64,000 nucleotides of DNA from contig NZ_FOGP01000006.1 in the NCBI RefSeq assembly GCF_900111255.1, positions 1-64,000 of the forward strand. Reading direction: 5' to 3'. Source of the stretch: Parafannyhessea umbonata. Its GTDB lineage: Bacteria; Actinomycetota; Coriobacteriia; Coriobacteriales; Atopobiaceae. The first letter of the stretch is position 1, and each line of letters begins with the position of its first letter. Under the pieces are notes generated by a model that did not search any database, was not told the origin of the DNA, and saw only the letters and a list, made by a program, of their open reading frames with translations. The translations under genes were made by a program, and so were the position numbers. Below, piece after piece: positions 1 to 64,000 of this stretch.

Positions 1-304
1 TCCAGTCCTTCAACGGGGTCGTCGAGGCTATGCCGAACCTCTCCATGGCCTCGGGCTTCGTCATGCCCTCGTCGACGACGGCGCGCGCGGCGGCGACCTT
101 GGTCTCATATGAGTAGACGGCGTATTTCTTTCCCATGTCTGTCAGCCCCTCGATGCCGACGGATCTGTACGTGTCGATCCATTTTCTCACGGCCTCGTAG
201 GGAACACCGATCAGGCTGGAGATGGCTTTGACACCGTTCCCCGCGTCGTAGAGCTCGGCGGCTTTCGACCTCGTGGCGGCGTCGTACAAAGTTCTTCGGG
301 TCAT
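1..304 (-). CDS. IS3-type transposase OrfA-like HTH protein (5' part, cut by window edge)
   Basis: The first 101 codons read from the ATG at 304 give a small basic helix-turn-helix protein beginning MTRRTLYDAATRSKAAELYD, with a recognition-helix-like stretch VPYEAVRKWIDTYRSVG near residues 34-50 and a second HTH-like block from about residue 66. This arrangement is typical of the first ORF of IS3-family elements or related HTH_28/HTH_29 proteins. A GGGAGG ribosome binding site lies 9 nt before the ATG. The 3' end and any OrfB integrase lie outside the window. It sits downstream of selD on the same strand, so selD readthrough would enter it. Confidence 0.7.
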   Translation of the reverse strand, partial: MTRRTLYDAATRSKAAELYDAGNGVKAISSLIGVPYEAVRKWIDTYRSVGIEGLTDMGKKYAVYSYETKVAAARAVVDEGMTKPEAMERFGIASTTPLKDW

Positions 305-311
305 GAAAGAA

Positions 312-345
312 GCCTCCCTTTTCTCATGTCCAAGAAAAGGGAGGC
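312..345 (-). promoter_or_regulatory. 13-bp stem hairpin enclosing the transposase ribosome binding site
   Basis: Positions 312-324 and 333-345 are perfect inverted repeats (GCCTCCCTTTTCT and its complement) around an 8-nt loop. In the minus-strand transcript the 3' arm carries the AAGGGAGG ribosome binding site of the transposase gene that starts at 304. Several insertion sequences hide the transposase start this way so that transcripts entering from outside are not translated. There is no T-run after the stem, so a simple terminator for selD is less likely. Confidence 0.6.
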
Positions 346-404
346 GGTTCAGTCTGGCAAGACGGGCCGACTCTTTCCAAAGCGTCTTCCAAGTCGCGAC
401 GCGC

Positions 405-1463
405 CTACGACAGCGTGATGCGCGGTCCGCCCAGGGGACGTACGACCTCGCCCACGACGTCCGCGAACGGAACGCGGCCGTCCGCTTGAAGGTCGGCCAC
501 CAGGGCATCGGCGTCGCCGGGCGCGACGGCAATCATGAGGCCGCCGGAGGTCTCTGGGCAAAAGAGCACGTCCTGCAACTCGCGCGAGACGCTTCCGACC
601 GCGACCTCGGCCTCGGCAAAGTGACGGTTGCGGTACATGCCCGCAGGCAAGATGCCCAGCTGCGCCCATTCGAGGACGTGCGGCAGCAGCTCAACCGCAC
701 CCGTCTCGAGCATGATGGCGACATCTGCGCCCTGCGCCATCTCGAGGAGATGACCCAACATGCCGAAGCCCGTGACGTCGGTCGCGGCATGGACGTCGTG
801 CTCGACCATGACGTCTCGGGCCCAGCGGTTGAGGGTCATCATGAGTCCCTCGGCACGGGTCACGTCCTCCCGATTCGCAAGGTCGCCCTTGGCGGCGGTC
901 ACCGTCTCGCCAATGCCCAGGGGCTTGGTGTAGACAAGCAGGTCCCCCGGACGAGCGCCGGAGTTGGTGAGCATGCGGGTGGGATTGACGAAACCCGTCA
1001 CGGCAAGGCCGTACTTGGGCTCGGGATCGTAGATGGAATGGCCCCCGACGATGCTGGCACCCGCCTCGAAGACCTTCTCGTAGCCGCCGCGCAGGATCTC
1101 GTGGACCACCTCGGAGGGCATGTCCTCGGGCACGGCCATGACGTTGAGCGCCACCTTGGGCTCGCCGCCCATGGCGTACACGTCGGAAAGCGCGTTGGTC
1201 GCTGCGATGGCCCCGTAGGTGTATGGGTCGTCGGCGATGGGCGGGAAGAAGTCGACGGTCTGGACGAGCGCGAGGTCGTCGGTCACGCGGTAGACCGCCG
1301 CGTCGTCGCTGCGGTCGAAGCCCACCAGAAGGTTGGGGTCCTTGCGCACGTCGAGGTCGCTCAGGAGCGCGGCCAGCTGGCCCGCCCCCACCTTCGCGCC
1401 GCAGCCGGCGCACTCGGCCAGCTTGGTCAGCTTCACGTCGTCGTGGGCACCCATCGCGCTCAC
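405..1463 (-). CDS. selD: selenide, water dikinase (selenophosphate synthetase)
   Basis: SelD makes selenophosphate from selenide and ATP. The N-terminus holds the glycine-rich loop with the catalytic cysteine (AECAGCGAKVG), here Cys rather than selenocysteine, followed by AIRS-type ATP-binding segments (DFFPPIADDPYTYGAIAATNALSDVYAMGG; GGHSIYDPEPKYGLAVTG, each quoted only as landmarks). At 352 residues it is the usual length. The GTG at 1463 follows GGAAAGG with 5-nt spacing; an ATG three codons inside (1454) is an alternative. It closes the yedF-desulfurase-DUF3343-selD operon. No selA, selB or selC is present in the window, which fits a role in the selenium cofactor of molybdenum hydroxylases rather than selenocysteine, but the rest of the genome is unseen. 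Confidence 0.95.
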   Translation of the reverse strand: MSAMGAHDDVKLTKLAECAGCGAKVGAGQLAALLSDLDVRKDPNLLVGFDRSDDAAVYRVTDDLALVQTVDFFPPIADDPYTYGAIAATNALSDVYAMGGEPKVALNVMAVPEDMPSEVVHEILRGGYEKVFEAGASIVGGHSIYDPEPKYGLAVTGFVNPTRMLTNSGARPGDLLVYTKPLGIGETVTAAKGDLANREDVTRAEGLMMTLNRWARDVMVEHDVHAATDVTGFGMLGHLLEMAQGADVAIMLETGAVELLPHVLEWAQLGILPAGMYRNRHFAEAEVAVGSVSRELQDVLFCPETSGGLMIAVAPGDADALVADLQADGRVPFADVVGEVVRPLGGPRITLS

Positions 1464-1518
1464 CCAAACCTTTCCGGGGCTACGTCCGCCCCCAACGTCA
1501 ATCGCACCAAGGCGATGC

Positions 1519-1755
1519 TCAGAGTTCCAGATCGTACACGCCGGCGAACGAGAAGCGTCCAGGGGCGAGCTCCTCGAACGCCTCCCGCTCCTCGGGTGGC
1601 ATGGACCACGCGAGCCCGCAGTCAGCGCGGATGGCGGTGGGCGTCGGGATAATCCTTCCGAGCACGCCGGCCTCCCTGCAGCAGCGCTCGCACTCGAGCG
1701 CCTCGTGCGTCGAATCGAACGCGGCGACCGCGCGGCGCCTCAGCCTACGCGCCAT
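1519..1755 (-). CDS. DUF3343 small protein, putative Se/S carrier
   Basis: A 78-residue protein starting MARRLRRRAVAAFDSTHEAL at the ATG at 1755, overlapping the last 11 nt of the desulfurase gene, which implies translational coupling. It has the DUF3343 pattern: an early ECERCC cysteine cluster (about residues 20-25), a central PTPTAIRADCGLAW segment and a short acidic C-terminus. DUF3343 proteins occur beside selD and EF2568-type desulfurases in genomes with selenium-dependent molybdenum hydroxylases, and a carrier role for selenium or sulfur has been proposed; that role is an inference here. The vicinal cysteines would suit persulfide or selenopersulfide handling. Confidence 0.8.
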   Translation of the reverse strand: MARRLRRRAVAAFDSTHEALECERCCREAGVLGRIIPTPTAIRADCGLAWSMPPEEREAFEELAPGRFSFAGVYDLEL

Positions 1756-2953
1756 GGGCCTCGTCCCCCTCGTCGGACTCGTCCTCCGAAGCCAGCTCCC
1801 CCAGCGCGCGCAGTGCCAGGTCGACTTCGTCGGCCGTGGTGTGGTAGCCAAACGAGAAGCGAACGGCCCCCGTGTCCTGCGTCCCGAGTGCGCGGTGCAT
1901 CCTGGGCGCGCAGTGGCCGCCGGCACGCACGGCAATGTCGTAGTCCTCGTCCAGCGCCGCAGCGAGCGAGGCGGAGTCCCATCCCTCGAGGTTGACGGAG
2001 ACGACGGGCGCATGGTCACGCCCGCAGTCGGAGCCGTCCAGCAGGGCCAGGTCCGACGGGAAGCTGCCATAGACGCGCACGGCGGGAATCGAGCGACAGC
2101 CCCCGACGAACCGGCGCACGAGCGCGAGGTCGTGGGTGTGAATGTCATGGAGGCCCTCGGACCACACGAAGTCGGCCGCGGCGGAAAGCCCCGCGATCCC
2201 GTGACCGTTGAGCGTACCGGCCTCAAGGCGCTCCGGGAATGCCTCGGGCATGCCCTCCTCGAAGGACAGCACGCCCGTACCGCCAGACAGGAGCGGCTCC
2301 ACGTCGGCGCCGGGCGCCACCAGCAGGCCACCGGTCCCCTGCGGCCCCATCAGGGCCTTGTGCCCCGTGAAGGCCAACAGGTCGATGCCCAGCTCGTCCA
2401 TGCTGATGGGACGTGCCCCGGCGGTCTGCGACGCGTCGAGAAGGACGAGCGCGCCGGCGTCGTGGGCCGCCTCAACGAAGCGGCGGACGTCGGCCACGTT
2501 GCCCGTCAGGTTCGAGGCGTGGGTGCATGCCACCAGACGCGTTCCGGGCGTCACGAGCCTGTCCAAGGCGTCGTAGTCAAGCCGGCCGCAGGCGTCGGCG
2601 GGGACAAAGTCGACCCGTACGGATGAGCGCTCGGCAAGGTAGTGGAGCGGACGCAGGATGGAGTTGTGGTCCCAGTCCGTCGCCACCACATGGTCGCCCG
2701 CACGGACGACGCCCGCGATGGCCATGTTCAAGGCCATGGTGGCGTTCTGGGCGAAGACGACGCGCTCGGGATGCGAGAACCCCAGCACGCGCGCCACGCG
2801 CTCGCGGGCCAGCATGACCGTGCGCGCAGCGTCGAGCTCGCCGCGGGCGGCACCGCGCCCCGTGCTCCCCAGGGAGCGCAGGGCGGAGGTGACGGCGTCC
2901 ACGACGCAGTCAGGATGCCAGTATGAGGTCGCCGCGCAGTTGAGGTACGTCAT
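1745..2953 (-). CDS. EF2568-type cysteine desulfurase/selenocysteine lyase-like aminotransferase class V
   Basis: A 402-residue PLP enzyme of the IscS/SufS fold. The PLP lysine is visible in FTGHKALMGPQGTGG (about residue 195-209) and a catalytic-loop cysteine in RAGGHCAPRMHR near residue 340. The family member found next to selD and the Se-hydroxylase genes (EF2568 type) is thought to mobilise selenium or sulfur for cofactor assembly. It follows yedF by 43 nt and overlaps the DUF3343 gene by 11 nt. The acidic tail (EDESDEGDEAHGA) is unusual. Substrate preference (cysteine or selenocysteine) cannot be told from sequence. Confidence 0.88.
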   Translation of the reverse strand: MTYLNCAATSYWHPDCVVDAVTSALRSLGSTGRGAARGELDAARTVMLARERVARVLGFSHPERVVFAQNATMALNMAIAGVVRAGDHVVATDWDHNSILRPLHYLAERSSVRVDFVPADACGRLDYDALDRLVTPGTRLVACTHASNLTGNVADVRRFVEAAHDAGALVLLDASQTAGARPISMDELGIDLLAFTGHKALMGPQGTGGLLVAPGADVEPLLSGGTGVLSFEEGMPEAFPERLEAGTLNGHGIAGLSAAADFVWSEGLHDIHTHDLALVRRFVGGCRSIPAVRVYGSFPSDLALLDGSDCGRDHAPVVSVNLEGWDSASLAAALDEDYDIAVRAGGHCAPRMHRALGTQDTGAVRFSFGYHTTADEVDLALRALGELASEDESDEGDEAHGA

Positions 2954-2996
2954 GCTCTTCTCACCTAGATACTCGCCTGAACTTGGATGGCCAAGC

Positions 2997-3611
2997 CTAG
3001 AGGACGCTCACGCCGGGATTGCTCGAGAGGATCTGCGCGATGGCGTAGAGGTTGGTGACGCCACCGACCGCGAGCTTCTCGCGCAGGCCGTAGAAGTCGA
3101 GGCAGGTGCCGCAGGTCAGGATTTCGGTGCCGCGGGCCTCGAGTTCCTTGATGTCCTCGAGCGACTCGGAGCCCTCGCAGGTGAGCGACGCGCCGCCGTT
3201 GTAGAAGAGCATCGTCTTGGGCACGCTCTCCTGGTGGGCCAGGGCGTAGATGAGCCCCTTCATGAGGATGTGGCCCAGCTCGGCATCGCCGCGGCCCATG
3301 GCGTCGGAGTCGACCGCGATGACGGCCGCGGTGGTCGCGGGAAGCTCGCAGTAGGCGGACGCCTCCTCCTCGGCTGAAGCGGTGGAGGCGGTGGCGTTCT
3401 CGCCGGGGGTGAACGTAAGGACGGACTCGTCGCCACTCTTCTGGACCTCGAGGTCGATGCCCTTGCCCTGCGCGAGGCGGGTGAGGTTGCCCAGCGCGAC
3501 GGAGTCGTTGACGGTGACCTTGAGGGACTCGCCGGCGGGTAGCTTGGCCAGGGCCTCGAGGGTCATGACGACGGGCTTGGGGCAGGTAACGTTGCGTGCG
3601 TCGATCTCCAT
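2997..3611 (-). CDS. yedF: selenium metabolism protein YedF (TusA-like + DsrE-like)
   Basis: The 204-residue product has a TusA/SirA-like N-terminal domain with the CPxP motif (NVTCPKPVVMTLEAL, residues 7-21) and a C-terminal DsrE/DsrF-like domain with cysteines in SLTCEGSE and ILTCGTCLDF. This two-domain architecture defines the YedF selenium metabolism family, which co-occurs with selD. The ATG at 3611 is chosen because AAGGGAAAGG stands upstream; longer in-frame starts lack a binding site. It opens the yedF-desulfurase-DUF3343-selD operon, with a 19-bp palindrome about 100 nt upstream. Confidence 0.9.
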   Translation of the reverse strand: MEIDARNVTCPKPVVMTLEALAKLPAGESLKVTVNDSVALGNLTRLAQGKGIDLEVQKSGDESVLTFTPGENATASTASAEEEASAYCELPATTAAVIAVDSDAMGRGDAELGHILMKGLIYALAHQESVPKTMLFYNGGASLTCEGSESLEDIKELEARGTEILTCGTCLDFYGLREKLAVGGVTNLYAIAQILSSNPGVSVL

Positions 3612-3708
3612 TGGTGATGCCTTTCCCTTGTGCGAGGCGCCGCCGCCGGGTGGGTGCCCAGGCGACGGACGCCAGCAGGTCGTTTCTCTGCATTCGATTG
3701 TATATCTT

Positions 3709-3727
3709 GCCAAACTTTCTGTTTGGC
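3709..3727. promoter_or_regulatory. perfect 7-5-7 palindrome upstream of yedF
   Basis: GCCAAAC-TTTCT-GTTTGGC is a perfect inverted repeat 98-116 nt upstream of the yedF start. It is the best copy of a motif that recurs in front of other selenium and purine operons in this window. A TATACAAT-like -10 candidate lies just downstream on the minus strand (about 3698-3705), so the palindrome would cover the -35 region. Operator function is inferred. Confidence 0.6.
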
Positions 3728-3788
3728 GTATGGCCCAACGGCTCCCGCCGCAAGCTCGGCCGCAGCGGGATCGTGCGCGAGCCCCGTG

Positions 3789-5081
3789 CTACAGCATCTC
3801 GAGGAAGGCCTCGATGCGGGTCTTGAGCTGGCCCTCGTCGTCGGCGGAATAGCCCGTCGATATGTGCATGTAGGGAATTCCCGCGTCGCGCGCCGCGAGC
3901 TCCATCCCCGTCGCCTCCATGTCGTACAGCGTACAGAACTGCAGAGAGCAGTCGATGATGCCGTCGGCGTTAAGCTCGCGGGCCATCCTCAGGACGTCCT
4001 CCTTGCGGCCGTCGTTGGGGGTGAAGATGGCGCACTGGATGTTGAGGTAGCGGTCGGCGATGTCGTTGAGCATGTCATCAATGGTCGCGCCGTCCTCGGG
4101 AACGAGGTCCTTGTAGTAGCGGCTGCCGGTGCAGCACTCCTCGCCGACCACGACGGCGCCGCTCTTCTCGATGATGTTGAAGAGCTTCCAGTTGGGCACC
4201 GCCATCGGCGTGCCGGTGTAGAGGATGCGCTTGGCACCCTTGGGGGCCACGCCCTCCCCCGCCTCGACGCGGGCCTCGCACTCCTGGGCCATGTCGTTGA
4301 TGGCGCCGGTCAGGCGCACGGAGTCGTCCATGAACGCCGCCTGTATGGTGAGTAGACAGTCAAGGCCGCTGATGGGAACGGGGTCGGCGGCACGGGTCTG
4401 GTCTAGGCGCTTGAGGGCGAGGCGCTTCTGGTTGGCGAGCTTGATGGCCGCACGCAGGGACTCCTCGGTGATCTTCTGGCCGGTGAGCTCCTCGATGCGC
4501 CCCGCCAGGCGCTTGACCTCGTTGCGCCACTGCTGGCGCGTGTCCTCGTTGCGGACGTGGGGAACGTCCATCACGAAGGTGTCCTTGAGCTTGCCGAACT
4601 CCTCGTAGGCCTTCTTCTTGCCGTCGCAGGTGTTCTCGCCCACGACGAGGTCGGCGGTCTCGATGTAGGGGCAGACGCTCGCGAGCTTGAAGCCCATGAA
4701 GCCCTTGATCAGCGGGCAGGTGTTGCGCGGAACGAGCTTCTCGGCCTCCTCGGGCGCCCACTCGGCGCCGGCACAGAGCCCGACCTCGACCGCGCCCGCG
4801 GCGCTGATGATCTCTTCGGGAACGTAGAGGCAAAACGAGCCCACGACCTTCCTGGGATCGCCGGCCTCGCGGCCCTCCACGAGCTCGCGAATGCGGCCCG
4901 AGTGGATGTTGCTCGCCACGAAGTCGAGGTACGAGGTCGACTTGGGGCGGTTTCCCTGCGTGAGGAACATGTCCCCATACATCTGCCCGACGGCCGCAAG
5001 GAGGCCGTCGTGCGCCTCGACGTCCATGCCGAGGCTCCCCCACATCTCGCGATAGTCGTACTCTTCCTGACCTGCCATCAT
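3789..5081 (-). CDS. 2-hydroxyacyl-CoA dehydratase family / double-cubane-cluster reductase-like protein
   Basis: About 430 residues related to HgdB/BcrC (COG1775). Cysteines that could ligate Fe-S clusters appear in SFCLYVPEE, VGLCAGAEW, RNTCPLIKGFMG, ASVCPYIE, GENTCDGKKK and GEECCTGSRYY, the pattern of single-subunit double-cubane-cluster proteins such as E. coli YjiM. Those proteins accept low-potential electrons from an ATP-driven activase and reduce small molecules. The start is the ATG at 5081 or 5078, both after GGAGAGGAG. It is divergent from the activase at 5226, its expected partner. The substrate is unknown; linkage to selenium genes suggests a role in the Se or purine pathway, but this is inference. 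Confidence 0.8.
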   Translation of the reverse strand: MMAGQEEYDYREMWGSLGMDVEAHDGLLAAVGQMYGDMFLTQGNRPKSTSYLDFVASNIHSGRIRELVEGREAGDPRKVVGSFCLYVPEEIISAAGAVEVGLCAGAEWAPEEAEKLVPRNTCPLIKGFMGFKLASVCPYIETADLVVGENTCDGKKKAYEEFGKLKDTFVMDVPHVRNEDTRQQWRNEVKRLAGRIEELTGQKITEESLRAAIKLANQKRLALKRLDQTRAADPVPISGLDCLLTIQAAFMDDSVRLTGAINDMAQECEARVEAGEGVAPKGAKRILYTGTPMAVPNWKLFNIIEKSGAVVVGEECCTGSRYYKDLVPEDGATIDDMLNDIADRYLNIQCAIFTPNDGRKEDVLRMARELNADGIIDCSLQFCTLYDMEATGMELAARDAGIPYMHISTGYSADDEGQLKTRIEAFLEML

Positions 5082-5225
5082 GGCTCCTCTCCGTTGCGTC
5101 ATGACGTTCTGCATTATTCTTGCGAAAATATAACGATTAGCTGCATTGATACAGCAATGCAGAAACTATACTAATTCGTTGTAAGTGTAACTAACTATTA
5201 ATTAGGTAACCGGAGGCAACGCCCT
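5082..5225. promoter_or_regulatory. divergent promoter region with two inverted repeats
   Basis: This AT-rich 144-nt gap separates the reductase and activase genes. It contains a perfect 8-bp inverted repeat, CTGCATTG (5141-5148) and CAATGCAG (5155-5162) with a 6-nt spacer, placed midway and well suited to control both directions. A second, imperfect palindrome AACTAAC-TATTA-ATTAGGT lies at 5189-5207, 19-37 nt before the activase ATG, and resembles the GCCWAAC-N5-GTTWGGC motif seen elsewhere. An ATATAACG half-site (5127-5134) resembles ModE-type half-sites. Confidence 0.5.
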
Positions 5226-6005
5226 ATGAGCGGTACGCAGACAGGCGAGAAGGACGCAGGCATCGGGGCCGTAGGAATCGACGTGGGCTCAACCGCCACC
5301 AAAGCCGCGGTGGTGCAGTGGGGAGAAGTGACCCACACCCTGGTCGTGCCGACGGGCTTCTCGGGCGTGGACGCGGCATGGCGCGTGCGCAAGGAGCTCG
5401 CCGCGCAAGGCGTGCCCGTAGACGAGCTCCCCGTGGTGGCGACGGGATACGGCCGCGTCTCGGTGCCCTTCGCGGGCAAGACCCTGACCGAGATCACCTG
5501 CCATGGCCGCGGGGCCGCATGGCTGTTCGCTCCCGACGGCACCGTGATCGACATCGGCGGCCAGGACACCAAGGTCATCGAGCTGAGGGCAGGGCGCGTG
5601 TGCGACTTCGCCATGAACGACAAGTGCTCCGCGGGGACGGGCAAGTTCCTCGAGGTCATGGCAACGCGCATGGGCGTCGCCATGGACGAGCTGTTCGAGC
5701 TCGCTGCCCAAGGCGAGGGCGCCCAGATATCGAGCGTCTGCACGGTCTTCGCGGAGTCAGAGGTGATCTCGATGATCGGCCGCGGCGAGCCGAGGCAGAA
5801 CATCGCCCACGGCGTGGTCGAGTCCGTCGTGGCGCGCGTGGTGTCGCTCGCCGGCAAACGCGCGGGCGGAAGCTGCTTCCTGACGGGCGGCCTCTGTGGC
5901 GAGCCCTACCTGGTCGAGCGTCTCTCGCAGCGCCTGGGCACACAGGTCGCCACCTGCAAGCAGGCGCGATTCGCCGGGGCCATCGGCGCGGCCCTGCTCG
6001 CCTAG
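5226..6005 (+). CDS. acyl-CoA dehydratase activase / ATP-dependent electron-transfer activator (HgdC/YjiL type)
   Basis: A 259-residue ASKHA-fold ATPase: phosphate-1 loop GIDVGSTATKAAVV near residue 16, phosphate-2 loop IDIGGQDTKVIEL near 112, and cysteines in NDKCSAGTGKFLE (about 134) and SSVCTVFAESEVIS (about 173) that in this family hold a [4Fe-4S] cluster at the dimer interface. It uses ATP hydrolysis to deliver low-potential electrons to an HgdB-type partner, here the divergent gene at 3789-5081. Length is typical. CGGAGG precedes the ATG at 5226. It converges on mogA with a 35-nt GC-rich gap. Confidence 0.92.
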   Translation: MSGTQTGEKDAGIGAVGIDVGSTATKAAVVQWGEVTHTLVVPTGFSGVDAAWRVRKELAAQGVPVDELPVVATGYGRVSVPFAGKTLTEITCHGRGAAWLFAPDGTVIDIGGQDTKVIELRAGRVCDFAMNDKCSAGTGKFLEVMATRMGVAMDELFELAAQGEGAQISSVCTVFAESEVISMIGRGEPRQNIAHGVVESVVARVVSLAGKRAGGSCFLTGGLCGEPYLVERLSQRLGTQVATCKQARFAGAIGAALLA

Positions 6006-6040
6006 CGGGGCGGCAGGGCCGAGGCCCGGCAGCAGCCTCG

Positions 6041-6610
6041 CTAGGCTCTGCCGCAGTCGGCGGGGCCGTCCCTCAGGATGCGCAGCCCGTGCGCGACGGG
6101 GCCCACGACGGCCGAGAGGTTCTCGAGCGCCGCCTTGGGGCTCCCCGGCAGGTTGATGATGAGCGTGGAGCCACAGATACCGCAGGCCTCGCGCGAGAGG
6201 CAGCCCAGCGGCGTGATCTCCATCGAGGCGGCGCGCATGGCCTCGGGGATGCCCGGCACCATGCGCTCGCAGACGGCCATGGTCGCCTCGGGAGTGACGT
6301 CGCGGGGCGAGAAGCCCGTGCCCCCCGTGGTCAGGACCAGGGCACAGTCGCGGCCGACGGCCTCCTGGAGCGCCCACTCAATCTGGTCGCGCTCGTCGGG
6401 CACGACGCTCAGGCGCCGGACCTCGTAGCCCTGGCCCTCGAGGTACTCCACGAGTGCAGGACCGCTCGCGTCCTCGCGCTCGCCGCTCGAGCAGCGGTCG
6501 CTCACGGTGATGACCTCGGCCACCCTCACGGGCGCGTCGTGGGCATCCGATGCGTGATGCGCGTGGTGGGCGTGGATCGCGCCCTTCTCGACGATCTTGT
6601 CCTTATCCAT
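6041..6610 (-). CDS. mogA: molybdopterin adenylyltransferase (MogA/MoaB type)
   Basis: The 189-residue product contains the MogA/MoaB signature LTTGGTGFSPRDVTPEAT (about residues 92-109) and INLPGSPKAA (about 155) and would adenylate molybdopterin before metal insertion. The ATG at 6610 follows GGAGGG with 7-nt spacing. The first 30 residues add a histidine-rich segment (HAHHAHHASDAHDAP) absent from typical MogA, suggesting metal binding or storage. It is the last gene of the mod-moa operon, 34 nt after the moeA-like gene. Confidence 0.88.
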   Translation of the reverse strand: MDKDKIVEKGAIHAHHAHHASDAHDAPVRVAEVITVSDRCSSGEREDASGPALVEYLEGQGYEVRRLSVVPDERDQIEWALQEAVGRDCALVLTTGGTGFSPRDVTPEATMAVCERMVPGIPEAMRAASMEITPLGCLSREACGICGSTLIINLPGSPKAALENLSAVVGPVAHGLRILRDGPADCGRA

Positions 6611-6644
6611 GGAATCGCCCTCCAACTCGTTGCCTCCCGATGCG

Positions 6645-7688
6645 CTACTTCCCGAAGGGGCAGACCGGATAGGTGCAGGTGGGGCAGCCCAGGCACATGC
6701 CGCCCTCTCCCAGGACCTGGAAGTCGCGCTTGGTCAGCTCGACGCCCGCGACGATGCGGGGCAGGACCAGGTCGAGCACGGTCGCCTTGTTGTACATCGC
6801 GCAGCCGGGGACGCCCAGCACGGGAACCTGCTTGCCGTCGCGCCCGTCCAGGTAGCCCAGGAGCATCATGGCACCGGGCAGCACCGGGGCGCCGTAGGTG
6901 ACGATGCGGGCGCCGGCGCGCTTGATGGAGCCGGGCGTGTTGTCGTCAGGGTCGACGCTCATGCCGCCCGTGCAGAGCACGAGGTCGACGTCGCGCTCGA
7001 CGGCGTCGTGGATGGCCGCAACTATGTCGTCCATCTCGTCGCCGGGCTTCGCCTTGACCACGGTCTCAACTCCGAAGCTCTCGAGCTTGGCCCGCATGAC
7101 GGGAGTGAAGCGGTCATCGATCAGGCCCTGCTTGACCTCGGAGCCCGTCGCGATGATCGCGGCGGTCTTGAGGACGTAGGGCTTGACGCACATGAGGGGC
7201 TCGTCGGCCGCGGCTGCCTCGGCGGCCTTGAGGACCTCCTCCTTCACCACCAGCGGGATGACGCGGGTTCCGGCAAGCTTGTCGCCCCTCCTCACGCCGA
7301 AGTTGCCCTTTCTGGTGGCGACCATGACCTCGTCGAAGGAGTTGACGGCGATCAGGCGCTCGCTGTCGAGCATGAAGACGCCGTCGCAGGCGGCCTCGAT
7401 CATGATCTTTCCCTCGCTGGGCTCGCCGGCAACGGCGGTGCCCTCGCCCAGGCAGAGCGCGGCAAGGCGATGGGCGGCCTCATCCTCGTGCAGCATGCCG
7501 GGGGTCATCTCCCACACGTAGAGATTGACCTTGCCCATGCCCAGAAGCACCGGCACGTCCTCCTGGGTCACCACGTGGCCCTTCCTGAAGCGCGGGCCCT
7601 TGTAGCGCTTCTCGCCCTCGGGAATGATCTGCGTCATGTCGTGGCAGAGCACGTGGCCCACTGCGTCGACGGTCTTGATTAGCTTCAT
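6645..7688 (-). CDS. MoeA-like molybdopterin-binding protein with C-terminal cysteine tail
   Basis: A 347-residue protein whose centre (from about residue 172) has the MoCF/MogA-like fold, with VLCTGGMSVDPDDNTP and LGVPGCAMYNKATVLDLVLPR matching MoeA/MoaB loops. MoeA-type enzymes insert molybdate into adenylated molybdopterin. The N-terminal half differs from classical MoeA, and the protein ends with a cysteine cluster (MCLGCPTCTYPVCPFGK). Proteins of this shape accompany Mo-hydroxylase clusters in anaerobes. The cysteines could bind an Fe-S cluster or Zn; this is not established. Confidence 0.82.
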   Translation of the reverse strand: MKLIKTVDAVGHVLCHDMTQIIPEGEKRYKGPRFRKGHVVTQEDVPVLLGMGKVNLYVWEMTPGMLHEDEAAHRLAALCLGEGTAVAGEPSEGKIMIEAACDGVFMLDSERLIAVNSFDEVMVATRKGNFGVRRGDKLAGTRVIPLVVKEEVLKAAEAAAADEPLMCVKPYVLKTAAIIATGSEVKQGLIDDRFTPVMRAKLESFGVETVVKAKPGDEMDDIVAAIHDAVERDVDLVLCTGGMSVDPDDNTPGSIKRAGARIVTYGAPVLPGAMMLLGYLDGRDGKQVPVLGVPGCAMYNKATVLDLVLPRIVAGVELTKRDFQVLGEGGMCLGCPTCTYPVCPFGK

Positions 7689-7755
7689 CTCAACTCCAAT
7701 GGCTTGGGCGCGACCGCGCCCGGTTGTCGCTTGGCTCAGCCCCTCCGCGGAAGGG

Positions 7756-8220
7756 CTATGCCTCCTGCTGCGGGACGACCCTCACGACATCGCCCGCACG
7801 CACCTCTCCGTCGCGGACGACCACGCAGAAGATGCCCTCGGTGGGCATGACGCACATGCCCGTGATACGTCTGATCTCGCAGTCGTTGTGGCAGGTCTTG
7901 CCAATCTGCGTGACGACTAGGCGTGCGCTTCCCGCGTCGAGTGTGGTGCCGACGGGAAGCCCCTTGAGGTCCATACCCCTGACCAGGATGTTCTCGGCAA
8001 AGTCGCCCGCGTTGAGCTCGAGCCCGCGCTCGCGCATAGTGTCCACGGCCTCGTCGGGCAGAAGGCTCACCTGGCGGTGCCACCTGCCGGCATGCGCATC
8101 GCCCTCGATGCCCAAGCCCACGCGCAGGCGAAGCGCCTCGACCGGCTTCTTGCGGGTGCCCTTCTTGGTGCTGACGCAGGTGGCGACGACGCTCCCCTGC
8201 CCTGTGACGTCCTTCTCCAT
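7756..8220 (-). CDS. MOSC-domain protein
   Basis: The 154-residue product begins MEKDVTGQGSVVATCVST at the ATG at 8220, 2 nt after the moaC stop. It is a stand-alone MOSC domain (GLGIEGDAHAGRWHRQVSLL at residues 34-53; FAENILVRGMDL around 78; TQIGKTCH.C around 105-111, containing the conserved cysteine). MOSC proteins bind molybdenum cofactor or carry sulfur; stand-alone ones in moa operons are thought to act in cofactor delivery or sulfuration. The 67-nt gap before the moeA-like gene holds a small GC hairpin (GGGCGCG/CGCGCCC). Confidence 0.88.
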   Translation of the reverse strand: MEKDVTGQGSVVATCVSTKKGTRKKPVEALRLRVGLGIEGDAHAGRWHRQVSLLPDEAVDTMRERGLELNAGDFAENILVRGMDLKGLPVGTTLDAGSARLVVTQIGKTCHNDCEIRRITGMCVMPTEGIFCVVVRDGEVRAGDVVRVVPQQEA

Positions 8221-8222
8221 CG

Positions 8223-8699
8223 CTACCTCTCCTCGTCTCTCACGAAGTGCCCGCTCTTGCCGCCGTCCTTCTCGGCGAGGCAGACCCTCTGGATCACCAT
8301 GTCGCGCTGGACGGCCTTGGCCATGTCGTAGATCGTCAGGCACGCGACCGAACAGGCCGTGAGCGCCTCCATCTCGACGCCCGTCTCGCCCTTGCAGCGG
8401 CAGGTCGACTCGACCGCTATGCCGTCGTCCTCCCAGGCGAAGCGGATGTCCACACCCGTCAGCTGGATGGGATGGCACATGGGAACGAGCTCCCAGGTGC
8501 GCTTGGCCGCCATGATGCCAGCCACCTGGGCGACGGCGAGCACGTCGCCCTTCTTGATGCCGCCCGTGCGGATGAGCCCGAGCGTCTGGGACGTCATGCA
8601 CACCTTGCCCGTCGCGCGCGCCATGCGCTGCGTCTGGTCCTTGGCCGAGACGTCCACCATACGTGCACGCCCCTGCTCGTTGAAGTGGGTGAGCTCCAT
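8223..8699 (-). CDS. moaC: cyclic pyranopterin monophosphate synthase
   Basis: The 158-residue protein has the MoaC signatures [13 protein letters not shown] (about residues 73-85), [21 protein letters not shown] (about 107-127) and KDGGKSGHF at the C-terminus. It converts the MoaA product into cyclic pyranopterin monophosphate. The ATG at 8699 lies 6 nt after GGAGG; the ATG at 8705 would abut the binding site and is rejected. It begins 2 nt after the moaA stop. Confidence 0.95.
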
Positions 8700-8701
8700 G
8701 C

Positions 8702-9649
8702 TCATCCTCCTATCCTGCTCATGCCGCGGGCCGAGTCGCTCGCGTGCGTCTGGTCAATGTTGGAGCGCCGGGGCTTGTGCATGATCGCCTGGCGCAGCGC
8801 CTGCTCGAGCGCCTCGCCGTGCAGCCCGCGCAGGGGGATCTCCTCCGCGGAGTGCAGGCAGGGCTTGAGCCTTCCCTCGGCCGAGAGGCGGATGCGGTCG
8901 CAGCCGGCGCAGAACTTGTGCGACACCGGGCGGATGAGCCCGACCGTCCCCTTCCAGCCCGGCACGCGGTAGAGCTCCGCGACGCCCTGGGTGCCCGCGG
9001 GCACGGCGCCCGGCAGCTGCAGGAGCACCTCATCGGCCGGCACGAAGCGCGAGCGGGGCCAGGCCGCGCACTCCCCCATGCGCATGAGCTCGATGAACCT
9101 CACGCTCATGGGGCGGTCCTTGGCGAGCGACGCCAGCGGGAGAATGCCCGCGTCGTTCACGCCGCCCATCAGCACGCAGTCGACCTTCGTATCGGCAAAT
9201 CCCGCGCGCTCGAGCGCGGCGAGCCCGGCAAGCGCGTCCTCAAGCCTCCCAACGCGCGTGATCTTGCGGTAGAGCACGGGATCCAGGGTGTCGAGGCTCA
9301 CGTTGACGCGCGTGAGACCCGCCTCCCTGAGGGGCGCGGCCAGAGGCGCCAGCAGCGTCCCGTTGGTGGTCATGTCCACCTCTTCGATGCCCGGGACGGC
9401 CGCGATCATGCGAACGAGCTCGACGACGTCCTGCCGCACCAGGGGCTCGCCGCCGGTAAGGCGCACCTTGCGCACGCCCAGCCGCGCAGAGGCGGCCACG
9501 ACCTCAGTGAGCTCCTCGAAGCTCATGAGGTCATCATGGTCGAGCATGGGCACGCCGCAGCCGGGCATGCAGTAGACGCAGCGGCAGTTGCACCTGTCCG
9601 TCACCGAGACGCGCAGGTACCGGATGTTCCTTCCGTATCCGTCAATCAT
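8702..9649 (-). CDS. moaA: GTP 3',8-cyclase (radical SAM)
   Basis: A 315-residue radical SAM enzyme for the first step of molybdopterin synthesis. The radical SAM cluster motif is [13 protein letters not shown] (about residues 19-31), followed by TGGEPLVR (about 66), and the C-terminal second cluster [18 protein letters not shown] (about 259-276). Length and order match MoaA. Its ATG overlaps the modC stop (ATGA), so the two are translationally coupled. Confidence 0.96.
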
Positions 9650-10776
9650 GGTGCCGGAACCTCCTTCATCGCTTCGGCCCGAGCGTCGTCCGTCAGGGGC
9701 ATCACGTCGGCGGGGGCCACGGCGAGGCAGACGCGACCGTCCGCCCCAAGCCCCTCCCTGACCGAGCGCCACTCCCCCTTCTGCAGCTCCCAGCGAAGGC
9801 TTCCGCCCCCGGGAGTCCTCACCATGACAATCGTCGAGAACGTGCTCTCGATCACGCGCTCGACGGCGCCGGCGATGAGATTCTTCTCGCCCGCCCGCCC
9901 CGCAGTCAAGGAGGACGTGGCCACGCCCTCGGGACAGTGCCTCAGGTAGTGGGCCCTGATGCCCGCGTGCGTGGCATTCCGCACGGGAAGCGTCGTGCGC
10001 AGGGTCACGCCCCAGTCCTCGCAGCGCAGAAGCCCCTCGCCGCGGGGAGCCGCGCGCGAGACGTTTTTGCAGCCCGAGATGAGCGCCGCGGCGAGCGTCC
10101 GGGGAGCCTCAAAGAGCTCGCGGATGCCGATGCGCGGCTCCCCGCGGCCGTCCGAGATGACGCAGACCGTGTCGCAGAGGCGGTAGACCTCGTCACGGTT
10201 GTGCGAGACGAGCACGACCTCGCCGCCGAACGCCCCCAGCGTGTCCGCGAGCTCCATCTCGAGCTGCCAGCGCAGGTAGCCGTCGAGGGCCGAGAACGGC
10301 TCGTCGAGCAAGATGACGTCCGGCCGGCTGACCAGGATGCGGGCCATGGCGCAGCGCTGTTGCTGACCGCCGGAGAGCTCGGCAGGGCGATGTCCCTCGA
10401 GCCCCTCGAGGCGCATGCGGCGGATTGCGTCGCGCGCCGCGGCCTCACGCTGGTCGCGCGGAAGCGCGTGGGCCGCGGCGAGGACGTTCTTCCAGACGGA
10501 CATGTTTGGGAACAACGCGTAGTTCTGAAACAGGTAGCCCACGTGGCGCTCCTGCGGCGGAAGGTCGACGCGCGCGCTCGAGTCGAACAGGACGCGGCCG
10601 TCCAGCACGATGCGTCCGCTGTCGGGGCGCTCGACCCCCGCGATGCACTTGAGGGTCATCGACTTGCCGCAGCCCGAGGGTCCCAGCAGGGCCAACACGC
10701 CCGCGTCCTGGGTGTCGAAGGAGACCTCGAGGGCGAAGTCGCCCAGGCGCTTGCGAATGTCTACGCTCAGCGACAT
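9646..10776 (-). CDS. modC: molybdate ABC transporter ATP-binding protein
   Basis: 376 residues with Walker A GPSGCGKS (about 33-40), Q-loop FQNYALFP, signature LSGGQQQR (about 127), Walker B VILLDEPFSALD and the switch VSHNRDE. The C-terminal ~120 residues form a regulatory region of the TOBE/mop position, though it is divergent. The ATG overlaps the modB stop by one base (TGATG). It energises molybdate import with ModB and ModA. Confidence 0.92.
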   Translation of the reverse strand: MSLSVDIRKRLGDFALEVSFDTQDAGVLALLGPSGCGKSMTLKCIAGVERPDSGRIVLDGRVLFDSSARVDLPPQERHVGYLFQNYALFPNMSVWKNVLAAAHALPRDQREAAARDAIRRMRLEGLEGHRPAELSGGQQQRCAMARILVSRPDVILLDEPFSALDGYLRWQLEMELADTLGAFGGEVVLVSHNRDEVYRLCDTVCVISDGRGEPRIGIRELFEAPRTLAAALISGCKNVSRAAPRGEGLLRCEDWGVTLRTTLPVRNATHAGIRAHYLRHCPEGVATSSLTAGRAGEKNLIAGAVERVIESTFSTIVMVRTPGGGSLRWELQKGEWRSVREGLGADGRVCLAVAPADVMPLTDDARAEAMKEVPAP

Positions 10777-11471
10777 CAGCCCACGCTCCTTCGACGAACG
10801 CGCGGGGCGGCGCCCTCGCGCTGGCGTGCCTCGAACATATTCATCGCGATCAGGACCACGGCCGAGATCGCAAGGTTGACCAGCACCCACTGTAGGGCGA
10901 GCGCATCATCACCCGTGCGCCACAGCTGGTAGACCGTCGTGGAGACCGTGGCTGTGCTGCCAGGCGTGTAGCCGGCGATCATCGAGGTGGCTCCGTACTC
11001 GCCCAGCGCGCGAGCGAAGGCCAGGACCGAGCCGGCCACGATGCCCTGGCGGCAGCACGGCAGCTTGACGCGCCAGAACACCCAGGCGTCGGACCTGCCC
11101 AGGGTGCGAGCGGCGTCCGCCAGGGTCTGGTCGAACGACTCGAAGGCCCCGCGCGCGGTGCGGTACATCAGCGGGAAGCTGACCACGACCGTCGCGAAGA
11201 CCGCCGCGTACCACACCATTGTGAGCTTGATGGAGAAGGTCTCCATGAACCACAGACCCAAGGGGCGTCGTGGGCCCAGCATCAAGAGGAGCAGGTAGCC
11301 CACGACCGTGGGCGGCAGCACCAGCGGCAGGGTGAGGACGACGTCGAGGACGGCCCTCACCCCGCGCGGCGCGCGTGCCACGTGGTTGGCGAGCCAGATG
11401 CCCGCAAGGAACACGACAACCGTCGAGACGGCCGCTATGCGAAGCGAGTTGAGGAGCGGATACCAATCCAT
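10776..11471 (-). CDS. modB: molybdate ABC transporter permease
   Basis: A 231-residue membrane protein with about five hydrophobic helices and the ModB/EAA-loop landmark ALGEYGATSMIAGYTPG near residue 153. The ATG at 11471 gives a start MDWYPLLNSLRIA typical for ModB; the ribosome binding site is weak (GAGG, 11 nt upstream), consistent with coupling to modA, whose stop is 20 nt upstream. Confidence 0.93.
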   Translation of the reverse strand: MDWYPLLNSLRIAAVSTVVVFLAGIWLANHVARAPRGVRAVLDVVLTLPLVLPPTVVGYLLLLMLGPRRPLGLWFMETFSIKLTMVWYAAVFATVVVSFPLMYRTARGAFESFDQTLADAARTLGRSDAWVFWRVKLPCCRQGIVAGSVLAFARALGEYGATSMIAGYTPGSTATVSTTVYQLWRTGDDALALQWVLVNLAISAVVLIAMNMFEARQREGAAPRVRRRSVG

Positions 11472-11490
11472 GGGAGGCGTGACCTCAGCG

Positions 11491-12375
11491 CTATGCGTTG
11501 GCAAGCGGGGTGAAGCCGACCTCCTCGAAGCACGAACTCGCATCGGAGGTCTTGAGGAACTCGAGGAAGCTCTTGGCGAGCTCGGGCTGCTTGGAGCCCT
11601 TGAGCACGGCCACCGGGTAGACCACGCGGCCGCACATCTCCTCAGTTGCCTCGTCGACCATGTCGAGCTTCGCGGAGGTGGCGTCGGTCTTGTAGATGAC
11701 GCCGCAGTCGACGGCGGCCTCGCTCACCTGCGTGGTGACCTCCTTCACGTTCGTGCCGTAGGTGATGCAGCCGGCACTTGCGAGTTCAGCCTCGTCGAGC
11801 TTGTAGTACGCGAGGATCTTCTGGGTGTACTGGCCCACGGGAACGTCGGAGTTGCCCATGCCCAGCAGGAGCTCATGGGAGCCGAGCATCTTGGCCATGT
11901 TGTCGAAGTTCTGGACGCCCTTGGGGTTGGCGTTCGGGACGCAGAGCGTGACCTTGTTCTCGAGGATGTCGAAGCGCGTGTCATGGTCGACGAAGTCGAG
12001 GCCCTCGTCGTTGTCCTTGGTCGCCTTCGCGTCCAGCTGGTTCATCTGGAGCTGTCCGGCCGAGATGAAGACGTCGCAGTCCGCGCCCTCCTGAATCTGG
12101 GTCTTGAGGGTGCCCGAGGAATCGAAGTTGAACGTGACGTCGACGTTCGCATTCTGCTGCTTGAAGATGTCGGCCGCCTTGGTGAGCGACTCGGTCATCG
12201 AGGCTGCGGCGAAGACGGTGAGCGTACCGCCCTCCTGGGACTTCGCGGAGCCCTCGTCCTCGACCTTCTGGTCGCCCTTGGTGCCGCCGCAGGCCATGAG
12301 GCCCAGCGAGCTTGCCGCCACTCCCATCGCGCCCACGAACGTGCGTCTGGTGCAGGAACTCTTCTGCTCTGACAT
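11491..12375 (-). CDS. modA: molybdate-binding lipoprotein
   Basis: The 294-residue product carries a twin-arginine-like signal (CTRRTFVGAMGVAASS) ending in a lipobox (LMACGG, Cys about residue 29), then a periplasmic-type ModA fold: FAAASMTESLTKAADIF, SSGTLKTQIQEGADCDVFISAG, and DCGVIYKTDA near the C-terminal lobe. These are classic ModA landmarks. It would be anchored outside the membrane and feed molybdate to ModBC. It is the first gene of the mod-moa operon. Confidence 0.94.
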   Translation of the reverse strand: MSEQKSSCTRRTFVGAMGVAASSLGLMACGGTKGDQKVEDEGSAKSQEGGTLTVFAAASMTESLTKAADIFKQQNANVDVTFNFDSSGTLKTQIQEGADCDVFISAGQLQMNQLDAKATKDNDEGLDFVDHDTRFDILENKVTLCVPNANPKGVQNFDNMAKMLGSHELLLGMGNSDVPVGQYTQKILAYYKLDEAELASAGCITYGTNVKEVTTQVSEAAVDCGVIYKTDATSAKLDMVDEATEEMCGRVVYPVAVLKGSKQPELAKSFLEFLKTSDASSCFEEVGFTPLANA

Positions 12376-12654
12376 GACCCGTCTCCTTTGCGATTGTGAT
12401 GCCTATGGTGTTGGGCTTAGTCCCCTGGCTGGAGCCAGCTCGAACAACCGTCCCTACGTGCCTGGGGAAGCGGCCATCGCCCTATGCGAAGCCCCCTGTC
12501 GGGTCGAGTCATCGGGGGCGTTGCGTAATGCAGAATATAACGTGCTCTGACAATTTTTTTGGCAGACTAACAAATTTGCGTGCCAGAGTTCGGCAAACGG
12601 TAAAAACTTGGTAACGAAGTCGCGGCCTCGTATTGGAACGATATGACCACGCGG
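12376..12654 (-). promoter_or_regulatory. modA promoter and structured leader with ModE-like box
   Basis: No gene is seen here. On the minus strand the region holds a ModE-like inverted repeat, CGTTAT-N7-ATTACG (12524-12542, one mismatch), about 150 nt before modA. Downstream of it the leader contains a GC hairpin CTGGC-TCCA-GCCAG and a CCCC/GGGG pairing around 12415-12465. I could not match it to the molybdenum-cofactor riboswitch consensus. A GTTAGTC half-site (12565-12571) resembles half of the palindrome found upstream of the purine operons. Confidence 0.4.
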
Positions 12655-13725
12655 CTAGCAGGCGGCGTGCGAGGCCTGGTGCGGCCTGACGGGACGCAGC
12701 TCGGCGCGGGCGCGAATCATCTCAGCCGCAATGGAGATGGCAATCTCGGGAGGCGTGACGGCCAGGATGTCATCACCAATGGGAAGGTGGACCGAGTCGA
12801 GCCACTCCTTCGACACGCCGCGCTCGGCAAGCGTCTTGCGGGCGAGCCCCGCCTTCCGCCGGCTGCCGATGCAGCCGACGTAGGCAGGCCGGATGGGAGC
12901 AAGCTGCTCGAGGACGTCGATGTCCCAGGCGTGGCCGTGCGTGGTCACGACCGCGTAGTCGCGCGAGTGGATATCGACGTAGTCCGCGATGCGCCTGAGG
13001 TCGGCGTGTATGACCTTCTCGGCATGCGGGAAGTCCTTCGGAACCGCGACGCCGGCGCGGTCGTCCAGGATGACGACGCGAAAGCCCACGCTCGCGAGCA
13101 CGGGCGTGAGTGCGCGGCCCACGTGGCCGCCGCCGAAGACGTAGCAGACGGGATCTGCCCCGACCGGCTCGGCAAAGCGATGGCCCGCCTCGTCCCAGGC
13201 GACGTCCTCGCCCAGCAGGGACCCGAAGTCATCGGCGGCACCGTCCGCCGGGCACGAATCGCCCGCAAGCATGACCTCGGGCGTACCCACGACGGGTCCG
13301 GACGTGACGTCGCCGACAGGCCAACGCTCGAGCAGCCATGCGGTGCCCTCGCTGCCCAGGACGTCCGCCAGACGGCGCAGGAGCCCTTCTCGTCCGGCGT
13401 CCCAGCAAGAGATTCCCACCAGGGCGTCGCCACCGCAGGCCATGTCCGTCTTGGCGTGCGTCATCCACTCGAGGGAATCGGGCTCCTCCCCGGCCAGCAC
13501 GCGGCGGCAGCGCTCCTGCGCCATGAGCTCGATCTGCCCGCCGCCAACGGTGCCCAGCCAGCTGCCGTCCTCGATCAGCGCCATGCGGGCGCTCGCGCCG
13601 CGCGGCATCGAGCCGTGCGTCGCCAGGATGGTTGCCAGGGCAAAGCGACGGCCCGCCTCGAGCTCGCCCAGAAGGCGGGTGACGAAGGCACGGTCGCGCA
13701 TGGTCTCGTGGGAGTCGGTAAGCAT
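12655..13725 (-). CDS. XdhC/CoxI-family molybdenum hydroxylase maturation factor
   Basis: 356 residues with the N-terminal XdhC/CoxI domain (HGSMPRGASARMALIEDG then GTVGGGQIE, about residues 36-65) and a C-terminal Rossmann domain (CYVFGGGHVGRALTPVLASVG, about 195; YVGCIGSRRK, about 285). This family inserts or sulfurates the Mo cofactor of xanthine dehydrogenase-type enzymes. The ATG at 13725 follows AGAGAGG; the longer reading frame lacks a binding site. It lies 57 nt after yqeB in one operon. Confidence 0.9.
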   Translation of the reverse strand: MLTDSHETMRDRAFVTRLLGELEAGRRFALATILATHGSMPRGASARMALIEDGSWLGTVGGGQIELMAQERCRRVLAGEEPDSLEWMTHAKTDMACGGDALVGISCWDAGREGLLRRLADVLGSEGTAWLLERWPVGDVTSGPVVGTPEVMLAGDSCPADGAADDFGSLLGEDVAWDEAGHRFAEPVGADPVCYVFGGGHVGRALTPVLASVGFRVVILDDRAGVAVPKDFPHAEKVIHADLRRIADYVDIHSRDYAVVTTHGHAWDIDVLEQLAPIRPAYVGCIGSRRKAGLARKTLAERGVSKEWLDSVHLPIGDDILAVTPPEIAISIAAEMIRARAELRPVRPHQASHAAC

Positions 13726-13782
13726 GTGAATCCTCTCTATTGGTGTCGCGGCCGCCATCGGCACGCCACGGTTCGTCGCAGG

Positions 13783-14628
13783 CTAGCGGGAACGTGCGAC
13801 GTCGGCATCGCCCTCGAGGCGCCGCGAGAAGCGCAGGATGGCCTCGAGCACGCCGCCGCCGATGGAGTGGGCCTTGTCCGAGACGGTGAAGCAGTGGCCC
13901 ACCTTGCCGCGCGGGTCGATGTCGCCGGACTTCATGTTCTTCGTAACGTGGCAGCCCCTCTGCAAGAGGCCGCGCAGCACGCCGTCGATGGTCGCGTAGA
14001 GCGGCTCTCCGGCGACCGTGGCGACAAGGTCGCCCTTCTTGACCACGTCGCCGATCTTTGCGACGGGCTCGAACAGGCCGTCGGCGGGCGCGCGCAGCAC
14101 GCGCTCGGTCGAGAAGCCGCCAATGTTGCCGGGGACTCCGGTGTTGGGGATGGCCGAGCCGTCCAGAATCACGCGACCCAGGTAATGGCCGCGCTTGGTC
14201 TCGACAACCGCGTCGCAGTCGGCGCTGGAGCTCGTCCCCGCATGGAAGCCCGGGCCCACGCCGATGACGATGGGTGCCATGTCCTTGGTGGTGCCCAGGT
14301 TGACCTTGGCGAGAATGGCGTCGACCACGACCTCGGGACGGAGCCGTGAAATGCAGGAACCCTCGGGGTCGACAAGCACGGCGATGTCCTTCTTGCCATT
14401 TGCATCCCCACGAGCCACGCGAAGGGCCTCGTCCGCGCCGCGGCAGAGCACGCCCCGGACGCCCTCGACCGTGGCCTCGCCCAGGCGCACGGCCTCGCTG
14501 AAGCACACGGTGCGCCTGACGGAGGTGGGCTCCGCGACGTCGGTCATGACGATGTCGGCCCCGGCACTGTGGAGGCGCACGGCGATGCCAGAGGCCAGAT
14601 CGCCCGCGCCACGAATCACGATCAGCAT
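13783..14628 (-). CDS. yqeB: selenium-dependent molybdenum hydroxylase system protein YqeB
   Basis: The 281-residue protein starts with a Rossmann-like VIRGAGDLASGIAVRLHSAG and contains AILAKVNLGTTKDMAP and IGVGPGFHAG, the landmarks of the YqeB family that defines selenium-dependent molybdenum hydroxylase genomes. Its exact reaction is not known; it is thought to act in selenium cofactor assembly. GAGAAGG precedes the ATG at 14628. It leads the yqeB-XdhC-like pair and is divergent from yqeC. Confidence 0.93.
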   Translation of the reverse strand: MLIVIRGAGDLASGIAVRLHSAGADIVMTDVAEPTSVRRTVCFSEAVRLGEATVEGVRGVLCRGADEALRVARGDANGKKDIAVLVDPEGSCISRLRPEVVVDAILAKVNLGTTKDMAPIVIGVGPGFHAGTSSSADCDAVVETKRGHYLGRVILDGSAIPNTGVPGNIGGFSTERVLRAPADGLFEPVAKIGDVVKKGDLVATVAGEPLYATIDGVLRGLLQRGCHVTKNMKSGDIDPRGKVGHCFTVSDKAHSIGGGVLEAILRFSRRLEGDADVARSR

Positions 14629-14988
14629 GTGATGTCCTTCTCCCCCAACAGACAGGTGCCGCCACGTCGCGCAGACGCGGTGGCGGCCTTGGAAACGGCT
14701 ATGTGATCACATTCTAGGCAAGGACCATCGTTAAGGGGACGACATCTCAAGCGCTGCGATCGTTCCGCAGGAGTCGGCCAGTACGTTTTTCCCACCGGCA
14801 GCCAGTCGGACGCGGCATGGCACCCCGACCCTCGCCACCGGCTGCCTGTCACCGATAACAGTCCGCGGATTCGGTGCGCCATTGTATAACTATTCCAGCT
14901 CCCAAAGGGGGTCTCGCGCGCGGACAGCCCGCAGGGCTCGGCCAGCGGGGACTGCCCGGAGACACATCGACGGAGGAGGGTCGGCGAC
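14629..14988. promoter_or_regulatory. yqeB/yqeC divergent intergenic region with a folded segment
   Basis: No gene is seen in these 360 nt. A nested inverted repeat, GGCAGCC (14797-14803)/GGCTGCC (14840-14846) enclosing GTCGG (14805-14809)/CCGAC (14825-14829), could fold in a yqeC leader RNA. A TATAAC -10-like element lies at 14885-14890 about 100 nt before yqeC. If that is the promoter, the folded segment is upstream of it and not transcribed. The yqeB promoter must lie near 14640-14760, but no clear hexamers are visible. Confidence 0.3.
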
Positions 14989-15702
14989 ATGCAGATTTGC
15001 GATGCGCTCGGGGTCGGACGCGGCATCACCTCGGTCATCGGAGCGGGCGGCAAGTCGACGCTGCTCCAGGTGCTTGTGCAAGAGCTCTCCGGAAGCCGCG
15101 TCCTCACCACGACGACCCGCATGCTCCCCATCGCGGGCATCGAGCTCCTGCTCGACCCCAGCGAGGAGGCGCTCCGGCACGCGTTGGCCGCACGGGGCGC
15201 CGTCTGCGTGGGCTCTCCCACCAGCGAGGCATTCGGGGGCGTCACCAAGCTCGCCGCCCCCGGCCTCCCCCTCCAGACGATCGCAGGACTGGCCGACCAC
15301 GTCTTGGTGGAGGCGGACGGGTCAAGACGCCTCCCCCTCAAGGCGCACGCGGACCACGAGCCCGTCGTTCCCGACGGAAGCCAAAGGACGATCCTGATCC
15401 TGGGGGCCTCGGGACTCGGAAGGCCGGCGGGTGAGGTCGTGCACCGCGCGGGACCGTTCTGCGCGCTCGCCCACTGTGGCGAGAAGGACATGGCCACTCC
15501 GCAGCGAGTCGCCCGCGCCCTGGCGGCGGAGCGCGCGGTCGGAAGGGCACGGGCCGACGTCATCGTCGTCAACCAAGTGGACGACGCGCACGGCGAGCGC
15601 GCCACGCTGGCCCGCGAGCTTGCCGCGGAGCTGCGCGCGCTCGGGGACCAGACGCCCCTGTACGCCGGGTCGATTCTGCACAGACGACTGGAGCGCCTCT
15701 AG
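14989..15702 (+). CDS. yqeC: selenium cofactor biosynthesis protein YqeC
   Basis: A 237-residue P-loop protein: Walker A SVIGAGGKSTLLQVL (about residues 15-29), LTTTTRMLP (about 39), and VLVEADGSRRLPLKAHADHEPVVP (about 104-127). These are signatures of the YqeC family, which is restricted to genomes with selenium-dependent molybdenum hydroxylases. GGAGGAGGG stands 8 nt before the ATG. It is one of very few plus-strand genes in the region and converges on 15712-16389 with a 9-nt gap. Confidence 0.93.
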   Translation: MQICDALGVGRGITSVIGAGGKSTLLQVLVQELSGSRVLTTTTRMLPIAGIELLLDPSEEALRHALAARGAVCVGSPTSEAFGGVTKLAAPGLPLQTIAGLADHVLVEADGSRRLPLKAHADHEPVVPDGSQRTILILGASGLGRPAGEVVHRAGPFCALAHCGEKDMATPQRVARALAAERAVGRARADVIVVNQVDDAHGERATLARELAAELRALGDQTPLYAGSILHRRLERL

Positions 15703-15711
15703 CGCAGCCGC

Positions 15712-16389
15712 CTACGAGACGAAGAAGTGCGCATAGAGCGAGGTGTCGTTGAGCGAGGCGACCATGCGCACCGCCTTGAGCAGCTCGGGGTCGCCCGCGG
15801 CGAGCGGCTCTAGGACCCCCTCGAGGCAGAAGGCGTGCAGCATGCAGGGCAGGTCCGAGCGAAGCTTCTTGACCAGGCTGAAGGCGTCACGCACCTGCGC
15901 GCAGAGGTCATCCGCGGGGTCAAGCGGCAGGAACATGCCGCGCACGGCGAGATTTCGCGACTGGCGCACCAGGCGTGCAAGGCCCTCGCCATCCGTTCCG
16001 TCGAAGCCCTCGGCGCCCTCGGGCGAGAAGCCCGTGCGAACGCGCAGGGCGACGTTCTCCAGATGGCCCCGCGCAAGGCGCGGCCCCGCGAGCTCGTCGA
16101 TCCTTTCGAGGTCGCCAGCATCGCATGCCAGGTAGCGGCAGCGACCGAACGCCGCCTCGAGCTCCTTTTGCGGTGCACGGGCCAAGAGGAACACGTCGCG
16201 GTGGTCGACCTCTCCATGGCAGCCGTCGACTGCCGCAAGGCGCCCCGCAAGGACGCCGCTCTCGCTGCGCGCCAGAAGGCCGCTCGGGAGCGCCTCGTCG
16301 GACGCAACGAGGGGCCGGGCGCCCGTCTGCTGCCGCGCGAGCCACGCGGCAGCCTCGGCATAGCGGTCAGCTCTCACGCTATCCTCCAT
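15712..16389 (-). CDS. uncharacterised protein, possibly PLP-barrel (alanine racemase/decarboxylase)-like
   Basis: I do not recognise a specific family for this 225-residue protein. The segment CRYLACDAGDLERIDELA followed by ENVALRVRTGFSPEGAEGF and LAVRGMFLPLDPADD has the strand-helix rhythm of alanine racemase or PLP-decarboxylase barrels (position-dependent 'lRv.TG...eGf' element). The usual N-terminal PLP lysine motif is not visible, so a degenerate or non-PLP barrel is possible. It starts at the ATG at 16389 and lies 91 nt downstream of the fused xanthine dehydrogenase gene on the same strand. A GC-rich inverted repeat (16399-16408/16416-16424) sits between them without a T-run. Confidence 0.55.
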   Translation of the reverse strand: MEDSVRADRYAEAAAWLARQQTGARPLVASDEALPSGLLARSESGVLAGRLAAVDGCHGEVDHRDVFLLARAPQKELEAAFGRCRYLACDAGDLERIDELAGPRLARGHLENVALRVRTGFSPEGAEGFDGTDGEGLARLVRQSRNLAVRGMFLPLDPADDLCAQVRDAFSLVKKLRSDLPCMLHAFCLEGVLEPLAAGDPELLKAVRMVASLNDTSLYAHFFVS

Positions 16390-16480
16390 TGTTCCGGCGG
16401 GCCCCGCGACGTCACCGCGGGCCCCGCGCTCGTTCGTTCTTCCGATCCGCCGGACACCGGGCAGGCCGGGGCTGATGGCG

Positions 16481-19045
16481 CTAGTTCTTGCGATACGGCG
16501 TGTGGGCTATCGGCAGGCTCTGGCGGAACTCGCCGTCAAGGCGATAGTACGCGCCCGCGCAGGCCGGTGCCGTGGGAATCATGCACAGCTCGCCGCAGCC
16601 CTTGGCGCCCAGCGAGAACGGCAGCCTGTCCTTCTTGTCCGGCTTGCACAGGATGACCTCGAGCTCCGGCGCGTCAGTCGCGCGAATGAAGCCGATGGTG
16701 CCGAACTTGCTCTTCGGCAGGCCGTCCACGCACTCGAACTTCTCGGTCACGCCGTAGCCGATGCCCATGACCATGCCGCCCTCGATCTGCCCCTCGACGG
16801 ACTGGACGTTGACGGGCGTGCCGACATCGAAGGCCGAGACCGCCTTCTTGATGCGGCGCGTCTCCTCGTCGAGGATGATCAGCTGGGTTCCATAGGAGTA
16901 GCTCACGTGGCTGATGGGGTTGTCCTTGATTGCGCCCAGGGGGTCGGTCTTCGCGGAGTACTCGCCGAAGAACTCCTGTCCCTCGAGGTCGGCCACGGTC
17001 TTCCCGCCCTCGAGCGCGCACTTGAGCTTCTCGCCCACGCGACGCGCGGCCTCGCCGGTGACGACGGTCTGACGCGAGGCGGTCGAGGTGCCCGAGTCGG
17101 GCGTGCGGATGGTGTCGGGGTCCTCGTAGACGAACAGTGCCGGGTCGAGGTGCGTGACGTGGCAGATCTCGGTCAGCACCATCTGGCCGATGCCCTGCCC
17201 CATGCATGCCGCGGAGGTGCGGATGTGGATCTTGCCCTGCTCGACGCTGAGCAGCACGCGGCCGATGTCCATCTTGCCCATGCCCGTGCCTGAGTTCTTG
17301 AAGCCGCAGGCGATGCCGACGCAGGGGTTCGCGTAGTACTCGTCGCGCACGGCGTCGAGCGTCGCCTCGAAGTTGGTGTCGGGCTCTGCGATCTGGCCGT
17401 TGGGCAGGCGGTCGCCCGGCTTGATGCAGTTGCGGCGGCGGATCTCCCACGGGTCGATGCCCACCATCTCGGCGAGGAGGTTGATGTTCATCTCGGTCGC
17501 GAAGCAGCTCTGCGCCGCCCCGAAGCCGCGGAAGGCTCCGGACACCACGTTGTTGGTGTAGACCGACATACCAAAGATGTCGAGATTCTGGTAGTTGTAG
17601 GGGCCGGCCGCATGGGTGCAGGCGCGCTCGAGGACGGGGCCGCCCAGAGACGCATAGGCGCCCGTATCGGCAATGATGACGCCCTTCATGGCGGTGAGCT
17701 TGCCGTTCTCGTCACACGCGGTGGTGAACTCCATCTCCATGGGATGGCGCTTGACGTGGTAGTCGAGCGACTCCTGGCGCGTGTACTTCACCTTGACCGG
17801 GCGCTTGAGCACCCAGGCCATGAGCGCTGCGTAGGGCTGGACCGACATGTCCTCCTTACCGCCGAAGCCGCCACCGACCAGCGGCTGGTGGCAGTGGACC
17901 TTCTTGGGGTCGAGCTGCAGCATCTTGGCGCACTCGCGACGCACGTCGTAGATGGACTGGCAGGTCGAATAGATAAGAAGCCCGTCGCCCTCGGGCATGG
18001 CAAGGCAGCTCTCCGGTTCCATGAAGCCGTGCTCCTGCCATCCCGTCTTGTACTTGCGCGTGACGACGTACTTGGAGTTGCGGATGGCCTCGTCGGCATT
18101 GCCGCGCTTGAGGCTCGCGCGGCTCATCACGTTGCCGTCCTCGTGGATCATCGGGGCGTCGCCGCGGAGTGCGTCAAAGGGGTTGGTGACGGCGGGAAGC
18201 TCGGTGTAGTCAACCTCGACCAGCTTGACGAGCTCATCGAGGGCGTCCTTGTTCTCGGACGCGACGACGGCGATGACGTTGCCGACGTACTTGGTGACGT
18301 CGCCCTCGCCCATCATGACGTCCCAGTCCTGCTTGATGTGGCCGATGACGTTGCAGGGAACGTCCTTCTTGGTCAGCACGCGTAGGCAGTCAGGGTGCGC
18401 CTCGGCGCGGCTCACGTCGACCCTCTCGATACGTGCGCGCGGGTACTTCGAGAAAACGCACTTTGCAAAGACCATGCCCTCGGGACGCAGGTCGTCGACG
18501 AACTTGCCGGTGCCGTTGACCTTGCTCACGGCGTCGATGCGCTTGGCGTGCTGGTCCATCTCGAGCGTCTTGGGCGCGGGCGGAATCTCCTTGTGCTCGC
18601 GGAAGAACTCGGCCGCCATGAGGATGGCGTTCTCGATCTTGGCATAGCCGGTGCAGCGGCAGAGGTTGCCGCGGATGGCCTTCTTGACGTCCTCGCGCGT
18701 CGGGTTGAGGTCGACGTCGAGCAGGCTCTTGGCCGAGATGATCATGCCGGGGATGCAGAAGCCACACTGGACGGCGCCCGCCTCGGCAAAGCAGTGCTCG
18801 TAGACGCGCATCTCGTCGGCGGGTATGCCCTCGACGGTAACGACGTGCTTGCCCTCGAGCCTGCTGAGCCTCGCGGTGCAGGCCTTGGTCTTCTTGCCGT
18901 CCACCAGCACCGTGCACGTGCCGCAGACGCCCTCGCTGCAGCCGTCCTTTGCCGCCGTCAGGCCCAGGTCCTCGCGCAGGAAGCTCAGCAGTTGCTTGTC
19001 CTCCTCGCAGCTGTATTCCTTACCGTTAACGAACAACGTGTGCAT
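16481..19045 (-). CDS. fused [2Fe-2S]-molybdenum hydroxylase, selenium-dependent xanthine dehydrogenase type
   Basis: An 854-residue fusion. Residues 1-160 form a two-cluster ferredoxin domain (CSEGVCGTCTVLVDG.KTKAC; CGFCIPGM; LCRCTGY). Residues about 170-854 are the Mo-binding domains with GGGFGGKEDMSVQPYAAL, GAFRGFGAAQSCF, SAACMGQGIGQM and the catalytic-glutamate loop LGAKGCGELCMIPTAP near 823. No FAD domain is fused; the neighbouring FAD subunit (19124-19942) may serve it. This layout matches the selenium-dependent xanthine dehydrogenase family that co-occurs with YqeB/YqeC. GAAGGAG precedes the ATG. Xanthine, purine or nicotinate-like heterocycles are possible substrates; context favours purines. 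Confidence 0.9.
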   Translation of the reverse strand: MHTLFVNGKEYSCEEDKQLLSFLREDLGLTAAKDGCSEGVCGTCTVLVDGKKTKACTARLSRLEGKHVVTVEGIPADEMRVYEHCFAEAGAVQCGFCIPGMIISAKSLLDVDLNPTREDVKKAIRGNLCRCTGYAKIENAILMAAEFFREHKEIPPAPKTLEMDQHAKRIDAVSKVNGTGKFVDDLRPEGMVFAKCVFSKYPRARIERVDVSRAEAHPDCLRVLTKKDVPCNVIGHIKQDWDVMMGEGDVTKYVGNVIAVVASENKDALDELVKLVEVDYTELPAVTNPFDALRGDAPMIHEDGNVMSRASLKRGNADEAIRNSKYVVTRKYKTGWQEHGFMEPESCLAMPEGDGLLIYSTCQSIYDVRRECAKMLQLDPKKVHCHQPLVGGGFGGKEDMSVQPYAALMAWVLKRPVKVKYTRQESLDYHVKRHPMEMEFTTACDENGKLTAMKGVIIADTGAYASLGGPVLERACTHAAGPYNYQNLDIFGMSVYTNNVVSGAFRGFGAAQSCFATEMNINLLAEMVGIDPWEIRRRNCIKPGDRLPNGQIAEPDTNFEATLDAVRDEYYANPCVGIACGFKNSGTGMGKMDIGRVLLSVEQGKIHIRTSAACMGQGIGQMVLTEICHVTHLDPALFVYEDPDTIRTPDSGTSTASRQTVVTGEAARRVGEKLKCALEGGKTVADLEGQEFFGEYSAKTDPLGAIKDNPISHVSYSYGTQLIILDEETRRIKKAVSAFDVGTPVNVQSVEGQIEGGMVMGIGYGVTEKFECVDGLPKSKFGTIGFIRATDAPELEVILCKPDKKDRLPFSLGAKGCGELCMIPTAPACAGAYYRLDGEFRQSLPIAHTPYRKN

Positions 19046-19123
19046 GAGTTAACTCCTTCGGGATGAAGAGGGACGCCCCTTCCGGAGCGTCCCCGAAGTA
19101 CGCTTGCTCAGGGGTGCTCCGGC

Positions 19124-19942
19124 CTAGATGCCCTTGCTGGCCAGGAAGTCGCCCAGAAGGTTCAGGCAGACGTCCTTGCGATACTCGGCGCTGACGCGGC
19201 CGCGGGTGAGCTGCATGCGCTCGGCATAGGACGCGATGACCTTCTCACTTGCACCCCTTGCCTCCTCGACGGTCCTGCCCACAAGCTGCGCCTCGAGGTC
19301 GGGATAGCGCAGAACCGTCCCAGAGACCGCACCGAATGCGCAGGTGAAGCGCGTGATGACGCCATCCTCGACGCTCAGCAGACCACCAAAGGAGACACGA
19401 GAGATCGCCAGGGCCTGGCGCCCGCCCACCTTGTGGTAGTAGTAGTCGTCGATGCCCAGCTTGGGCAGCAGGACCTCGAGGATGAGCTCGTCAGGGGCGA
19501 GGTCGAGCTCCTTGCGGCCCTTGTAGAACCGTTCGACGGGTATGACGCGCTCGCCACGCACGCTGGCCACGCAAATCTTGGCGCCCGTCGCGTACTCGAC
19601 CAGGACGGAGTCGGCCTTGGCCGAGCCGTTGCCCAGGTTCCCGCCGAAGGTTCCAGCGTTGCGGATGGCCGGAGCCGCGATGCGCGAGACGGCCTCCTTC
19701 ATGAACTGGGGAACCAGCGGGCTCGCGAGCGCCTCCGTGAAGGTGACGGCAGCACCGATGCGCACGTACTCGTCATCCTCGCTGATGTTGCGAAGCTCGG
19801 GAAGCTTGCCAACGAACAGGTAGGTCTGGTTGGGCTTGTCCTGCACCATGAGGTCGGTACCACCAGCGTAGGGGACGACGTCGTGCTTGCTGAGCAGGTC
19901 GAGTGCCTCGTCCAGGTTCTGGGGATAGAATCCGTTTACCAT
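19124..19942 (-). CDS. molybdenum hydroxylase FAD-binding subunit (YgfM/XdhB-like)
   Basis: 272 residues of the FAD-binding medium-chain family: YAGGTDLMV near residue 25, the FAD loop IAAPAIRNAGTFGGNLGNGSAKAD near 88-111, and a C-terminal CO dehydrogenase flavoprotein-like region. It overlaps the 2Fe-2S gene by 7 nt, giving a Mo/2Fe-2S/FAD operon in the order 20410, 19936, 19124. It could also shuttle electrons for the fused enzyme encoded 78 nt downstream. Confidence 0.93.
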   Translation of the reverse strand: MVNGFYPQNLDEALDLLSKHDVVPYAGGTDLMVQDKPNQTYLFVGKLPELRNISEDDEYVRIGAAVTFTEALASPLVPQFMKEAVSRIAAPAIRNAGTFGGNLGNGSAKADSVLVEYATGAKICVASVRGERVIPVERFYKGRKELDLAPDELILEVLLPKLGIDDYYYHKVGGRQALAISRVSFGGLLSVEDGVITRFTCAFGAVSGTVLRYPDLEAQLVGRTVEEARGASEKVIASYAERMQLTRGRVSAEYRKDVCLNLLGDFLASKGI

Positions 19943-20409
19943 AGTCCGTTGCCCTCCTTTGCAGCGGCCAGCACTGCGTTGACGATGGCGTTATAGCCCG
20001 TGCAGCGGCACAGGTTGCCCGACATGCCCTCGCGAACCTCGTCCTCGGTGGGATGCGGGTTCTGCGCGAGAACCGATTCGGCCGCCATGACCATGCCCGG
20101 GGTGCAGAAGCCGCACTGGACGGCCGAGAACTGTGCGAACACCTTGTCGAGCACCTTGTAGCGCTCGGTTGTGCGAAAGCCCTCGAGCGTGACGATGTCG
20201 CTGCCCTGGGTCGCGCCCATGGCGACGCAGCAGGAGTTGATCAGCTTGCCGTCCATGAGGACGGAGCACGCGCCACACTCGCCCTCCTTGCAGCCGCACT
20301 TGACGGATTTGCAGTCAAACGTGTCGCGGAGCACGTCCAGCAGACGGTCCGTGGCAGAGCCGCCGTACGAGACGGGCCTGCCGTTCAGGGTGAAAGAAAT
20401 ATCGCTCAT
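19936..20409 (-). CDS. molybdenum hydroxylase [2Fe-2S] subunit
   Basis: A 157-residue small subunit with plant-type ferredoxin cysteines ([23 protein letters not shown], quoted in part, residues ~38-60) and the second cluster (CGFCTPGM and LCRCTGYN, residues ~99-141). It links the Mo and FAD subunits of a XDH-type enzyme. Its ATG directly follows the TAA stop of the Mo subunit, so the genes are coupled. Confidence 0.95.
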
Positions 20410-22536
20410 TTACGCATCCTCCTCAGCAAGAGCCTTGATGGTGTCCTCGGCGGTGAACGGCGCGTGCTCGAGGCTCACCTTGCCGCCCAGAGCCTGCTCG
20501 ATCGCCTCGACGTAGGCGCCCGGCGCTCCGACCAGGGGCACCTCGCCGGCGCCCTTGGCGCCGTAGGGCCCATCGGGGAACTCGCGGACGTGCAGCTGCA
20601 CGTTGAGGTTCGGCACGTCGACGGTGGTCGGGATCAGGTAGTCCGAGAACGTGTTGTTGCGGATGCGGCCCTTGTCGTCGTAGTTCATGTGCTCGATCGA
20701 CGCATAGCCGATGCCCTGCAGGAAGCCGCCCTCCATCTGGCCCATGACGATGTTGTAGTCAATCGGGGTTCCGACGTCGAAGGAAGCGTAGGCGCCCAGA
20801 ATCTTGGCCTGGCCGGTGAGTGTGTCGACCTCGACCTCGATGGCCTGCGCGCCCCATGCGTAGTCCGGGTAGGCATCGCCCTGGAACTTGTCGAGGTAGA
20901 ACGGAATCATGAAGTCGGGCTCCTTGAAGCGCTCCTCAACGATCTGGTCCTTCCCGTCCTCCCACTCGTTGCGCAGCTTGATGGCGGCGCGGCGCAGGAG
21001 CTCGCCGACGACCATGAGGGACCTGGACGCGACGGTCGGGCCGGAGTCGGGCACGCGGGAGGTGTCCGGGTGGTCGTAGAAGACCTTCTCGAGGGGAAGG
21101 TTGAGCTCGTGCGCGACGATCTTGGGGAAGGTGGTGCGCAGGCCCTGGCCGATCTCACCGTTGGAGGCGAGGACCTCGACCGTGCCGTCCTTGTACTTGT
21201 GCAGGCGCGCGACGGCCTTGATCATGTCGCGCTCGCCCGAGCCGGTGAAACCAGCACCGTGGAAGTGCCACGAGAAGCCGATGCCGCGACGGAAACGCCC
21301 GGTCTGGGGCTTGCTGTACTCCTTGTGCTTGCGCAGCAGGTCGCTTGCCTGGTCGACCTCGGCGAGCATCTCGGGCAGGGGCACGTCGAAGTGGTACAGG
21401 CCAGACGTCGAGGTGGCGTCGCCCTTCTTGACGAGGTTCTGGCGCTTGAACTCGATGCTGTCCACGCCGAGGTCGCGGGCGATGTGGTCCATCAGCATCT
21501 CGACCGCGAAGTAGGTCTGCGGCGCGCCGAAGCCGCGGTAGGCGCCGGTCGGCGTCGTGTTGGTCTTGAGCGCGCGGCCGTGCACGTGGAGGTTGGGGAC
21601 GTTGTAGACGCCGTTTGCGCAGATGATGCCGCGCTGCAGGACGACGGCAGACAGCGTCGTGTAGGCGCCGCCGTTGAACTTGACGTCGATGTCCATGGCC
21701 GTGACCTTGCCGTCCTTTACGGCCGCCTTGTAGTGGCACAGCGACGGGTGGCGCTTGGAGGTGAACTCGAGATCCTCGCGACGGCTGAAGACTACGCGGA
21801 CGGGCTTCTGGCACTTGTGGGCTGCAACGGCCACCTGGCATGCCAGGATGGAGGGGAAGGCCTCCTTGCCGCCGAAGCCACCGCCGGTGACATCCTGGTG
21901 GATGTGGACGTCGGCAGGCCCACAGTTCAGGACGCGCATGACGGCACCGTGCACGTAGTAGGCGCACTGCATGGAGCCGTGCACGAACATGCGGCCGCCC
22001 TCCTCGGGAACGGCCATCATGCCCTGCGTCTCCAAGTAGGCCTGCTCCTGGTAGCCGGTCTGGAACTCCTCGTCGTAGACCTTGTCGGCCCCGGCGAATG
22101 CGGCGTCGAGGTCGCCCTTGCCGTACTCGTAGTTGAAGAAGACCTCGTCAGCCTTCCTCAGATCCAGCATCGGCTCGAGCTCCTCGTAGTCGACCTCGAT
22201 GCGGTCGACGATGTCCTGGCAGACGCCCTCGTCAGGGCCGCAGACCATGCCGATGGGCTCGCCGACGTACTCGACCGTCTCGCGCGCGAAGACCGGCGTG
22301 TCGTCCATGACGATGTTGACGTTGTTGTCGCCCGGCACGTCCGTACGGTCGACGTACGTGTAGCCCTCGGGAAGCTCGGGCAGCCTCACGCCCAGCACCT
22401 TGGCGCGGGCGTACTTCGAGCGAAGAAGCTTTCCGAACAGGCAGCCGTGCATGTCGACGTCGCCGACGTACACGGAGCGCCCCGACATCTTGGGCTCGTG
22501 GTCCTTCTTCGTGACCGAACGTGAAATGTTATGCAA
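20410..22536 (-). CDS. molybdenum hydroxylase Mo-binding subunit
   Basis: 708 residues, XDH-family large subunit: GKLLRSKYARAKVLGV near residue 35, TGGGFGGKEAFPSILACQVA near 235, GAYRGFGAPQTYFAVE near 340, GEIGQGLRTTF near 470, and the catalytic-glutamate loop YGAKGAGEVPLVGAPGAYVEAIEQA near 655-680. The start is a TTG at 22536 with a strong GGAGGG binding site 8 nt upstream; no ATG fits. Substrate is probably a purine or related heterocycle; it is distinct from the fused enzyme and the XdhABC set. Confidence 0.93.
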   Translation of the reverse strand: MHNISRSVTKKDHEPKMSGRSVYVGDVDMHGCLFGKLLRSKYARAKVLGVRLPELPEGYTYVDRTDVPGDNNVNIVMDDTPVFARETVEYVGEPIGMVCGPDEGVCQDIVDRIEVDYEELEPMLDLRKADEVFFNYEYGKGDLDAAFAGADKVYDEEFQTGYQEQAYLETQGMMAVPEEGGRMFVHGSMQCAYYVHGAVMRVLNCGPADVHIHQDVTGGGFGGKEAFPSILACQVAVAAHKCQKPVRVVFSRREDLEFTSKRHPSLCHYKAAVKDGKVTAMDIDVKFNGGAYTTLSAVVLQRGIICANGVYNVPNLHVHGRALKTNTTPTGAYRGFGAPQTYFAVEMLMDHIARDLGVDSIEFKRQNLVKKGDATSTSGLYHFDVPLPEMLAEVDQASDLLRKHKEYSKPQTGRFRRGIGFSWHFHGAGFTGSGERDMIKAVARLHKYKDGTVEVLASNGEIGQGLRTTFPKIVAHELNLPLEKVFYDHPDTSRVPDSGPTVASRSLMVVGELLRRAAIKLRNEWEDGKDQIVEERFKEPDFMIPFYLDKFQGDAYPDYAWGAQAIEVEVDTLTGQAKILGAYASFDVGTPIDYNIVMGQMEGGFLQGIGYASIEHMNYDDKGRIRNNTFSDYLIPTTVDVPNLNVQLHVREFPDGPYGAKGAGEVPLVGAPGAYVEAIEQALGGKVSLEHAPFTAEDTIKALAEEDA

Positions 22537-22556
22537 CTCAGGTCCCTCCTTCGTTC

Positions 22557-23165
22557 CTATTGGTAGAGCCGTACGCAGTCCCTGTATTGCTCAAAGGTGT
22601 CCAGATCGCACCAACAGCCCCGGTCGTCGACGGGCACCGTAACGACCGCGTCCTCGTGCAGACGCCAGAACCCGCGCAGTCCATCCGGACCCGCGTAGTC
22701 CCTGATGGCCGCCACGAAGCGCGCGTCGATCAGGGGCGGATGCTTGCGGTAGCCCCCAAGCGTCGGAAAGACGATCGCGGGGCGGTCCCAGGGCATCGCG
22801 CAGCGCAGCAAGAAGAACGTCTGTCTGTCCACGACGGGCATGTCGCCCGGCAGCAGAAAGAAAGCCTCGCAGTCGGGCAGGCTCGCGAGCCCCAGCTTGA
22901 TGGAGTGGAGCATGTCCGTCGTGGCGAATTCGCGGTTGTAGACCAGACGCAGCTCGGAGTCGGAGTAGCGCCTCCTCAGAAGCCTCTCGACCTCCGCACC
23001 GCGAAAGCCAAGCACCACGACGACGTCGGACGCGCCGCCCTCCAGCAGAGAGTCAACCGTGTTCTCGATCACGGTCCTCCCGCGCAGCGGCATGAGCGGC
23101 TTGTAGCTCCCCATGCGCGACGAGAGGCCCGCGGCAAGCACGAGGCCACTGATGCGTCCCCTCAT
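22557..23165 (-). CDS. mocA: molybdenum cofactor cytidylyltransferase (MocA-like)
   Basis: The 202-residue NTP-transferase has the MobA/MocA motif GLVLAAGLSSRMGSYKPLMPLRGRTVIE (landmark at residues 7-20), LLPGDMPVVD (about 103) and RKHPPLI near 137. It would convert molybdopterin cofactor to the dinucleotide form used by hydroxylases (E. coli YgfJ/MocA). The ATG at 23165 follows AGGGGAGGG. It is 20 nt upstream of the Mo subunit gene, so hydroxylase and cofactor enzyme are co-expressed. Confidence 0.9.
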   Translation of the reverse strand: MRGRISGLVLAAGLSSRMGSYKPLMPLRGRTVIENTVDSLLEGGASDVVVVLGFRGAEVERLLRRRYSDSELRLVYNREFATTDMLHSIKLGLASLPDCEAFFLLPGDMPVVDRQTFFLLRCAMPWDRPAIVFPTLGGYRKHPPLIDARFVAAIRDYAGPDGLRGFWRLHEDAVVTVPVDDRGCWCDLDTFEQYRDCVRLYQ

Positions 23166-23283
23166 GATTCCCTCCCCTCGCAGCTGATCCGGAGCGCCTC
23201 GCAAGGGCACGCCAGAGCGGCGGAGGTAGTCCCCACACGCACGGGACCACAGCGCACCACATTGGCATACGCCCGGCGTATTA

Positions 23284-23340
23284 GCGTTATTTGAACTAAT
23301 GGATAACGCCTAATTCAATTTTGCTAACCATTTGTTTTGC
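23284..23340. promoter_or_regulatory. mocA-hydroxylase operon promoter: ModE-like repeat and 7-5-7 palindrome
   Basis: GCGTTAT (23284-23290) and ATAACGC (23303-23309) form a perfect inverted repeat with a 12-nt spacer and resemble ModE half-sites. Next to it, TGCTAAC-CATTT-GTTTTGC (23322-23340) matches the recurrent purine/selenium palindrome. Both lie 120-175 nt before the mocA start, in an AT-rich stretch, so molybdenum and purine signals may meet here. The rest of 23166-23433 shows no gene. Confidence 0.5.
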
Positions 23341-23427
23341 TCTCAAATACTTTGTGAGAAGTACATGCCGAGCGGCGTGCGAGGGCGCCTGGACGCCGAG
23401 ATAGACACGCCGCCCGTGAGCGCGGCA

Positions 23428-23456
23428 TAAAAACCGCCCCGCAAGATGCGGGGCGG
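23428..23456 (-). terminator. Rho-independent terminator of the nucleotidyltransferase-ModE gene
   Basis: CCGCCCCGCA (23434-23443) and TGCGGGGCGG (23447-23456) form a 10-bp GC stem with a 3-nt loop; on the minus strand it is followed by TTTTTATG. It lies 70 nt after the stop of the gene at 23527-24480. Confidence 0.85.
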
Positions 23457-23526
23457 CGTTGAGATCCGTTGCTCGTTAGTGCCTGCAGCTCGTCGCCGTC
23501 TGCGACCGCGAGTCGCGCGTCCGTCG

Positions 23527-24480
23527 CTATTGGCCGGACGGCCCTTCAGGGGCACGCGCAAAGACGGCGTCGCCGAACAGCTCGTCGAAGCGCCGCTGCG
23601 CGAAGCCGTGGATCTCCTCCTCGTACCTTTGAAACGCATAGGCAAGGCCCAGGCCCTGCTCGGTGAGGGTCGTCTTTCCGCCGCGGCTGCCGCCGTGGCG
23701 GCGTACGACAACGTCGAAGCCGACCTCGTCCTCGAGCTTGTTCACCATGTCCCAGGCCTTCTGGGGCGAAAGCCCGCAGCGCAGGCAGGCCTGGCGGACG
23801 GAGTGAAGGTCCTCGATCAGGAAGAGCAGGAGCTTGAGGCGCGAGTTCATGAAGGGCGTCTCCTTGCCGACGCTCACCTGCACGGAGGGAGCAAGCAGCG
23901 ACGCGTTATGCGTGCGCAGCTGGGCCTGCAGCTGCTCCTCGTCGTGCACGCTCAACAGCACGCCGGCGTCATCCACCGGCACCCTGACGCGGTCGAGGCC
24001 CGAGGCGCCGATGGCACCCCTAAGCCCTTCTCCCCCGTTGTAGGCGAGGATCTTGGAAATGGACTGCGAGCTCACGACGATGGGGTGGCCGCCACGACCC
24101 TCGAAGGTCGGAACGGCCACCTCCGCGTTGGCGTCCAGCAGCGTGCGCAGCGCCTGCGCCGAGAACAACGGCGCGTTGACCGGCGTGAAGACCACCTGCT
24201 CGCACTTGTCCCGCAGATACCCCAGGCCAAGGCGCACCGACGAGAAGAGCTCGGGACGCTCGCACTCCTCGTTGCGCAGGAAGATGACGCCCAGCGAGGC
24301 TACCTGATGGATGACCTCGAGCTCCTCGGCACCCGTCACGATCACGATGGGAAAGACGCCGGCTTGCTGCAGCGTCAGGATGATGCGGCGGACGTTGGTG
24401 ATGGACCCGAGCTTGAACAGGGGCTCCGCGTCCCGCTTGCTCGCTGCGGCAATTACCGCGCCGACCTTTCCAAAACGCAT
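23527..24480 (-). CDS. nucleotidyltransferase-like domain fused to C-terminal ModE-type HTH
   Basis: 317 residues. The N-terminal ~200 residues resemble MobA/MocA NTP-transferases (VGAVIAAASKRDAEPLFKLG, FTPVNAPLFSAQALRTLL, GRGGHPIVV) but the usual GGxSxRMG..K loop is degenerate, so catalysis is doubtful. Residues ~215-300 are a ModE/LysR-like winged helix (LLLFLIEDLHSVRQACLRCGLSPQKAWDMVNKLEDEVG and GGKTTLTEQGLGLA). It could sense nucleotide-cofactor status and regulate transcription. The ATG at 24480 has GGGAGGAG 8 nt upstream. A terminator follows at 23434. Compare the reverse-order fusion at 26484. Confidence 0.85.
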   Translation of the reverse strand: MRFGKVGAVIAAASKRDAEPLFKLGSITNVRRIILTLQQAGVFPIVIVTGAEELEVIHQVASLGVIFLRNEECERPELFSSVRLGLGYLRDKCEQVVFTPVNAPLFSAQALRTLLDANAEVAVPTFEGRGGHPIVVSSQSISKILAYNGGEGLRGAIGASGLDRVRVPVDDAGVLLSVHDEEQLQAQLRTHNASLLAPSVQVSVGKETPFMNSRLKLLLFLIEDLHSVRQACLRCGLSPQKAWDMVNKLEDEVGFDVVVRRHGGSRGGKTTLTEQGLGLAYAFQRYEEEIHGFAQRRFDELFGDAVFARAPEGPSGQ

Positions 24481-24576
24481 GGACCCGCTCCTCCCTGGCC
24501 TGGCGACGAGGCAGCCAGACGCCCATAATTCACAGGTCTCCAATACAAGCACGCGGAAGCCGGCACGGCAAGGCCC

Positions 24577-24957
24577 CTAGCGGCGAGCGACGGCCTTGAT
24601 CTCGACCTTGGCGCCCTTGGGGAGCGCGACGACCTGGAAGGCGGCGCGGGCGGGGTAGGGCTCCTCGAAGAACTCGGCGTAGACCTCGTTCATCGGGCCG
24701 AACTCGTTGATGTCGGTCAGAAGGACGGTGGTCTCGACGACGTCGGCCATGGAGGAGCCGGCAGCCTCGAGGATGTTCTTGACGTTGGTGAGGCTCTGGC
24801 GCGTCTGGCTCTTGATGTCGTCGCCGGCAAACTCGCCGGTCGTGGGATCGACGGGCAGCTGGCCCGAGACGTTGATGGAGCCTGCGGACTCGACCGCCGC
24901 AGAGTAAGGTCCGACCGCTGCGGGTGCCTTGTCGGTGACGATTGCCTTCTTGCTCAT
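24577..24957 (-). CDS. ridA: RidA family enamine/imine deaminase
   Basis: 126 residues with the YjgF/RidA fold landmarks: APAAVGPYSAAV (residues 11-22), INVSGQLPVDP (about 28), QTRQSLTNVKNILEAAG (about 51) and the active-site region PYPARAAFQVVALPKGAKVEIKAVA with the conserved arginine. RidA hydrolyses 2-aminoacrylate-type enamines. YgeX in the same cluster makes such an intermediate from diaminopropionate, which explains its placement. AAGGAG precedes the ATG; it is 58 nt after hyuA. Confidence 0.93.
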   Translation of the reverse strand: MSKKAIVTDKAPAAVGPYSAAVESAGSINVSGQLPVDPTTGEFAGDDIKSQTRQSLTNVKNILEAAGSSMADVVETTVLLTDINEFGPMNEVYAEFFEEPYPARAAFQVVALPKGAKVEIKAVARR

Positions 24958-25015
24958 GCTCGAACTCCTTCTTCTCTCTTCGGCCGCACGGGCGGCCACG
25001 TTGTGGATGGGCGTG

Positions 25016-26422
25016 CTACGCCCTGCGGGCAACGTAGCGTCCGGGCTGGACGCCCGTCGGATCGCCGTCTTGGGCGGCAAGCACGCCGTTCACGAAGACC
25101 AGGCGCGCACGTCCGTGCACGTCGAAGCCCTCGTAGGTGGTGTAGTCAACGGCCTGGTGCTGGTTGGCCTGGCTGATGGTCCAGCGCTGGCCGGGGTCCC
25201 ACACGCAGACGTCCGCGTCGGAGCCCGCCGCAAGCGCGCCCTTCTGCGGGTACATGCCGAACACCTTGGCCTGGCCCTCGCTCAGCAGGCGCAGGAAGTC
25301 CATGGCCCCCAGCCTGCCCTCGAAGGTCGTCATGATCAGGGCGGGACGGTGCTCGACGCCGGGCCCGCCGTTGGGGATGTGCGTGAAGTCGTCGCGACCG
25401 CGGTCCTTCTGGCCGTGGAGGTTGAACGAGCAGTGGTCGGTCGAGATCTGGTCGACCTCACCGGCCAGCACGGCCTCGCGCAGCGCGGCAACGTCGTCGG
25501 GCTTGCGCAGGGGCGGGCTCATGACGTACTTTGCCCCGGCAAAGCCGTCCTCGCCCTTCTCGAGGTAGCGACTGTCGTCCAGCAGCAGGTACTGCGGACA
25601 GGTCTCCAGCATGACGCGGACGCCCCTCCTGCGAGCGGCGCGCACCTGCTCGAGGCCGAGCCTGGTGGAGCAGTGCACCACGTTCACGCGGGCGCCCGTG
25701 AGCTCGGCAAGGTACATGAGGCGGCTGATGGCCTCGGCCTCGGCCTCGGCGGGACGCGAGAGCGCGTGTCCCTCGGGCCCGGTGATGCCGGCCTGGACCA
25801 TGCGCCGCTGCAGCTCGTTGACGAGCGTTCCGTTCTCGCAGTGCACACAGAGGATTCCGTCGAAGGGCTTGATGGCCTCGAGCAGCTCCATGGTCTGGGC
25901 ATCGTCCAGGCGCAGGTGATCGTAGGCGAAGTAGGACTTGAACGAGGTGATGCCGGCACTACGCATGTCGGCAACCTCCTCGCGGGTGTGCTCGTTCCAG
26001 TCGGCGATGGCCATGTGGAACGCGTAGTTCGCGGTGCAGGTGCCGTCGGCGCGGCGGTGCCACTCGTCGAGGGCCTCGCGCAGCGTCATGCCCTTGTCCT
26101 GCGTGGCATAGTCCACGATCGTGGTCGTGCCGCCGCAGACAGCCGCGCGCGTGCCGGTCTCGAAGCTGTCGGCCGTCCAGTCCATGCCAGTCCAGCACTG
26201 CATGTGCGTGTGGGCGTCGATGAAGCCCGGAAAGACCCAGCAGCCCTCGACGTCGAAGGTCTGCACGCCCTCGGGCAGCTCGGCGAGTCCCCCGGGAACG
26301 ACCGAAGCGATCTTGTCGCCCTCGATGACGAGGTCGCCGCGAACCACGCCGTCCGGCGTGACGAGGCTTCCGCCCCGCAGGACCTTGGTCGGGGCTCCCT
26401 CGCCCTCCGCCTTTACTGACAT
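25016..26422 (-). CDS. hyuA: dihydropyrimidinase/hydantoinase-family amidohydrolase
   Basis: 468 residues. Metal-binding HxH in GFIDAHTHMQCW (about residue 60), the lysine to be carboxylated in ITSFKSYFAY (about 152), metal histidines in HCENGTLV and VNVVHCST, and the catalytic aspartate in QISTDHCSFN (about 318). These are hallmarks of cyclic amidohydrolases. It would open a hydantoin- or dihydropyrimidine-like ring formed during purine breakdown (E. coli HyuA counterpart). ATG 26422 is chosen for its 9-nt spacing from GGAG; 26428 and 26431 are too close. It lies between the second nucleotidyltransferase fusion and ridA. Confidence 0.92.
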   Translation of the reverse strand: MSVKAEGEGAPTKVLRGGSLVTPDGVVRGDLVIEGDKIASVVPGGLAELPEGVQTFDVEGCWVFPGFIDAHTHMQCWTGMDWTADSFETGTRAAVCGGTTTIVDYATQDKGMTLREALDEWHRRADGTCTANYAFHMAIADWNEHTREEVADMRSAGITSFKSYFAYDHLRLDDAQTMELLEAIKPFDGILCVHCENGTLVNELQRRMVQAGITGPEGHALSRPAEAEAEAISRLMYLAELTGARVNVVHCSTRLGLEQVRAARRRGVRVMLETCPQYLLLDDSRYLEKGEDGFAGAKYVMSPPLRKPDDVAALREAVLAGEVDQISTDHCSFNLHGQKDRGRDDFTHIPNGGPGVEHRPALIMTTFEGRLGAMDFLRLLSEGQAKVFGMYPQKGALAAGSDADVCVWDPGQRWTISQANQHQAVDYTTYEGFDVHGRARLVFVNGVLAAQDGDPTGVQPGRYVARRA

Positions 26423-26483
26423 AGCCATCATCTCCGTTGAAAGTCGATGTGTCTTGGCCGCTGCGTGCCGAGGGACAGACCAG

Positions 26484-27422
26484 CTAGCCCTCCCGCAGAG
26501 AGAGGATCTGCTCCAGGCGGCAGGAGTCCTCCCTCGTGTCGATGTCCTCGAGCTCGCTGGCGTCTTGCGCCTGGACGAGACTGACCAGGCCGGACAGGTC
26601 GGGACTGCGACGAAGCAGCTCGAGACCGCCCACGTCCCCCACGAGCGACGCCAGGCTCCCGAAGAGCCATGCGGGAAAAATCACCGGACTCGCGGCCTGG
26701 TCGCCAAAGGCCAGGCGGACGATACGGTGGGGATCACGGGCGAACTCGAACGCCAGGGCACGCATGCTCTCGGGGCGCACCAGTGGCTGGTCGCCCTGAG
26801 CGAACATGCAGCCCAGGGCCTTACCCGCCGCCTCGATCCCGACCCTGACGCTGTCGCTCTGGAGCCGCCCGGGATTAATGCGGCACTTGACGCCCAGCCG
26901 CTCGCAGAGGCCGATCACGTCGGACGACCCCGTCACCACGATCACGTCGAACAGGTCCCTCGGGATCGAGGCGAGCGTGCGCTCGAGCACGGGCCTGCCG
27001 CCCAGGTCGCTCAGGAGCTTCTGCCCACCAAAGCGGGTTCCCAGGCCCGACGCCATGACCACGCAGCCGAGCCGGGGAGTCTTCCCCGTACCTGCGAAGG
27101 CCGCGCCAAACAGGTCATCGGTCGTCTCCCTCACCGAGGCGGACCAGAGCTCGTAGCGGTCGAGAAGGTCTTGGCACTCCCGGGTGAGGACGGAGCCTCC
27201 GCCCCCCTCGCCGCCGGCACTGCGCATCGTGAGGGTGACCCCGAGCCGCTCCTCGGCGTGCTTCACGAGATGGGTCGCCTTGGAGTAGCTCATGCCCATC
27301 GCCTTGGCCGCGGAAAGAAGACTCCCCGTCCGCTCCACCAGCCTCAGGAGCGTCGCGGGCCCGGGCCCGAAGACCTTGTCCTTCTCGTCCGTCGTGATGT
27401 AGGGGCTGATGGTGGGCCTCAA
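26484..27422 (-). CDS. N-terminal ModE-type HTH fused to MocA-like nucleotidyltransferase
   Basis: 312 residues if it begins at TTG 27422, which follows GAGGGAGAG with 5-nt spacing; a GTG at 27479 has no binding site. Residues ~10-90 form a ModE-like winged helix (TGSLLSAAKAMGMSYSKATHLVKHAEERLG, then SVLTRECQDLLDRY). From about residue 110 a good NTP-transferase follows: LGCVVMASGLGTRFGGQKLLSDLGGRPVLE (landmark), MFAQGDQPLVRPESM and GDQAASPVIFP. Unlike the fusion at 23527, the GxGTRFGGQK loop is intact. It probably couples molybdenum-cofactor nucleotidylation with transcription control of the purine genes. Confidence 0.87.
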   Translation of the reverse strand: MRPTISPYITTDEKDKVFGPGPATLLRLVERTGSLLSAAKAMGMSYSKATHLVKHAEERLGVTLTMRSAGGEGGGGSVLTRECQDLLDRYELWSASVRETTDDLFGAAFAGTGKTPRLGCVVMASGLGTRFGGQKLLSDLGGRPVLERTLASIPRDLFDVIVVTGSSDVIGLCERLGVKCRINPGRLQSDSVRVGIEAAGKALGCMFAQGDQPLVRPESMRALAFEFARDPHRIVRLAFGDQAASPVIFPAWLFGSLASLVGDVGGLELLRRSPDLSGLVSLVQAQDASELEDIDTREDSCRLEQILSLREG

Positions 27423-27508
27423 GGTCTCTCCCTCGCTCGCGGCTTCCAGACGCCAAGGCCGTGCACCGCGGGGGCGCACGGCCGCAACAGCGTCGCGTAA
27501 CTAGGATA

Positions 27509-28711
27509 TTACGCCTCGAGCCAGCGGCTGGTCCCGCGCTCCTCGAGCGACTTGAGCATGGCGACGGGGTCCTTCGCCTTCTGCAGGAAGATCATTGCGG
27601 CGACGGCATAGGGCTTGTAGCTGGCCTCCTTGTACAGGCCGTCGCGATGGTGGTCGAAGACCTCGCTCGCAACCTCGCCGTGCTCGCAGGAGACGCCCTC
27701 GATGTCGGCGGGCAGCGGGTGCATGTAGATGGTGTCCATGCCGTTGGCGGTCTTCTGCATGAGCTCGGGCGTGCAGTGCCAGTCCATGTGGGTCGCGTTC
27801 TGGGCAAGGAGCTCCTGCTCGAGCTTGTCGATGCCCTCGGCGTCGCCGGCGGCGTAGAGCTTGGTGCGCTTCTCCATGGCGGCATACGGCGCCCAGCTCT
27901 TGGGAATGACGATGTCTGCGCCCTCGAAGGCCTCCTCCATCGTGCTGACCTTCTTGAAGGTGGAGCCGGACTCCTTGGCGTACTCCCCGGCCTGCTTGAC
28001 GAGCTCGGGCATCAGGTCGTAGCCCTCGGGGTGGGCCAGGGTGACGTCCATGCCGAAGCGGGTGAGCAGCATGATAAGGGACTGCGGGCAGGACAGCGGT
28101 TTGCCGTAGGAGGGGCTGTAGGCCCAGGTGACGGCGACCTTCTTGCCCCTGAGGTTGTCAAGCCCGCCAAACTCGTTGATCAGGTAGAGCAGGTCGGCCG
28201 AGGACTGCGTGGGGTGGTCGGAGTCAGACTGCAGCGAGACGAGCGTGGGACGGTGGTCGAGGATGCCCTCGCGATAGGAATCCTGGACGGACTCGGAGAC
28301 CTCCTTCATGTAGGCGTCGCCCTCGCCGATAAACTTGTCGTCGCGGATGCCGATGACGTCGGCCATGAAGCTGATCATCGTGGCGGTCTCGCGGACGGTC
28401 TCGCCGTGTGCGACCTGGGACTTGGACTCATCCAGGTCCTGCTGCTGCAGGCCCAGCATGTTGGTGCCGGAGGCGAAGCTGAAGCGCGTGCGCGTCGAGT
28501 TGTCGCGGAAGTTGGAGACCGCGAGGCCGGAGTCGAAGATGCGCGTCGAGATGTTGCGCTCGCGCAGGTTGCGCAGGGCGTCGGCGACAAGGTAGAGAGC
28601 GCGGAGCTCGTCGGTGGTCTTGTCCCAGGTGTGCAGGAAGTCGTTGTTGTACATGTTGGAGCAGTCGAGCTTGGAGAGCTGCTCAAGATAGCTCTGGAAC
28701 TTGGAGTCCAT
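27509..28711 (-). CDS. ygeW: knotted carbamoyltransferase YgeW
   Basis: The 400-residue protein contains the carbamoyl-phosphate site NSTRTRFSFASGTNML (about residues 70-85) and SADLLYLINEFGG, HMDWHCTPELMQ and YMHPLPADI of aspartate/ornithine carbamoyltransferase relatives, at the longer length typical of YgeW. Its physiological substrate is thought to be a carbamoylated diaminopropionate-type intermediate in purine breakdown, acting in the phosphorolytic direction to recover carbamoyl phosphate. GGAAGG precedes the ATG. No carbamate kinase (yqeA) is found in the window. Confidence 0.93.
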   Translation of the reverse strand: MDSKFQSYLEQLSKLDCSNMYNNDFLHTWDKTTDELRALYLVADALRNLRERNISTRIFDSGLAVSNFRDNSTRTRFSFASGTNMLGLQQQDLDESKSQVAHGETVRETATMISFMADVIGIRDDKFIGEGDAYMKEVSESVQDSYREGILDHRPTLVSLQSDSDHPTQSSADLLYLINEFGGLDNLRGKKVAVTWAYSPSYGKPLSCPQSLIMLLTRFGMDVTLAHPEGYDLMPELVKQAGEYAKESGSTFKKVSTMEEAFEGADIVIPKSWAPYAAMEKRTKLYAAGDAEGIDKLEQELLAQNATHMDWHCTPELMQKTANGMDTIYMHPLPADIEGVSCEHGEVASEVFDHHRDGLYKEASYKPYAVAAMIFLQKAKDPVAMLKSLEERGTSRWLEA

Positions 28712-28802
28712 GGGATTCCTTCCTTTCGAAGGCGCCTCGCGGCGTCTGCCTCTCTTACCGCACGGCCGGCACGCCCCTCGACGCGCCGGCCGCGAGGCTG
28801 GT

Positions 28803-30185
28803 TTACTTGATGTCGTTGCCCGTGAGGGTCGCACGGAACTCGGTGGCGTCGCCGGTCGCGGCGCTGGGGTCGTACAGGTTCAGCGCTGCGACGTAGAGCG
28901 CGGCGCAGGTGCTGAGGTCCTGCTTGTAGGTCACCTCGTTGGGGGCATGCGCCTGGGACTCGGCGCCAGGCCCGAAGCCGACGCAGGGGATGCCGTAGCG
29001 TCCCTGGATGGACACGCAGTTAGTGGAGAAGGTCCACTTGTCGCAGAGCGGGCGGCCGGCGCGCTTGTCCATGGACTTCTCGCAGCCGATGCGCTCGTCG
29101 CCGAAGAGCGCCTTGTGGGCGTCGACGAGGGCCTTGACGTGGGGAGCGCTCTCCTTGTTGATCCAGGTCGGGAAGTAGGCCTCGGTCTCGTAGACCTCGC
29201 CGGTCCAGCTGGGACGGTCGTACATGTACATGGAGACCTTGACGTCGTCGCCGTACTTCTTGACGGAGGGGAGGTTGCGAACCTCCTCGAGGCAGGACTC
29301 GTAGGTCTCGCCGGCAGTCATGCGGCGGTCGATCGAGATGGCGCAGGAGTCCGCGACGGCGCAGCGACTGGGGCTGGTGTAGAACACCTGACTGACGGTG
29401 CAGGTGCCGCGGCCCAGGAAGCGCGCGTCCTCGAAGTGCTCGGGGTTGTACTTGGGGTCGAGCATCTTGACGAGGCCCTTGACTTCGGTGGACTCGTCGC
29501 AGCCGTTGTTGTTGAGGGATCGGACGTCGGCGATGATGTCGGCCATCTTGTAGATGGCGTTGTCGCCGCGGTCGGGAGCGGAGCCGTGGCAGGAGACGCC
29601 ATGAACGTCGACGCGAATCTCCATGCGGCCGCGGTGGCCGCGGTAGATGCCGCCGTCGGTGGGCTCGGTGGAGATGACGAACTCGGGCTTGATGCCGTCC
29701 TTGTTATAGATGTACTGCCAGCACATGCCGTCGCAGTCCTCTTCCTGGACGGAGCCGACGACCATGACCTTGTAGCCCTCGGGGATGAGGTCCATGTCCT
29801 TCATAATCTTGGCAGCGTAGGTGGCGGAGGCGAGGCCGCCCTCCTGGTCGGAGCCGCCGCGGCCGCCGATCAGCTGGTCGTCCTCGAAGCCCTCGTAGGG
29901 ATCGAAGTCCCAGTTATCGCGGTTGCCGATGCCGACGGTGTCGATGTGGGAGTCGATGGCGATGATCTTCTCGCCCTTGCCGATGAAGCCCATGACGTTG
30001 CCCAGGCCGTCGACCTTGACCTCGTCGAAGCCAAGCTTCTCCATCTCGGCCTTGATACAGGCAACGACCTCGCCCTCCTCGCAAGACTCGCTGGGGTGGG
30101 AGATCATGGCGCGAAGGAACGCGGTCATGTCCGCGTTGTAGGCCTTGGCGGCCTCCTTGATCTTGCCGTAGTCGAGCTCCTTCAT
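28803..30185 (-). CDS. ygeY: M20-family hydrolase YgeY
   Basis: 460 residues of the ArgE/DapE M20 metallohydrolase type: metal ligands in [13 protein letters not shown] (about residue 74) and [17 protein letters not shown] (about 110), catalytic EED in [10 protein letters not shown] (about 146) and [19 protein letters not shown] (about 172). YgeY family proteins act with YgeW and YgeX in purine degradation, probably releasing a carbamoyl group from a ureido-propionate-like intermediate. AGGAGG lies just before the ATG at 30185. It heads the ygeY-ygeW-(ModE-NTase)-hyuA-ridA run. Confidence 0.93.
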
Positions 30186-30240
30186 GGGTCCTCCTGTTCC
30201 CGTCCGCAACACCGGCGGCAGGCAATGCCGCCATGACTCT

Positions 30241-30346
30241 GAATCAATTAAACTTTTTTTGATTCAGTCAAACATTTTGTTTGGCATATTCATTTAAGCA
30301 TGATGTATAGCCGAATCAAGCGATATTGCCTAACTTTTTGTTTTTG
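30241..30346. promoter_or_regulatory. ygeY promoter region with two 7-5-7 palindromes
   Basis: Two copies of the shared motif are present: GTCAAAC-ATTTT-GTTTGGC (30267-30285) and GCCTAAC-TTTTT-GTTTTTG (30328-30346), 61 bp apart, close to six helical turns. A TTTAAT -10 candidate on the minus strand lies at 30247-30252, so the first copy would cover the -35 region. A further perfect inverted repeat GAATCAA (30241-30247)/TTGATTC (30259-30265) sits in the probable start region. Confidence 0.6.
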
Positions 30347-30414
30347 CGCCAAACGGTCGTAGCAAACGGGCGGACGGTTTGTAACAATTCATGTTCTGAG
30401 CATCATAAATGCAA

Positions 30415-30459
30415 GCAAAATGCCGCCGCACGAGACCATATTGGTCCCAGGCGGCGGCA
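30415..30459 (-). terminator. terminator downstream of ygeX
   Basis: TGCCGCCGC (30421-30429) pairs with GCGGCGGCA (30451-30459), with an inner GACC/GGTC pairing; on the minus strand a TTTTGC run follows. It lies 120 nt after the ygeX stop and separates ygeX from the ygeY promoter. The rest of 30347-30578 shows no gene. Confidence 0.75.
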
Positions 30460-30578
30460 CGGGGCAAGGGGTGTGAGTTTCTCGCCTTCTGACTCTTTGT
30501 TAGGTACGCCAAAACGGTCGCGAAGACCGCCATGCAGCACCCCCCCTCCTCGACGTTTTGGGGAATGCCGTCGGACGA

Positions 30579-31805
30579 CTACTCCTGGACGTCGGAGCTC
30601 TTCCAGGCACCGTCCCAGACGACCTCGCGATAGCGGACGGGGTCGGTGTCGCCCTCGGTCGAGAACATGAGGACCTTGGAGTCGCGGCCGAGCTCGAGCG
30701 CGTCGCGCAGCTCCGCGTAGTCGGGGTCGGACATGATGGTGCTGATCACGCCCATGCCAACCGCGCCGGACTCGCCTGACGTGACCGCGGGGTCGCCCTT
30801 GACGGGCACCGCGAGCATGCGCATGCCCCTTGCAGAGACCCAGTCGGGGCAGGACAGGAACGCCGTCGCGTGGTTGCGCAGGATGTCCCAACCGATGGTG
30901 TTAGGCTCTCCGCAGGCGAGCCCTGCCATGATGGTGATGAGGTCTCCCCCGACGATGCGCGGGTCGCCGTCGCCGGCAAGTGCACCCTTATACAGGCAGT
31001 CAGCGGCGCCGGCCTCCATAATCACGAACTTGGGCGGGTTCGAGGGGAAGAGGTTGGTGAAGAAGCCGACCACGGCACTCGCAAGGCTGCCGACGCCCGC
31101 CTGGACGAAGACGTGGGTCGGGCGGTTGACCTCGAGCTGGCGCAGCTGCTCAGCTGCCTCGGCGGCCATGGTGCCGTAGCCCTGCATGATCCAGCTGGGG
31201 ATCTCGGTGTAGCCGTCCCAGGCGGTGTCCTGGACGATGACGCCATGCTCCGTCTCGTCGGCCTCCTTTGCAGCAAGGCGCACGCAGTCGTCGTAGTTGA
31301 GCTCCTCGATGGTGACCTCGGCGCCTTCCTTCGCGATGTTGTCGAAGCGGGTCTTGGTCGAGCCCTTGGGCATGTGGACGACGGCCTTCTGGCCCAGCTT
31401 GTTGGCAGCCCAGGCGACGCCGCGGCCGTGGTTGCCGTCGGTCGCGGTGAAGAACGTGGCCTGGCCGAAGTCCTTCTTGAGCTGGTCGGACGTCAGGTAG
31501 TCATAGGTCATCTGGCTGACGTCCCTACCGGTCTGCTGCGCGATGTAGCGCGCCATGGCGAAGGAGCCACCGAGCACCTTGAAGGCATTGAGGCCAAAGC
31601 GATATGACTCGTCCTTCACGAACAGGCCGCCCAGGCCGAGACGCTCGCCCATGCCCTCGAGGTCCGCCAGCGGCGTGATGCCGTACTGGGGGAAGCTCTT
31701 GTGGAACGCGCGCGCCTTCGCGACGTTCTCGAGAGACATGATGGGAAGGTTCTCGTCCTCGTTCTTGGGCATGCTGTTCATGACCCACTTGATCTTTGGC
31801 TCCAT
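30579..31805 (-). CDS. ygeX: diaminopropionate ammonia-lyase
   Basis: 408 residues of the PLP fold-type II family; the PLP lysine is in KDESYRFGLNAFKVLGGSF (Lys about residue 77) and the glycine-rich phosphate loop is near TATDGNHGRGVAWAANKLGQ (about 118). It cleaves 2,3-diaminopropionate to pyruvate and two ammonia, the last carbon-recovery step of the anaerobic purine route. GAGAGGAG precedes the ATG at 31805. It has its own promoter with a palindrome at 31891 and its own terminator, so it is probably monocistronic. Confidence 0.95.
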   Translation of the reverse strand: MEPKIKWVMNSMPKNEDENLPIMSLENVAKARAFHKSFPQYGITPLADLEGMGERLGLGGLFVKDESYRFGLNAFKVLGGSFAMARYIAQQTGRDVSQMTYDYLTSDQLKKDFGQATFFTATDGNHGRGVAWAANKLGQKAVVHMPKGSTKTRFDNIAKEGAEVTIEELNYDDCVRLAAKEADETEHGVIVQDTAWDGYTEIPSWIMQGYGTMAAEAAEQLRQLEVNRPTHVFVQAGVGSLASAVVGFFTNLFPSNPPKFVIMEAGAADCLYKGALAGDGDPRIVGGDLITIMAGLACGEPNTIGWDILRNHATAFLSCPDWVSARGMRMLAVPVKGDPAVTSGESGAVGMGVISTIMSDPDYAELRDALELGRDSKVLMFSTEGDTDPVRYREVVWDGAWKSSDVQE

Positions 31806-31876
31806 GCGACGCTCCTCTCTCGCCGGTAGGCAAAACCGGCACCAGCAGAATGCGTGAATTCGCTTCACATGTCAGA

Positions 31877-31909
31877 ATAATATTCTGTTTGCCTAACTTA
31901 CTGTTTGCT
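31877..31909. promoter_or_regulatory. ygeX promoter palindrome and -10
   Basis: GCCTAAC-TTACT-GTTTGCT (31891-31909) matches the shared motif. On the minus strand it is followed after 8 nt by TATTAT (31877-31882), a good -10; the palindrome then overlaps the -35 position, where no consensus -35 is visible. This geometry fits an activator or a repressor at the promoter. Confidence 0.6.
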
Positions 31910-32083
31910 CATTTCATGGTCACCGCAAACGGTCACTATTCCTGCGCAGGCGGGAGGCGGCCAGACGCCACCAAGGTGCGCGGACAAGACGGCTCGCGGT
32001 ATCATCTAGGCATAGAGACAGCAGGTCCAGGCACGTCAGACATCCTACTCCGATGACGGAACAAGGCAGGCGCGCATCAGAGA

Positions 32084-32602
32084 ATGGAATTCGACATGGA
32101 ACAAAACCCGGACAAGGTACCCCCGGCGACGACTGAGCTCATTAGTGCGAAGGAGGCCCACGGGCTTTCCGAAGCCGCGACCAAGGGCAAGCCGCAGGCA
32201 GAGGCCGACACGCTCTCGGCAAGCGCCCTGCGCTGGGCCATCCGCAATGCCGAGGGACAGACGGCAAGTCGGATCCGCACCTACGCAAAGTACGGTAAGA
32301 CGTCGCTCCACCTGAAGTTCGCCCCGGCGGAGGACGACGGAGCAGGCGAGGGCAACTCGTTCTACAGCGATCTCAAGGCAAACAGCAACGTGCCCGTAGC
32401 GGACGCCATTTCAGACATCATCCACGGAAGGCCGCAGGAGCTCATATCCCCCATCCAGGAGATGCGCCTGCTCAACGAATACAACGCCAAGGTCGTCGCG
32501 TTCCTTCGCAAGCTGCGCCGACTGGGCTACGACGTCCAGGCCGGCGAGGAGGTCGCCGCCCAGGGCGCGCACGACAACAGCACAATCAAGATTAGCTGGT
32601 AG
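32084..32602 (+). CDS. hypothetical protein
   Basis: A 172-residue plus-strand ORF with no recognised family. It is hydrophilic with charged N-terminal half and a more helical C-terminal half (LISPIQEMRLLNEYNAKVVAFLRKLRRLGYDV), without signal peptide or membrane segment. Start is ATG 32084 or, perhaps better, ATG 32096, preceded by GGAA; neither has a strong binding site. It stands alone between ygeX (divergent) and the repeat array, so it may be a lineage-specific gene. Confidence 0.5.
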   Translation: MEFDMEQNPDKVPPATTELISAKEAHGLSEAATKGKPQAEADTLSASALRWAIRNAEGQTASRIRTYAKYGKTSLHLKFAPAEDDGAGEGNSFYSDLKANSNVPVADAISDIIHGRPQELISPIQEMRLLNEYNAKVVAFLRKLRRLGYDVQAGEEVAAQGAHDNSTIKISW

Positions 32603-32639
32603 GGTCAAGACAGCCCAAGCGCGGCACGCGCGTGCGCGA

Positions 32640-32995
32640 ATCGTCGCAATCGGTGTGTTTCGGCGGCGATTTACAGGGACCCGTGACTCGCAAATTATGG
32701 TGCTCGGTGTATCACCGCAGGTAGTCGTGCGCGTCGCTTTTCGCAGTAATCGTAGAACGGTGTGTTTGGGCAATTATTTGCAGCCGGGGGCGCTTTTTTC
32801 GCAAATTGGGCCGAACGGTGTGGGCGAAACACACCGATAGGTCCCATTTGCGCAGCCTCAATTCGCGAATCCTGCGGTTTTGCGAAAAGAGAACTTCGCG
32901 AGGCACACCGAACGCGATGATTCGCGTTTTCAGAGCCCTTTTCGCTGCAAGTGGGCCCCGGAAACACACCGTTCGCCCTTTTTTGCGAAGGTCAG
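32640..32995. repeat. degenerate ~54-bp repeat array with direct and inverted copies
   Basis: A core close to TTCGCAAATT-N(5-7)-ACGGTGTGTTTGGGC occurs in direct orientation with CGGTGTG at 32651, 32705, 32758 and 32816 (spacing 54, 53, 58). It is followed by inverted CACACCG cores near 32831, 32904 and 32965. The copies are diverged. Open frames across it have skewed arginine/serine-rich composition and no start signals, so I treat it as non-coding. Confidence 0.6.
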
Positions 32996-33100
32996 AGCTT
33001 CCGCCAGCCGATTTGGGTGACCGAGAGCTTACGCGAAGCGATTTGGGTAACCTCGGGACTTCCACCGAGCGATTCGGGTGAGCGCAAGTCGTTCCCGCTA
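32996..33100. repeat. three tandem ~30-bp repeats (GCGATTTGGGTGACC family)
   Basis: CGATTTGGGTGACC (33009-33022), CGATTTGGGTAACC (33039-33052) and CGATTCGGGTGAGC (33070-33083) recur at 30-31 bp, each preceded by a GAGCTT/GGACTT-like stretch. The unit also occurs at 56431-56584. There are no unique spacers, so it is not a CRISPR array. The stretch 33101-33307 shows no gene, only small inverted repeats. Confidence 0.65.
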
Positions 33101-33307
33101 ACCATCAGTCACGTAAATAGCCGCCCCCGTCAAACGACAAGAACGGCTAACGACGGAAACGGCCACTTTCCAACCAATACTAGTTAACTAGGAGCGGCCA
33201 AACCCGTCTTACACACGGTGATTACCGTGTACTACCGCGCCAGACAGAAAACAATCTGGCAGAAGAACCAAGGCTGGCGGTCACGACCCCATTAACGTCC
33301 CGCGCAT

Positions 33308-33350
33308 CCAAAAGAAAACGCCCTCGCTTCGATACTCGAGGCGAGGGCGT
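33308..33350 (-). terminator. terminator of the xdhABC operon
   Basis: ACGCCCTCGC (33318-33327) and GCGAGGGCGT (33341-33350) give a 10-bp stem, followed on the minus strand by TTTTCTTTTGG. It begins 7 nt after the xdhC stop. Confidence 0.9.
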
Positions 33351-33356
33351 CAAGTG

Positions 33357-33860
33357 CTACTTTTCCTCGACTCCCTGGCCAACCTTCCCGTCCAGGACGT
33401 TGACCGCCTTCTCCACGGCGTCGACGATGTTCTGGTATCCGGTGCAGCGGCAAAGGTGGCCGGACAGCTGCTTGCGGATCTCGTCGCGCGTGTAGGTCTT
33501 GCCGGAGCGCTCCATCTCGACCGCGCTCATGATGATGCCCGGGATGCAGAAGCCGCACTGGACAGCAAACTCGTCCACGAACGCCTGCTGCATGGGGTCG
33601 AGCGTGCCGTCGGCCGCCTGAAGGCCCTCGACGGTCAGGATCTCCTTGCCCTGGGCCCAGTCGGTCAGGTAGAGGCAGGAGTCGGTTGCCACGCCGTCGA
33701 TCAGGACCGTGCAGGCACCGCACTCGCCCACCTCGCAGCCACGCTTGACGCTCGTCATGTGCAGCCGGTCGCGAAGGGTATCAAGCAGCGACTCGCGCGG
33801 GTCATAGCCAACCTGAACCGGCTTGCCGTTGAGTGTGCAAGATAGAATCCTCATGTCCAT
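33357..33860 (-). CDS. xdhC: xanthine dehydrogenase [2Fe-2S] subunit
   Basis: 167 residues, close to E. coli XdhC. Plant-type cluster in RGCEVGECGACTVLIDG (about residues 40-56) and second cluster in CGFCIPGII (about 102) and LCRCTGYQN (about 138). It transfers electrons from the Mo site to FAD. The ATG at 33860 overlaps the FAD subunit stop (TAATG) and has GGGAGGAG 10 nt upstream. Confidence 0.94.
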   Translation of the reverse strand: MDMRILSCTLNGKPVQVGYDPRESLLDTLRDRLHMTSVKRGCEVGECGACTVLIDGVATDSCLYLTDWAQGKEILTVEGLQAADGTLDPMQQAFVDEFAVQCGFCIPGIIMSAVEMERSGKTYTRDEIRKQLSGHLCRCTGYQNIVDAVEKAVNVLDGKVGQGVEEK

Positions 33861-34741
33861 TAGATATCAGCTCCTCCCTTGCGAGCCGCGTAGGTCAGCG
33901 AGCGCTTCGACATCTCCTTGATCAGCTGGAGACGGAACTCCTTGGACGCACGCCAGGAGTCACGCGGGTTGGTGTCCTGCTGGGCGAGTTTGCCAATCTT
34001 CTCGACGGCTTCCTCGACGGCGAGGCCGCGGACGGCATCCTCGGCGTTGCGCGCACGAATGGGGGTCGGGGCGGCGACGCCGAAGGCAAGGCGGATGTCG
34101 TCGATGCACTTCTTGTCGTCTGAGAGCTTGACAAGGCAGCAGCAGCCCATCGTGGCGATCTCGAGGGCGCGGCGCTTGCCGTACTTGAAGTAGTGACCGG
34201 TCCACCCCTCGTAGTGGTCGCGCGGGATGCGGATCTTCACCAGCACCTCGTCGCGCTCGCGCACCGAGCGGCCGGGGCCCGTGTACCACTCCTCGATGGG
34301 AATGGTCCTCATGCCGCGCACCGAGCGAACGTCCAGGAGGGCTCCGTAGGCGTAGAGCGTGGAGGCCGTGTCGGCGGAGGTGGCCGCGTTGCAGATGTTT
34401 CCGCCGACGGTTCCCGAGACGCGAAGCTGGGGACCACCCGGCGTGTCGCAGGCATCGCAGAGCGTCTGTACCGTCGACTGGGCGACGGGGCTCGTGGTCA
34501 CGTGGTTGAACCAGGTGATGGGACCAATCTCGACGGTTCCGTCGGCGGCCAGGCTGACGCCGTCGAGCTCGTCGTTCAGGCCGTGGATGGAGACGAGGTG
34601 CGCGCCGGCAAACTTGCCCTCGCGGCACTTGACGAGCACGTCAGTGCCACCAGCGATGACCATGGACTGGGGGTCCTCCGCAAGAGCGCGGCAGGCATCT
34701 TCGACGCTCGTTGCCTCGTAGAGCGATTCGATGTCGTACAT
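33860..34741 (-). CDS. xdhB: xanthine dehydrogenase FAD subunit
   Basis: 293 residues, the size of E. coli XdhB (292). FAD-binding landmarks VIAGGTDVLVKCREG (about 29-43), the loop VSGTVGGNICNAATSADTAS (about 108-127) and a C-terminal CO-dehydrogenase flavoprotein-like domain. It passes electrons to NAD or another acceptor. The ATG overlaps the xdhA stop (ATGA). Confidence 0.94.
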   Translation of the reverse strand: MYDIESLYEATSVEDACRALAEDPQSMVIAGGTDVLVKCREGKFAGAHLVSIHGLNDELDGVSLAADGTVEIGPITWFNHVTTSPVAQSTVQTLCDACDTPGGPQLRVSGTVGGNICNAATSADTASTLYAYGALLDVRSVRGMRTIPIEEWYTGPGRSVRERDEVLVKIRIPRDHYEGWTGHYFKYGKRRALEIATMGCCCLVKLSDDKKCIDDIRLAFGVAAPTPIRARNAEDAVRGLAVEEAVEKIGKLAQQDTNPRDSWRASKEFRLQLIKEMSKRSLTYAARKGGADI

Positions 34742-37083
34742 CAGATAAGTCCCTCCCTCTTGAAGCCCTCGAATAGACGCTGGGGCGTCATGGGCATCTC
34801 GTAGAACTTGACTCCCGTGGCGTTCAGGATGGCGTCGCGAATGGCAGGCGCGGGACTGATGATGGGGGTCTCGCCCACCGCCTTGTTGCCATAGGGGCCC
34901 ATGGGGTCCTGGGTCTCGACGTTCTCGGCGATCAGGTCGGGCACGTCCATCATCGTTGGGATCTTGTAGTCGAGCAGGGTCGCATTGCGCACGCGGCCGC
35001 TCTTGGGGTCGACGAGAAGTTCCTCAGACAGGCCGAATCCGATGCCCTGCGCCATGCCACCGTGAATCTGCTGCTCGACGAGCTTGGGGTTGATGAGTCT
35101 GCCGTCGTCCTGGATCGAGACGATCTTGTCGATCGTGACCTGGCCCAGGGGAATGTCGACCGTCAGGTCGCAGAACGTGCAGCCGGTCGCAATTGCGTTC
35201 TGGTGGACGGTGGCCTGGCCGCGCGTCGAGAGCTGATCGGTCTTGTGGATGTTGTAGTAGGCCTCGAGAGCTAGATCCGCAAGGCCGCAGAGCCTGTTGT
35301 CCCCTCCGTCGTAGATGGCGTGGTTCCTCAGGTCGAGCTCGCCCTGCGCGTCGGGATAGAGGCGCTCGGCCAGCTCGAGGATGCGCTTGCGCATCTTGGT
35401 GCCGGCGTCCTTGCACGCGGTGCCCGAGACGAAGGTCTGGCGCGAAGCGTACGCGCCGGGGTCATACGGAGCGACATCGGTGTCCTGGAAGCTCACGATG
35501 TGGATGTCCTCGGTGTCCACGCCGATGGCCTCGGCGGCCATTTGGCAGAAGACCGTGTCGGCACCCTGGCCGATCTCGGTCGCACCCATCTGGAGCTGGA
35601 ACGTGCCGTCCTGGTTGAGTGTGATCTGGGCGTTGGAGGTCTCGAGGGCGAAGGGCGCGACGGCCGTCTTGTAGACCATGAACGCGACGCCGACGCCGTG
35701 GCGGATGGGGCCTGCCTGGTTGGCGTACTCCCTGCGCTTGTTGTCCCAGTCGATGATCTCCTTGCCGCGCTCGACGCAGGCGCGCAGACCGTCGGTGCGA
35801 TACGAGATCGTGTTCGAGGGGCTGAACTCGTCGACGTAGCCGGGGGCGATGGCATTCTTCAGGCGGAACTCGACGCCGTCCCATCCCATGTCATGTGCGA
35901 TGTCGCCCATGAGGCACTCGGCCGTCCAGACGCCCTCAGGCACGCCGTAGGCGCGCATGGCTCCCGTGTGCGGGCCGTTGGTGTGGATGGTCCAGGCCTC
36001 GCAGCGCACCGCGTCCTCGCAGGTGTGGTAGAGCCAGCGGAAGCTGTTCACGGAGTTGAGGACCAGGGCATGGCCGTGGTGGATGTAGCCACCGGTGTTG
36101 GACCAGCCCTTGATTGAGCGGGCGTGCAGGCGCATGTCGTCACCGACGCTCGCCTCGACCTCGAAGTTCTTGGGCTGGCGCCCCGAGGTGTCCCAGAAGC
36201 ACTCCTCGCGCGAGAGCTCGAGCTTGACGCAGCGACCACCCACCTGATGGCAGAGCCATGCGTTGAGCGGCTCGAAATGGATATCCTGCTTGGTGCCGAA
36301 TCCACCGCCGATGTAGGGCTTGATCACGCGGACGCTGCCCCAGGGAATGCCGAGGGCCTGGCCGATGATGCGACGGCAGATGTGCGGGATCTGTGTCGAC
36401 GAGACGCAGACGATCTTGCCGCCCTCCTCGTAGCAGTACGAGACACAAACCTCGATGTGCGCCTGGCTCTGCTCACCAGTGAAGGTCTTAATGGCGAAGT
36501 GGTGGTACTTGGGGTCGAGAAGTGCGTCCTCGACGCTCTCGTAGCCCATCTCCCCGAGCTTCTCCTTTGGGGTCACGGCAAGGGTGTGCGCGACGACGTT
36601 GTCGGGCTTGCCCTCCTGGACGGGCACCTCGGTGCCCTTCATGGACTCGCGCGCGTCGTAGACGACGGGGTACTCCTCGTACTCGACGTGGATCAGGCGC
36701 AGCGCGCGCTCGGCAGCAACGTTGTCCTCGGCCACGACGGCTGCGATGTTGTCTCCGTAAATGCGCACGCGGTCGTCCAGCAGCCTGCGGTCGGCGATGT
36801 CGCGCTTGGCCGCCGCGGAGTCCGCATACCAGGGGTGGCCTGCGACCGGATAGGCGAAGTCGGGCACGTCGAAGCAGGTGAACACACCAACGACGCCGGG
36901 AACCTTCTTCGCCTCGTCGGTGTCGATCGAGACGACGCGGCCGTTTCCAATGGTGGAGTGGAGTATCTTTGCCACCAGGCAGGGCTTGGGGCAGAGGTCA
37001 TCGGTAAACATCGCACGGCCCGTGACCTTGTCGTACGCGTCGACGCGCTTTACGGACCTACCGACCTCCTTATAGCTCTCCAT
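34741..37083 (-). CDS. xdhA: xanthine dehydrogenase Mo-binding subunit
   Basis: 780 residues. XDH large-subunit landmarks: RSVKRVDAYDKVTGRAMFTDDL (landmark, N-terminus), KPYIGGGFGTKQDIHFEPLNAWL near 250, GAMRAYGVPEG near 365, MGATEIGQGADTVFCQMA near 510 and the catalytic-glutamate loop YGNKAVGETPIISPAPAIRDAI near 732-753. Best order and size match to E. coli XdhA among the four hydroxylases here. It leads the xdhABC operon; AGGAG precedes the ATG. Confidence 0.93.
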   Translation of the reverse strand: MESYKEVGRSVKRVDAYDKVTGRAMFTDDLCPKPCLVAKILHSTIGNGRVVSIDTDEAKKVPGVVGVFTCFDVPDFAYPVAGHPWYADSAAAKRDIADRRLLDDRVRIYGDNIAAVVAEDNVAAERALRLIHVEYEEYPVVYDARESMKGTEVPVQEGKPDNVVAHTLAVTPKEKLGEMGYESVEDALLDPKYHHFAIKTFTGEQSQAHIEVCVSYCYEEGGKIVCVSSTQIPHICRRIIGQALGIPWGSVRVIKPYIGGGFGTKQDIHFEPLNAWLCHQVGGRCVKLELSREECFWDTSGRQPKNFEVEASVGDDMRLHARSIKGWSNTGGYIHHGHALVLNSVNSFRWLYHTCEDAVRCEAWTIHTNGPHTGAMRAYGVPEGVWTAECLMGDIAHDMGWDGVEFRLKNAIAPGYVDEFSPSNTISYRTDGLRACVERGKEIIDWDNKRREYANQAGPIRHGVGVAFMVYKTAVAPFALETSNAQITLNQDGTFQLQMGATEIGQGADTVFCQMAAEAIGVDTEDIHIVSFQDTDVAPYDPGAYASRQTFVSGTACKDAGTKMRKRILELAERLYPDAQGELDLRNHAIYDGGDNRLCGLADLALEAYYNIHKTDQLSTRGQATVHQNAIATGCTFCDLTVDIPLGQVTIDKIVSIQDDGRLINPKLVEQQIHGGMAQGIGFGLSEELLVDPKSGRVRNATLLDYKIPTMMDVPDLIAENVETQDPMGPYGNKAVGETPIISPAPAIRDAILNATGVKFYEMPMTPQRLFEGFKREGLI

Positions 37084-37114
37084 CTCTCGCTCCTCTCCTA
37101 CAAAAGGTTGTTAT

Positions 37115-37219
37115 GCCTAAAAAAAGGTTAGCCGCGACACAGGGCATGGCGCGGGCTTTGTGGTGAGCGGACCCATAGGACGGGCGGCCGCATCAACCAA
37201 TGATAACTTTTTGTAGGCC
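37115..37219. promoter_or_regulatory. xdhA promoter region with two 7-5-7 palindromes
   Basis: GCCTAAA-AAAAG-GTTAGCC (37115-37133) and TGATAAC-TTTTT-GTAGGCC (37201-37219) are two copies of the shared motif, 32-50 and 118-136 nt before xdhA. They are the only notable elements in the 37084-37331 gap, which contains no gene. Confidence 0.55.
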
Positions 37220-37331
37220 TGAACAGGCGTTATACAAGCAAAAGTCCAACGCATCCCTACGTTTGTTCCAAAAAAAGCGGCACATGTGGGCACCACGCCT
37301 GACGGGGCGCGCGAGCACAGGCAAGACACAG

Positions 37332-37366
37332 AAAAAAGCGACGCCCGCCTCACTGGGACGGACGCC
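37332..37366 (-). terminator. terminator of the purine permease-guanine deaminase operon
   Basis: In the minus-strand RNA positions 37366-37357 pair with 37349-37340 over 10 bp (three G-U pairs), followed by GCUUUUUUCUG. A second small hairpin, CGTCCGG/CCGGACG (37387-37409), lies between it and the guaD stop. Confidence 0.8.
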
Positions 37367-37421
37367 GCCTCGATTGTGAACTTCACCGTCCGGAACATCA
37401 GTCCGGACGTCTTGCCAACGT

Positions 37422-38819
37422 CTAGGCGCTCTTGGCGCTCGAGACCGTGGGGTTGGCCGCCGCCGAGGTCAGAACCGCAGCCGGGACCTTGGAGCCCACA
37501 AGCCTGTCGTCACGGACGACGAGCCTGCCCGCCACGTACTTCTCGACCATGCGACCACCCTCCTCGGCGAGGTACATGTACCTCTCGACGCGCTCGGAGG
37601 GATCGCACTCGAGCGTGGTGCGAATCTGGGAGTCGTCCAGCACGAGGATGTCGGCCTCGTAGCCCTCTTCGAAGGAGCCGACCTTGCCGAAGAACGAGCC
37701 GCCGCCGACCGTCGCGACGTAGAAGGCCTCGGCGGTGGAGAGGGGCTTGAGGTTCTGGTCGACCAGGCGCCAGCGCAGCTTGGAGCAGCCAACGAGGTCC
37801 GCGACCGCGCGGAACATCGAGAGCGAGGCGCCGCCGGCGACGTCGGTGCCCAGGCCGACGTTCATGCCCTCGACCAGGTAGCGGCGGATGGGCGCGATGC
37901 CCGAGGAAAGCTGCATGTTGGACTGCGGGCAGGTCGCGACGAAGACGCCATGCTTCTTCATGATGGCGATCTCCTCGTCGGTCGAGTAGTTGCAGTGTGC
38001 CATGACCACGTGGCCCTCGCCGTCCATCTGGCCGGCGTGCTCATAGGTCTGACCGTAGCAGCTGGACCAGGGGGCAAGCCCGTGGACCCAGTCGATCTCG
38101 GAGAGGTTCTCGGAGAGGTGCGACTGCAGCGGCAGTCCCCTCTCCTGCTTGAGCCTGCCCAGCCCCTCCATCAGCTCGTCGGTGCAGGTGGGCGTGAAGC
38201 GCGGGGTGAGGATGGGCTTGGTGTTGACGTAGCCCTTGGACTCGACCTCGTCCAGCCAGCGAACCGTGTCTGTAAGCGAGGCCTGCGCGTCCTTCTCGCA
38301 GAGGTAGTCGGGACTGTTGCGGTCCATGTTGACCTTGCCGACGAAGGTCTTGAGGCCCGTCGCCTCGAGCTTGTCCATGAGGAGCTCGGTGGGCTCGACG
38401 TGGAGGGTGCCGAAGACGACCGCGCGCGTGGTGGGCGAGTGCAGCATGTCGTCGGCGAAGATGGAGTACGCTCGGTCGGCGTAGGAGAGGTCGGCGTACT
38501 TCTTCTCCTCGGGGAAGGTGTGGGTGTTGAGCCACTCGAGCAGCTCGAGGTCCATGCCCAGGCCACGGAAGGCGTACTGGGGCGCGTGGACGTGGATGTC
38601 GGTCATGCCGGGGATCACGAGCCTGCCCGTGCGGTCGCGGACATCGATTCCCTCGTACTCGGCCGGAAGCTCCTGGAAGACGCCCTTGCACACGCCGTCG
38701 ACCACCACCAGGTAGCCGTCCTTGGCCCACTGGAGGTTGGACGCATGGCGCGACCAGACGATGTCACCGCGGATGGCGAAGGTCTCCTGGCTGGCTGCGA
38801 CAGAGCTCTCTTTCGACAT
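37422..38819 (-). CDS. guaD: guanine deaminase
   Basis: 465 residues of the metal-dependent amidohydrolase family. Zinc ligands in PGMTDIHVHAPQYAFRG (about residues 68-84), TPRFTPTCTDEL (about 205), LQSHLSENLSEIDWV (about 233), VMAHCNYS (about 271) and GTDVAGGASLSMF (about 322) match guanine deaminase. It converts guanine to xanthine, the substrate of the hydroxylases here. It follows the permease gene by 89 nt and ends at the terminator at 37332. Confidence 0.93.
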   Translation of the reverse strand: MSKESSVAASQETFAIRGDIVWSRHASNLQWAKDGYLVVVDGVCKGVFQELPAEYEGIDVRDRTGRLVIPGMTDIHVHAPQYAFRGLGMDLELLEWLNTHTFPEEKKYADLSYADRAYSIFADDMLHSPTTRAVVFGTLHVEPTELLMDKLEATGLKTFVGKVNMDRNSPDYLCEKDAQASLTDTVRWLDEVESKGYVNTKPILTPRFTPTCTDELMEGLGRLKQERGLPLQSHLSENLSEIDWVHGLAPWSSCYGQTYEHAGQMDGEGHVVMAHCNYSTDEEIAIMKKHGVFVATCPQSNMQLSSGIAPIRRYLVEGMNVGLGTDVAGGASLSMFRAVADLVGCSKLRWRLVDQNLKPLSTAEAFYVATVGGGSFFGKVGSFEEGYEADILVLDDSQIRTTLECDPSERVERYMYLAEEGGRMVEKYVAGRLVVRDDRLVGSKVPAAVLTSAAANPTVSSAKSA

Positions 38820-38908
38820 ACGTGCCACCTTTCGTTTGCGCGGGCGCGGCACACGGCCGCGCCCGACTGGTTTGCATACAACTGGTGAAACTGGCGCTGG
38901 GCGCCTTG

Positions 38909-40345
38909 CTATATGAAGAAGTACTTGCAGCAGAACAGGACGAACAGGACCCACATGACGCCCGAGATCTTCTTGCGGTTCTCGGCCCCAGTGACCGCGT
39001 TGACGGCCACGTAGGAGATGATACCCAGCGAGATGCCCTCAGCGATGGAGTACATGAACGGCATCGCGATGATCGCGACGAAGGCGGGGATGGCCTCGGC
39101 CACGGAGCCCCACTCAATCTGGGTGACGGCGCCAAACATCATGAAACCGACGATGACCAGGGCGGGCGAGGTCGCGAAGGACGGAATCGCCAGGAAGATT
39201 GGCGAGAGGAACAGGGAGAGAAGGAAGAGCACGGCGCAGGTGAGGCCCGTGAGTCCCGTGCGGCCGCCCTGCGAGATGCCCGCGGTGCACTCGACGGCGG
39301 TCGCCGTGGAGGAGGTGCCGAGCATGCCGGCGAACGTCGTCGCGAGGGACTCGGCCAGCAGCGCTCCCTTGACGTTGGGAAGCTTGCCCTCCTCGTCGAG
39401 CAGGTCGGCCTTGGCGGCGGAGCCAATCAGGGTGCCGATGGTGTCGAAGAGGTTGGTGAACAGGAACGCGAAGACGACGGACATGAAGCCGACGGACAGA
39501 ATGTTCGAGAAGTCAATCTGGAACGCGATCGGCGCGATCGAGGGAACCGTCAGTCCCTGCGAGAAGTCAGGCAGCAGGCTGTAGAAGCCGGCCTCGGCGT
39601 TGGGGACGTAGAGGCCCGTGAACTGGCAGACGATGCCCAGACCCCATGTGATGAGGATGCCCAGTAGGATGTTGCCGCGCACGTTCTTGCAGACCAGGAT
39701 GGCCGTCACGATGATGCCGATAAGGGAGAGAAGGGCGCAGATGCCCGCGGTCGAGAAGGTCCCCTCCGCAAGCGAGCTGTGGAACGAGAACATGGTGACG
39801 AGCGTCGACTCGCTGGGGATGACCAGGCCGGAGCCCTTGAGGCCGATGATGGTGATGAAGAGTCCGACGCCGGAGGTGATGGCGAACTTCAGGTTCATCG
39901 GGATCGCGTTGAAGATCGCCTCTCGCACGTTGGTCAGCGAGAGTATGACGAAGATGATGCCCTCGACGAAGATCGCACCGAGCGCCGTCTGCCAGGAGTA
40001 GCCCATGCCCAGGCAGACCGTGTAGGCGAAGTAGGCGTTGATGCCCATGCCGGGACAGAGGATGAACGGGTAGTTGGTGAGAAGGGCCATCATCAGCGTG
40101 CCGATGGTCGAGATGAGGACCGTCGCCGTGAACAGGGCGTCCTGGGGCATGCCCGTGGCGGCGAGGACGCTGGGGTTGACCGCGAGAATGTAGGCGGCAG
40201 TGACGAAGGTCGTCACGCCCGCCAGAATCTCGGTCTTTACGTTGGTGCCACGCTCCGAGAGGTGGAAGATCCTGTCGAGGGCACCCTTACCGTCGCCGGT
40301 ACCACGCTCCGAGTGGTGGAAGACCCCATGCAAAGCATTTTCCAT
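38909..40345 (-). CDS. AzgA/PbuG-type guanine/hypoxanthine permease
   Basis: A 478-residue polytopic membrane protein. Landmarks are ILAGVTTFVTAAYILAVNPSVLA, CPGMGINAYFAYTVC, FLFTNLFDTIGTLIGSAAKADLLD and GTSSTATAVECTAGISQGGRTGLT, as in the AzgA branch of nucleobase transporters (E. coli GhxP/GhxQ). It would import purine bases by proton symport and is operonic with guanine deaminase. The N-terminus has a duplicated HSERGT/LSERGT element (22-bp repeats at 40248 and 40302), so the start (40345, or 40354) is not certain. Confidence 0.92.
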   Translation of the reverse strand: MENALHGVFHHSERGTGDGKGALDRIFHLSERGTNVKTEILAGVTTFVTAAYILAVNPSVLAATGMPQDALFTATVLISTIGTLMMALLTNYPFILCPGMGINAYFAYTVCLGMGYSWQTALGAIFVEGIIFVILSLTNVREAIFNAIPMNLKFAITSGVGLFITIIGLKGSGLVIPSESTLVTMFSFHSSLAEGTFSTAGICALLSLIGIIVTAILVCKNVRGNILLGILITWGLGIVCQFTGLYVPNAEAGFYSLLPDFSQGLTVPSIAPIAFQIDFSNILSVGFMSVVFAFLFTNLFDTIGTLIGSAAKADLLDEEGKLPNVKGALLAESLATTFAGMLGTSSTATAVECTAGISQGGRTGLTGLTCAVLFLLSLFLSPIFLAIPSFATSPALVIVGFMMFGAVTQIEWGSVAEAIPAFVAIIAMPFMYSIAEGISLGIISYVAVNAVTGAENRKKISGVMWVLFVLFCCKYFFI

Positions 40346-40902
40346 ACAGCACATCACTCCTAAGACGAATGCCAACAGTCACGCCCGCGCAACCAAATCC
40401 CTCTCCGCGCGAGACAGTTACACGCTTAGCTGTCGATCTTGAAGGCCGCCTTGGGCTAAGGCAGAAGCATGGGCCAAGCCTGGCCCGCCTGCCGCCGGCG
40501 ATCATAAAAAAGTAAGATATATCATCAGGGGTCGTCCAAGAGGGGATCGCCCCGACTTCGACCCTGGGCGACAGACTGAGGACGGGCAGTCCCCCACCCA
40601 AGGTGGCGCGTCCTTCTCCCCAACGCTCTCCCAAGTGGTGCCATAAAACTTGTTTTTTTAGCTAAATATTTTTTTGTTAGCTAGATGGTATCGGGGCTCA
40701 TTCGGAATGGTCGCGTCTCTCTGGCGGACGGTATGTCCTCGCCCGTAAGCGCACGACTCGATCGTTTATGCTGTACCATTGCGTTTTTGCAGGTAATCCC
40801 ATAACGAACAACAGCGAATCCAATCTGTCGCAACGCTCGTCCCCCATGTGACGCAGGGAGGCGACGCCGGCTGGGCCGCACGGTCCCCAGACAGCAAGCA
40901 AA
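40346..40902 (-). promoter_or_regulatory. long upstream region of the purine permease operon
   Basis: No gene is seen. The AT-rich promoter-like block at 40645-40685 includes TAGCTAA...TTAGCTA half-sites (40660-40682, spacer longer than elsewhere). If transcription begins there, the mRNA has a ~290-nt GC-rich leader with several hairpins, such as GGGCCAGGC/TTGGCCC (40471-40486) and CCACC/GGTGG (40594-40606). A second promoter-like AT patch lies at 40503-40525. I could not match a known purine riboswitch. Confidence 0.35.
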
Positions 40903-40937
40903 CAAAAAGGCAGGGCAGGGTCTCCCCTGTCCTGCCT
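40903..40937 (-). terminator. terminator of the BMP/ABC importer operon
   Basis: AGGCAGGGCAGGG (40908-40920) and CCCTGTCCTGCCT (40925-40937) form a 13-bp stem with one wobble and a 4-nt loop; TTTTTGTTTG follows on the minus strand. It lies 46 nt after the BMP gene stop. Confidence 0.9.
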
Positions 40938-40982
40938 CGCGCCTATTGGCACCATGCCGTCTCTGCGGCGAAGAGCTCAGCT

Positions 40983-42080
40983 CTAGAGGCTCTTCTTGAT
41001 CTGGTCGACGTCGTCGTCCGAGATGAAGTCGCCGGACTTGATCTGGTCAACGTACTCCTTGATCTTGTCCTGGACATCCTGCGGGACCTTGTCGGAGAAC
41101 TTGCCGAGCGAGATGCCGCCGTTGTCCATGTTGCCGATAATGGCCTTGCCGTCGCCGAAGGAGCCAGCCTCGATCTCGTCCATCGCCTGGCCGATCATCC
41201 AGTCGGTGACGGTGGAGGTGATGACGGTCGGCTGATCATCGCCAGCGATGTCGATGGGCTGGGCGATGTCGAAGTGCGTGTCGGCGCCGGCGCTCTCGAG
41301 GGCCTTGCGCGAGCCGTTGTCGACCGCGGAGGCGTCGCCCCACATGACGTCGACGTTCTCGGAGTTGATCCACTGCTCGGTCAGCTTGGTGCCCAGCGAG
41401 GCGTCCGTGAAGCCGGCCTCGAAGTTGTACTGGCCCTTGATGGAGGGGTCGATCTTCTGCGCGGCGGCCAGGAACGCGGAGTACTTGGTGAGGGTGGAGG
41501 GAAGCTTCATGCCACCGATGAAGCCGATGCTCTTGGTCTTGGTCATGAGGCCCGCGACCACGCCGGCGAGGGCGCCGGTCTGCTTGAAGTCAGGAAGGAC
41601 GGTCTCAACGGGAGCGAGAGTCTCGTAGTCGGCCATCTCGGTCGTGGGGTCCGTGTTGGTGACGAGGAAGTGGACCTTGGGGTGGCTGGCGGCGGCGTCC
41701 GAGACGACCTCCATCCAGTCGGAGGCGAACTGGTTCCCGTTGCCGATGATGAGGTCGACGTCCTGGTCGACGTAGGACTGGGCGGCCGTCGCGGCGTCGG
41801 CGTCAGCGGTGTTCTCCTTGGGCTCGAGGAGCGTCCACTTGTCGTGGGACTCGAGCGCCCTCTTTAGGGACTCGTAGTGGCCCTGGTCCCAGCCACCGTC
41901 GGTGATGGTGCCGCTCATGATCATGGCGACCTTGTAGCCCTCGGATCCGGAGTCGCCGGAGCCGGAGTCAGACGACCCGGAGCCGCCGCACGCGGACAGC
42001 ATGAGGGCGCCCACGCCACCAAAGCCCAGGCCCAGGGCCTGACGCCTGCTCACCATAACGGTCTTGTTCTCGTTGCTCAT
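40983..42080 (-). CDS. BMP-family substrate-binding lipoprotein (nucleoside/purine type)
   Basis: 365 residues with a twin-arginine-like signal (VSRRQALGLGFGGVG) and lipobox LSACGG (Cys about 28), a serine/glycine linker, then the BMP/PnrA fold beginning VAMIMSGTITDGGWDQGHYESLKRAL (landmark). GFIGGMKLP and NVDMWGDASAVDNGSRKA are typical of Bmp/Med/TmpC proteins, which bind nucleosides or purines. It is the last gene of the importer operon and follows a strong hairpin at 42188. Confidence 0.92.
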   Translation of the reverse strand: MSNENKTVMVSRRQALGLGFGGVGALMLSACGGSGSSDSGSGDSGSEGYKVAMIMSGTITDGGWDQGHYESLKRALESHDKWTLLEPKENTADADAATAAQSYVDQDVDLIIGNGNQFASDWMEVVSDAAASHPKVHFLVTNTDPTTEMADYETLAPVETVLPDFKQTGALAGVVAGLMTKTKSIGFIGGMKLPSTLTKYSAFLAAAQKIDPSIKGQYNFEAGFTDASLGTKLTEQWINSENVDVMWGDASAVDNGSRKALESAGADTHFDIAQPIDIAGDDQPTVITSTVTDWMIGQAMDEIEAGSFGDGKAIIGNMDNGGISLGKFSDKVPQDVQDKIKEYVDQIKSGDFISDDDVDQIKKSL

Positions 42081-42187
42081 AAACACGCCTTTCCTTCCCT
42101 TGCCTTGGAGAAGGGCCTCGCCCTCTCCCTTGCCAAACCAACTACCTTCGCACACGGCCCCGGTCTCCCGACGCCGGAAATGCCAAA

Positions 42188-42219
42188 CTGCCGGGAGGCG
42201 CAGACGCGCCCCCCGGCAG
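42188..42219 (-). promoter_or_regulatory. strong intercistronic hairpin before the BMP gene
   Basis: CTGCCGGGAGGCGC (42188-42201) pairs with GCGCCCCCCGGCAG (42206-42219), one mismatch, 4-nt loop. On the minus strand it is followed by TTTGGCATTT. It could be a partial terminator or an RNA-stabilising element that sets BMP level relative to the permeases. Confidence 0.6.
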
Positions 42220-42228
42220 AACAAAACG

Positions 42229-43164
42229 CTACCGCTGCTCGCGGAAGTACGGCTGACCGTTCGCCTTCGGCCCGGCATGCTTCGAGCCGAAGAAGATCAG
42301 GGCGACAATCGTGAAGATATACGGAATCATCTTGAAGAACATGACGGGAGCCGCCTGGAACTGTGCCTGGAGGGCAACGTTCAGGCCGTCGAAGAAGCCG
42401 AACAGCAGGCTCGCCGCCAGGACGCCCACGGCAGTCCAGCGGCCGAAGATGACCGTGGCCAGCGCGATGAAGCCGCGTCCCATGACGATGCCATCGGTGT
42501 AGATGGGCGTGTAGCACAGCGTGAGGAACGCGCCACCGGCGGCCGCAAGCGCACCGCACACGATGCACGCCACGTACTTGGTGCGTACGACGTTAATGCC
42601 GAGGGTCTCGGCGGCGTGGGGGTTCTCGCCAACGGAGCGGAACGAGAGGCCCACACGGAAGTGGTGGAAGAAGTACCTCACGACCGGAACCAGGATGAAG
42701 GCCAGATAGGCCAGAAGCGTCTGGTTGAAGAGCGCGTCTCCCAGGAAGGGTATCTGCGAGAGCCCGGGAATGGCCAGCGAGGCCATCTGCTCGCCCGTCG
42801 CGTTGGCGGGGTTGGAGCCAACGAAGAGGTTGTAGCCGAACAGGGCGATCGCAGGAGCGAGCACGTTGATGGCCATTCCCGTGACCACCTGATCCGCGCA
42901 GAGCGTGACCGTGCAGAACGCATAGATCATGTTGACCAGCACGCCGGCGAGCATGCCAACCAGAACGCCTAGCCAGATGTTGCCGCTCATCTTGGCGACG
43001 GCGAAGCCCACGAAGGCTCCGACGGCCATGATTCCCTCGAGGCCGATGTTGACCAGGCCCGCGCGCTCGGAGAAGACCTCGCCCAGTGCGGCGAGGAGGA
43101 TGGGCACGGCGCCCATGGTCATCGCCTTGAAAATGGTGGGCAGTGCAGTGATGAAACCGTCCAT
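42229..43164 (-). CDS. ABC transporter permease (YufQ/NupQ-like)
   Basis: 311 residues, hydrophobic throughout with about nine helices; LGEVFSERAGLVNIGLEGIMAVGAFVGF near residues 26-53 is the branched-chain/BMP-importer permease signature. It pairs with the permease upstream, whose stop TAA shares a base with its ATG (TAATG). Confidence 0.92.
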   Translation of the reverse strand: MDGFITALPTIFKAMTMGAVPILLAALGEVFSERAGLVNIGLEGIMAVGAFVGFAVAKMSGNIWLGVLVGMLAGVLVNMIYAFCTVTLCADQVVTGMAINVLAPAIALFGYNLFVGSNPANATGEQMASLAIPGLSQIPFLGDALFNQTLLAYLAFILVPVVRYFFHHFRVGLSFRSVGENPHAAETLGINVVRTKYVACIVCGALAAAGGAFLTLCYTPIYTDGIVMGRGFIALATVIFGRWTAVGVLAASLLFGFFDGLNVALQAQFQAAPVMFFKMIPYIFTIVALIFFGSKHAGPKANGQPYFREQR

Positions 43165-44255
43165 TAGGCGTTCACCTCGGCTTTCTTGACCTTGGCATTC
43201 TGCCTTGCGGCGAAGAACGCGCGAATCTTGGGGAGCTTGACCGCAGCCATGCCAGCAACCGCGAAGATGATGATGAGTCCGCGGACGATCTCGACGATGG
43301 CGGTGGGGACACCAATGACGCTCTGCATCATGGTTCCGCCGGTGGAGAGCACGCCGAAGAGAAGCGCGACGAAGATCGCGGCGATCGGGTTGAGCTGTGC
43401 GATGAGCGCGATCGCGACGCCGTCGAAGCCGAAGCCCGAGCCGAAGCCGTCGGCAAGGCGGAACGGTGTCCTGCCAAGGAGCTCGATCGCGCCGCCGAGG
43501 CCGGCGATGGCGCCCGAGATGATGAAGGCCAGGAGCACCAGGCGCTTCACGGGGAAGCCGTTGACCTTTGAGGCGACCGGGTTCATGCCCACGGCGCGGA
43601 TCTTGAAGCCGAAGGACGTGCGGAAGATGAGGTACCAGATGAACACGCCCAGAAGAATCGCCACAAGGACGCCCACGTGGGCGTTGGCAATCTGGGGCAG
43701 GCGCGCGGACTGCGGAATCGCGAGCGTCTTGGGCAGGCCGCTGTCAGAGTAGAGGTTCTTGAACACGTACTCCATGAAGTAGAGGGCCACGTAGTTGAGC
43801 ATGATCGTGGTGATCATCTCGTTGAGGCCGCGGGTGATCTTCATGATGCCCGGAAGAAGACCCCAGATGCCGCCGACGACCATGCCGACAATGAGCCCAA
43901 GGGCGAGACCCACGGGACCCTGCAGGCCGAGTCCGAACATGACGGTCGCCGTCGCGCAGCCGCCCATGATGAACTGGCCCTCGCCGCCCAGGTTGAACAC
44001 GCCGCACTTGTAGGCGAACACGGCGCAGAGGCCGGTGAAGACAAGCGGGCAGGCGCGCTCGAGGGTCTTGGCGATCTTCGCGGGGTCACCCAGAGACCCC
44101 CTGAGCATTGCCGCGTATCCCTGGATGGGATCTTTGCCCAATACCGCAATGATGATTGCGCCGACGATGAGGGCGAGCAGCACCGAGACGATGGGCGTGA
44201 GAATCATCAGCCTCTTCTCGCTGCGCTCTTCGGCGCTCAGTTCCTTCTTTGCCAC
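43164..44255 (-). CDS. ABC transporter permease (YufP/NupP-like)
   Basis: 363 residues with a charged N-terminus (AKKELSAEERSEKR) then ~10 hydrophobic helices; ACPLVFTGLCAVFAYKCGVFNLGGEGQFIMGG near 69-100 is the matching permease signature. The start is GTG 44255 with TAGGAGGGGG upstream. It lies 12 nt after the ATPase gene. Confidence 0.92.
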   Translation of the reverse strand: MAKKELSAEERSEKRLMILTPIVSVLLALIVGAIIIAVLGKDPIQGYAAMLRGSLGDPAKIAKTLERACPLVFTGLCAVFAYKCGVFNLGGEGQFIMGGCATATVMFGLGLQGPVGLALGLIVGMVVGGIWGLLPGIMKITRGLNEMITTIMLNYVALYFMEYVFKNLYSDSGLPKTLAIPQSARLPQIANAHVGVLVAILLGVFIWYLIFRTSFGFKIRAVGMNPVASKVNGFPVKRLVLLAFIISGAIAGLGGAIELLGRTPFRLADGFGSGFGFDGVAIALIAQLNPIAAIFVALLFGVLSTGGTMMQSVIGVPTAIVEIVRGLIIIFAVAGMAAVKLPKIRAFFAARQNAKVKKAEVNA

Positions 44256-44267
44256 GATGGCCCCCTC

Positions 44268-45779
44268 CTACTTTCCTGCCATTGCGAGCGAGATCTCCTT
44301 GATGGGAGGGTTCGCACCCGGATAGGTTCCCATTACCTGGCCCTCGAACAGCACCACGATTCGATCGGAGAGCTTGAGCACCTCGTCGAAGTCGGCGGAA
44401 ATCAGAAGGACCGCACAGCCAGCGTCACGCTGGGCGACAATCTGGTTGTGGATGAACTCGGTCGCGCCGATGTCAAGGCCACGCGTCGGGTAGACCGCGA
44501 CGAGCAGCTTGGGCTCGCCCTCGAGCTCACGGGCGAGGATAACCTTCTGCTGATTGCCGCCCGAGAGGCTGCGCGCCGTCTGCTCGACGGAGGTGCAGCG
44601 GATGTCGTTCTCCTCGCGCAGCTTGTTGGCGTAGTCGTGAATCTCGCCCATCTTGAGCCACTTGCCGTGGCCCGCCGAGAACTTGTCGCTGGTCGTCTGC
44701 TTGAGCACCAGGTTCTCGGCGACCGTCATGTCACCGACGAGACCCATCTTGTTGCGGTCCTCGGGAATGTTGCCCAAGCCCGCCTTAATGAAGGAACGGG
44801 GCGAGAAGAGCGCGATCTCCTTGCCGTCAGGCCCGTACACCTCACCGGACTCGGGCTTGACCAGGCCGGTAACGACCTCGGCGAGCGGCGTCTGGCCGTT
44901 GCCGTCGATGCCCGCGACGCCCAGGATCTCGCCCTTGTGGATGGCGAGCGAGACGTCCTTCAGGCCGCCATGCTTGACCTCGGGGCGATACGAGACGCCC
45001 TTGAGCTCGAACGCAACCTCGCCGGCATCCTCGACCTTGGGATAGGTGCTCTCCTGGAACTTCTGGCCGATCATGAGATCGGCGAGCTCCTGCTCGGTGA
45101 CGTTAGCCACGTCGACGGTCTCGATGGACTCGCCGCGGCGCAGGACCGTCACGCGGTCGGAGATGCGCATGACCTCGCGCATCTTGTGCGAGATGAAGAT
45201 GATCGACTTGCCCTCGCTGGTGAGCGAGTGCATGATCTCGAAGAGGCCCTCGACTTCGAGGTCGGTCAGGACGGCCGTGGGCTCGTCCAGAATCAGGAGC
45301 TCGGCGCCCCTGAACAGGACCTTCATGATCTCAACGCGCTGCTGCATGCCGATGGACATGTTGGCGACCTTCTCGTCGAGGTCAATCTCGAGGCCATAGC
45401 GGTCCATGAGCCCCTCTATGGTCTTGCGGTCGTCGCCCTCGCGGAGCAGCGGGGTGTCGTGGCGCTTGTCGCCCAGGATGATGTTCTCGAGGCCCGTCAT
45501 GGCATCGATCAACATAAAGTGTTGGTGCACCATGCCGATGCCGTTCTCGACCGCGACGCCGGGACTCGTAATCTGGACCTCCCGCCCGTGCATGAAGATC
45601 TTTCCCTCGGTGGGCTGATAGAGTCCGACGAGGACGTTCATGAGCGTCGACTTGCCCGCACCATTCTCGCCCAGCAGGGTGTGTACCTCGCCCTCCCGGA
45701 CGTCAAACGTGACGTCTTTGTTCGCATAGAACGAACCGAAGCACTTGCTGATGTTCTCCATTCTCAGCAATTCGGCCAT
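44268..45779 (-). CDS. ABC transporter duplicated ATPase (YufO/NupO-like)
   Basis: 503 residues with two nucleotide-binding domains. Domain 1 has Walker A GENGAGKST (about 37) and Walker B LLILDEPTAVL (about 160); domain 2 has SLSGGNQQKV (about 414) and lacks a canonical second Walker A, as usual in this family. It powers the nucleoside-type importer. It is first in the operon, with the hybrid palindrome at 45866 about 90 nt upstream. Confidence 0.93.
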   Translation of the reverse strand: MAELLRMENISKCFGSFYANKDVTFDVREGEVHTLLGENGAGKSTLMNVLVGLYQPTEGKIFMHGREVQITSPGVAVENGIGMVHQHFMLIDAMTGLENIILGDKRHDTPLLREGDDRKTIEGLMDRYGLEIDLDEKVANMSIGMQQRVEIMKVLFRGAELLILDEPTAVLTDLEVEGLFEIMHSLTSEGKSIIFISHKMREVMRISDRVTVLRRGESIETVDVANVTEQELADLMIGQKFQESTYPKVEDAGEVAFELKGVSYRPEVKHGGLKDVSLAIHKGEILGVAGIDGNGQTPLAEVVTGLVKPESGEVYGPDGKEIALFSPRSFIKAGLGNIPEDRNKMGLVGDMTVAENLVLKQTTSDKFSAGHGKWLKMGEIHDYANKLREENDIRCTSVEQTARSLSGGNQQKVILARELEGEPKLLVAVYPTRGLDIGATEFIHNQIVAQRDAGCAVLLISADFDEVLKLSDRIVVLFEGQVMGTYPGANPPIKEISLAMAGK

Positions 45780-45865
45780 GCTTGCCGCCTTTCGCCAACA
45801 GGGTCTCATGTTTGCGCGCGGGTCCTCCCACGCAATTCTGAAACGTTTTGATTCTCGCAGCCTTT

Positions 45866-45883
45866 CGTTAACTTCTGTTTACG
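45866..45883. promoter_or_regulatory. variant palindrome upstream of the importer operon
   Basis: CGTTAAC-TTCT-GTTTACG resembles the shared GCCWAAC-N5-GTTWGGC motif but with a 4-nt spacer. It sits in the 124-nt gap between the XdhD-like stop and the ATPase start, where the promoter must lie. Confidence 0.4.
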
Positions 45884-45903
45884 ACCTCCTTGACACTTTT
45901 AAA

Positions 45904-48690
45904 TTATCGCGAATACGGAGTGTCACGCAGGGGCAACGACTCACGCACAAAGCCATCGAGGCGATGGTAGGCGTTCTGCACCGCAGGCGCGGTACCGATC
46001 GTCGCGATCTCGCCTATGCCCTTGCCACCGTACGCCACGGGAAGGAGATGGTCCTTCTCGACGTAGATCGCATGGATCTGGGGAATGTCGGTCGAGCGCA
46101 GAAGCCCGAGCGTACCGTACTTTGCCTGAGGGACGCAGTCCTTGAGCGGGAAGTCCTCCGTAAGCGCATAGCCCATGCCCATGAGCACGCCGCCCTCGAT
46201 CTGGCCCTGGATGGCGATGGGGTTGACCACCTTGCCGGCGTCGTGGGCCGCGTGGATCTCGCGAATCCTCCCGCGGTCGGGGCCGTCCGGCTCGAGCACG
46301 ACCACCGTGGAGCTGAATCCGTAGCAGATGTGGCTCTTGGGGTTGGGCAGGTCGGCACCCAGCTTGTCGGTCGGCTCGAAGTACTCGTAGCCGAACTCGC
46401 AGCCCTCGAGCGCGCGCAGGGCCGCGACGGGGTCCTTCGGGTGCACGCCATGGCCCGCAATCAGGGCGCTTCCGTCGGCGTAGCCCACCCCGTCGTAAGG
46501 GGTGCCGTCACCGTACTCGATGGCCTTGCCATCGCCGCGGGCAAAGACGCGCTGCGCGGGGACGCCGTTTCCCGCCTCGACGGAGAGCATGGCGTCGCGC
46601 AGCAGGAAGGCCACTCCGCGCACGGCCTCGCCGGTCACGACGGTCTGGCGCGAGCCGCTGGTCGTGCCGGAGTCGGGGGCGTTCTCGGTCGAGCACTCGC
46701 CGTTGGCGATCGCGTAGCGCGGAAGGCCCGTGGCCTCTGCGACGTCCTGAAGGAAGACGGTGTTGCAGCCCTGGCCGATGTCGGAGGTGGCGCTGTAGAC
46801 CACCGCACGGCCGTCCTCGACGCGGATGTTGGCGCGACCTGCGTCGGGCAGGCCCACGCCGACGCCAGCGTTCTTCATGGCGCAGGCTATGCCGCAATGG
46901 CTGCTGTTCTTTTCGAACACGTCCTTTACGGCGAGCAGGGTCTCCTTGAGGGCGGTCGAGCAGTCCGCGATCTGGCCGTTAGGCAGGACCTTGCCGGGCT
47001 CGATGGCGTTGCGCCAGCGGATCTCCCAGGGGCTGATGCCCACCTTGTCGGCCAGAAGGTCGATGCAGCCCTCGAGCGCGAACTCGCTCTGGCACACGCC
47101 GAAGCCGCGGAACGCGCCCGCGGGCGGGTTGTTGGTGTAGTAGCCGAAGCCACGGATGTCGGTGTTCTGGTAGGTGTAGGGGCCGACCGCATGCGTGCAG
47201 GCGCGCTCCAGGACGGGCCCGCACAGGCTGGCATAGGCGCCCGTGTCGAAGTTGATTTCGCAGTCCAGGCCGGTAATGATGCCGTCCTCGTCGCACGCCA
47301 GCGTGAAGGTCGCGTCCATGGCGTGGCGCTTGGGATGGAAGAGGATCGACTCCTGGCGCGTGAACTTGCACTTCACCGTGCGCCCGAAGTGCAGGGCCGC
47401 CAGCGCTGCAAGGTGTTGGGTCGAAACGTCCTCCTTGCCGCCGAAGCCCCCGCCGACCAGCATGGTCTCGACCACGACTCGCTCGGGCTCCTGGTCCCAG
47501 CCCAGCATGTGGGCGACCTCCTTGCGCGTGTCGTAGGCGCCCTGGTCGGTGGACTGAATCTTGACGCCGCCCTTGTACGGGAACGCGACGGCGCACTCGG
47601 GCTCCAGGAAGGCGTGCTCGGTGAAGGGAGTCTCGAAGTGCTGCGTCACCACATAGGGCGAGTTGGCGATGGCCTCCTTCGCGTTGCCGCGCGTGACGTG
47701 ACGACTCTGGCAGACGTTGTCCTCCAATATCACGTGGTTGCCGAAGGCGTTGAAGCTCTCGTGCACCTGCGGGGCGCCCTCCGCCCTGGCCTCCTCGATG
47801 TTGCGGACGGGCTCGAGCTCCTCATAGGAGATCCTGACGAGCTTCTTGGCCTTGGCGAGCACGGACTCGCTCTCGGCCACCACCAGGCAGATGGCGTCGC
47901 CAACGCAGCGCGTAATGTCGCCCTCTGCGATCATGACGTCCCAGTCCTGAATGAGGTGGCCCACCTGGTTGACGGGCACGTCCTTGGCGGTCAGCACGCC
48001 CAGCACGCCCGGCAGCGCCTCGGCCTTCGAGGCATCGATGGACAGCACGCGCGCTCGCGGGTACTTGGAGCGCACCGCCGAGGCGAAGGCCATGTCGGGG
48101 TAGTTCTCCCTCGTCAGGTCGTCCGGGTAGACGCCCTGGCCCAGCACCTTGCGGCGCACGTCGACGCGGAAGGCCCTCTGGCCCACACCATAGTTCTCGC
48201 CGCGCTCGAGGTCGGGCTCGATGTTGCGTTCCCCGCGCAGAATCGCCGCGGCGAGCATGATGCCCTCGATGATCTTCTTGTAGCCGGTGCAGCGGCAGAC
48301 GTTGCCGCGGATGGCGTACTTGACCTCCTCCTCGGAGGGGTCCGGGTTCTGGCGCACGAGAGCCGCGCCGCTCATGACCATGCCGGGGATGCAGAAGCCG
48401 CACTGGACCGCGCCGACGGAGCCGAAGGCGTAGACGAAGGCCTCCCTCTCGTCCTCGCTCAGGCCCTCGATCGTGAGCACCTGCCTGCCCTGGGCAAGCT
48501 TGGTGGTCATGACGCAGCCCTTGGTGGCGATGCCGTCGATCACGACGGTGCAGGTTCCGCAGGCGCCCTCGGAGCAGCCGTCCTTGACGGAGGTCAGTCC
48601 CAGGTCGTCGCGCAGGTAGCGGAGAAGAGACTTGTTCTCCGTGGTTGTGTGCTCTTCTCCGTTGACGAAGAAGCTGTAGCTTGCTGACAT
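45904..48690 (-). CDS. fused [2Fe-2S]-molybdenum hydroxylase, XdhD-like
   Basis: 928 residues. Residues 1-160 carry both ferredoxin clusters (CSEGACGTCTVVIDG.ATKGC; CGFCIPGMVMSG; VCRCTGYKK). Residues ~180-928 are Mo domains: LVGGGFGGKEDVSTQHLAAL, AGAFRGFGVCQSEFALEG, TSDIGQGCNTVFLQDVAE and the catalytic-glutamate loop YGGKGIGEIATIGTAPAVQNAY near 886-907. In E. coli XdhD (956 residues) is likewise encoded beside ssnA and ygfK. It lies 16 nt after the ferredoxin gene in the ssnA-ygfK-ferredoxin-xdhD-like operon. Hypoxanthine/xanthine to urate-level chemistry is plausible, not proven. Confidence 0.9.
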   Translation of the reverse strand: MSASYSFFVNGEEHTTTENKSLLRYLRDDLGLTSVKDGCSEGACGTCTVVIDGIATKGCVMTTKLAQGRQVLTIEGLSEDEREAFVYAFGSVGAVQCGFCIPGMVMSGAALVRQNPDPSEEEVKYAIRGNVCRCTGYKKIIEGIMLAAAILRGERNIEPDLERGENYGVGQRAFRVDVRRKVLGQGVYPDDLTRENYPDMAFASAVRSKYPRARVLSIDASKAEALPGVLGVLTAKDVPVNQVGHLIQDWDVMIAEGDITRCVGDAICLVVAESESVLAKAKKLVRISYEELEPVRNIEEARAEGAPQVHESFNAFGNHVILEDNVCQSRHVTRGNAKEAIANSPYVVTQHFETPFTEHAFLEPECAVAFPYKGGVKIQSTDQGAYDTRKEVAHMLGWDQEPERVVVETMLVGGGFGGKEDVSTQHLAALAALHFGRTVKCKFTRQESILFHPKRHAMDATFTLACDEDGIITGLDCEINFDTGAYASLCGPVLERACTHAVGPYTYQNTDIRGFGYYTNNPPAGAFRGFGVCQSEFALEGCIDLLADKVGISPWEIRWRNAIEPGKVLPNGQIADCSTALKETLLAVKDVFEKNSSHCGIACAMKNAGVGVGLPDAGRANIRVEDGRAVVYSATSDIGQGCNTVFLQDVAEATGLPRYAIANGECSTENAPDSGTTSGSRQTVVTGEAVRGVAFLLRDAMLSVEAGNGVPAQRVFARGDGKAIEYGDGTPYDGVGYADGSALIAGHGVHPKDPVAALRALEGCEFGYEYFEPTDKLGADLPNPKSHICYGFSSTVVVLEPDGPDRGRIREIHAAHDAGKVVNPIAIQGQIEGGVLMGMGYALTEDFPLKDCVPQAKYGTLGLLRSTDIPQIHAIYVEKDHLLPVAYGGKGIGEIATIGTAPAVQNAYHRLDGFVRESLPLRDTPYSR

Positions 48691-48706
48691 GTCCCTCACT
48701 CCCCTC

Positions 48707-49240
48707 CTAGTCCGCGGCGACGATTCCGTTTACGTCGTGAATGACGCCCATCGGGCACTTGGCGGCACACATGCCGCACGACAGGCACTTCTGGTAGTCG
48801 ATCTTCGCGAGGAAGGCGTCTATGTGGATGGCGTCGGCCGGGCAGACGCGCTCGCAGGTCTTGCATCCCACGCAAACGCTGTCGCACTTCTTCATGGCAG
48901 GAACGACCTTCTCGTGGTTCGAGCACTTGACCCACATGGAGTCGTCGGCCGGCATCAGCGTGATGATGGTCTGCGGGCATGAATGCACGCAGGCGCCGCA
49001 ACCCGTGCAGCGCTCGCGGTCGACGTGGGCCACGCGGTTCTCGTCCACGTGGATGGCTCCCTCGGGGCAGACCTTCTCGCAGGTGCCGCCGCCCAGGCAC
49101 GAGAAGTGGCACTCGCGCACGCCCAGCGGGTGCTCGCCCACTATGGCGTCGCAGTCGTGCGGGAGGGTGTTCGGGTCTATGTCATCCCTGAATGCGCTGT
49201 CGCCTTGGCAGTGGACAACAGCCACGAATCTTCGGGCCAT
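48707..49240 (-). CDS. polyferredoxin (multiple [4Fe-4S])
   Basis: 177 residues with cysteine clusters CLGGGTCEKVCPEG (about 42-55), CTGCGACVHSCPQT (about 73-86), CVGCKTCERVCPAD (about 124-137) and CLSCGMCAAKCPMG (about 154-167), suggesting three to four clusters in an RnfB-like arrangement, but no membrane segment. It is placed between YgfK and the XdhD-like hydroxylase, so it probably shuttles electrons between them. GAGGAG precedes the ATG at 49240. Confidence 0.88.
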   Translation of the reverse strand: MARRFVAVVHCQGDSAFRDDIDPNTLPHDCDAIVGEHPLGVRECHFSCLGGGTCEKVCPEGAIHVDENRVAHVDRERCTGCGACVHSCPQTIITLMPADDSMWVKCSNHEKVVPAMKKCDSVCVGCKTCERVCPADAIHIDAFLAKIDYQKCLSCGMCAAKCPMGVIHDVNGIVAAD

Positions 49241-49330
49241 GCTCTTCTCCTCTAAACGCATCGCGGGAGCGGTTCCCGCGCAGTGCCCGGGGAAGCCCCG
49301 AGGAGCTTCCCCGGAAAACTCAGACGATCC

Positions 49331-52300
49331 TTACCTCTCGAACAGGTAGGGATGCTCGTCGCGCGTCGCGACGATGGTCAGGCGGACCGCCTTGGGGAGG
49401 CCGCAGGCGGGATTGTCCACGTCGTAGGTGGCGACCTCTCCGTTCAGGCGCACGAGGTACTCACTGCCCTCGACCTCGCCCACCGGCAGGAAGCCGGAGT
49501 TGTGCGAGGAGTCGAAGTCCTCTCTGGTCCAGAACAGCGTGAGCTTGTCGCGGAAGGGCCTGCCGCCCTCGTAGGGGCAGAACACGGCGCAGTTGCCGCA
49601 CTCGTTGCACATGCCGTCGACGTGCACCACCTGGCGCTGGCGCAGGCCGGGCACGCGGACCGCGACGTTGGCGCGGTTGGGGCAGACCTCGCAGCAGGTC
49701 TCGCAGGCCGTGGCGCAGCCGAGGCAGCGCGACTTGACCAGGCTCTCGACCTCCTGGGTGAGCGTGGCGCGCCCGGCGAGCGGGCGATCGTAGTCGGCCT
49801 CGATGTTGCTCGCGGAGCAGAAGTCGAAGTCGTATCCGCACAGCGCCTCGGTGACAGTCGCGGCGTCGGCGATGGCCTTCACCACCGTGGCGGGGCCACG
49901 GCGGCAATCGCCGACCGCGTAGACGTGGGCGACGCTGGTCTGGAGCGTGTCGTCGACCTCGGGCAAGCCCCTCTGGTCGAGCAACACGCCGGAGGCCTTG
50001 TAGACGGAGGGCTCTACGCGCTCCCCCACCGCGGCGATGACGGAGGTCGCGACGACCTCGCGGGTCTCGCCCGTGGGCTCGGGCCTGCGGCGGCCGGACG
50101 CGTCAGGCTCGCCCAGCCTCATGACATCGCATGTCAGCGTGGTGCCCTCAAGCGCCTTGGGCGAGAGGAGCTCCAGGAACTCGACCCCGTCCTCAAGCGC
50201 GAGCGCGAGCTCCTCCTCGTCGGCGGGCATGTTGCGACGGTCGCGGCGGTAGACCAGGCGCACGTTCTTGACGCCCGGCACGCGCTTGGCGGCGCGGGCC
50301 ACGTCCATGGCGGTGTTGCCGGCGCCGACCACGGCCACGTCGGTGCCCAGCATGCAAGAGGCGGGATCCGCCTTGAACTGCTGCAGGAACTCAAGGGCAT
50401 CGAGCATCTGAGCACCCTCGATCACGGGGTGGCCGGGCGCCCATGCGCCGATGGCCACTACCACGTCGGTGAAGCCCTTCTCCAGGAGGTCCTGTGCGCT
50501 CCTGACGTCTGTGCCGAGCTCGAACTTGGCGCCGTAGGCGCGGCAGAGCTCGATGTCGTTCGCGATGGACTCGGCTGCGATGCGGAAGTCGGGAATCACG
50601 TTGGCGACCACGCCGCCGAGCGTCTTCTGGCGCTCGAACACGGTCACGTCGACGCCAGCGCGCGAGAGGAACGAGGCCACGGAGAGCCCGGCCGGGCCGC
50701 CTCCGATGACGGCAACCTTCTTGCCCTCGACCGCGGGTGCGGCCTCGAGCTCGGGCAGGACCTCGGCGAGGCCCCTGCGTGCGGCCTCGAGCTTGAACTC
50801 GCGGATGTGCACATGTTCCTCGTAGTAGTTGCGCATGCAGCTGATGCCGCAGGTGTGCGGGCAGATGGTTCCGGTGATGAAGGGCAGCGCGTTGCGCTGG
50901 AGGACGATGCTGAGCGCGTCGGCGAAGCGGCCCTCCTCGACGGCCCTGAGGTAGCCGGGAATGTCCTGGTGGATGGGGCAGTCGTGGCGGCAGGGCGCAG
51001 TGAAGCAGTCCATCAGGGGGAGCCTCTGGTCGATGTGGCGGGAAGGCACGGGCTTGATGGGCTTCTTGTAGCGGGCGTTCTGGTGCATGTCCTCGACGAG
51101 CGCGTCGACCGCAGCCACGCGCACGCCGTCAAAGCGGTAGCAGTCTTGCTGCGCGAAGGCGTAGGCGATCTGCGAGAAGCGCTCGTAGCCACCCGGCTTG
51201 AGCACCGTGGTCGCCATGGTCACGGGCCAGATGCCTGCGTCGACCAGGCCGCGGATGTTGAGGGCGTCGGCACCGCCGGACCACGAGATGCGGAGCTTGC
51301 CGTCGAACTCGTGGCTAATGCGCTGGGCAAGCGTGAGCGTGAGCGTATAGAGCGAGCGGCCGGACATGTACATTTCCTCGCTCGGGAGCTCACCGCGGGT
51401 CACGTCGACCGGGAAGGTGTTGGTGAGCTTAACGCCGAACTCGAGCCCACGCTCCCGGCAGAGGGCCGCCAAGCGCTGGAACATAGGGACCGCGTCAGCC
51501 CACTGCAGGTCCTCGTCGAAGTGGTGGCGGTCGAAGACGATGTAGGAGAAGCCCAGGGAGTCGAGCAGGCCGCGGGCGGTCTCATAGCCCAATAGGGTCG
51601 GGTTGCACTTGATGTAGGTGTTGAGGCCCTTCTCGCAGATGAGGTGCGTGGCGATGCGCTCGATCTCGTCGGGCGGGCAGCCGTGCAGCGTCGACTCGGT
51701 GATGGACTCCGAGACGTGCGGGGTGATCGAGTCGACGAATGTCTCGTCGACGTTGTTGAAGCGGTCGAGGTTGGCCTTCGCCCACGCGATGGCCTCGTTG
51801 AACGCCACCGTGCCAGAGGCGTCCTTCAGGTCGTTGATGAAGCCGTCGACCTTAGGGGTCTTGATGCCCTCCAGGTCGTAGCCGACCGACATGTTGAAGA
51901 CGAAGCCGTCGGGGTCGCCCAGGCCAAGCTCGCGGGCGAGCAGCTTGCAGGCCACCCAGGCGTGTATGTACTCGTCGCGGGCGTCGGCCACGGTCAGCTC
52001 GGTCGACCACTCGCAGTTGTAGCCCTCGTCGCCCGCAAGGATGCAGGGCTTGTTGACGCAGGCGGCAAGCTCTTCTCCGTCCATCTTCTGGACGGTCTTG
52101 AGCTCGAAGAAGCGCGCGCCGGCCACATAGGAGGCCACGAGGTTCTGGGCCAGCTGCGTGTTGGGGCCCGCAGCAGGGCCGAAGGGCGTCTCGAGGCGCC
52201 CGTTGAAGATGGGGCGGGCGCTGCCGGGGTCGCGCCGGGGCATGCGGGAAATGCCGAAGATGGTTCCCCTGGTGTGGTACTCGCTCAGGATCCAGTCCAT

Positions 52301-52339
52301 GAGCTGGTCAAAGGGCATGGGATGCATAACGTCGCTCAT
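49331..52339 (-). CDS. ygfK: YgfK, flavin/Fe-S oxidoreductase ('putative selenate reductase')
   Basis: 1002 residues (E. coli YgfK ~1030). Residues ~1-420 form a dihydropyrimidine/dihydroorotate-dehydrogenase-like barrel (ETPFGPAAGPNTQLAQN; STLHGCPPDEIERIA; YIKCNPTLLG; GVKLTNTFPV). Then a GltD-like module: Fe-S cysteines CFTAPCRHDCPIHQDIPGY and CPHTCGISC, FAD site VAVIGGGPAGLSVASFLSRAG (~559) and NAD(P)H site VAVVGAGNTAMDVARAA (~670). The C-terminus has CLGCATACETCCEVCPN and CNECGNCAVFCPYEGG clusters. The layout resembles NADPH-dependent dihydropyrimidine dehydrogenase and suits reductive attack on an oxidised purine/urate ring. That substrate is an inference; selenate is an old label. Confidence 0.92.
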   Translation of the reverse strand: MSDVMHPMPFDQLMDWILSEYHTRGTIFGISRMPRRDPGSARPIFNGRLETPFGPAAGPNTQLAQNLVASYVAGARFFELKTVQKMDGEELAACVNKPCILAGDEGYNCEWSTELTVADARDEYIHAWVACKLLARELGLGDPDGFVFNMSVGYDLEGIKTPKVDGFINDLKDASGTVAFNEAIAWAKANLDRFNNVDETFVDSITPHVSESITESTLHGCPPDEIERIATHLICEKGLNTYIKCNPTLLGYETARGLLDSLGFSYIVFDRHHFDEDLQWADAVPMFQRLAALCRERGLEFGVKLTNTFPVDVTRGELPSEEMYMSGRSLYTLTLTLAQRISHEFDGKLRISWSGGADALNIRGLVDAGIWPVTMATTVLKPGGYERFSQIAYAFAQQDCYRFDGVRVAAVDALVEDMHQNARYKKPIKPVPSRHIDQRLPLMDCFTAPCRHDCPIHQDIPGYLRAVEEGRFADALSIVLQRNALPFITGTICPHTCGISCMRNYYEEHVHIREFKLEAARRGLAEVLPELEAAPAVEGKKVAVIGGGPAGLSVASFLSRAGVDVTVFERQKTLGGVVANVIPDFRIAAESIANDIELCRAYGAKFELGTDVRSAQDLLEKGFTDVVVAIGAWAPGHPVIEGAQMLDALEFLQQFKADPASCMLGTDVAVVGAGNTAMDVARAAKRVPGVKNVRLVYRRDRRNMPADEEELALALEDGVEFLELLSPKALEGTTLTCDVMRLGEPDASGRRRPEPTGETREVVATSVIAAVGERVEPSVYKASGVLLDQRGLPEVDDTLQTSVAHVYAVGDCRRGPATVVKAIADAATVTEALCGYDFDFCSASNIEADYDRPLAGRATLTQEVESLVKSRCLGCATACETCCEVCPNRANVAVRVPGLRQRQVVHVDGMCNECGNCAVFCPYEGGRPFRDKLTLFWTREDFDSSHNSGFLPVGEVEGSEYLVRLNGEVATYDVDNPACGLPKAVRLTIVATRDEHPYLFER

Positions 52340-52396
52340 CGCGATATTCCTCTCGTGGTTAGCTGGTGCGGATGACGTGGGAGTCGTCCCGGGCGG

Positions 52397-53752
52397 CTAG
52401 TACGCGCAGCCGTTGAGGTCTCCCCAGAGCTTCTTGGCCTCCTGCATGACGAAGGCGTCGATGCGCTCCCTGTCGCAGCCCACCAGCTCGCGGTCGCGAT
52501 AGACCACGCGACCGTTGACGATGGTGGTGCGGCAGTCGTGGCCCTCGACCCCAAAGAGGATGTGGCCGTCGATGTTGTCCGCCCCGAGAGGCGTGGGCGC
52601 GGGATAGTCGAACACGGCGATGTCGGCGGCCGCACCTGCCTTGAGGACGCCCAGGGGCTTGCCGTCCGACTTGGTGGAGAAGTACATGTTCGCCACCTCG
52701 GCGTTGTTCCTGAACAGCATGTCCATCGCCTCGCCCCAGGCAACGTTGGGAAGCGTCGCGTTCAGGCGCTGCAGGGGCACGAAGGCCTTGAGGGACTGCA
52801 GCATGTCGTGGGTGTAGGCATCCGTTCCCATGGTGACAGTAATGCCATGCTTGAAGAACTCGAGCACGGGCGCCGTACCCACGGCGTTGTTGGCGTTGGA
52901 CTGGGGGTTGTTCACGATCTTGGTGTGGGTGTTCGCGACCAGCTCCATGTCTGCGGGGGTAATGTGTATGCAGTGGCCGAGCATGGTCTTCTCGCCCAGG
53001 ATACCGTGGTCGAGCAGGCGATGGATGGAGGTGCAGCCGTGCTTCTGGGCCGAGTCGTAGACGTCGTTGGTGCCCTCGCACACGTGGATGTGGAAGCCCG
53101 TGAGGCCGTCGTTGGCCTGGACCATCTTGTCGAGCGCCTCGTCGGGCAGAGTGAAGAGGGCGTGGCCGCCGAACATGGCGGCGATCATGTCGGAGTCCTC
53201 CTGGGCGGCCCAGCGTGCGAAGTCGGCGTTCTCCTTTATGGACTCGTCGAGCTTCTGCGCACCGTCGCGGTCGGAGACCTCGTAGCAGAGGCACGCGCGC
53301 ATGCCCATCTCTTTCGCGACGTCCTTGATGGCGAAGAGCGAGCCGGGGATCTGGAAGAAGCTCGCGTGGTGGTCGAACAGGGTGGTCACGCCGTTGCGGA
53401 ACGACTCCATCATCGTGACGTAGGCGCAGGCGCGCGTTCCGTCGAGAGAGAGGTGCCGGTCGATGTTCCACCACTGCTGCTCGAGGTTCTCGAGGAAGTT
53501 GGTGGGATTGCACCCCTTGATGGCGAGGCCGCGGGCCAGGCCGGAGTAGATGTGAGTGTGGCAGTTGATGAGGCCGGGCATGATGAGGCCGCCGCGGGCG
53601 TCGACGAACTCCGCCTTGGCGTACTTCTGCCGCATCGCGGCGAGCTCGCCCACCTCGACGATGGTGGTCCCCTCTACCACCACGGCGCCGTCCTCGACGA
53701 ACGGGGTCGCCTGGTCGCGCGTCACGACGCGGCCGTTGCCTACAAGTAGCAT
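52397..53752 (-). CDS. ssnA: SsnA-type amidohydrolase
   Basis: 451 residues of the metal-dependent aminohydrolase superfamily: INCHTHIYSGLARGLAIKG (about residue 58), TGFHIHVCEGTNDV (about 212), MLGHCIHITPADMEL (about 252) and TMGTDAYTHDMLQSL (about 311). SsnA is always found beside ygfK in purine clusters and probably hydrolyses a ring or amidine intermediate. AGGGAGAGG precedes the ATG. It heads the ssnA-ygfK-ferredoxin-xdhD-like operon. Confidence 0.92.
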   Translation of the reverse strand: MLLVGNGRVVTRDQATPFVEDGAVVVEGTTIVEVGELAAMRQKYAKAEFVDARGGLIMPGLINCHTHIYSGLARGLAIKGCNPTNFLENLEQQWWNIDRHLSLDGTRACAYVTMMESFRNGVTTLFDHHASFFQIPGSLFAIKDVAKEMGMRACLCYEVSDRDGAQKLDESIKENADFARWAAQEDSDMIAAMFGGHALFTLPDEALDKMVQANDGLTGFHIHVCEGTNDVYDSAQKHGCTSIHRLLDHGILGEKTMLGHCIHITPADMELVANTHTKIVNNPQSNANNAVGTAPVLEFFKHGITVTMGTDAYTHDMLQSLKAFVPLQRLNATLPNVAWGEAMDMLFRNNAEVANMYFSTKSDGKPLGVLKAGAAADIAVFDYPAPTPLGADNIDGHILFGVEGHDCRTTIVNGRVVYRDRELVGCDRERIDAFVMQEAKKLWGDLNGCAY

Positions 53753-54520
53753 AGGTGTCCTCTCCCTCGCTACGCGCCGCAGATCAGCTACGGCAAATCA
53801 AGTAATAGGCCCGACCCTCTCTTGACGGGCCTCCCGGCGAGTACCGCCTTGCGGCGGCTGCGGACGCCGGTTCCGCAGCGACTCGCGCCTCTGCCGCGCG
53901 TGGGCAGACCCACGCCGCGCGCTGCGCGAAAAGTCAACCAAAGCGAAACGGAACGCACTTGAAAAACGCCCCAGAAACGAACTACACCCCCTGGGCCAGG
54001 ACATGCGGTGTAGCGCTCTGAATTTTCTTTTTCTTACCTAACTTTTATTCTGTTGTTTATGAAATATATGCCGAGAAGCCACCTGCGAGGCAATGCGTCG
54101 GACCCTCCCTCGGCGTACGGCCCGATTTGCCGCCAGACGGTAGAGACGGCTCCGCACGTATGCTCGAAGCTAAGACAATCGCAGGAAAAAAGGGTTATTT
54201 ACGCTCGCGTATAACGCTCTCCGCCCAAAGCGGAGGGGTACTCGACGCCCTGCGGAAAAATGCCGCTCACGAAGAATGCGCCGCCGTAGGTCCCCTAAAA
54301 AAGAGTTAGGTAGCTGGCAAAGGTAATATGTCAGACAAGCAAAAAATTTGTAATAACGAATGCTTCCGACTGTTTACGCAGCATACTTCTGCTTGATTGG
54401 CACAAGCACTTCTCGCCCGCCAAAAAGACGTCGGCCTGGGTCGCTCGCCCACCCTCGCGACTTGGCGGACCGCCATTGGACAATCGCCGTCACGAACTCA
54501 CATTCGAAGGAGACTTCGCC
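53753..54520. promoter_or_regulatory. divergent intergenic region between ssnA and the YheO-like regulator
   Basis: No convincing gene is seen. The half next to ssnA has a perfect hairpin GCGTGGG-CAGA-CCCACGC (53898-53915) without a T-run. The AT-rich part around 54030-54058 includes ACCTAAC (54036-54042) and GTTGTTT (54052-54058), a loosened version of the shared palindrome. A ModE-like repeat GTTAT-N12-ATAACGC lies at 54194-54217. Another hairpin CTCCGC/GCGGAG is at 54219-54235. The regulator promoter probably lies at 54300-54380. Confidence 0.4.
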
Positions 54521-55186
54521 ATGGAGAAAAGAGAGCTCGACCTCCTGAGCAGGCTCGCCAAGGGAATCGCCAAGGAATTCGGCAGCAAGTGCGAGGTCGT
54601 GGTCCACGACCTGGAGTCGAAGGACCCCAACAGCACCATCGTGGCCATCGAGAACGGCGAGGTCTCCGGCAGGAAGCTAGGGGACGGCCCCTCGAACGTG
54701 GTCCTCAAGGCGCTCAACTCGGACCCCGAGCAGCTGCACGACAAGCTCGCGTACCTCACCAAGACCGAGGATGGGAAGGTCCTGAGGTCGTCGACGATCT
54801 TCTATCGCAACGAGGCGGGGAAGCCCATCGCGGTTCTGGGCATCAACTATGACACCTCGCTGCTCTGGGCGATCCAAGACGCGCTGCACGACTTCAACAA
54901 CCACGAGGACGAGGAGCCCGTCGCCGCGACCGCGACCATCCCGCACAACGTGACCGACCTTCTGGACGAGCTCATTGACGAGTCCATGCGCATCACGGGC
55001 AAGCCCGTGGCGCTGATGACCAAGGAGGACAAGGTCAAGGCGATCGGCTACCTGAACGACGCCGGCGCCTTCCTGATCACCAAGAGCGGCCAGAAGGTCT
55101 GCAACTACTTCGGCATCTCGAAGTACACGCTCTACAGCTACATGGACGAGGCAAAGAGCGCGCGCGAGGGCGAGGTCAAGGAATAG
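54521..55186 (+). CDS. YheO/DauR-family transcriptional regulator (PAS-like + HTH)
   Basis: 221 residues. Residues ~1-115 are the YheO-like PAS domain (LAKGIAKEFGSKCEVVVHDL; NSTIVAIENGEVSGRKLGD; FYRNEAGKPIAVLGINYD), and the C-terminal ~60 residues are the HTH_22 domain (KVKAIGYLNDAGAFLITKSGQ, CNYFGISKYTLYSYMDEAK). Members control amino-acid catabolism and respond to small ligands. The ATG at 54521 follows AAGGAG. It forms an operon with the M20 peptidase. It is a candidate for the protein binding the shared palindrome, but that is untested. Confidence 0.88.
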   Translation: MEKRELDLLSRLAKGIAKEFGSKCEVVVHDLESKDPNSTIVAIENGEVSGRKLGDGPSNVVLKALNSDPEQLHDKLAYLTKTEDGKVLRSSTIFYRNEAGKPIAVLGINYDTSLLWAIQDALHDFNNHEDEEPVAATATIPHNVTDLLDELIDESMRITGKPVALMTKEDKVKAIGYLNDAGAFLITKSGQKVCNYFGISKYTLYSYMDEAKSAREGEVKE

Positions 55187-55187
55187 C

Positions 55188-56399
55188 ATGGAGCTAGACC
55201 AAGAGGCAATCGAGCTCGCCCGGGAGCTCGTTCGGATAGACTCCTCCGACCCAGGCGCCTACGAGGGCGAGATACAGGAGTTCATTCGCGCATGGCTGCT
55301 CGAGCGCATCGAGCGGCTGCGACCCGAGCTCGCCGGAAGGGCGGAGGTGTCGCTCGAGCAGATCGAGCCGCTTGCGGGCCGCAAGTGCCTTCGCGCGCGA
55401 ATCGTCCCCGCGGCCAAGGGGGAGGCACTTCTCCCCGAGCTCGTGCTCTTGAGCCACATGGACACCGTGACGCTGGGAGAGGGCTGGTCCAGGGACACGC
55501 CCGCGCTGGGCGCGGTTGTTCGCGACGGCCGCCTGTGGGGCCGCGGTTCCTGCGACATGAAGGGCGGCATGGCCTGCGCGATGCTGGCGTTTGACGACGC
55601 GCTGGGCGCAGTCGCGAACGACCTGGCTCCCCGAAGGGCCCTGAGCTTCGTCGCGACCTGCGACGAGGAGGACTTCATGCGCGGCAGCGACGCCGCAATT
55701 CGCGCGGGCTGGCTTGACGGCTCGCAGTGGGTGCTGGACACGGAGCCCACCGACGGCTACGTCCGCATGGCGCACAAGGGCCGGACTTGGTTCGAGATGG
55801 GCTTCTCGGGCGTGACCGCGCACGCGAGTACGCCGTGGATGGGGGCCGATGCCGTTGCTGCGACGGCCTGTGCCATCGACGCCATCAGGCGCGAGGTCGG
55901 GGAACTACCCGAAGACGATGAGCTGGGAAAGACCACCGTCACGTTTGGCCAGGTACAGGGAGGATATCGCCCGTACGTCGTGCCTGACTCATGCACGACC
56001 TGGATAGACATGCGCCTGGCGCCGCCCTGCACCCCACGCGACGCGCAGGACATTGTCGAGCATGCCATCGCCCTGGCCGAGGGCGAGGTTCCCGGCACGC
56101 ACGGATCGCTGAAGGTCACGGGAGACAGGCCGGCGATTCCCTCGCACGCCGACTCTCCCCTGCTTGCAAAGATGCGCGCGGCGACGCTGGAGGTCTGCGG
56201 AAGCGCCGCAGAGACGAAGACGTTCACCGGCTACACCGACTCCGCGGTCGTGGCTGGGACCTGCGAAAACCCGAACTGCGCATCGTATGGCCCGGGAAGC
56301 CTGGAGGTCGCGCACAAGCCGAACGAGTTCGTGCCGCTGGAGGACCTCGCGCGCGTAAGGTCGGTCTTCCGCCGATTGGTGCTCGACTGCCTGGAATAG
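55188..56399 (+). CDS. M20-family peptidase/deacylase (ArgE/DapE type)
   Basis: 403 residues with metal ligands in VLLSHMDTVTLGEGW (about residue 88) and GRGSCDMKGGMACAMLAF (about 120), catalytic ATCDEEDFMRGSDAA (about 163) and DTEPTDGYVRMAHKGR (about 187). The dimerisation domain follows. Function is hydrolysis of an N-acyl or N-carbamoyl amino acid; the substrate is unknown. It starts 1 nt after the regulator stop with AAGGA inside the upstream gene, so both are coupled. It is clearly distinct from YgeY, and may act on a related ureido intermediate. Confidence 0.88.
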   Translation: MELDQEAIELARELVRIDSSDPGAYEGEIQEFIRAWLLERIERLRPELAGRAEVSLEQIEPLAGRKCLRARIVPAAKGEALLPELVLLSHMDTVTLGEGWSRDTPALGAVVRDGRLWGRGSCDMKGGMACAMLAFDDALGAVANDLAPRRALSFVATCDEEDFMRGSDAAIRAGWLDGSQWVLDTEPTDGYVRMAHKGRTWFEMGFSGVTAHASTPWMGADAVAATACAIDAIRREVGELPEDDELGKTTVTFGQVQGGYRPYVVPDSCTTWIDMRLAPPCTPRDAQDIVEHAIALAEGEVPGTHGSLKVTGDRPAIPSHADSPLLAKMRAATLEVCGSAAETKTFTGYTDSAVVAGTCENPNCASYGPGSLEVAHKPNEFVPLEDLARVRSVFRRLVLDCLE

Positions 56400-56430
56400 C
56401 GACACACGGCATGGCGAACGATTGCCCCTC

Positions 56431-56584
56431 GGTCACCCAAATCGCTCCAGATACGCTCTTTGGTCACCCAAATCGGCTCGCGGCAGCTCTTTGGGCCCGG
56501 TTTTGCTGGGCAAACGTGGAGGGAAGAGCTTCTTGCGGGCGATTCGGGTGACCGCAGGGCTTCCGGCGGGCGATTTGGGTGACC
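56431..56584. repeat. two inverted pairs of the ~31-bp GCGATTTGGGTGACC repeat
   Basis: GGTCACCCAAATCG at 56431-56444 and 56462-56475, then CGATTCGGGTGACC at 56540-56553 and CGATTTGGGTGACC at 56571-56584. Each pair is spaced 31 bp and the two pairs face each other, giving a large imperfect palindrome. The unit is the same as at 33009-33083. It lies between the convergent peptidase and nagA genes. Confidence 0.7.
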
Positions 56585-56593
56585 TGCCGCGCC

Positions 56594-56629
56594 GAACAAG
56601 AGGCGCCGGGCCCGAAACCGGACCCGGCG
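56594..56629 (-). terminator. probable terminator of the gntR-agaS-nagA operon
   Basis: CGCCGGG (56604-56610) and CCCGGCG (56623-56629) form a stem enclosing a smaller CCG/CGG pairing; the minus strand continues with CCTCTTGTT, a weak T-rich tail. It is 26 nt after the nagA stop. Confidence 0.55.
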
Positions 56630-56654
56630 TCTCGCTCGGCTGTTATTGCTCCCC

Positions 56655-57848
56655 CTACTCGACCAGACGGCCGCCAAGGTAGGTGGCTTCGAGGCCAAGC
56701 CCCTCGTTCAGGACGACGTAGTCGGCGGGGCGGCCACAGACGATTGCGCCGCAACGGTCGGCGATGCCGGCGGAGCGGGCCGCGACCTCGGTCGCCATGC
56801 GGATGGCTTGCTCGGCAGAGGCAATCTGCCAATCGTAGAGGTTCTTGACCCCCTGGGCCAGAGTGAGGACCGAGCCCGCGATGCTGCTCATGTCGGACAG
56901 GTAGCAGAGCCCGTCCTTCAGTACCACGTCCATGCCACCGCTGGTGTAGGAGCCGTCCTCGAGCCCACCGCAGGCGAGGCAGTCGGTAATGGGCACCACG
57001 TGCTCCCAGCCCTTGGCGCGCACGAGCGCCTTCATGGCCGGTGCCGATACGTGCTTGCCGTCGCAGATCAGCTCTGCGTAGGTGTCGTTGCTCACCATGG
57101 CGCAGCCAACGACACCCGGCTCGCGGTGGTGCAGGCCGCGCATGCCGTTGAACGTGTGCACGAAGCAGCTCGCTCCCGCGTCGACCGCGGCGGAGGCCTC
57201 CTCGTAGGTTGCGTCGCTGTGCCCGATGCAGGACACGACACCACGCTCGACCAGTCCGGCCACGTATTCCTTGGAGCCATCGCGCTCGGGAGCCAGCGCG
57301 CTCTTGCGAATGATCCCGCCCGCAAGCTCCTGCCAGCGGTCGAACACCTCAAGCGACGGGTCAATCAGGTACGCGGGGTTCTGTGCGCCCACGTGCTTCT
57401 GGGTGAAGAACGGCCCCTCCAGATAGATGCCCTGGATGCGCGCGGCGGCACCCGTCTGCCCCTGCGCGGCCTCGGCAATCGAGGCGCAGGCCCGGCCGAT
57501 GCGCTCCACGTCGTCGGTGAAAGTCGTCGGCAGCCACGAGGTGGTGCCGCGGCGGGCCAGCTCCAGACCAGCCTCACCGAGGCCATCGGGGTCGAGGTCC
57601 GTGGCCGCGTGGCCAAAGAAGCCGTGGATGTGCGTGTCGACGAAGCCAGGCGCGATCCAGCAGCCGCTCTCGTCGACCAGGTCCATGCCCTTGGGAATGT
57701 CGGGCGTCCACAGGCCGAAGCGGCCCTCGTAGACGGTCAGGTAGCCACCGTCGCAGACGCGACCCGGCAGGACGAAGTGATCAGCGCGGATGGCGTAGGT
57801 CGCGCGCGTGACATCGACGCCGCCCGCAGCGCTTGCGTTGCTTGCCAT
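56655..57848 (-). CDS. nagA: N-acetylglucosamine/galactosamine-6-phosphate deacetylase
   Basis: 397 residues of the NagA family: GFVDTHIHGFFGHAATDL (about residue 70), GIYLEGPFF (about 142), CIGHSDATYEEA (about 207), FVHTFNGMRGL (about 229) and the catalytic aspartate in VPITDCLACGG (about 291). It deacetylates the phosphorylated amino sugar. Pairing with agaS suggests GalNAc-6-phosphate. AGGAGGGG precedes the ATG. Confidence 0.9.
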   Translation of the reverse strand: MASNASAAGGVDVTRATYAIRADHFVLPGRVCDGGYLTVYEGRFGLWTPDIPKGMDLVDESGCWIAPGFVDTHIHGFFGHAATDLDPDGLGEAGLELARRGTTSWLPTTFTDDVERIGRACASIAEAAQGQTGAAARIQGIYLEGPFFTQKHVGAQNPAYLIDPSLEVFDRWQELAGGIIRKSALAPERDGSKEYVAGLVERGVVSCIGHSDATYEEASAAVDAGASCFVHTFNGMRGLHHREPGVVGCAMVSNDTYAELICDGKHVSAPAMKALVRAKGWEHVVPITDCLACGGLEDGSYTSGGMDVVLKDGLCYLSDMSSIAGSVLTLAQGVKNLYDWQIASAEQAIRMATEVAARSAGIADRCGAIVCGRPADYVVLNEGLGLEATYLGGRLVE

Positions 57849-57859
57849 GGGCGCCCCTC

Positions 57860-59026
57860 CTATGCCTCGAACGGGTGAATCGTGACGCCCTTGACCACGC
57901 GGTTTACCGTGCCCGTGGGCGACGGCGTGTCAGGCGTGTTGCCAACCTTGATGGAGGTGTTGAGCGAGACCGTCTGCGCAAGGAGCACGAACGGCAGCGC
58001 GAGGTAGGCCTCGGGGAGAAGTGCCCCGCCAAGCGTAATCGACTCCCCGCCGAACATGAGGTCGGCCTTCTGCTGGACGGCGACCACGTGCTGCGCGATG
58101 CCATCGGCCGCAATCTCGTCGAGGATGTCGACGTCGTACTGGCGCGTGTAGGGGTCGTTCGAGACGAAGACGAACACCAGCGTACGATCGTTCACAAATG
58201 ACTTGGGTCCGTGGCGGTAGCCCATGGAGCTGTCATACGAGGTCGCGATCAGGCCATGCGTGAGCTCCAGAATCTTGAGCTGGGCCTCCTTGGTCAGCGC
58301 ATTGAGCGAGCCAGAGCCCAGGTAGGTGATGCGGTCGAAGTCACTAGCGAGAAGGGCCTTGACCTCATCCTCGCGGGCGATGACGTCGCGGCCAAGTTCG
58401 GCCGCGGTCGAGACCCACGCGCCCTTCTCGTCGCGGGAGGAGGTGTCGAAGATGAGTGCGGCCAGGAGCTCCATGCAAGAGAACGAGCCGGTCATGGCGA
58501 AGCCCTGGTCGTTGGCGCGCGGGATGAGGATGGTCAGCGCGTCGTCGCGGTCGGCGGACTCGACGGCCAGGCGCCCCTCGGGAGCGCAGGTGATGTTGAG
58601 GAAGCGGATGTCCTTGCACACCTGGCCGGCGCGCTCGACGGCGGCCAGCGACTCGGGGCTGTTGCCACTGCGGGCGAACGAGACCAAGAGCGTCGGGTCG
58701 TCGGCGCGCAGGTAGTCCTCGGGCGCGGCGACAATGTCGGTCGAAGCGAGCGAGAGGAACACGAACGCGTCGTTGTCACCCTTGCGACGAAGGTACGGGA
58801 CGAGCGTGTTGCCCACGTACTCGGACGTGCCCGCCCCCGTGAAGACGACGCGGGTGCGACGGTCGCCGCCCAGCTTGCGGGCCGCCTCGACAAACTCGTC
58901 TATGGCCTTGCGGTTCTTGTCGTAGATGCCGAGCGTGTCCTCCCAAAGGTCTGGCTGCTGCTTGATCTCGTGGGTAGTGATATGGGCACCCTGGGACTTA
59001 AGGGTCTCCTCGTCCGCCTCGAACAT
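57860..59026 (-). CDS. agaS: AgaS-type SIS-domain sugar-phosphate deaminase/isomerase
   Basis: 388 residues with two SIS domains: VVFTGAGTSEYVGNTLVPYLR (about 58) with SFARSGNSPESLAA (about 115), and YLGSGSLNALTKEAQLKILELT (about 235) with HGPKSFVND (about 271). This is the AgaS type, which converts galactosamine-6-phosphate to tagatose-6-phosphate. GGAAAGGAG precedes the ATG at 59026. It lies between gntR and nagA, 11 nt before nagA. Confidence 0.9.
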   Translation of the reverse strand: MFEADEETLKSQGAHITTHEIKQQPDLWEDTLGIYDKNRKAIDEFVEAARKLGGDRRTRVVFTGAGTSEYVGNTLVPYLRRKGDNDAFVFLSLASTDIVAAPEDYLRADDPTLLVSFARSGNSPESLAAVERAGQVCKDIRFLNITCAPEGRLAVESADRDDALTILIPRANDQGFAMTGSFSCMELLAALIFDTSSRDEKGAWVSTAAELGRDVIAREDEVKALLASDFDRITYLGSGSLNALTKEAQLKILELTHGLIATSYDSSMGYRHGPKSFVNDRTLVFVFVSNDPYTRQYDVDILDEIAADGIAQHVVAVQQKADLMFGGESITLGGALLPEAYLALPFVLLAQTVSLNTSIKVGNTPDTPSPTGTVNRVVKGVTIHPFEA

Positions 59027-59061
59027 GTGCCAACTCCTTTCCTCAGCCAGACGCCGCACGC

Positions 59062-59790
59062 CTAGCCTCTGTGATGCGAAACCTTGTATATGAACTGATC
59101 GGCGCGTGCGACGCTGTGCGTGTACTCGATGATCAGGTTCTTCTCGTCGTAAGTGGTCCTTACCAGCTTCAGGACGGGCGCGCCCTCCTGGATCCCCAGG
59201 AGCTCGGCCTCCTCGCGCCTGGCAAGGCTCGCGCGAAACTCCTCGTCGGCCACCTTGATGACGTCGCGGTAGTCGTTCTCGATGATCTCGTAGAGGGGCC
59301 TCTCGTCCAGGTCTGCTCGGGTAAGCCCGACGAACTGGCTCACGGGCAGGTAAGTCCGCTCGAGCATCATGGGAATGTCGTCGGCTATGCGCAGGCGGCG
59401 AATCCGGTAGACACGCTCGCCCAGGCGAACGCCCAGGTGCTCGGCCACGTGCTTGGGAGCCTCGACAATCTCGAACTTCAGCGTCTCAGTGCGCGGGGTG
59501 CGTCCCATCTCGCGCATCTGGTCGGTGAAGCTGTAGGCGCCCAGCAGGTTGGTCGGCTCCTCGTGCGCTTCGGCCACGAAGGTGCCCTTGCCGTGCCTCC
59601 TGACAACGAGCCCCATGCTCTCCAGCTGGGCCAGCGCCAGGCGTACGGTCGTGCGCGAGAGACCATACCTCTCAGAAAGCTCGCGCTCCGAGGGAAGCAG
59701 GTCGCCAGCCAAGAGCTCGTTCTCGATCCTGTCCTTAAGCACGTCCACAAGCTGGTCATACAGTGGTTGCTTGCGTGAAGATTTAGCCAT
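59062..59790 (-). CDS. GntR-family (HutC/UTRA) regulator
   Basis: 242 residues. N-terminal winged helix (LPSERELSERYGLSRTTVRLALAQLESMGLVVRRHGKGTFV, landmark) and C-terminal UTRA ligand domain (VGLTRADLDERPLYEIIENDY; EFRASLARREEAELLGI). These regulators bind phosphorylated amino sugars. It is first in the gntR-agaS-nagA operon and likely controls the PTS operon and the kinase at 63770. Confidence 0.92.
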   Translation of the reverse strand: MAKSSRKQPLYDQLVDVLKDRIENELLAGDLLPSERELSERYGLSRTTVRLALAQLESMGLVVRRHGKGTFVAEAHEEPTNLLGAYSFTDQMREMGRTPRTETLKFEIVEAPKHVAEHLGVRLGERVYRIRRLRIADDIPMMLERTYLPVSQFVGLTRADLDERPLYEIIENDYRDVIKVADEEFRASLARREEAELLGIQEGAPVLKLVRTTYDEKNLIIEYTHSVARADQFIYKVSHHRG

Positions 59791-59880
59791 TGCAATCTCC
59801 TATCGCGACTGGTCTGGTGTCCCAAGTGGTTTGGTTATCGCTACCAGTACTATACCCATGGGGATCTGACGAGAAGCGAC
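59791..59880. promoter_or_regulatory. gntR promoter with repeated CTGGT/ACCAG half-sites
   Basis: CTGGTCT (59809-59815), TGGTTTGGTTA and CTACCAG (59841-59847) followed by TACTATACC lie in the 90 nt upstream of gntR. Similar ATACCAG/CTGGTAT elements recur in the PTS/kinase divergent region, so these are candidate autoregulatory sites. Confidence 0.35.
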
Positions 59881-59887
59881 GGAAGTC

Positions 59888-59922
59888 GGGAGGCGTGCGG
59901 CATGCGGCGCCGCACGCCTCCC
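59888..59922 (-). terminator. 13-bp hairpin ending the PTS operon
   Basis: GGGAGGCGTGCGG (59888-59900) and CCGCACGCCTCCC (59910-59922) are perfectly complementary with a 9-nt loop, 45 nt after the EIID stop. The downstream T-run is weak (CTTCCGTCGCTTCTC), so termination strength is uncertain. Confidence 0.65.
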
Positions 59923-59966
59923 CAGGGGGAATCATCTTAGGGCCCAGGCGCGGGCCCCGGATGCCA

Positions 59967-61037
59967 CTAGCCCCAGATGCTGGGCCAGAGCCCGAAGGGA
60001 CCAGCGCCCAGGATGCCCAGGACGAGCACCAGGGCAATGCCCTTCATGGGAGTGAAGTTCTTCTTGGAGAACAGGTAGTACAGGAGCATGACGATCGCCA
60101 TTGGGACGAGCTTGGGGCAGATGCTGTCCAGGATGTTCGCGATGTCAATGGTGACCGGGGTCTCGGTGTACTCCATGTACGTGACCTCGCTCATGCCGTT
60201 GCCGAGGTCGGTCGCGCCCGCGGTGACGGGGTTGCCGTCGGCATCGGTGGTGGTGAGGTAGTTGCCATCAGCGTCGGTCATGCCCGAGAGCGTGACGCCC
60301 TCGTCGTTGGAGCTGATGATGTTGAAGCTGTCGACCTGGTCGTTGCTGACCGTGGCGGTGTGCGCCACGTAGGCCTGCGTCGTGCCGTTGGGGATGACGG
60401 CGTTGATCTGGGTGCCACCCATCGTGACCGTGAGGCAGCCGACGATGAAGACGCCCATGATGGAGGCAGCGCGGGTGAAGGGCTTCATGACGCCCATCAG
60501 CGAGTCGATGGCCGAGGAGCCCATCTTGTACGCCCAGTTCATCAGGCCGAAGCGCAGGGCGAACTGGACCAGGTTGAAGATGAGCAGGAACAGAATCGGG
60601 CCGAACGCGTTGCCCTGGATGGCCATGTTCGAGCAGATGCCCGCGGTGATGGGCACGAGCGTCATCCAGAAGAGCGCGTCGCCGATGCCACCGAGCGGTC
60701 CCATGAGCGAGACGCGGACGGCGCGGATCGTGGGGATGTCCACCTTCTTCTGCTCCATGGACAGGATGATGCCCATGGCGAAGGTCACGAGGAACGGGTG
60801 GATGTTGAAGAACTCGAGGTTGTGCTCCATCGACGTGGACAGGTCGTCCTTGTCGGTGTGGATCTTCTCGAGGCCCGGGAGGATGGAGTAGAGCCAGCCG
60901 GCGGCCTGCATCCTCTCGTAGTTGAACGACGCCTGCAGGAAGCAGGAGCGCCATGCCATCTTGTTCAGCGTCTTCTGATCAAGGTCAGCAGCCGGCTCAA
61001 GGTTCTTGTACGAGGTCTTCTGCTCCTTAGATGCCAT
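59967..61037 (-). CDS. mannose-family PTS EIID component with large insertion
   Basis: 356 residues; usual EIID proteins are ~270-305. LQASFNYERMQAAGWLYSILPGL, GPLGGIGDALFWMTLVPI and FALRFGLMNWAYKMG are EIID signatures. Between TQINAVIPNG (~residue 225) and TIDIANILDSICPKLVP (~305) about 75 hydrophilic residues are inserted, with two DADGN repeats. It works with EIIC as the membrane sugar channel. It overlaps the EIIC gene by 11 nt. GGAGGTGAGG precedes the ATG. Confidence 0.92.
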   Translation of the reverse strand: MASKEQKTSYKNLEPAADLDQKTLNKMAWRSCFLQASFNYERMQAAGWLYSILPGLEKIHTDKDDLSTSMEHNLEFFNIHPFLVTFAMGIILSMEQKKVDIPTIRAVRVSLMGPLGGIGDALFWMTLVPITAGICSNMAIQGNAFGPILFLLIFNLVQFALRFGLMNWAYKMGSSAIDSLMGVMKPFTRAASIMGVFIVGCLTVTMGGTQINAVIPNGTTQAYVAHTATVSNDQVDSFNIISSNDEGVTLSGMTDADGNYLTTTDADGNPVTAGATDLGNGMSEVTYMEYTETPVTIDIANILDSICPKLVPMAIVMLLYYLFSKKNFTPMKGIALVLVLGILGAGPFGLWPSIWG

Positions 61038-61827
61038 CTTCCTCACCTCCGTCAAACTCCGCAACCGCACCCTTCAGCTCCGTCTGCTGCTGGAAGTCCC
61101 AGTAAGCGATACCGAAGCCGATGAGGGCCAGGATGAGAAGTGCAGGCGTAGCGAGCACCTCGTTGGTGGAGACGATCAGAGCCAAGCCGAATCCCAGGAA
61201 GTAGAAGCCCCACATGTCGCGGTTCATCATGAACTTGAGCAGGATGGCGAAGCCGACGAAGCGCATCATGCCACCGGCAGCAGAGAGGCCCGCGGACAGC
61301 CAGGTGGGGATTGCGTCGACGACGGACTGGCCCATGGTTGCGCCACCGATGAAGAACAGGGTGACGACGGCGCCGAAGACCAGGCCGAGAAGAGCCATGG
61401 CGAGGTAGTTGATGCGCTCGATGCCCTTGGGGTTGGCATCGGCGGCATACTGGTCGGCCTTGCCCATGAGGGGAGACATGAGCGTGAAGATCAGCGTAAC
61501 GCCATACTGGCCAAGCAAGGAGAACGGGATTGCGGTCGCAACCGCGATGTTGGGCTCGAGCTTGAGGGAGATGGCAAGCACGCATGCCATGATGCCACCG
61601 ACGACCGCGTTGGGCGGCTGGGCACCTCCGATAGGCATGTTGCCAATGGTCATGAGCTGATAGGTACCACCCACGATAAGACCCGTCTTCAGGTCGCCGA
61701 GGATGAGACCGATTACCAGGCCCATAACGATGGGCTGGTACAGAGACTCCAAGAAGTTGAACTGGTCGATTGCCGCCACGAACGTGACGAGGAAGACCAG
61801 GGCCACCTGAATGACCGAATACTCCAT
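61027..61827 (-). CDS. mannose-family PTS EIIC component
   Basis: 266 residues, strongly hydrophobic. DQFNFLESLYQPIVMGLVIGLILGDLKTGLIVGGTYQLM (landmark) and IGGAQPPNAVVGGI are EIIC (ManY/AgaW) signatures. It forms the translocation unit with EIID. AAGGAGGAGCAAGG precedes the ATG at 61827. Confidence 0.94.
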   Translation of the reverse strand: MEYSVIQVALVFLVTFVAAIDQFNFLESLYQPIVMGLVIGLILGDLKTGLIVGGTYQLMTIGNMPIGGAQPPNAVVGGIMACVLAISLKLEPNIAVATAIPFSLLGQYGVTLIFTLMSPLMGKADQYAADANPKGIERINYLAMALLGLVFGAVVTLFFIGGATMGQSVVDAIPTWLSAGLSAAGGMMRFVGFAILLKFMMNRDMWGFYFLGFGLALIVSTNEVLATPALLILALIGFGIAYWDFQQQTELKGAVAEFDGGEEDGI

Positions 61828-61951
61828 CCTTGCTCCTCCTTTCCTTTCAGTTACAAATTTGCGCAAAGCTATCGCCAGCACCTCTCATCCCCATCTGAGA
61901 CGTGCCATTGACCACAGATAAGTTTTCAAATGAATGAGACGAACGGGAGCC

Positions 61952-62434
61952 CTACTTGAAGAGCTTGCTCACGTCCTCCTCGGGAATGCTGGGGACGCGC
62001 TGGATCTGCAGCTCGACGCCGCACTCCTGAATCTCGCGGAAGGCCGCGACGTCCTCGTCGTCGACGGCGACGGAGGTTGCGACCTGGCGCTTGCCGTCGG
62101 ACATATGCATGTTGCCGATGTTGAGCTTCTTGATGGGGACGCCGCCCTTGATCAGGCGAAGGGCGTCCTCGGGGCTCTCGACGATGATGAAGATGTGCTG
62201 ACGCGGGGCCGCCTTGTGGATGACGTCAATGGTCTTCTGGATCGTGAAGTACCTAGTCGCGACGCCCTGGGGCGCAGCCATATTCATCAGGTTCTGGCGC
62301 ATCTTGTTGCCGGCGACCTCGTCGTTGGCGACCAGCAGCAGGTTCGCGCCGATGGTGCTCGTCCACTGGGTCGCAACCTGACCGTGGATGAGGCGGTTGT
62401 CGATACGCGTAAGGAGGATGTTTGGTTCAGCCAT
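61952..62434 (-). CDS. mannose-family PTS EIIB component
   Basis: 160 residues with the phosphorylation histidine in TRIDNRLIHGQVATQW (His about residue 17), the hallmark of ManX-type EIIB. It phosphorylates the incoming sugar. The 124-nt gap to EIIC shows no gene. Confidence 0.94.
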   Translation of the reverse strand: MAEPNILLTRIDNRLIHGQVATQWTSTIGANLLLVANDEVAGNKMRQNLMNMAAPQGVATRYFTIQKTIDVIHKAAPRQHIFIIVESPEDALRLIKGGVPIKKLNIGNMHMSDGKRQVATSVAVDDEDVAAFREIQECGVELQIQRVPSIPEEDVSKLFK

Positions 62435-62565
62435 GCTCTTCTCTCCGTTTCTTTCCGCGCAACGCGCGTCACTCAATAGGACCAACTCGGCTGAGCACAC
62501 TCCGGGGGCGGACGGTCGGATTCGACGGGCCAATCCACCAGTGGCGCTCAGGGGACGGCGCCTTG

Positions 62566-62606
62566 CCCGGGCGTCGCGACAAGGGGGGATAAACGCGACG
62601 CCCGGG
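62566..62606 (-). promoter_or_regulatory. perfect 13-bp intercistronic hairpin between YajC-like gene and EIIB
   Basis: CCCGGGCGTCGCG (62566-62578) and CGCGACGCCCGGG (62594-62606) enclose a 15-nt loop. No T-run follows on the minus strand. It lies in the 187-nt gap and could set differential expression by RNA processing or stabilisation. Confidence 0.6.
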
Positions 62607-62621
62607 AAACGCCGGGAAAGG

Positions 62622-62909
62622 CTAGGACTCGATCGCCTGAATCGCGTAGCGCGACACCTCGATCACCTCGCCGGACTTGACCCGAACGTCACAGGTCTCG
62701 CGGCCGACTCTGACGAGTTCGCCAAACAGGCCGCCGGCGAACTGGACGCGCTGCCCCGACTCAAGGGTCTTGTGGAGCTTCTCGTAGTAGCCCTTCTGCT
62801 TGCGCGTCCTCATCGCGTTGAAGGCGAACAACACGACTCCCACGAGGGTCATCAGAACCAGAAGGACGATCGAAGAGGCCAGGACGGCCTCGCCCAGCGA
62901 CGCACTCAT
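62622..62909 (-). CDS. YajC-like small membrane protein of the PTS operon
   Basis: 95 residues: one N-terminal membrane helix (AVLASSIVLLVLMTLVGVVLFAF), a basic stretch (MRTRKQKGYYEKLHKTL) and a small KOW/YajC-like beta domain (ESGQRVQFAGGLFGELVRV). YajC-like genes recur in man-type PTS operons of Gram-positives for amino sugars or uronic acids; their role there is not known. Its ATG overlaps the EIIA stop (TAATG). Confidence 0.82.
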   Translation of the reverse strand: MSASLGEAVLASSIVLLVLMTLVGVVLFAFNAMRTRKQKGYYEKLHKTLESGQRVQFAGGLFGELVRVGRETCDVRVKSGEVIEVSRYAIQAIES

Positions 62910-63343
62910 TAGATACCGTCCTCTCCAGGCTCCTCGTCGGCTGCCGCGCCGGTCACAGTCAGGTGAGCGACGCCGCTGCGGCCCGACTCCTGCGCCAGCG
63001 CGGCAAGCCCCTCGGCCGTCATGCTGTCATCGCGGCTCATCAGGCCTTCGAGAAGCATCGGAAGGTTAGTGCCAGCAACGACCTGCACCTGGGGAAGCTC
63101 TCCAGTGAGCATCATGGACTGGTTAAAGGGCGTACCGCCCACCAGGTCGCAAAAGACGACGCAGGAGCCGTCGCGATCGACCATGTCCCTTACGGCATCG
63201 GAGATCTTCTTCGCGTATTCGCCCGCACCCTCCTCATGGAACGGAACGGCACGGAACTCTTCCTGAGGACCGGCAATCATCTCGAGCGCGCTGGACAGGC
63301 CCAGCGCGAAGTCGCCGTGTCCCGTAACGATACAACCAACCAT
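62909..63343 (-). CDS. mannose-family PTS EIIA component
   Basis: 144 residues with the phospho-histidine in VTGHGDFALGLSSALEMI (His about residue 9) and DLVGGTPFN (about 67), the ManX EIIA signatures. The ATG at 63343 follows AGGAAGGG; the longer in-frame extension has no binding site. It is first in the PTS operon. Confidence 0.93.
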   Translation of the reverse strand: MVGCIVTGHGDFALGLSSALEMIAGPQEEFRAVPFHEEGAGEYAKKISDAVRDMVDRDGSCVVFCDLVGGTPFNQSMMLTGELPQVQVVAGTNLPMLLEGLMSRDDSMTAEGLAALAQESGRSGVAHLTVTGAAADEEPGEDGI

Positions 63344-63769
63344 TGCGAACCCTTCCTCGGCCCGGGGACCGTACACCCAACCTGGGCCAGACACCCCAAC
63401 CAACTGCATGTTCCTCTTCGTAGAGAAGAACAACTATCAATAACTAACTGGTTACAACCACGTGACATGACTGCACCATACAGCTCCTACAAACCATCGG
63501 TCAATGACAAATCGACAAACGACTCTCCAAATTTTTGAGCTTTTGGCCCACCATCCTAATACCAGCGTATCCGCAGGTAGATGGTATTGGCATTGAGATA
63601 CCAGTTAAGCTCGTCGTGTCAAAGGACCAACAGTGGCGCGCCGTGGTCAACATATGCGAGACGCCTTGCGGCACGCAGCATTTCTTGACAACTGGTATCA
63701 AAATCGTCTATTCACTGAAAGGCATAGGAAACAGTGTTTCGAGCTCGTCTCACGAGAGAGGACAGCCGA
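63344..63769. promoter_or_regulatory. divergent control region of PTS operon and kinase gene
   Basis: No gene is seen. Repeated elements ATACCAG (63559-63565), TGGTAT (63582-63587), ATACCAG (63598-63604) and CTGGTAT (63692-63698) resemble sites upstream of gntR and are candidate GntR operators. The middle pair forms GGTAT-N10-ATACC. Confidence 0.4.
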
Positions 63770-64000
63770 ATGGTACTCACGATCACCCTCAACACCTCCA
63801 TTGACAAGGCGTATTGCCTGACAGAGCCCATCGCAGATGGCACGGTGATGCGCGTGAAGGAGTGCATCAACGTTGCCGGCGGAAAGGGGCTCAACGCCTC
63901 GCGAGCCATTTCAACATGTGGCGAAGACGTGATTGCGACGGGCTTCTGCGGAGGAAACAACGGCCGGCTCCTCTGCGAACTTCTCGCCCAGGACGGCATC
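63770..64000 (+). CDS. PfkB-type hexose-phosphate kinase (tagatose-6-P kinase/1-phosphofructokinase), 5' part
   Basis: The first 77 residues start MVLTITLNTSIDKAYCLTEP and include the PfkB signature INVAGGKGLNASRAIST (about 34-50) and ATGFCGGNNGRLL. LacC and FruK share these features. Given AgaS nearby, which yields tagatose-6-phosphate, a tagatose-6-phosphate kinase is likely. GAGAGGA precedes the ATG. The gene continues past the window. Confidence 0.88.
   Translation, partial: MVLTITLNTSIDKAYCLTEPIADGTVMRVKECINVAGGKGLNASRAISTCGEDVIATGFCGGNNGRLLCELLAQDGI

Follow-up and report, generated by a model that had tools for sequence, protein, structure and literature searches.

A double-cubane cluster protein and its activase are tied to selenium genes in Parafannyhessea umbonata and other Coriobacteriales

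The double-cubane cluster protein (DCCP) encoded beside the selenium genes of Parafannyhessea umbonata is a member of an already known protein family, and the distribution and genomic position of this family tie it to selenium genes, a conclusion that we hold with high confidence. The role of the protein and its ATP-dependent activase is proposed more tentatively: we favour an accessory reductase of selenium assimilation, reducing selenium species to selenide for the selenophosphate synthetase SelD, and give this a little less than an even chance. The pair and its control region are located as follows within the window, i.e. the whole stretch of 64,000 nucleotides that was analysed.

3789 to 5114, minus strand: DCCP, double-cubane-cluster-containing anaerobic reductase (NF040772, phmmer, AF2/Foldseek, cysteines)
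5226 to 6005, plus strand: ATP-dependent activase of the BadF/HgdC type, DCCP-reductase-like, divergent from DCCP (TIGR00241, PF01869)
5082 to 5225, no strand: shared intergenic region between the likely start codons, 144 bp, 41% G+C
5141 to 5162, no strand: perfect 8-bp inverted repeat with a 6-bp spacer, CTGCATTG-6-CAATGCAG, possible operator

The original prediction had described an HgdB/YjiM-type protein and a divergent activase at this locus, and both genes are present. Against the curated NCBIfam equivalog NF040772 (double_cubane), DCCP scored 464.3 bits with a cut-off of 350, and a phmmer search of solved structures returned 7yyl/6eno at 7.1e-130, the DCCP of Carboxydothermus hydrogenoformans being the closest solved relative. 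The AF2 model (pLDDT 91.3, with residues 1-15 disordered) was matched by Foldseek to 6eno with TM scores of 0.93/0.97 and an rmsd of 1.4 Å over ~420 residues at 48% identity. Cysteines 95, 114, 133, 163, 328, 361 and 394 are found in 100% of the DCCPs compared and Cys148 in 98%, and from family membership the window protein is predicted to carry an [8Fe-9S] double-cubane cluster. The open reading frame encodes 441 amino acids; judged from the sequence, the ATG at 5081, preceded by GGAGAGGAG, is a likelier start than 5114 and would give a protein of 430 amino acids. The likeness to the C. hydrogenoformans DCCP:DCCP-R system (6eno, 7yyl, 7yzm; NF040772) thus extends to the fold, the conserved cysteines and the BadF-type activase partner, but the window differs in the divergent orientation of its activase and in the setting of the pair, next to a selenium cassette within a urate island.

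The activase scored 224.9 bits against TIGR00241 (acyl-CoA dehydratase activase, cut-off 125.4) and 174.9 bits against PF01869, its solved relatives include HgdC (1hux) and DCCP-R (7yyl_E), and the cysteine motifs CSAGTGKF and SVCTVFAESE are both there. An activase gene is found within 7 kb of 99 of the 129 DCCP genes. The perfect 8-bp inverted repeat that had been predicted in the shared control region was confirmed to be exact and lies about midway in the 144 bp. An 8-bp arm occurs in 2.7% of shuffles of this AT-rich region (P about 0.027) and in 19 of 443 window tiles, the genome holds no further perfect copy, and the repeat was looked for in the orthologues, where it is absent and hence not conserved. 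A role as a regulon site was dropped on these grounds; the repeat is weak evidence, and may be a local operator. A search of the control region for a sigma-70 promoter or a terminator found neither.

Two other motifs were observed in or near such regions. The heptamer CTGCATT is found at 3688, 5109, 5141, 5156, 12527 and 14350, six copies in 64 kb with a chance mean of 5.4; five of the six are intergenic, upstream of YedF, DCCP/activase and ModA, and are possibly half-sites of a selenium/molybdenum regulator. A conserved palindrome, ACCGTTAT-N-ATAACGGT, stands just upstream of DCCP in orthologues from urate clusters (L035:2391, L036:9855, L039:4141, L040:9855, L045:9919), where it adjoins a conserved short opposite-strand open reading frame with no assigned family; the palindrome was sought in the window and is absent.

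On the same strand as DCCP, a run of selenium genes follows in the order YedF, SclA-like protein, Se/S carrier and SelD.

2997 to 3713, minus strand: YedF, sulfurtransferase-like selenium metabolism protein (TIGR03527 188.2 bits, cut-off 110; PF01206)
1745 to 2953, minus strand: SclA/EF2568-like PLP protein, selenocysteine-lyase/cysteine-desulfurase-like (TIGR01977, NF040779)
1519 to 1755, minus strand: putative Se/S carrier, DUF3343, 78 amino acids (PF11823 66.7 bits, cut-off 25)
405 to 1463, minus strand: SelD selenophosphate synthetase (TIGR00476 383.2 bits, cut-off 125)

The profile scores of YedF and SelD bear out the earlier statement that the pair adjoins yedF-selD, and with the carrier the window encodes the selenium supply cassette of SelD, YedF and carrier. 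The carrier gene, which the original prediction had missed, overlaps the stop codon of the SclA-like gene; the SclA-like protein itself scored below the cut-off for both TIGR01977 (369.1 bits, cut-off 377) and NF040779 SclA (335.7 bits, cut-off 525). For YedF the ATG at 3611 is the more likely start, which would leave a gap of ~177 bp after DCCP, so that yedF could have a promoter of its own; a single transcript from DCCP through to SelD is plausible. The DCCP-YedF gap also holds a 7-bp perfect inverted repeat (GCCAAAC-5-GTTTGGC, 3709-3727), possibly part of a yedF operator or promoter region. The window SelD gene has no in-frame TGA. Many SelD genes of Coriobacteriales, and of a second phylum that we surveyed (that of G274, a Geobacter-like genome), contain one in-frame TGA, as expected of a selenocysteine-containing SelD.

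The association between DCCP and selenium genes was surveyed in 274 genomes of the order Coriobacteriales, each at least 90% complete, DCCP being counted above the NF040772 cut-off. DCCP was found in 97 genomes, selD in 156 and yqeB in 101. The phylogenetic association with selenium genes on which the original prediction hinged is present: 96 of the 97 DCCP genomes carry selD, against DCCP in 1 of the 118 selD-negative genomes (Fisher 1e-30). Shared ancestry inflates p-values drawn from genome counts and we therefore counted within genera as well; in the 16 genera with both selD-positive and selD-negative members, DCCP was present in 62 of the 89 former and 1 of the 41 latter, and at the level of whole genera 33 have both DCCP and selD, 35 have neither, 21 have selD only and 0 have DCCP only. 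YedF follows selD almost perfectly (154 genomes with both). One exception, the MAG G089, has DCCP and lacks selD, yedF and yqeB. Conversely, 60 of the 156 selD-positive genomes lack DCCP, which marks it as optional and not required for selenium use.

The survey that had been proposed covered yqeB and yqeC together with selD; its selD part stood, and a specific link to yqeB/yqeC was not supported. Among genomes with selD, the presence of DCCP does not depend on that of yqeB (65 DCCP genomes with and 31 without it, vs 36 with and 24 without among those lacking DCCP; p=0.39), and the yqeB-specific signal, gone once selD was accounted for, was rejected. This independence argues for a tie to selenium use at large rather than to the molybdenum hydroxylases specifically. 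Six selD-negative genomes of one genus (G047, G048, G050, G053, G054, G056) encode divergent DCCP-like proteins of 306-323 bits. These homologues form a separate long branch and the three examined (L156, L157, L160) lack Cys148; being sub-threshold as well, they were not counted as DCCPs. Even when they are counted, 96 selD-positive genomes stand against 7 selD-negative ones (p=2e-23).

Gene position gives a second line of evidence. In Coriobacteriales, selD is no more than 12 kb away from 78 of 130 DCCP genes, and among 81 distinct DCCP loci, inspected over a 7 kb range, 54 have one or more of YedF, SclA-like protein, carrier and SelD, 39 have three or more, and 64 have an activase. In the second phylum selD is nearly universal (139 of 148 genomes), which makes co-occurrence uninformative there, and a positional test was used instead with the sub-threshold, dehydratase-type HGD-D homologues of the same genome set as control: 12 of 55 DCCP genes were found within 12 kb of selD, compared with 0 of 88 control genes (p=5e-6). 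Three DCCP genomes of this phylum are without selD. Two of them carry SelB above the cut-off, so their missing selD probably reflects assembly gaps; the third, G370, shows no selD above cut-off and only a sub-threshold SelB match. One clostridial record contains DCCP, activase and selD together, and some DCCPs adjoin glycine/betaine reductase operons, which are likewise selenium-dependent. At six loci (L046, L048, L057, L059, L060, L067) DCCP is near betaine/glycine reductase genes, an SLAC1/TDT-type transporter and a C_GCAxxG_C_C redox protein.

FastTree, a fast method, was used to build a tree of 129 sequences, on which the selenium-context label changes at least 25 times and is found in both deep clades, indicating that the association was gained or retained repeatedly. 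Thirteen Atopobiaceae sequences make up the subclade of the window DCCP; the other 12 are all in urate clusters, adjoining xdhABC, ygeX, ygfK or ssnA, and this favours some urate link for DCCP. In these urate-cluster orthologues selD is in the same region, about 15-45 kb off, where both genes are on one contig. In the nearest relative (L062, 84%) DCCP adjoins YgfK and YgeX, whereas the window DCCP adjoins YedF; the two gene orders fit one role, the supply of selenium to urate hydroxylases.

The rest of the annotated window (to 54 kb) contains molybdenum-cofactor and molybdate-transport-type genes, YqeB, two Se-dependent xanthine dehydrogenases and XdhA, together with guanine deaminase, an HyuA-like hydantoinase, YgeW, YgeY, YgeX, YgfK and SsnA, and from this gene content it is a reductive urate island, with the following main features.

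13783 to 14628, minus strand: YqeB, selenium-dependent molybdenum hydroxylase maturation (TIGR03309 341.9 bits, cut-off 220)
16481 to 19045, minus strand: Se-dependent xanthine dehydrogenase, first copy, likely selenium consumer (TIGR03311 1220.7 bits)
45904 to 48699, minus strand: Se-dependent xanthine dehydrogenase, second copy (TIGR03311 1137.6 bits)
49331 to 52339, minus strand: YgfK, flavin reductase of the reductive urate pathway (TIGR03315 1280.6 bits; role PMC12507026)
52397 to 53752, minus strand: SsnA amidohydrolase of the urate pathway (NF005540 602.3 bits)

One of the two xanthine dehydrogenases is near YqeB and the other near YgfK/SsnA; the latter (45904-48699) is a candidate XdhD-type urate dehydroxylase. 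A profile search of the organism's own genome gave no SelA above the cut-off, and for SelB only sub-cut-off matches of the kind expected from other elongation factors. With selA and selB absent, selenium in this Atopobiaceae genome probably serves molybdenum hydroxylases only.

In light of these data, the proposed route is as follows. The activase dimer would take a low-potential electron, at the level of ferredoxin or flavodoxin, hydrolyse ATP and hand that electron on to DCCP, whose [8Fe-9S] double-cubane cluster would receive it. DCCP would then reduce a selenium species, either oxidised or bound to protein, to the selenide that SelD uses as its substrate. Candidates for this species are Se(0) or perselenide delivered by the SclA-like lyase and held on YedF or the Se/S carrier, or selenite. 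In this genome the only destination of selenophosphate would be the labile selenium that molybdenum hydroxylases of the urate/purine island carry. The cluster and the transfer of electrons, as well as the identity of the selenium substrate and the direction in which electrons flow, are what we infer for the pair. Chalcogen chemistry has a precedent in the superfamily, a 4-thiouridine-monophosphate desulfidase with a [4Fe-5S] cluster (PMC11971306). A more specific form of the proposal, in which the pair is a dedicated ATP-driven selenium reductase whose selenide is passed on to SelD by YedF and the Se/S carrier, is possible, though we consider the odds to be against it. Counted against a role in selenium assimilation are the optional nature of DCCP, the exceptions G370 and G089, the closest orthologues standing among urate genes, and the narrow range of in vitro substrates described for a DCCP, which are only small molecules (acetylene, azide and hydrazine among them; PMC11971306).

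Four other explanations were weighed. The pair might instead be a reductive activator or repair system for the Se-molybdenum hydroxylases, glycine/betaine reductases or other selenoenzymes, with no part in selenide supply; ATP-driven low-potential electrons are typical of activators, and DCCP does adjoin three kinds of selenium locus (Se-hydroxylase/urate clusters, Grd operons and the selD cassette), but the genes found with it most often are those of upstream supply (YedF, SclA-like protein, carrier and SelD), and the 31 DCCP genomes with selD noted above have no yqeB, which marks one selenoenzyme type. We regard this role as unlikely.

That DCCP acts as a reductase of the purine/urate pathway, on a purine or a pathway intermediate, appears more doubtful again. 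The urate island of the window and the urate clusters of its subclade speak for it; however, the known reductive steps are carried out by XdhD and YgfK (PMC12507026), the latter encoded here. In E. coli, YgfK and SsnA reduce and open the purine ring, YgfK dearomatising the purine core, and the characterised enzyme set comprises XdhD, YgfK, SsnA, HyuA, YgeW/UacY, YgeY and YgeX, with no mention of DCCP-type proteins (PMC12507026); the E. coli pathway, in its characterised form, leaves out that organism's own DCCP homologue, YjiM. In the window this set is encoded separately from DCCP, XdhD being represented by the candidate Se-dependent hydroxylases. The same 31 genomes combine DCCP and selD without yqeB, and 36 combine selD and yqeB without DCCP. 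Urate ring reduction, which the original prediction had offered beside selenium chemistry, is thus not supported.

We consider it improbable, to a slightly greater degree, that the pair scavenges or detoxifies a selenium compound (methyl-selenide, selenite or selenate) with no strict coupling to SelD. DCCP and its reductase are among the selenium genes of type-1 mlp clusters, for which methyl-selenide recycling was proposed (PMC10418091), and SLAC1/TDT-type transporter and C_GCAxxG_C_C genes stand beside some DCCPs; yet those clusters combine DCCP/DCCPR with corrinoid methyltransferases, no mlp-type methyltransferase was identified in the annotated part of the window, and the neighbours of the window DCCP are SelD and putative carriers.

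Finally, that DCCP is a component of a classical 2-hydroxyacyl-CoA dehydratase or a benzoyl-CoA reductase is close to refuted, in line with the original prediction, which had argued against a classical dehydratase: it has in common with these enzymes the superfamily (PF06050) and fold and the activase type, and BzdN also has an [8Fe-9S] cluster (PMC11971306), but HadC (2-hydroxyisocaproyl-CoA dehydratase) and BzdN are two-subunit enzymes of CoA esters that match the model at ~3 Å with 21-22% identity, vs 48% for the known DCCP, the scores stay far under the cut-offs for HadC (99.6 bits, cut-off 700), BzdN (78.8, cut-off 453.8) and BcrC (72.8, cut-off 421.15), DCCP is the sole HGD-D-family match in the whole genome (E≤0.001) and so lacks a partner subunit, and the genes beside it in the annotated window are selenium, molybdenum-cofactor and purine genes, with none of acyl-CoA metabolism.

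The function of archetypal DCCPs was stated to be unknown in a 2025 paper (PMC11971306), and a 2023 preprint "provisionally linked" DCCP to selenium metabolism (PMC10418091). In Slackia heliotrinireducens, Lin et al. (2015) recorded a "2-hydroxyglutaryl-CoA dehydratase subunit" and a "CoA-substrate-specific enzyme activase" as STRING partners of YedE, YedF, LysR_Se and DUF3343 (PMC5322559, Table 1); the two were listed without comment and the former was not recognised as a DCCP. A YjiM/YjiL-type pair on a Klebsiella plasmid (NZ_OP378649, L052) has DCCP, activase and a DUF3343 Se/S carrier in one run, as in the window, but its DCCP is of the other deep clade, at about 41% identity, and the plasmid is without selD. 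What is new here is the quantified association of DCCP with selenium, with controls, and its independence from yqeB, as well as the complete cassette including the carrier and a DCCP in the urate island of a genome without selA and selB.

Archetypal DCCPs have a solved structure and an odd in vitro chemistry, and their repeated tie to selenium supply narrows the substrates worth assaying to a few; as the natural job of the family, selenium handling is at present the best guess. If the pair is indeed a dedicated selenium reductase, this would be the first physiological role for an archetypal DCCP and would mean that cells spend ATP on electrons of very low potential in order to capture selenium. 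Since the organism appears to lack selenocysteine machinery and probably reserves selenium for hydroxylases of the xanthine/urate type, the pair would also connect the supply of selenium with the degradation of purines in gut-type bacteria, which is linked to urate levels in the host.
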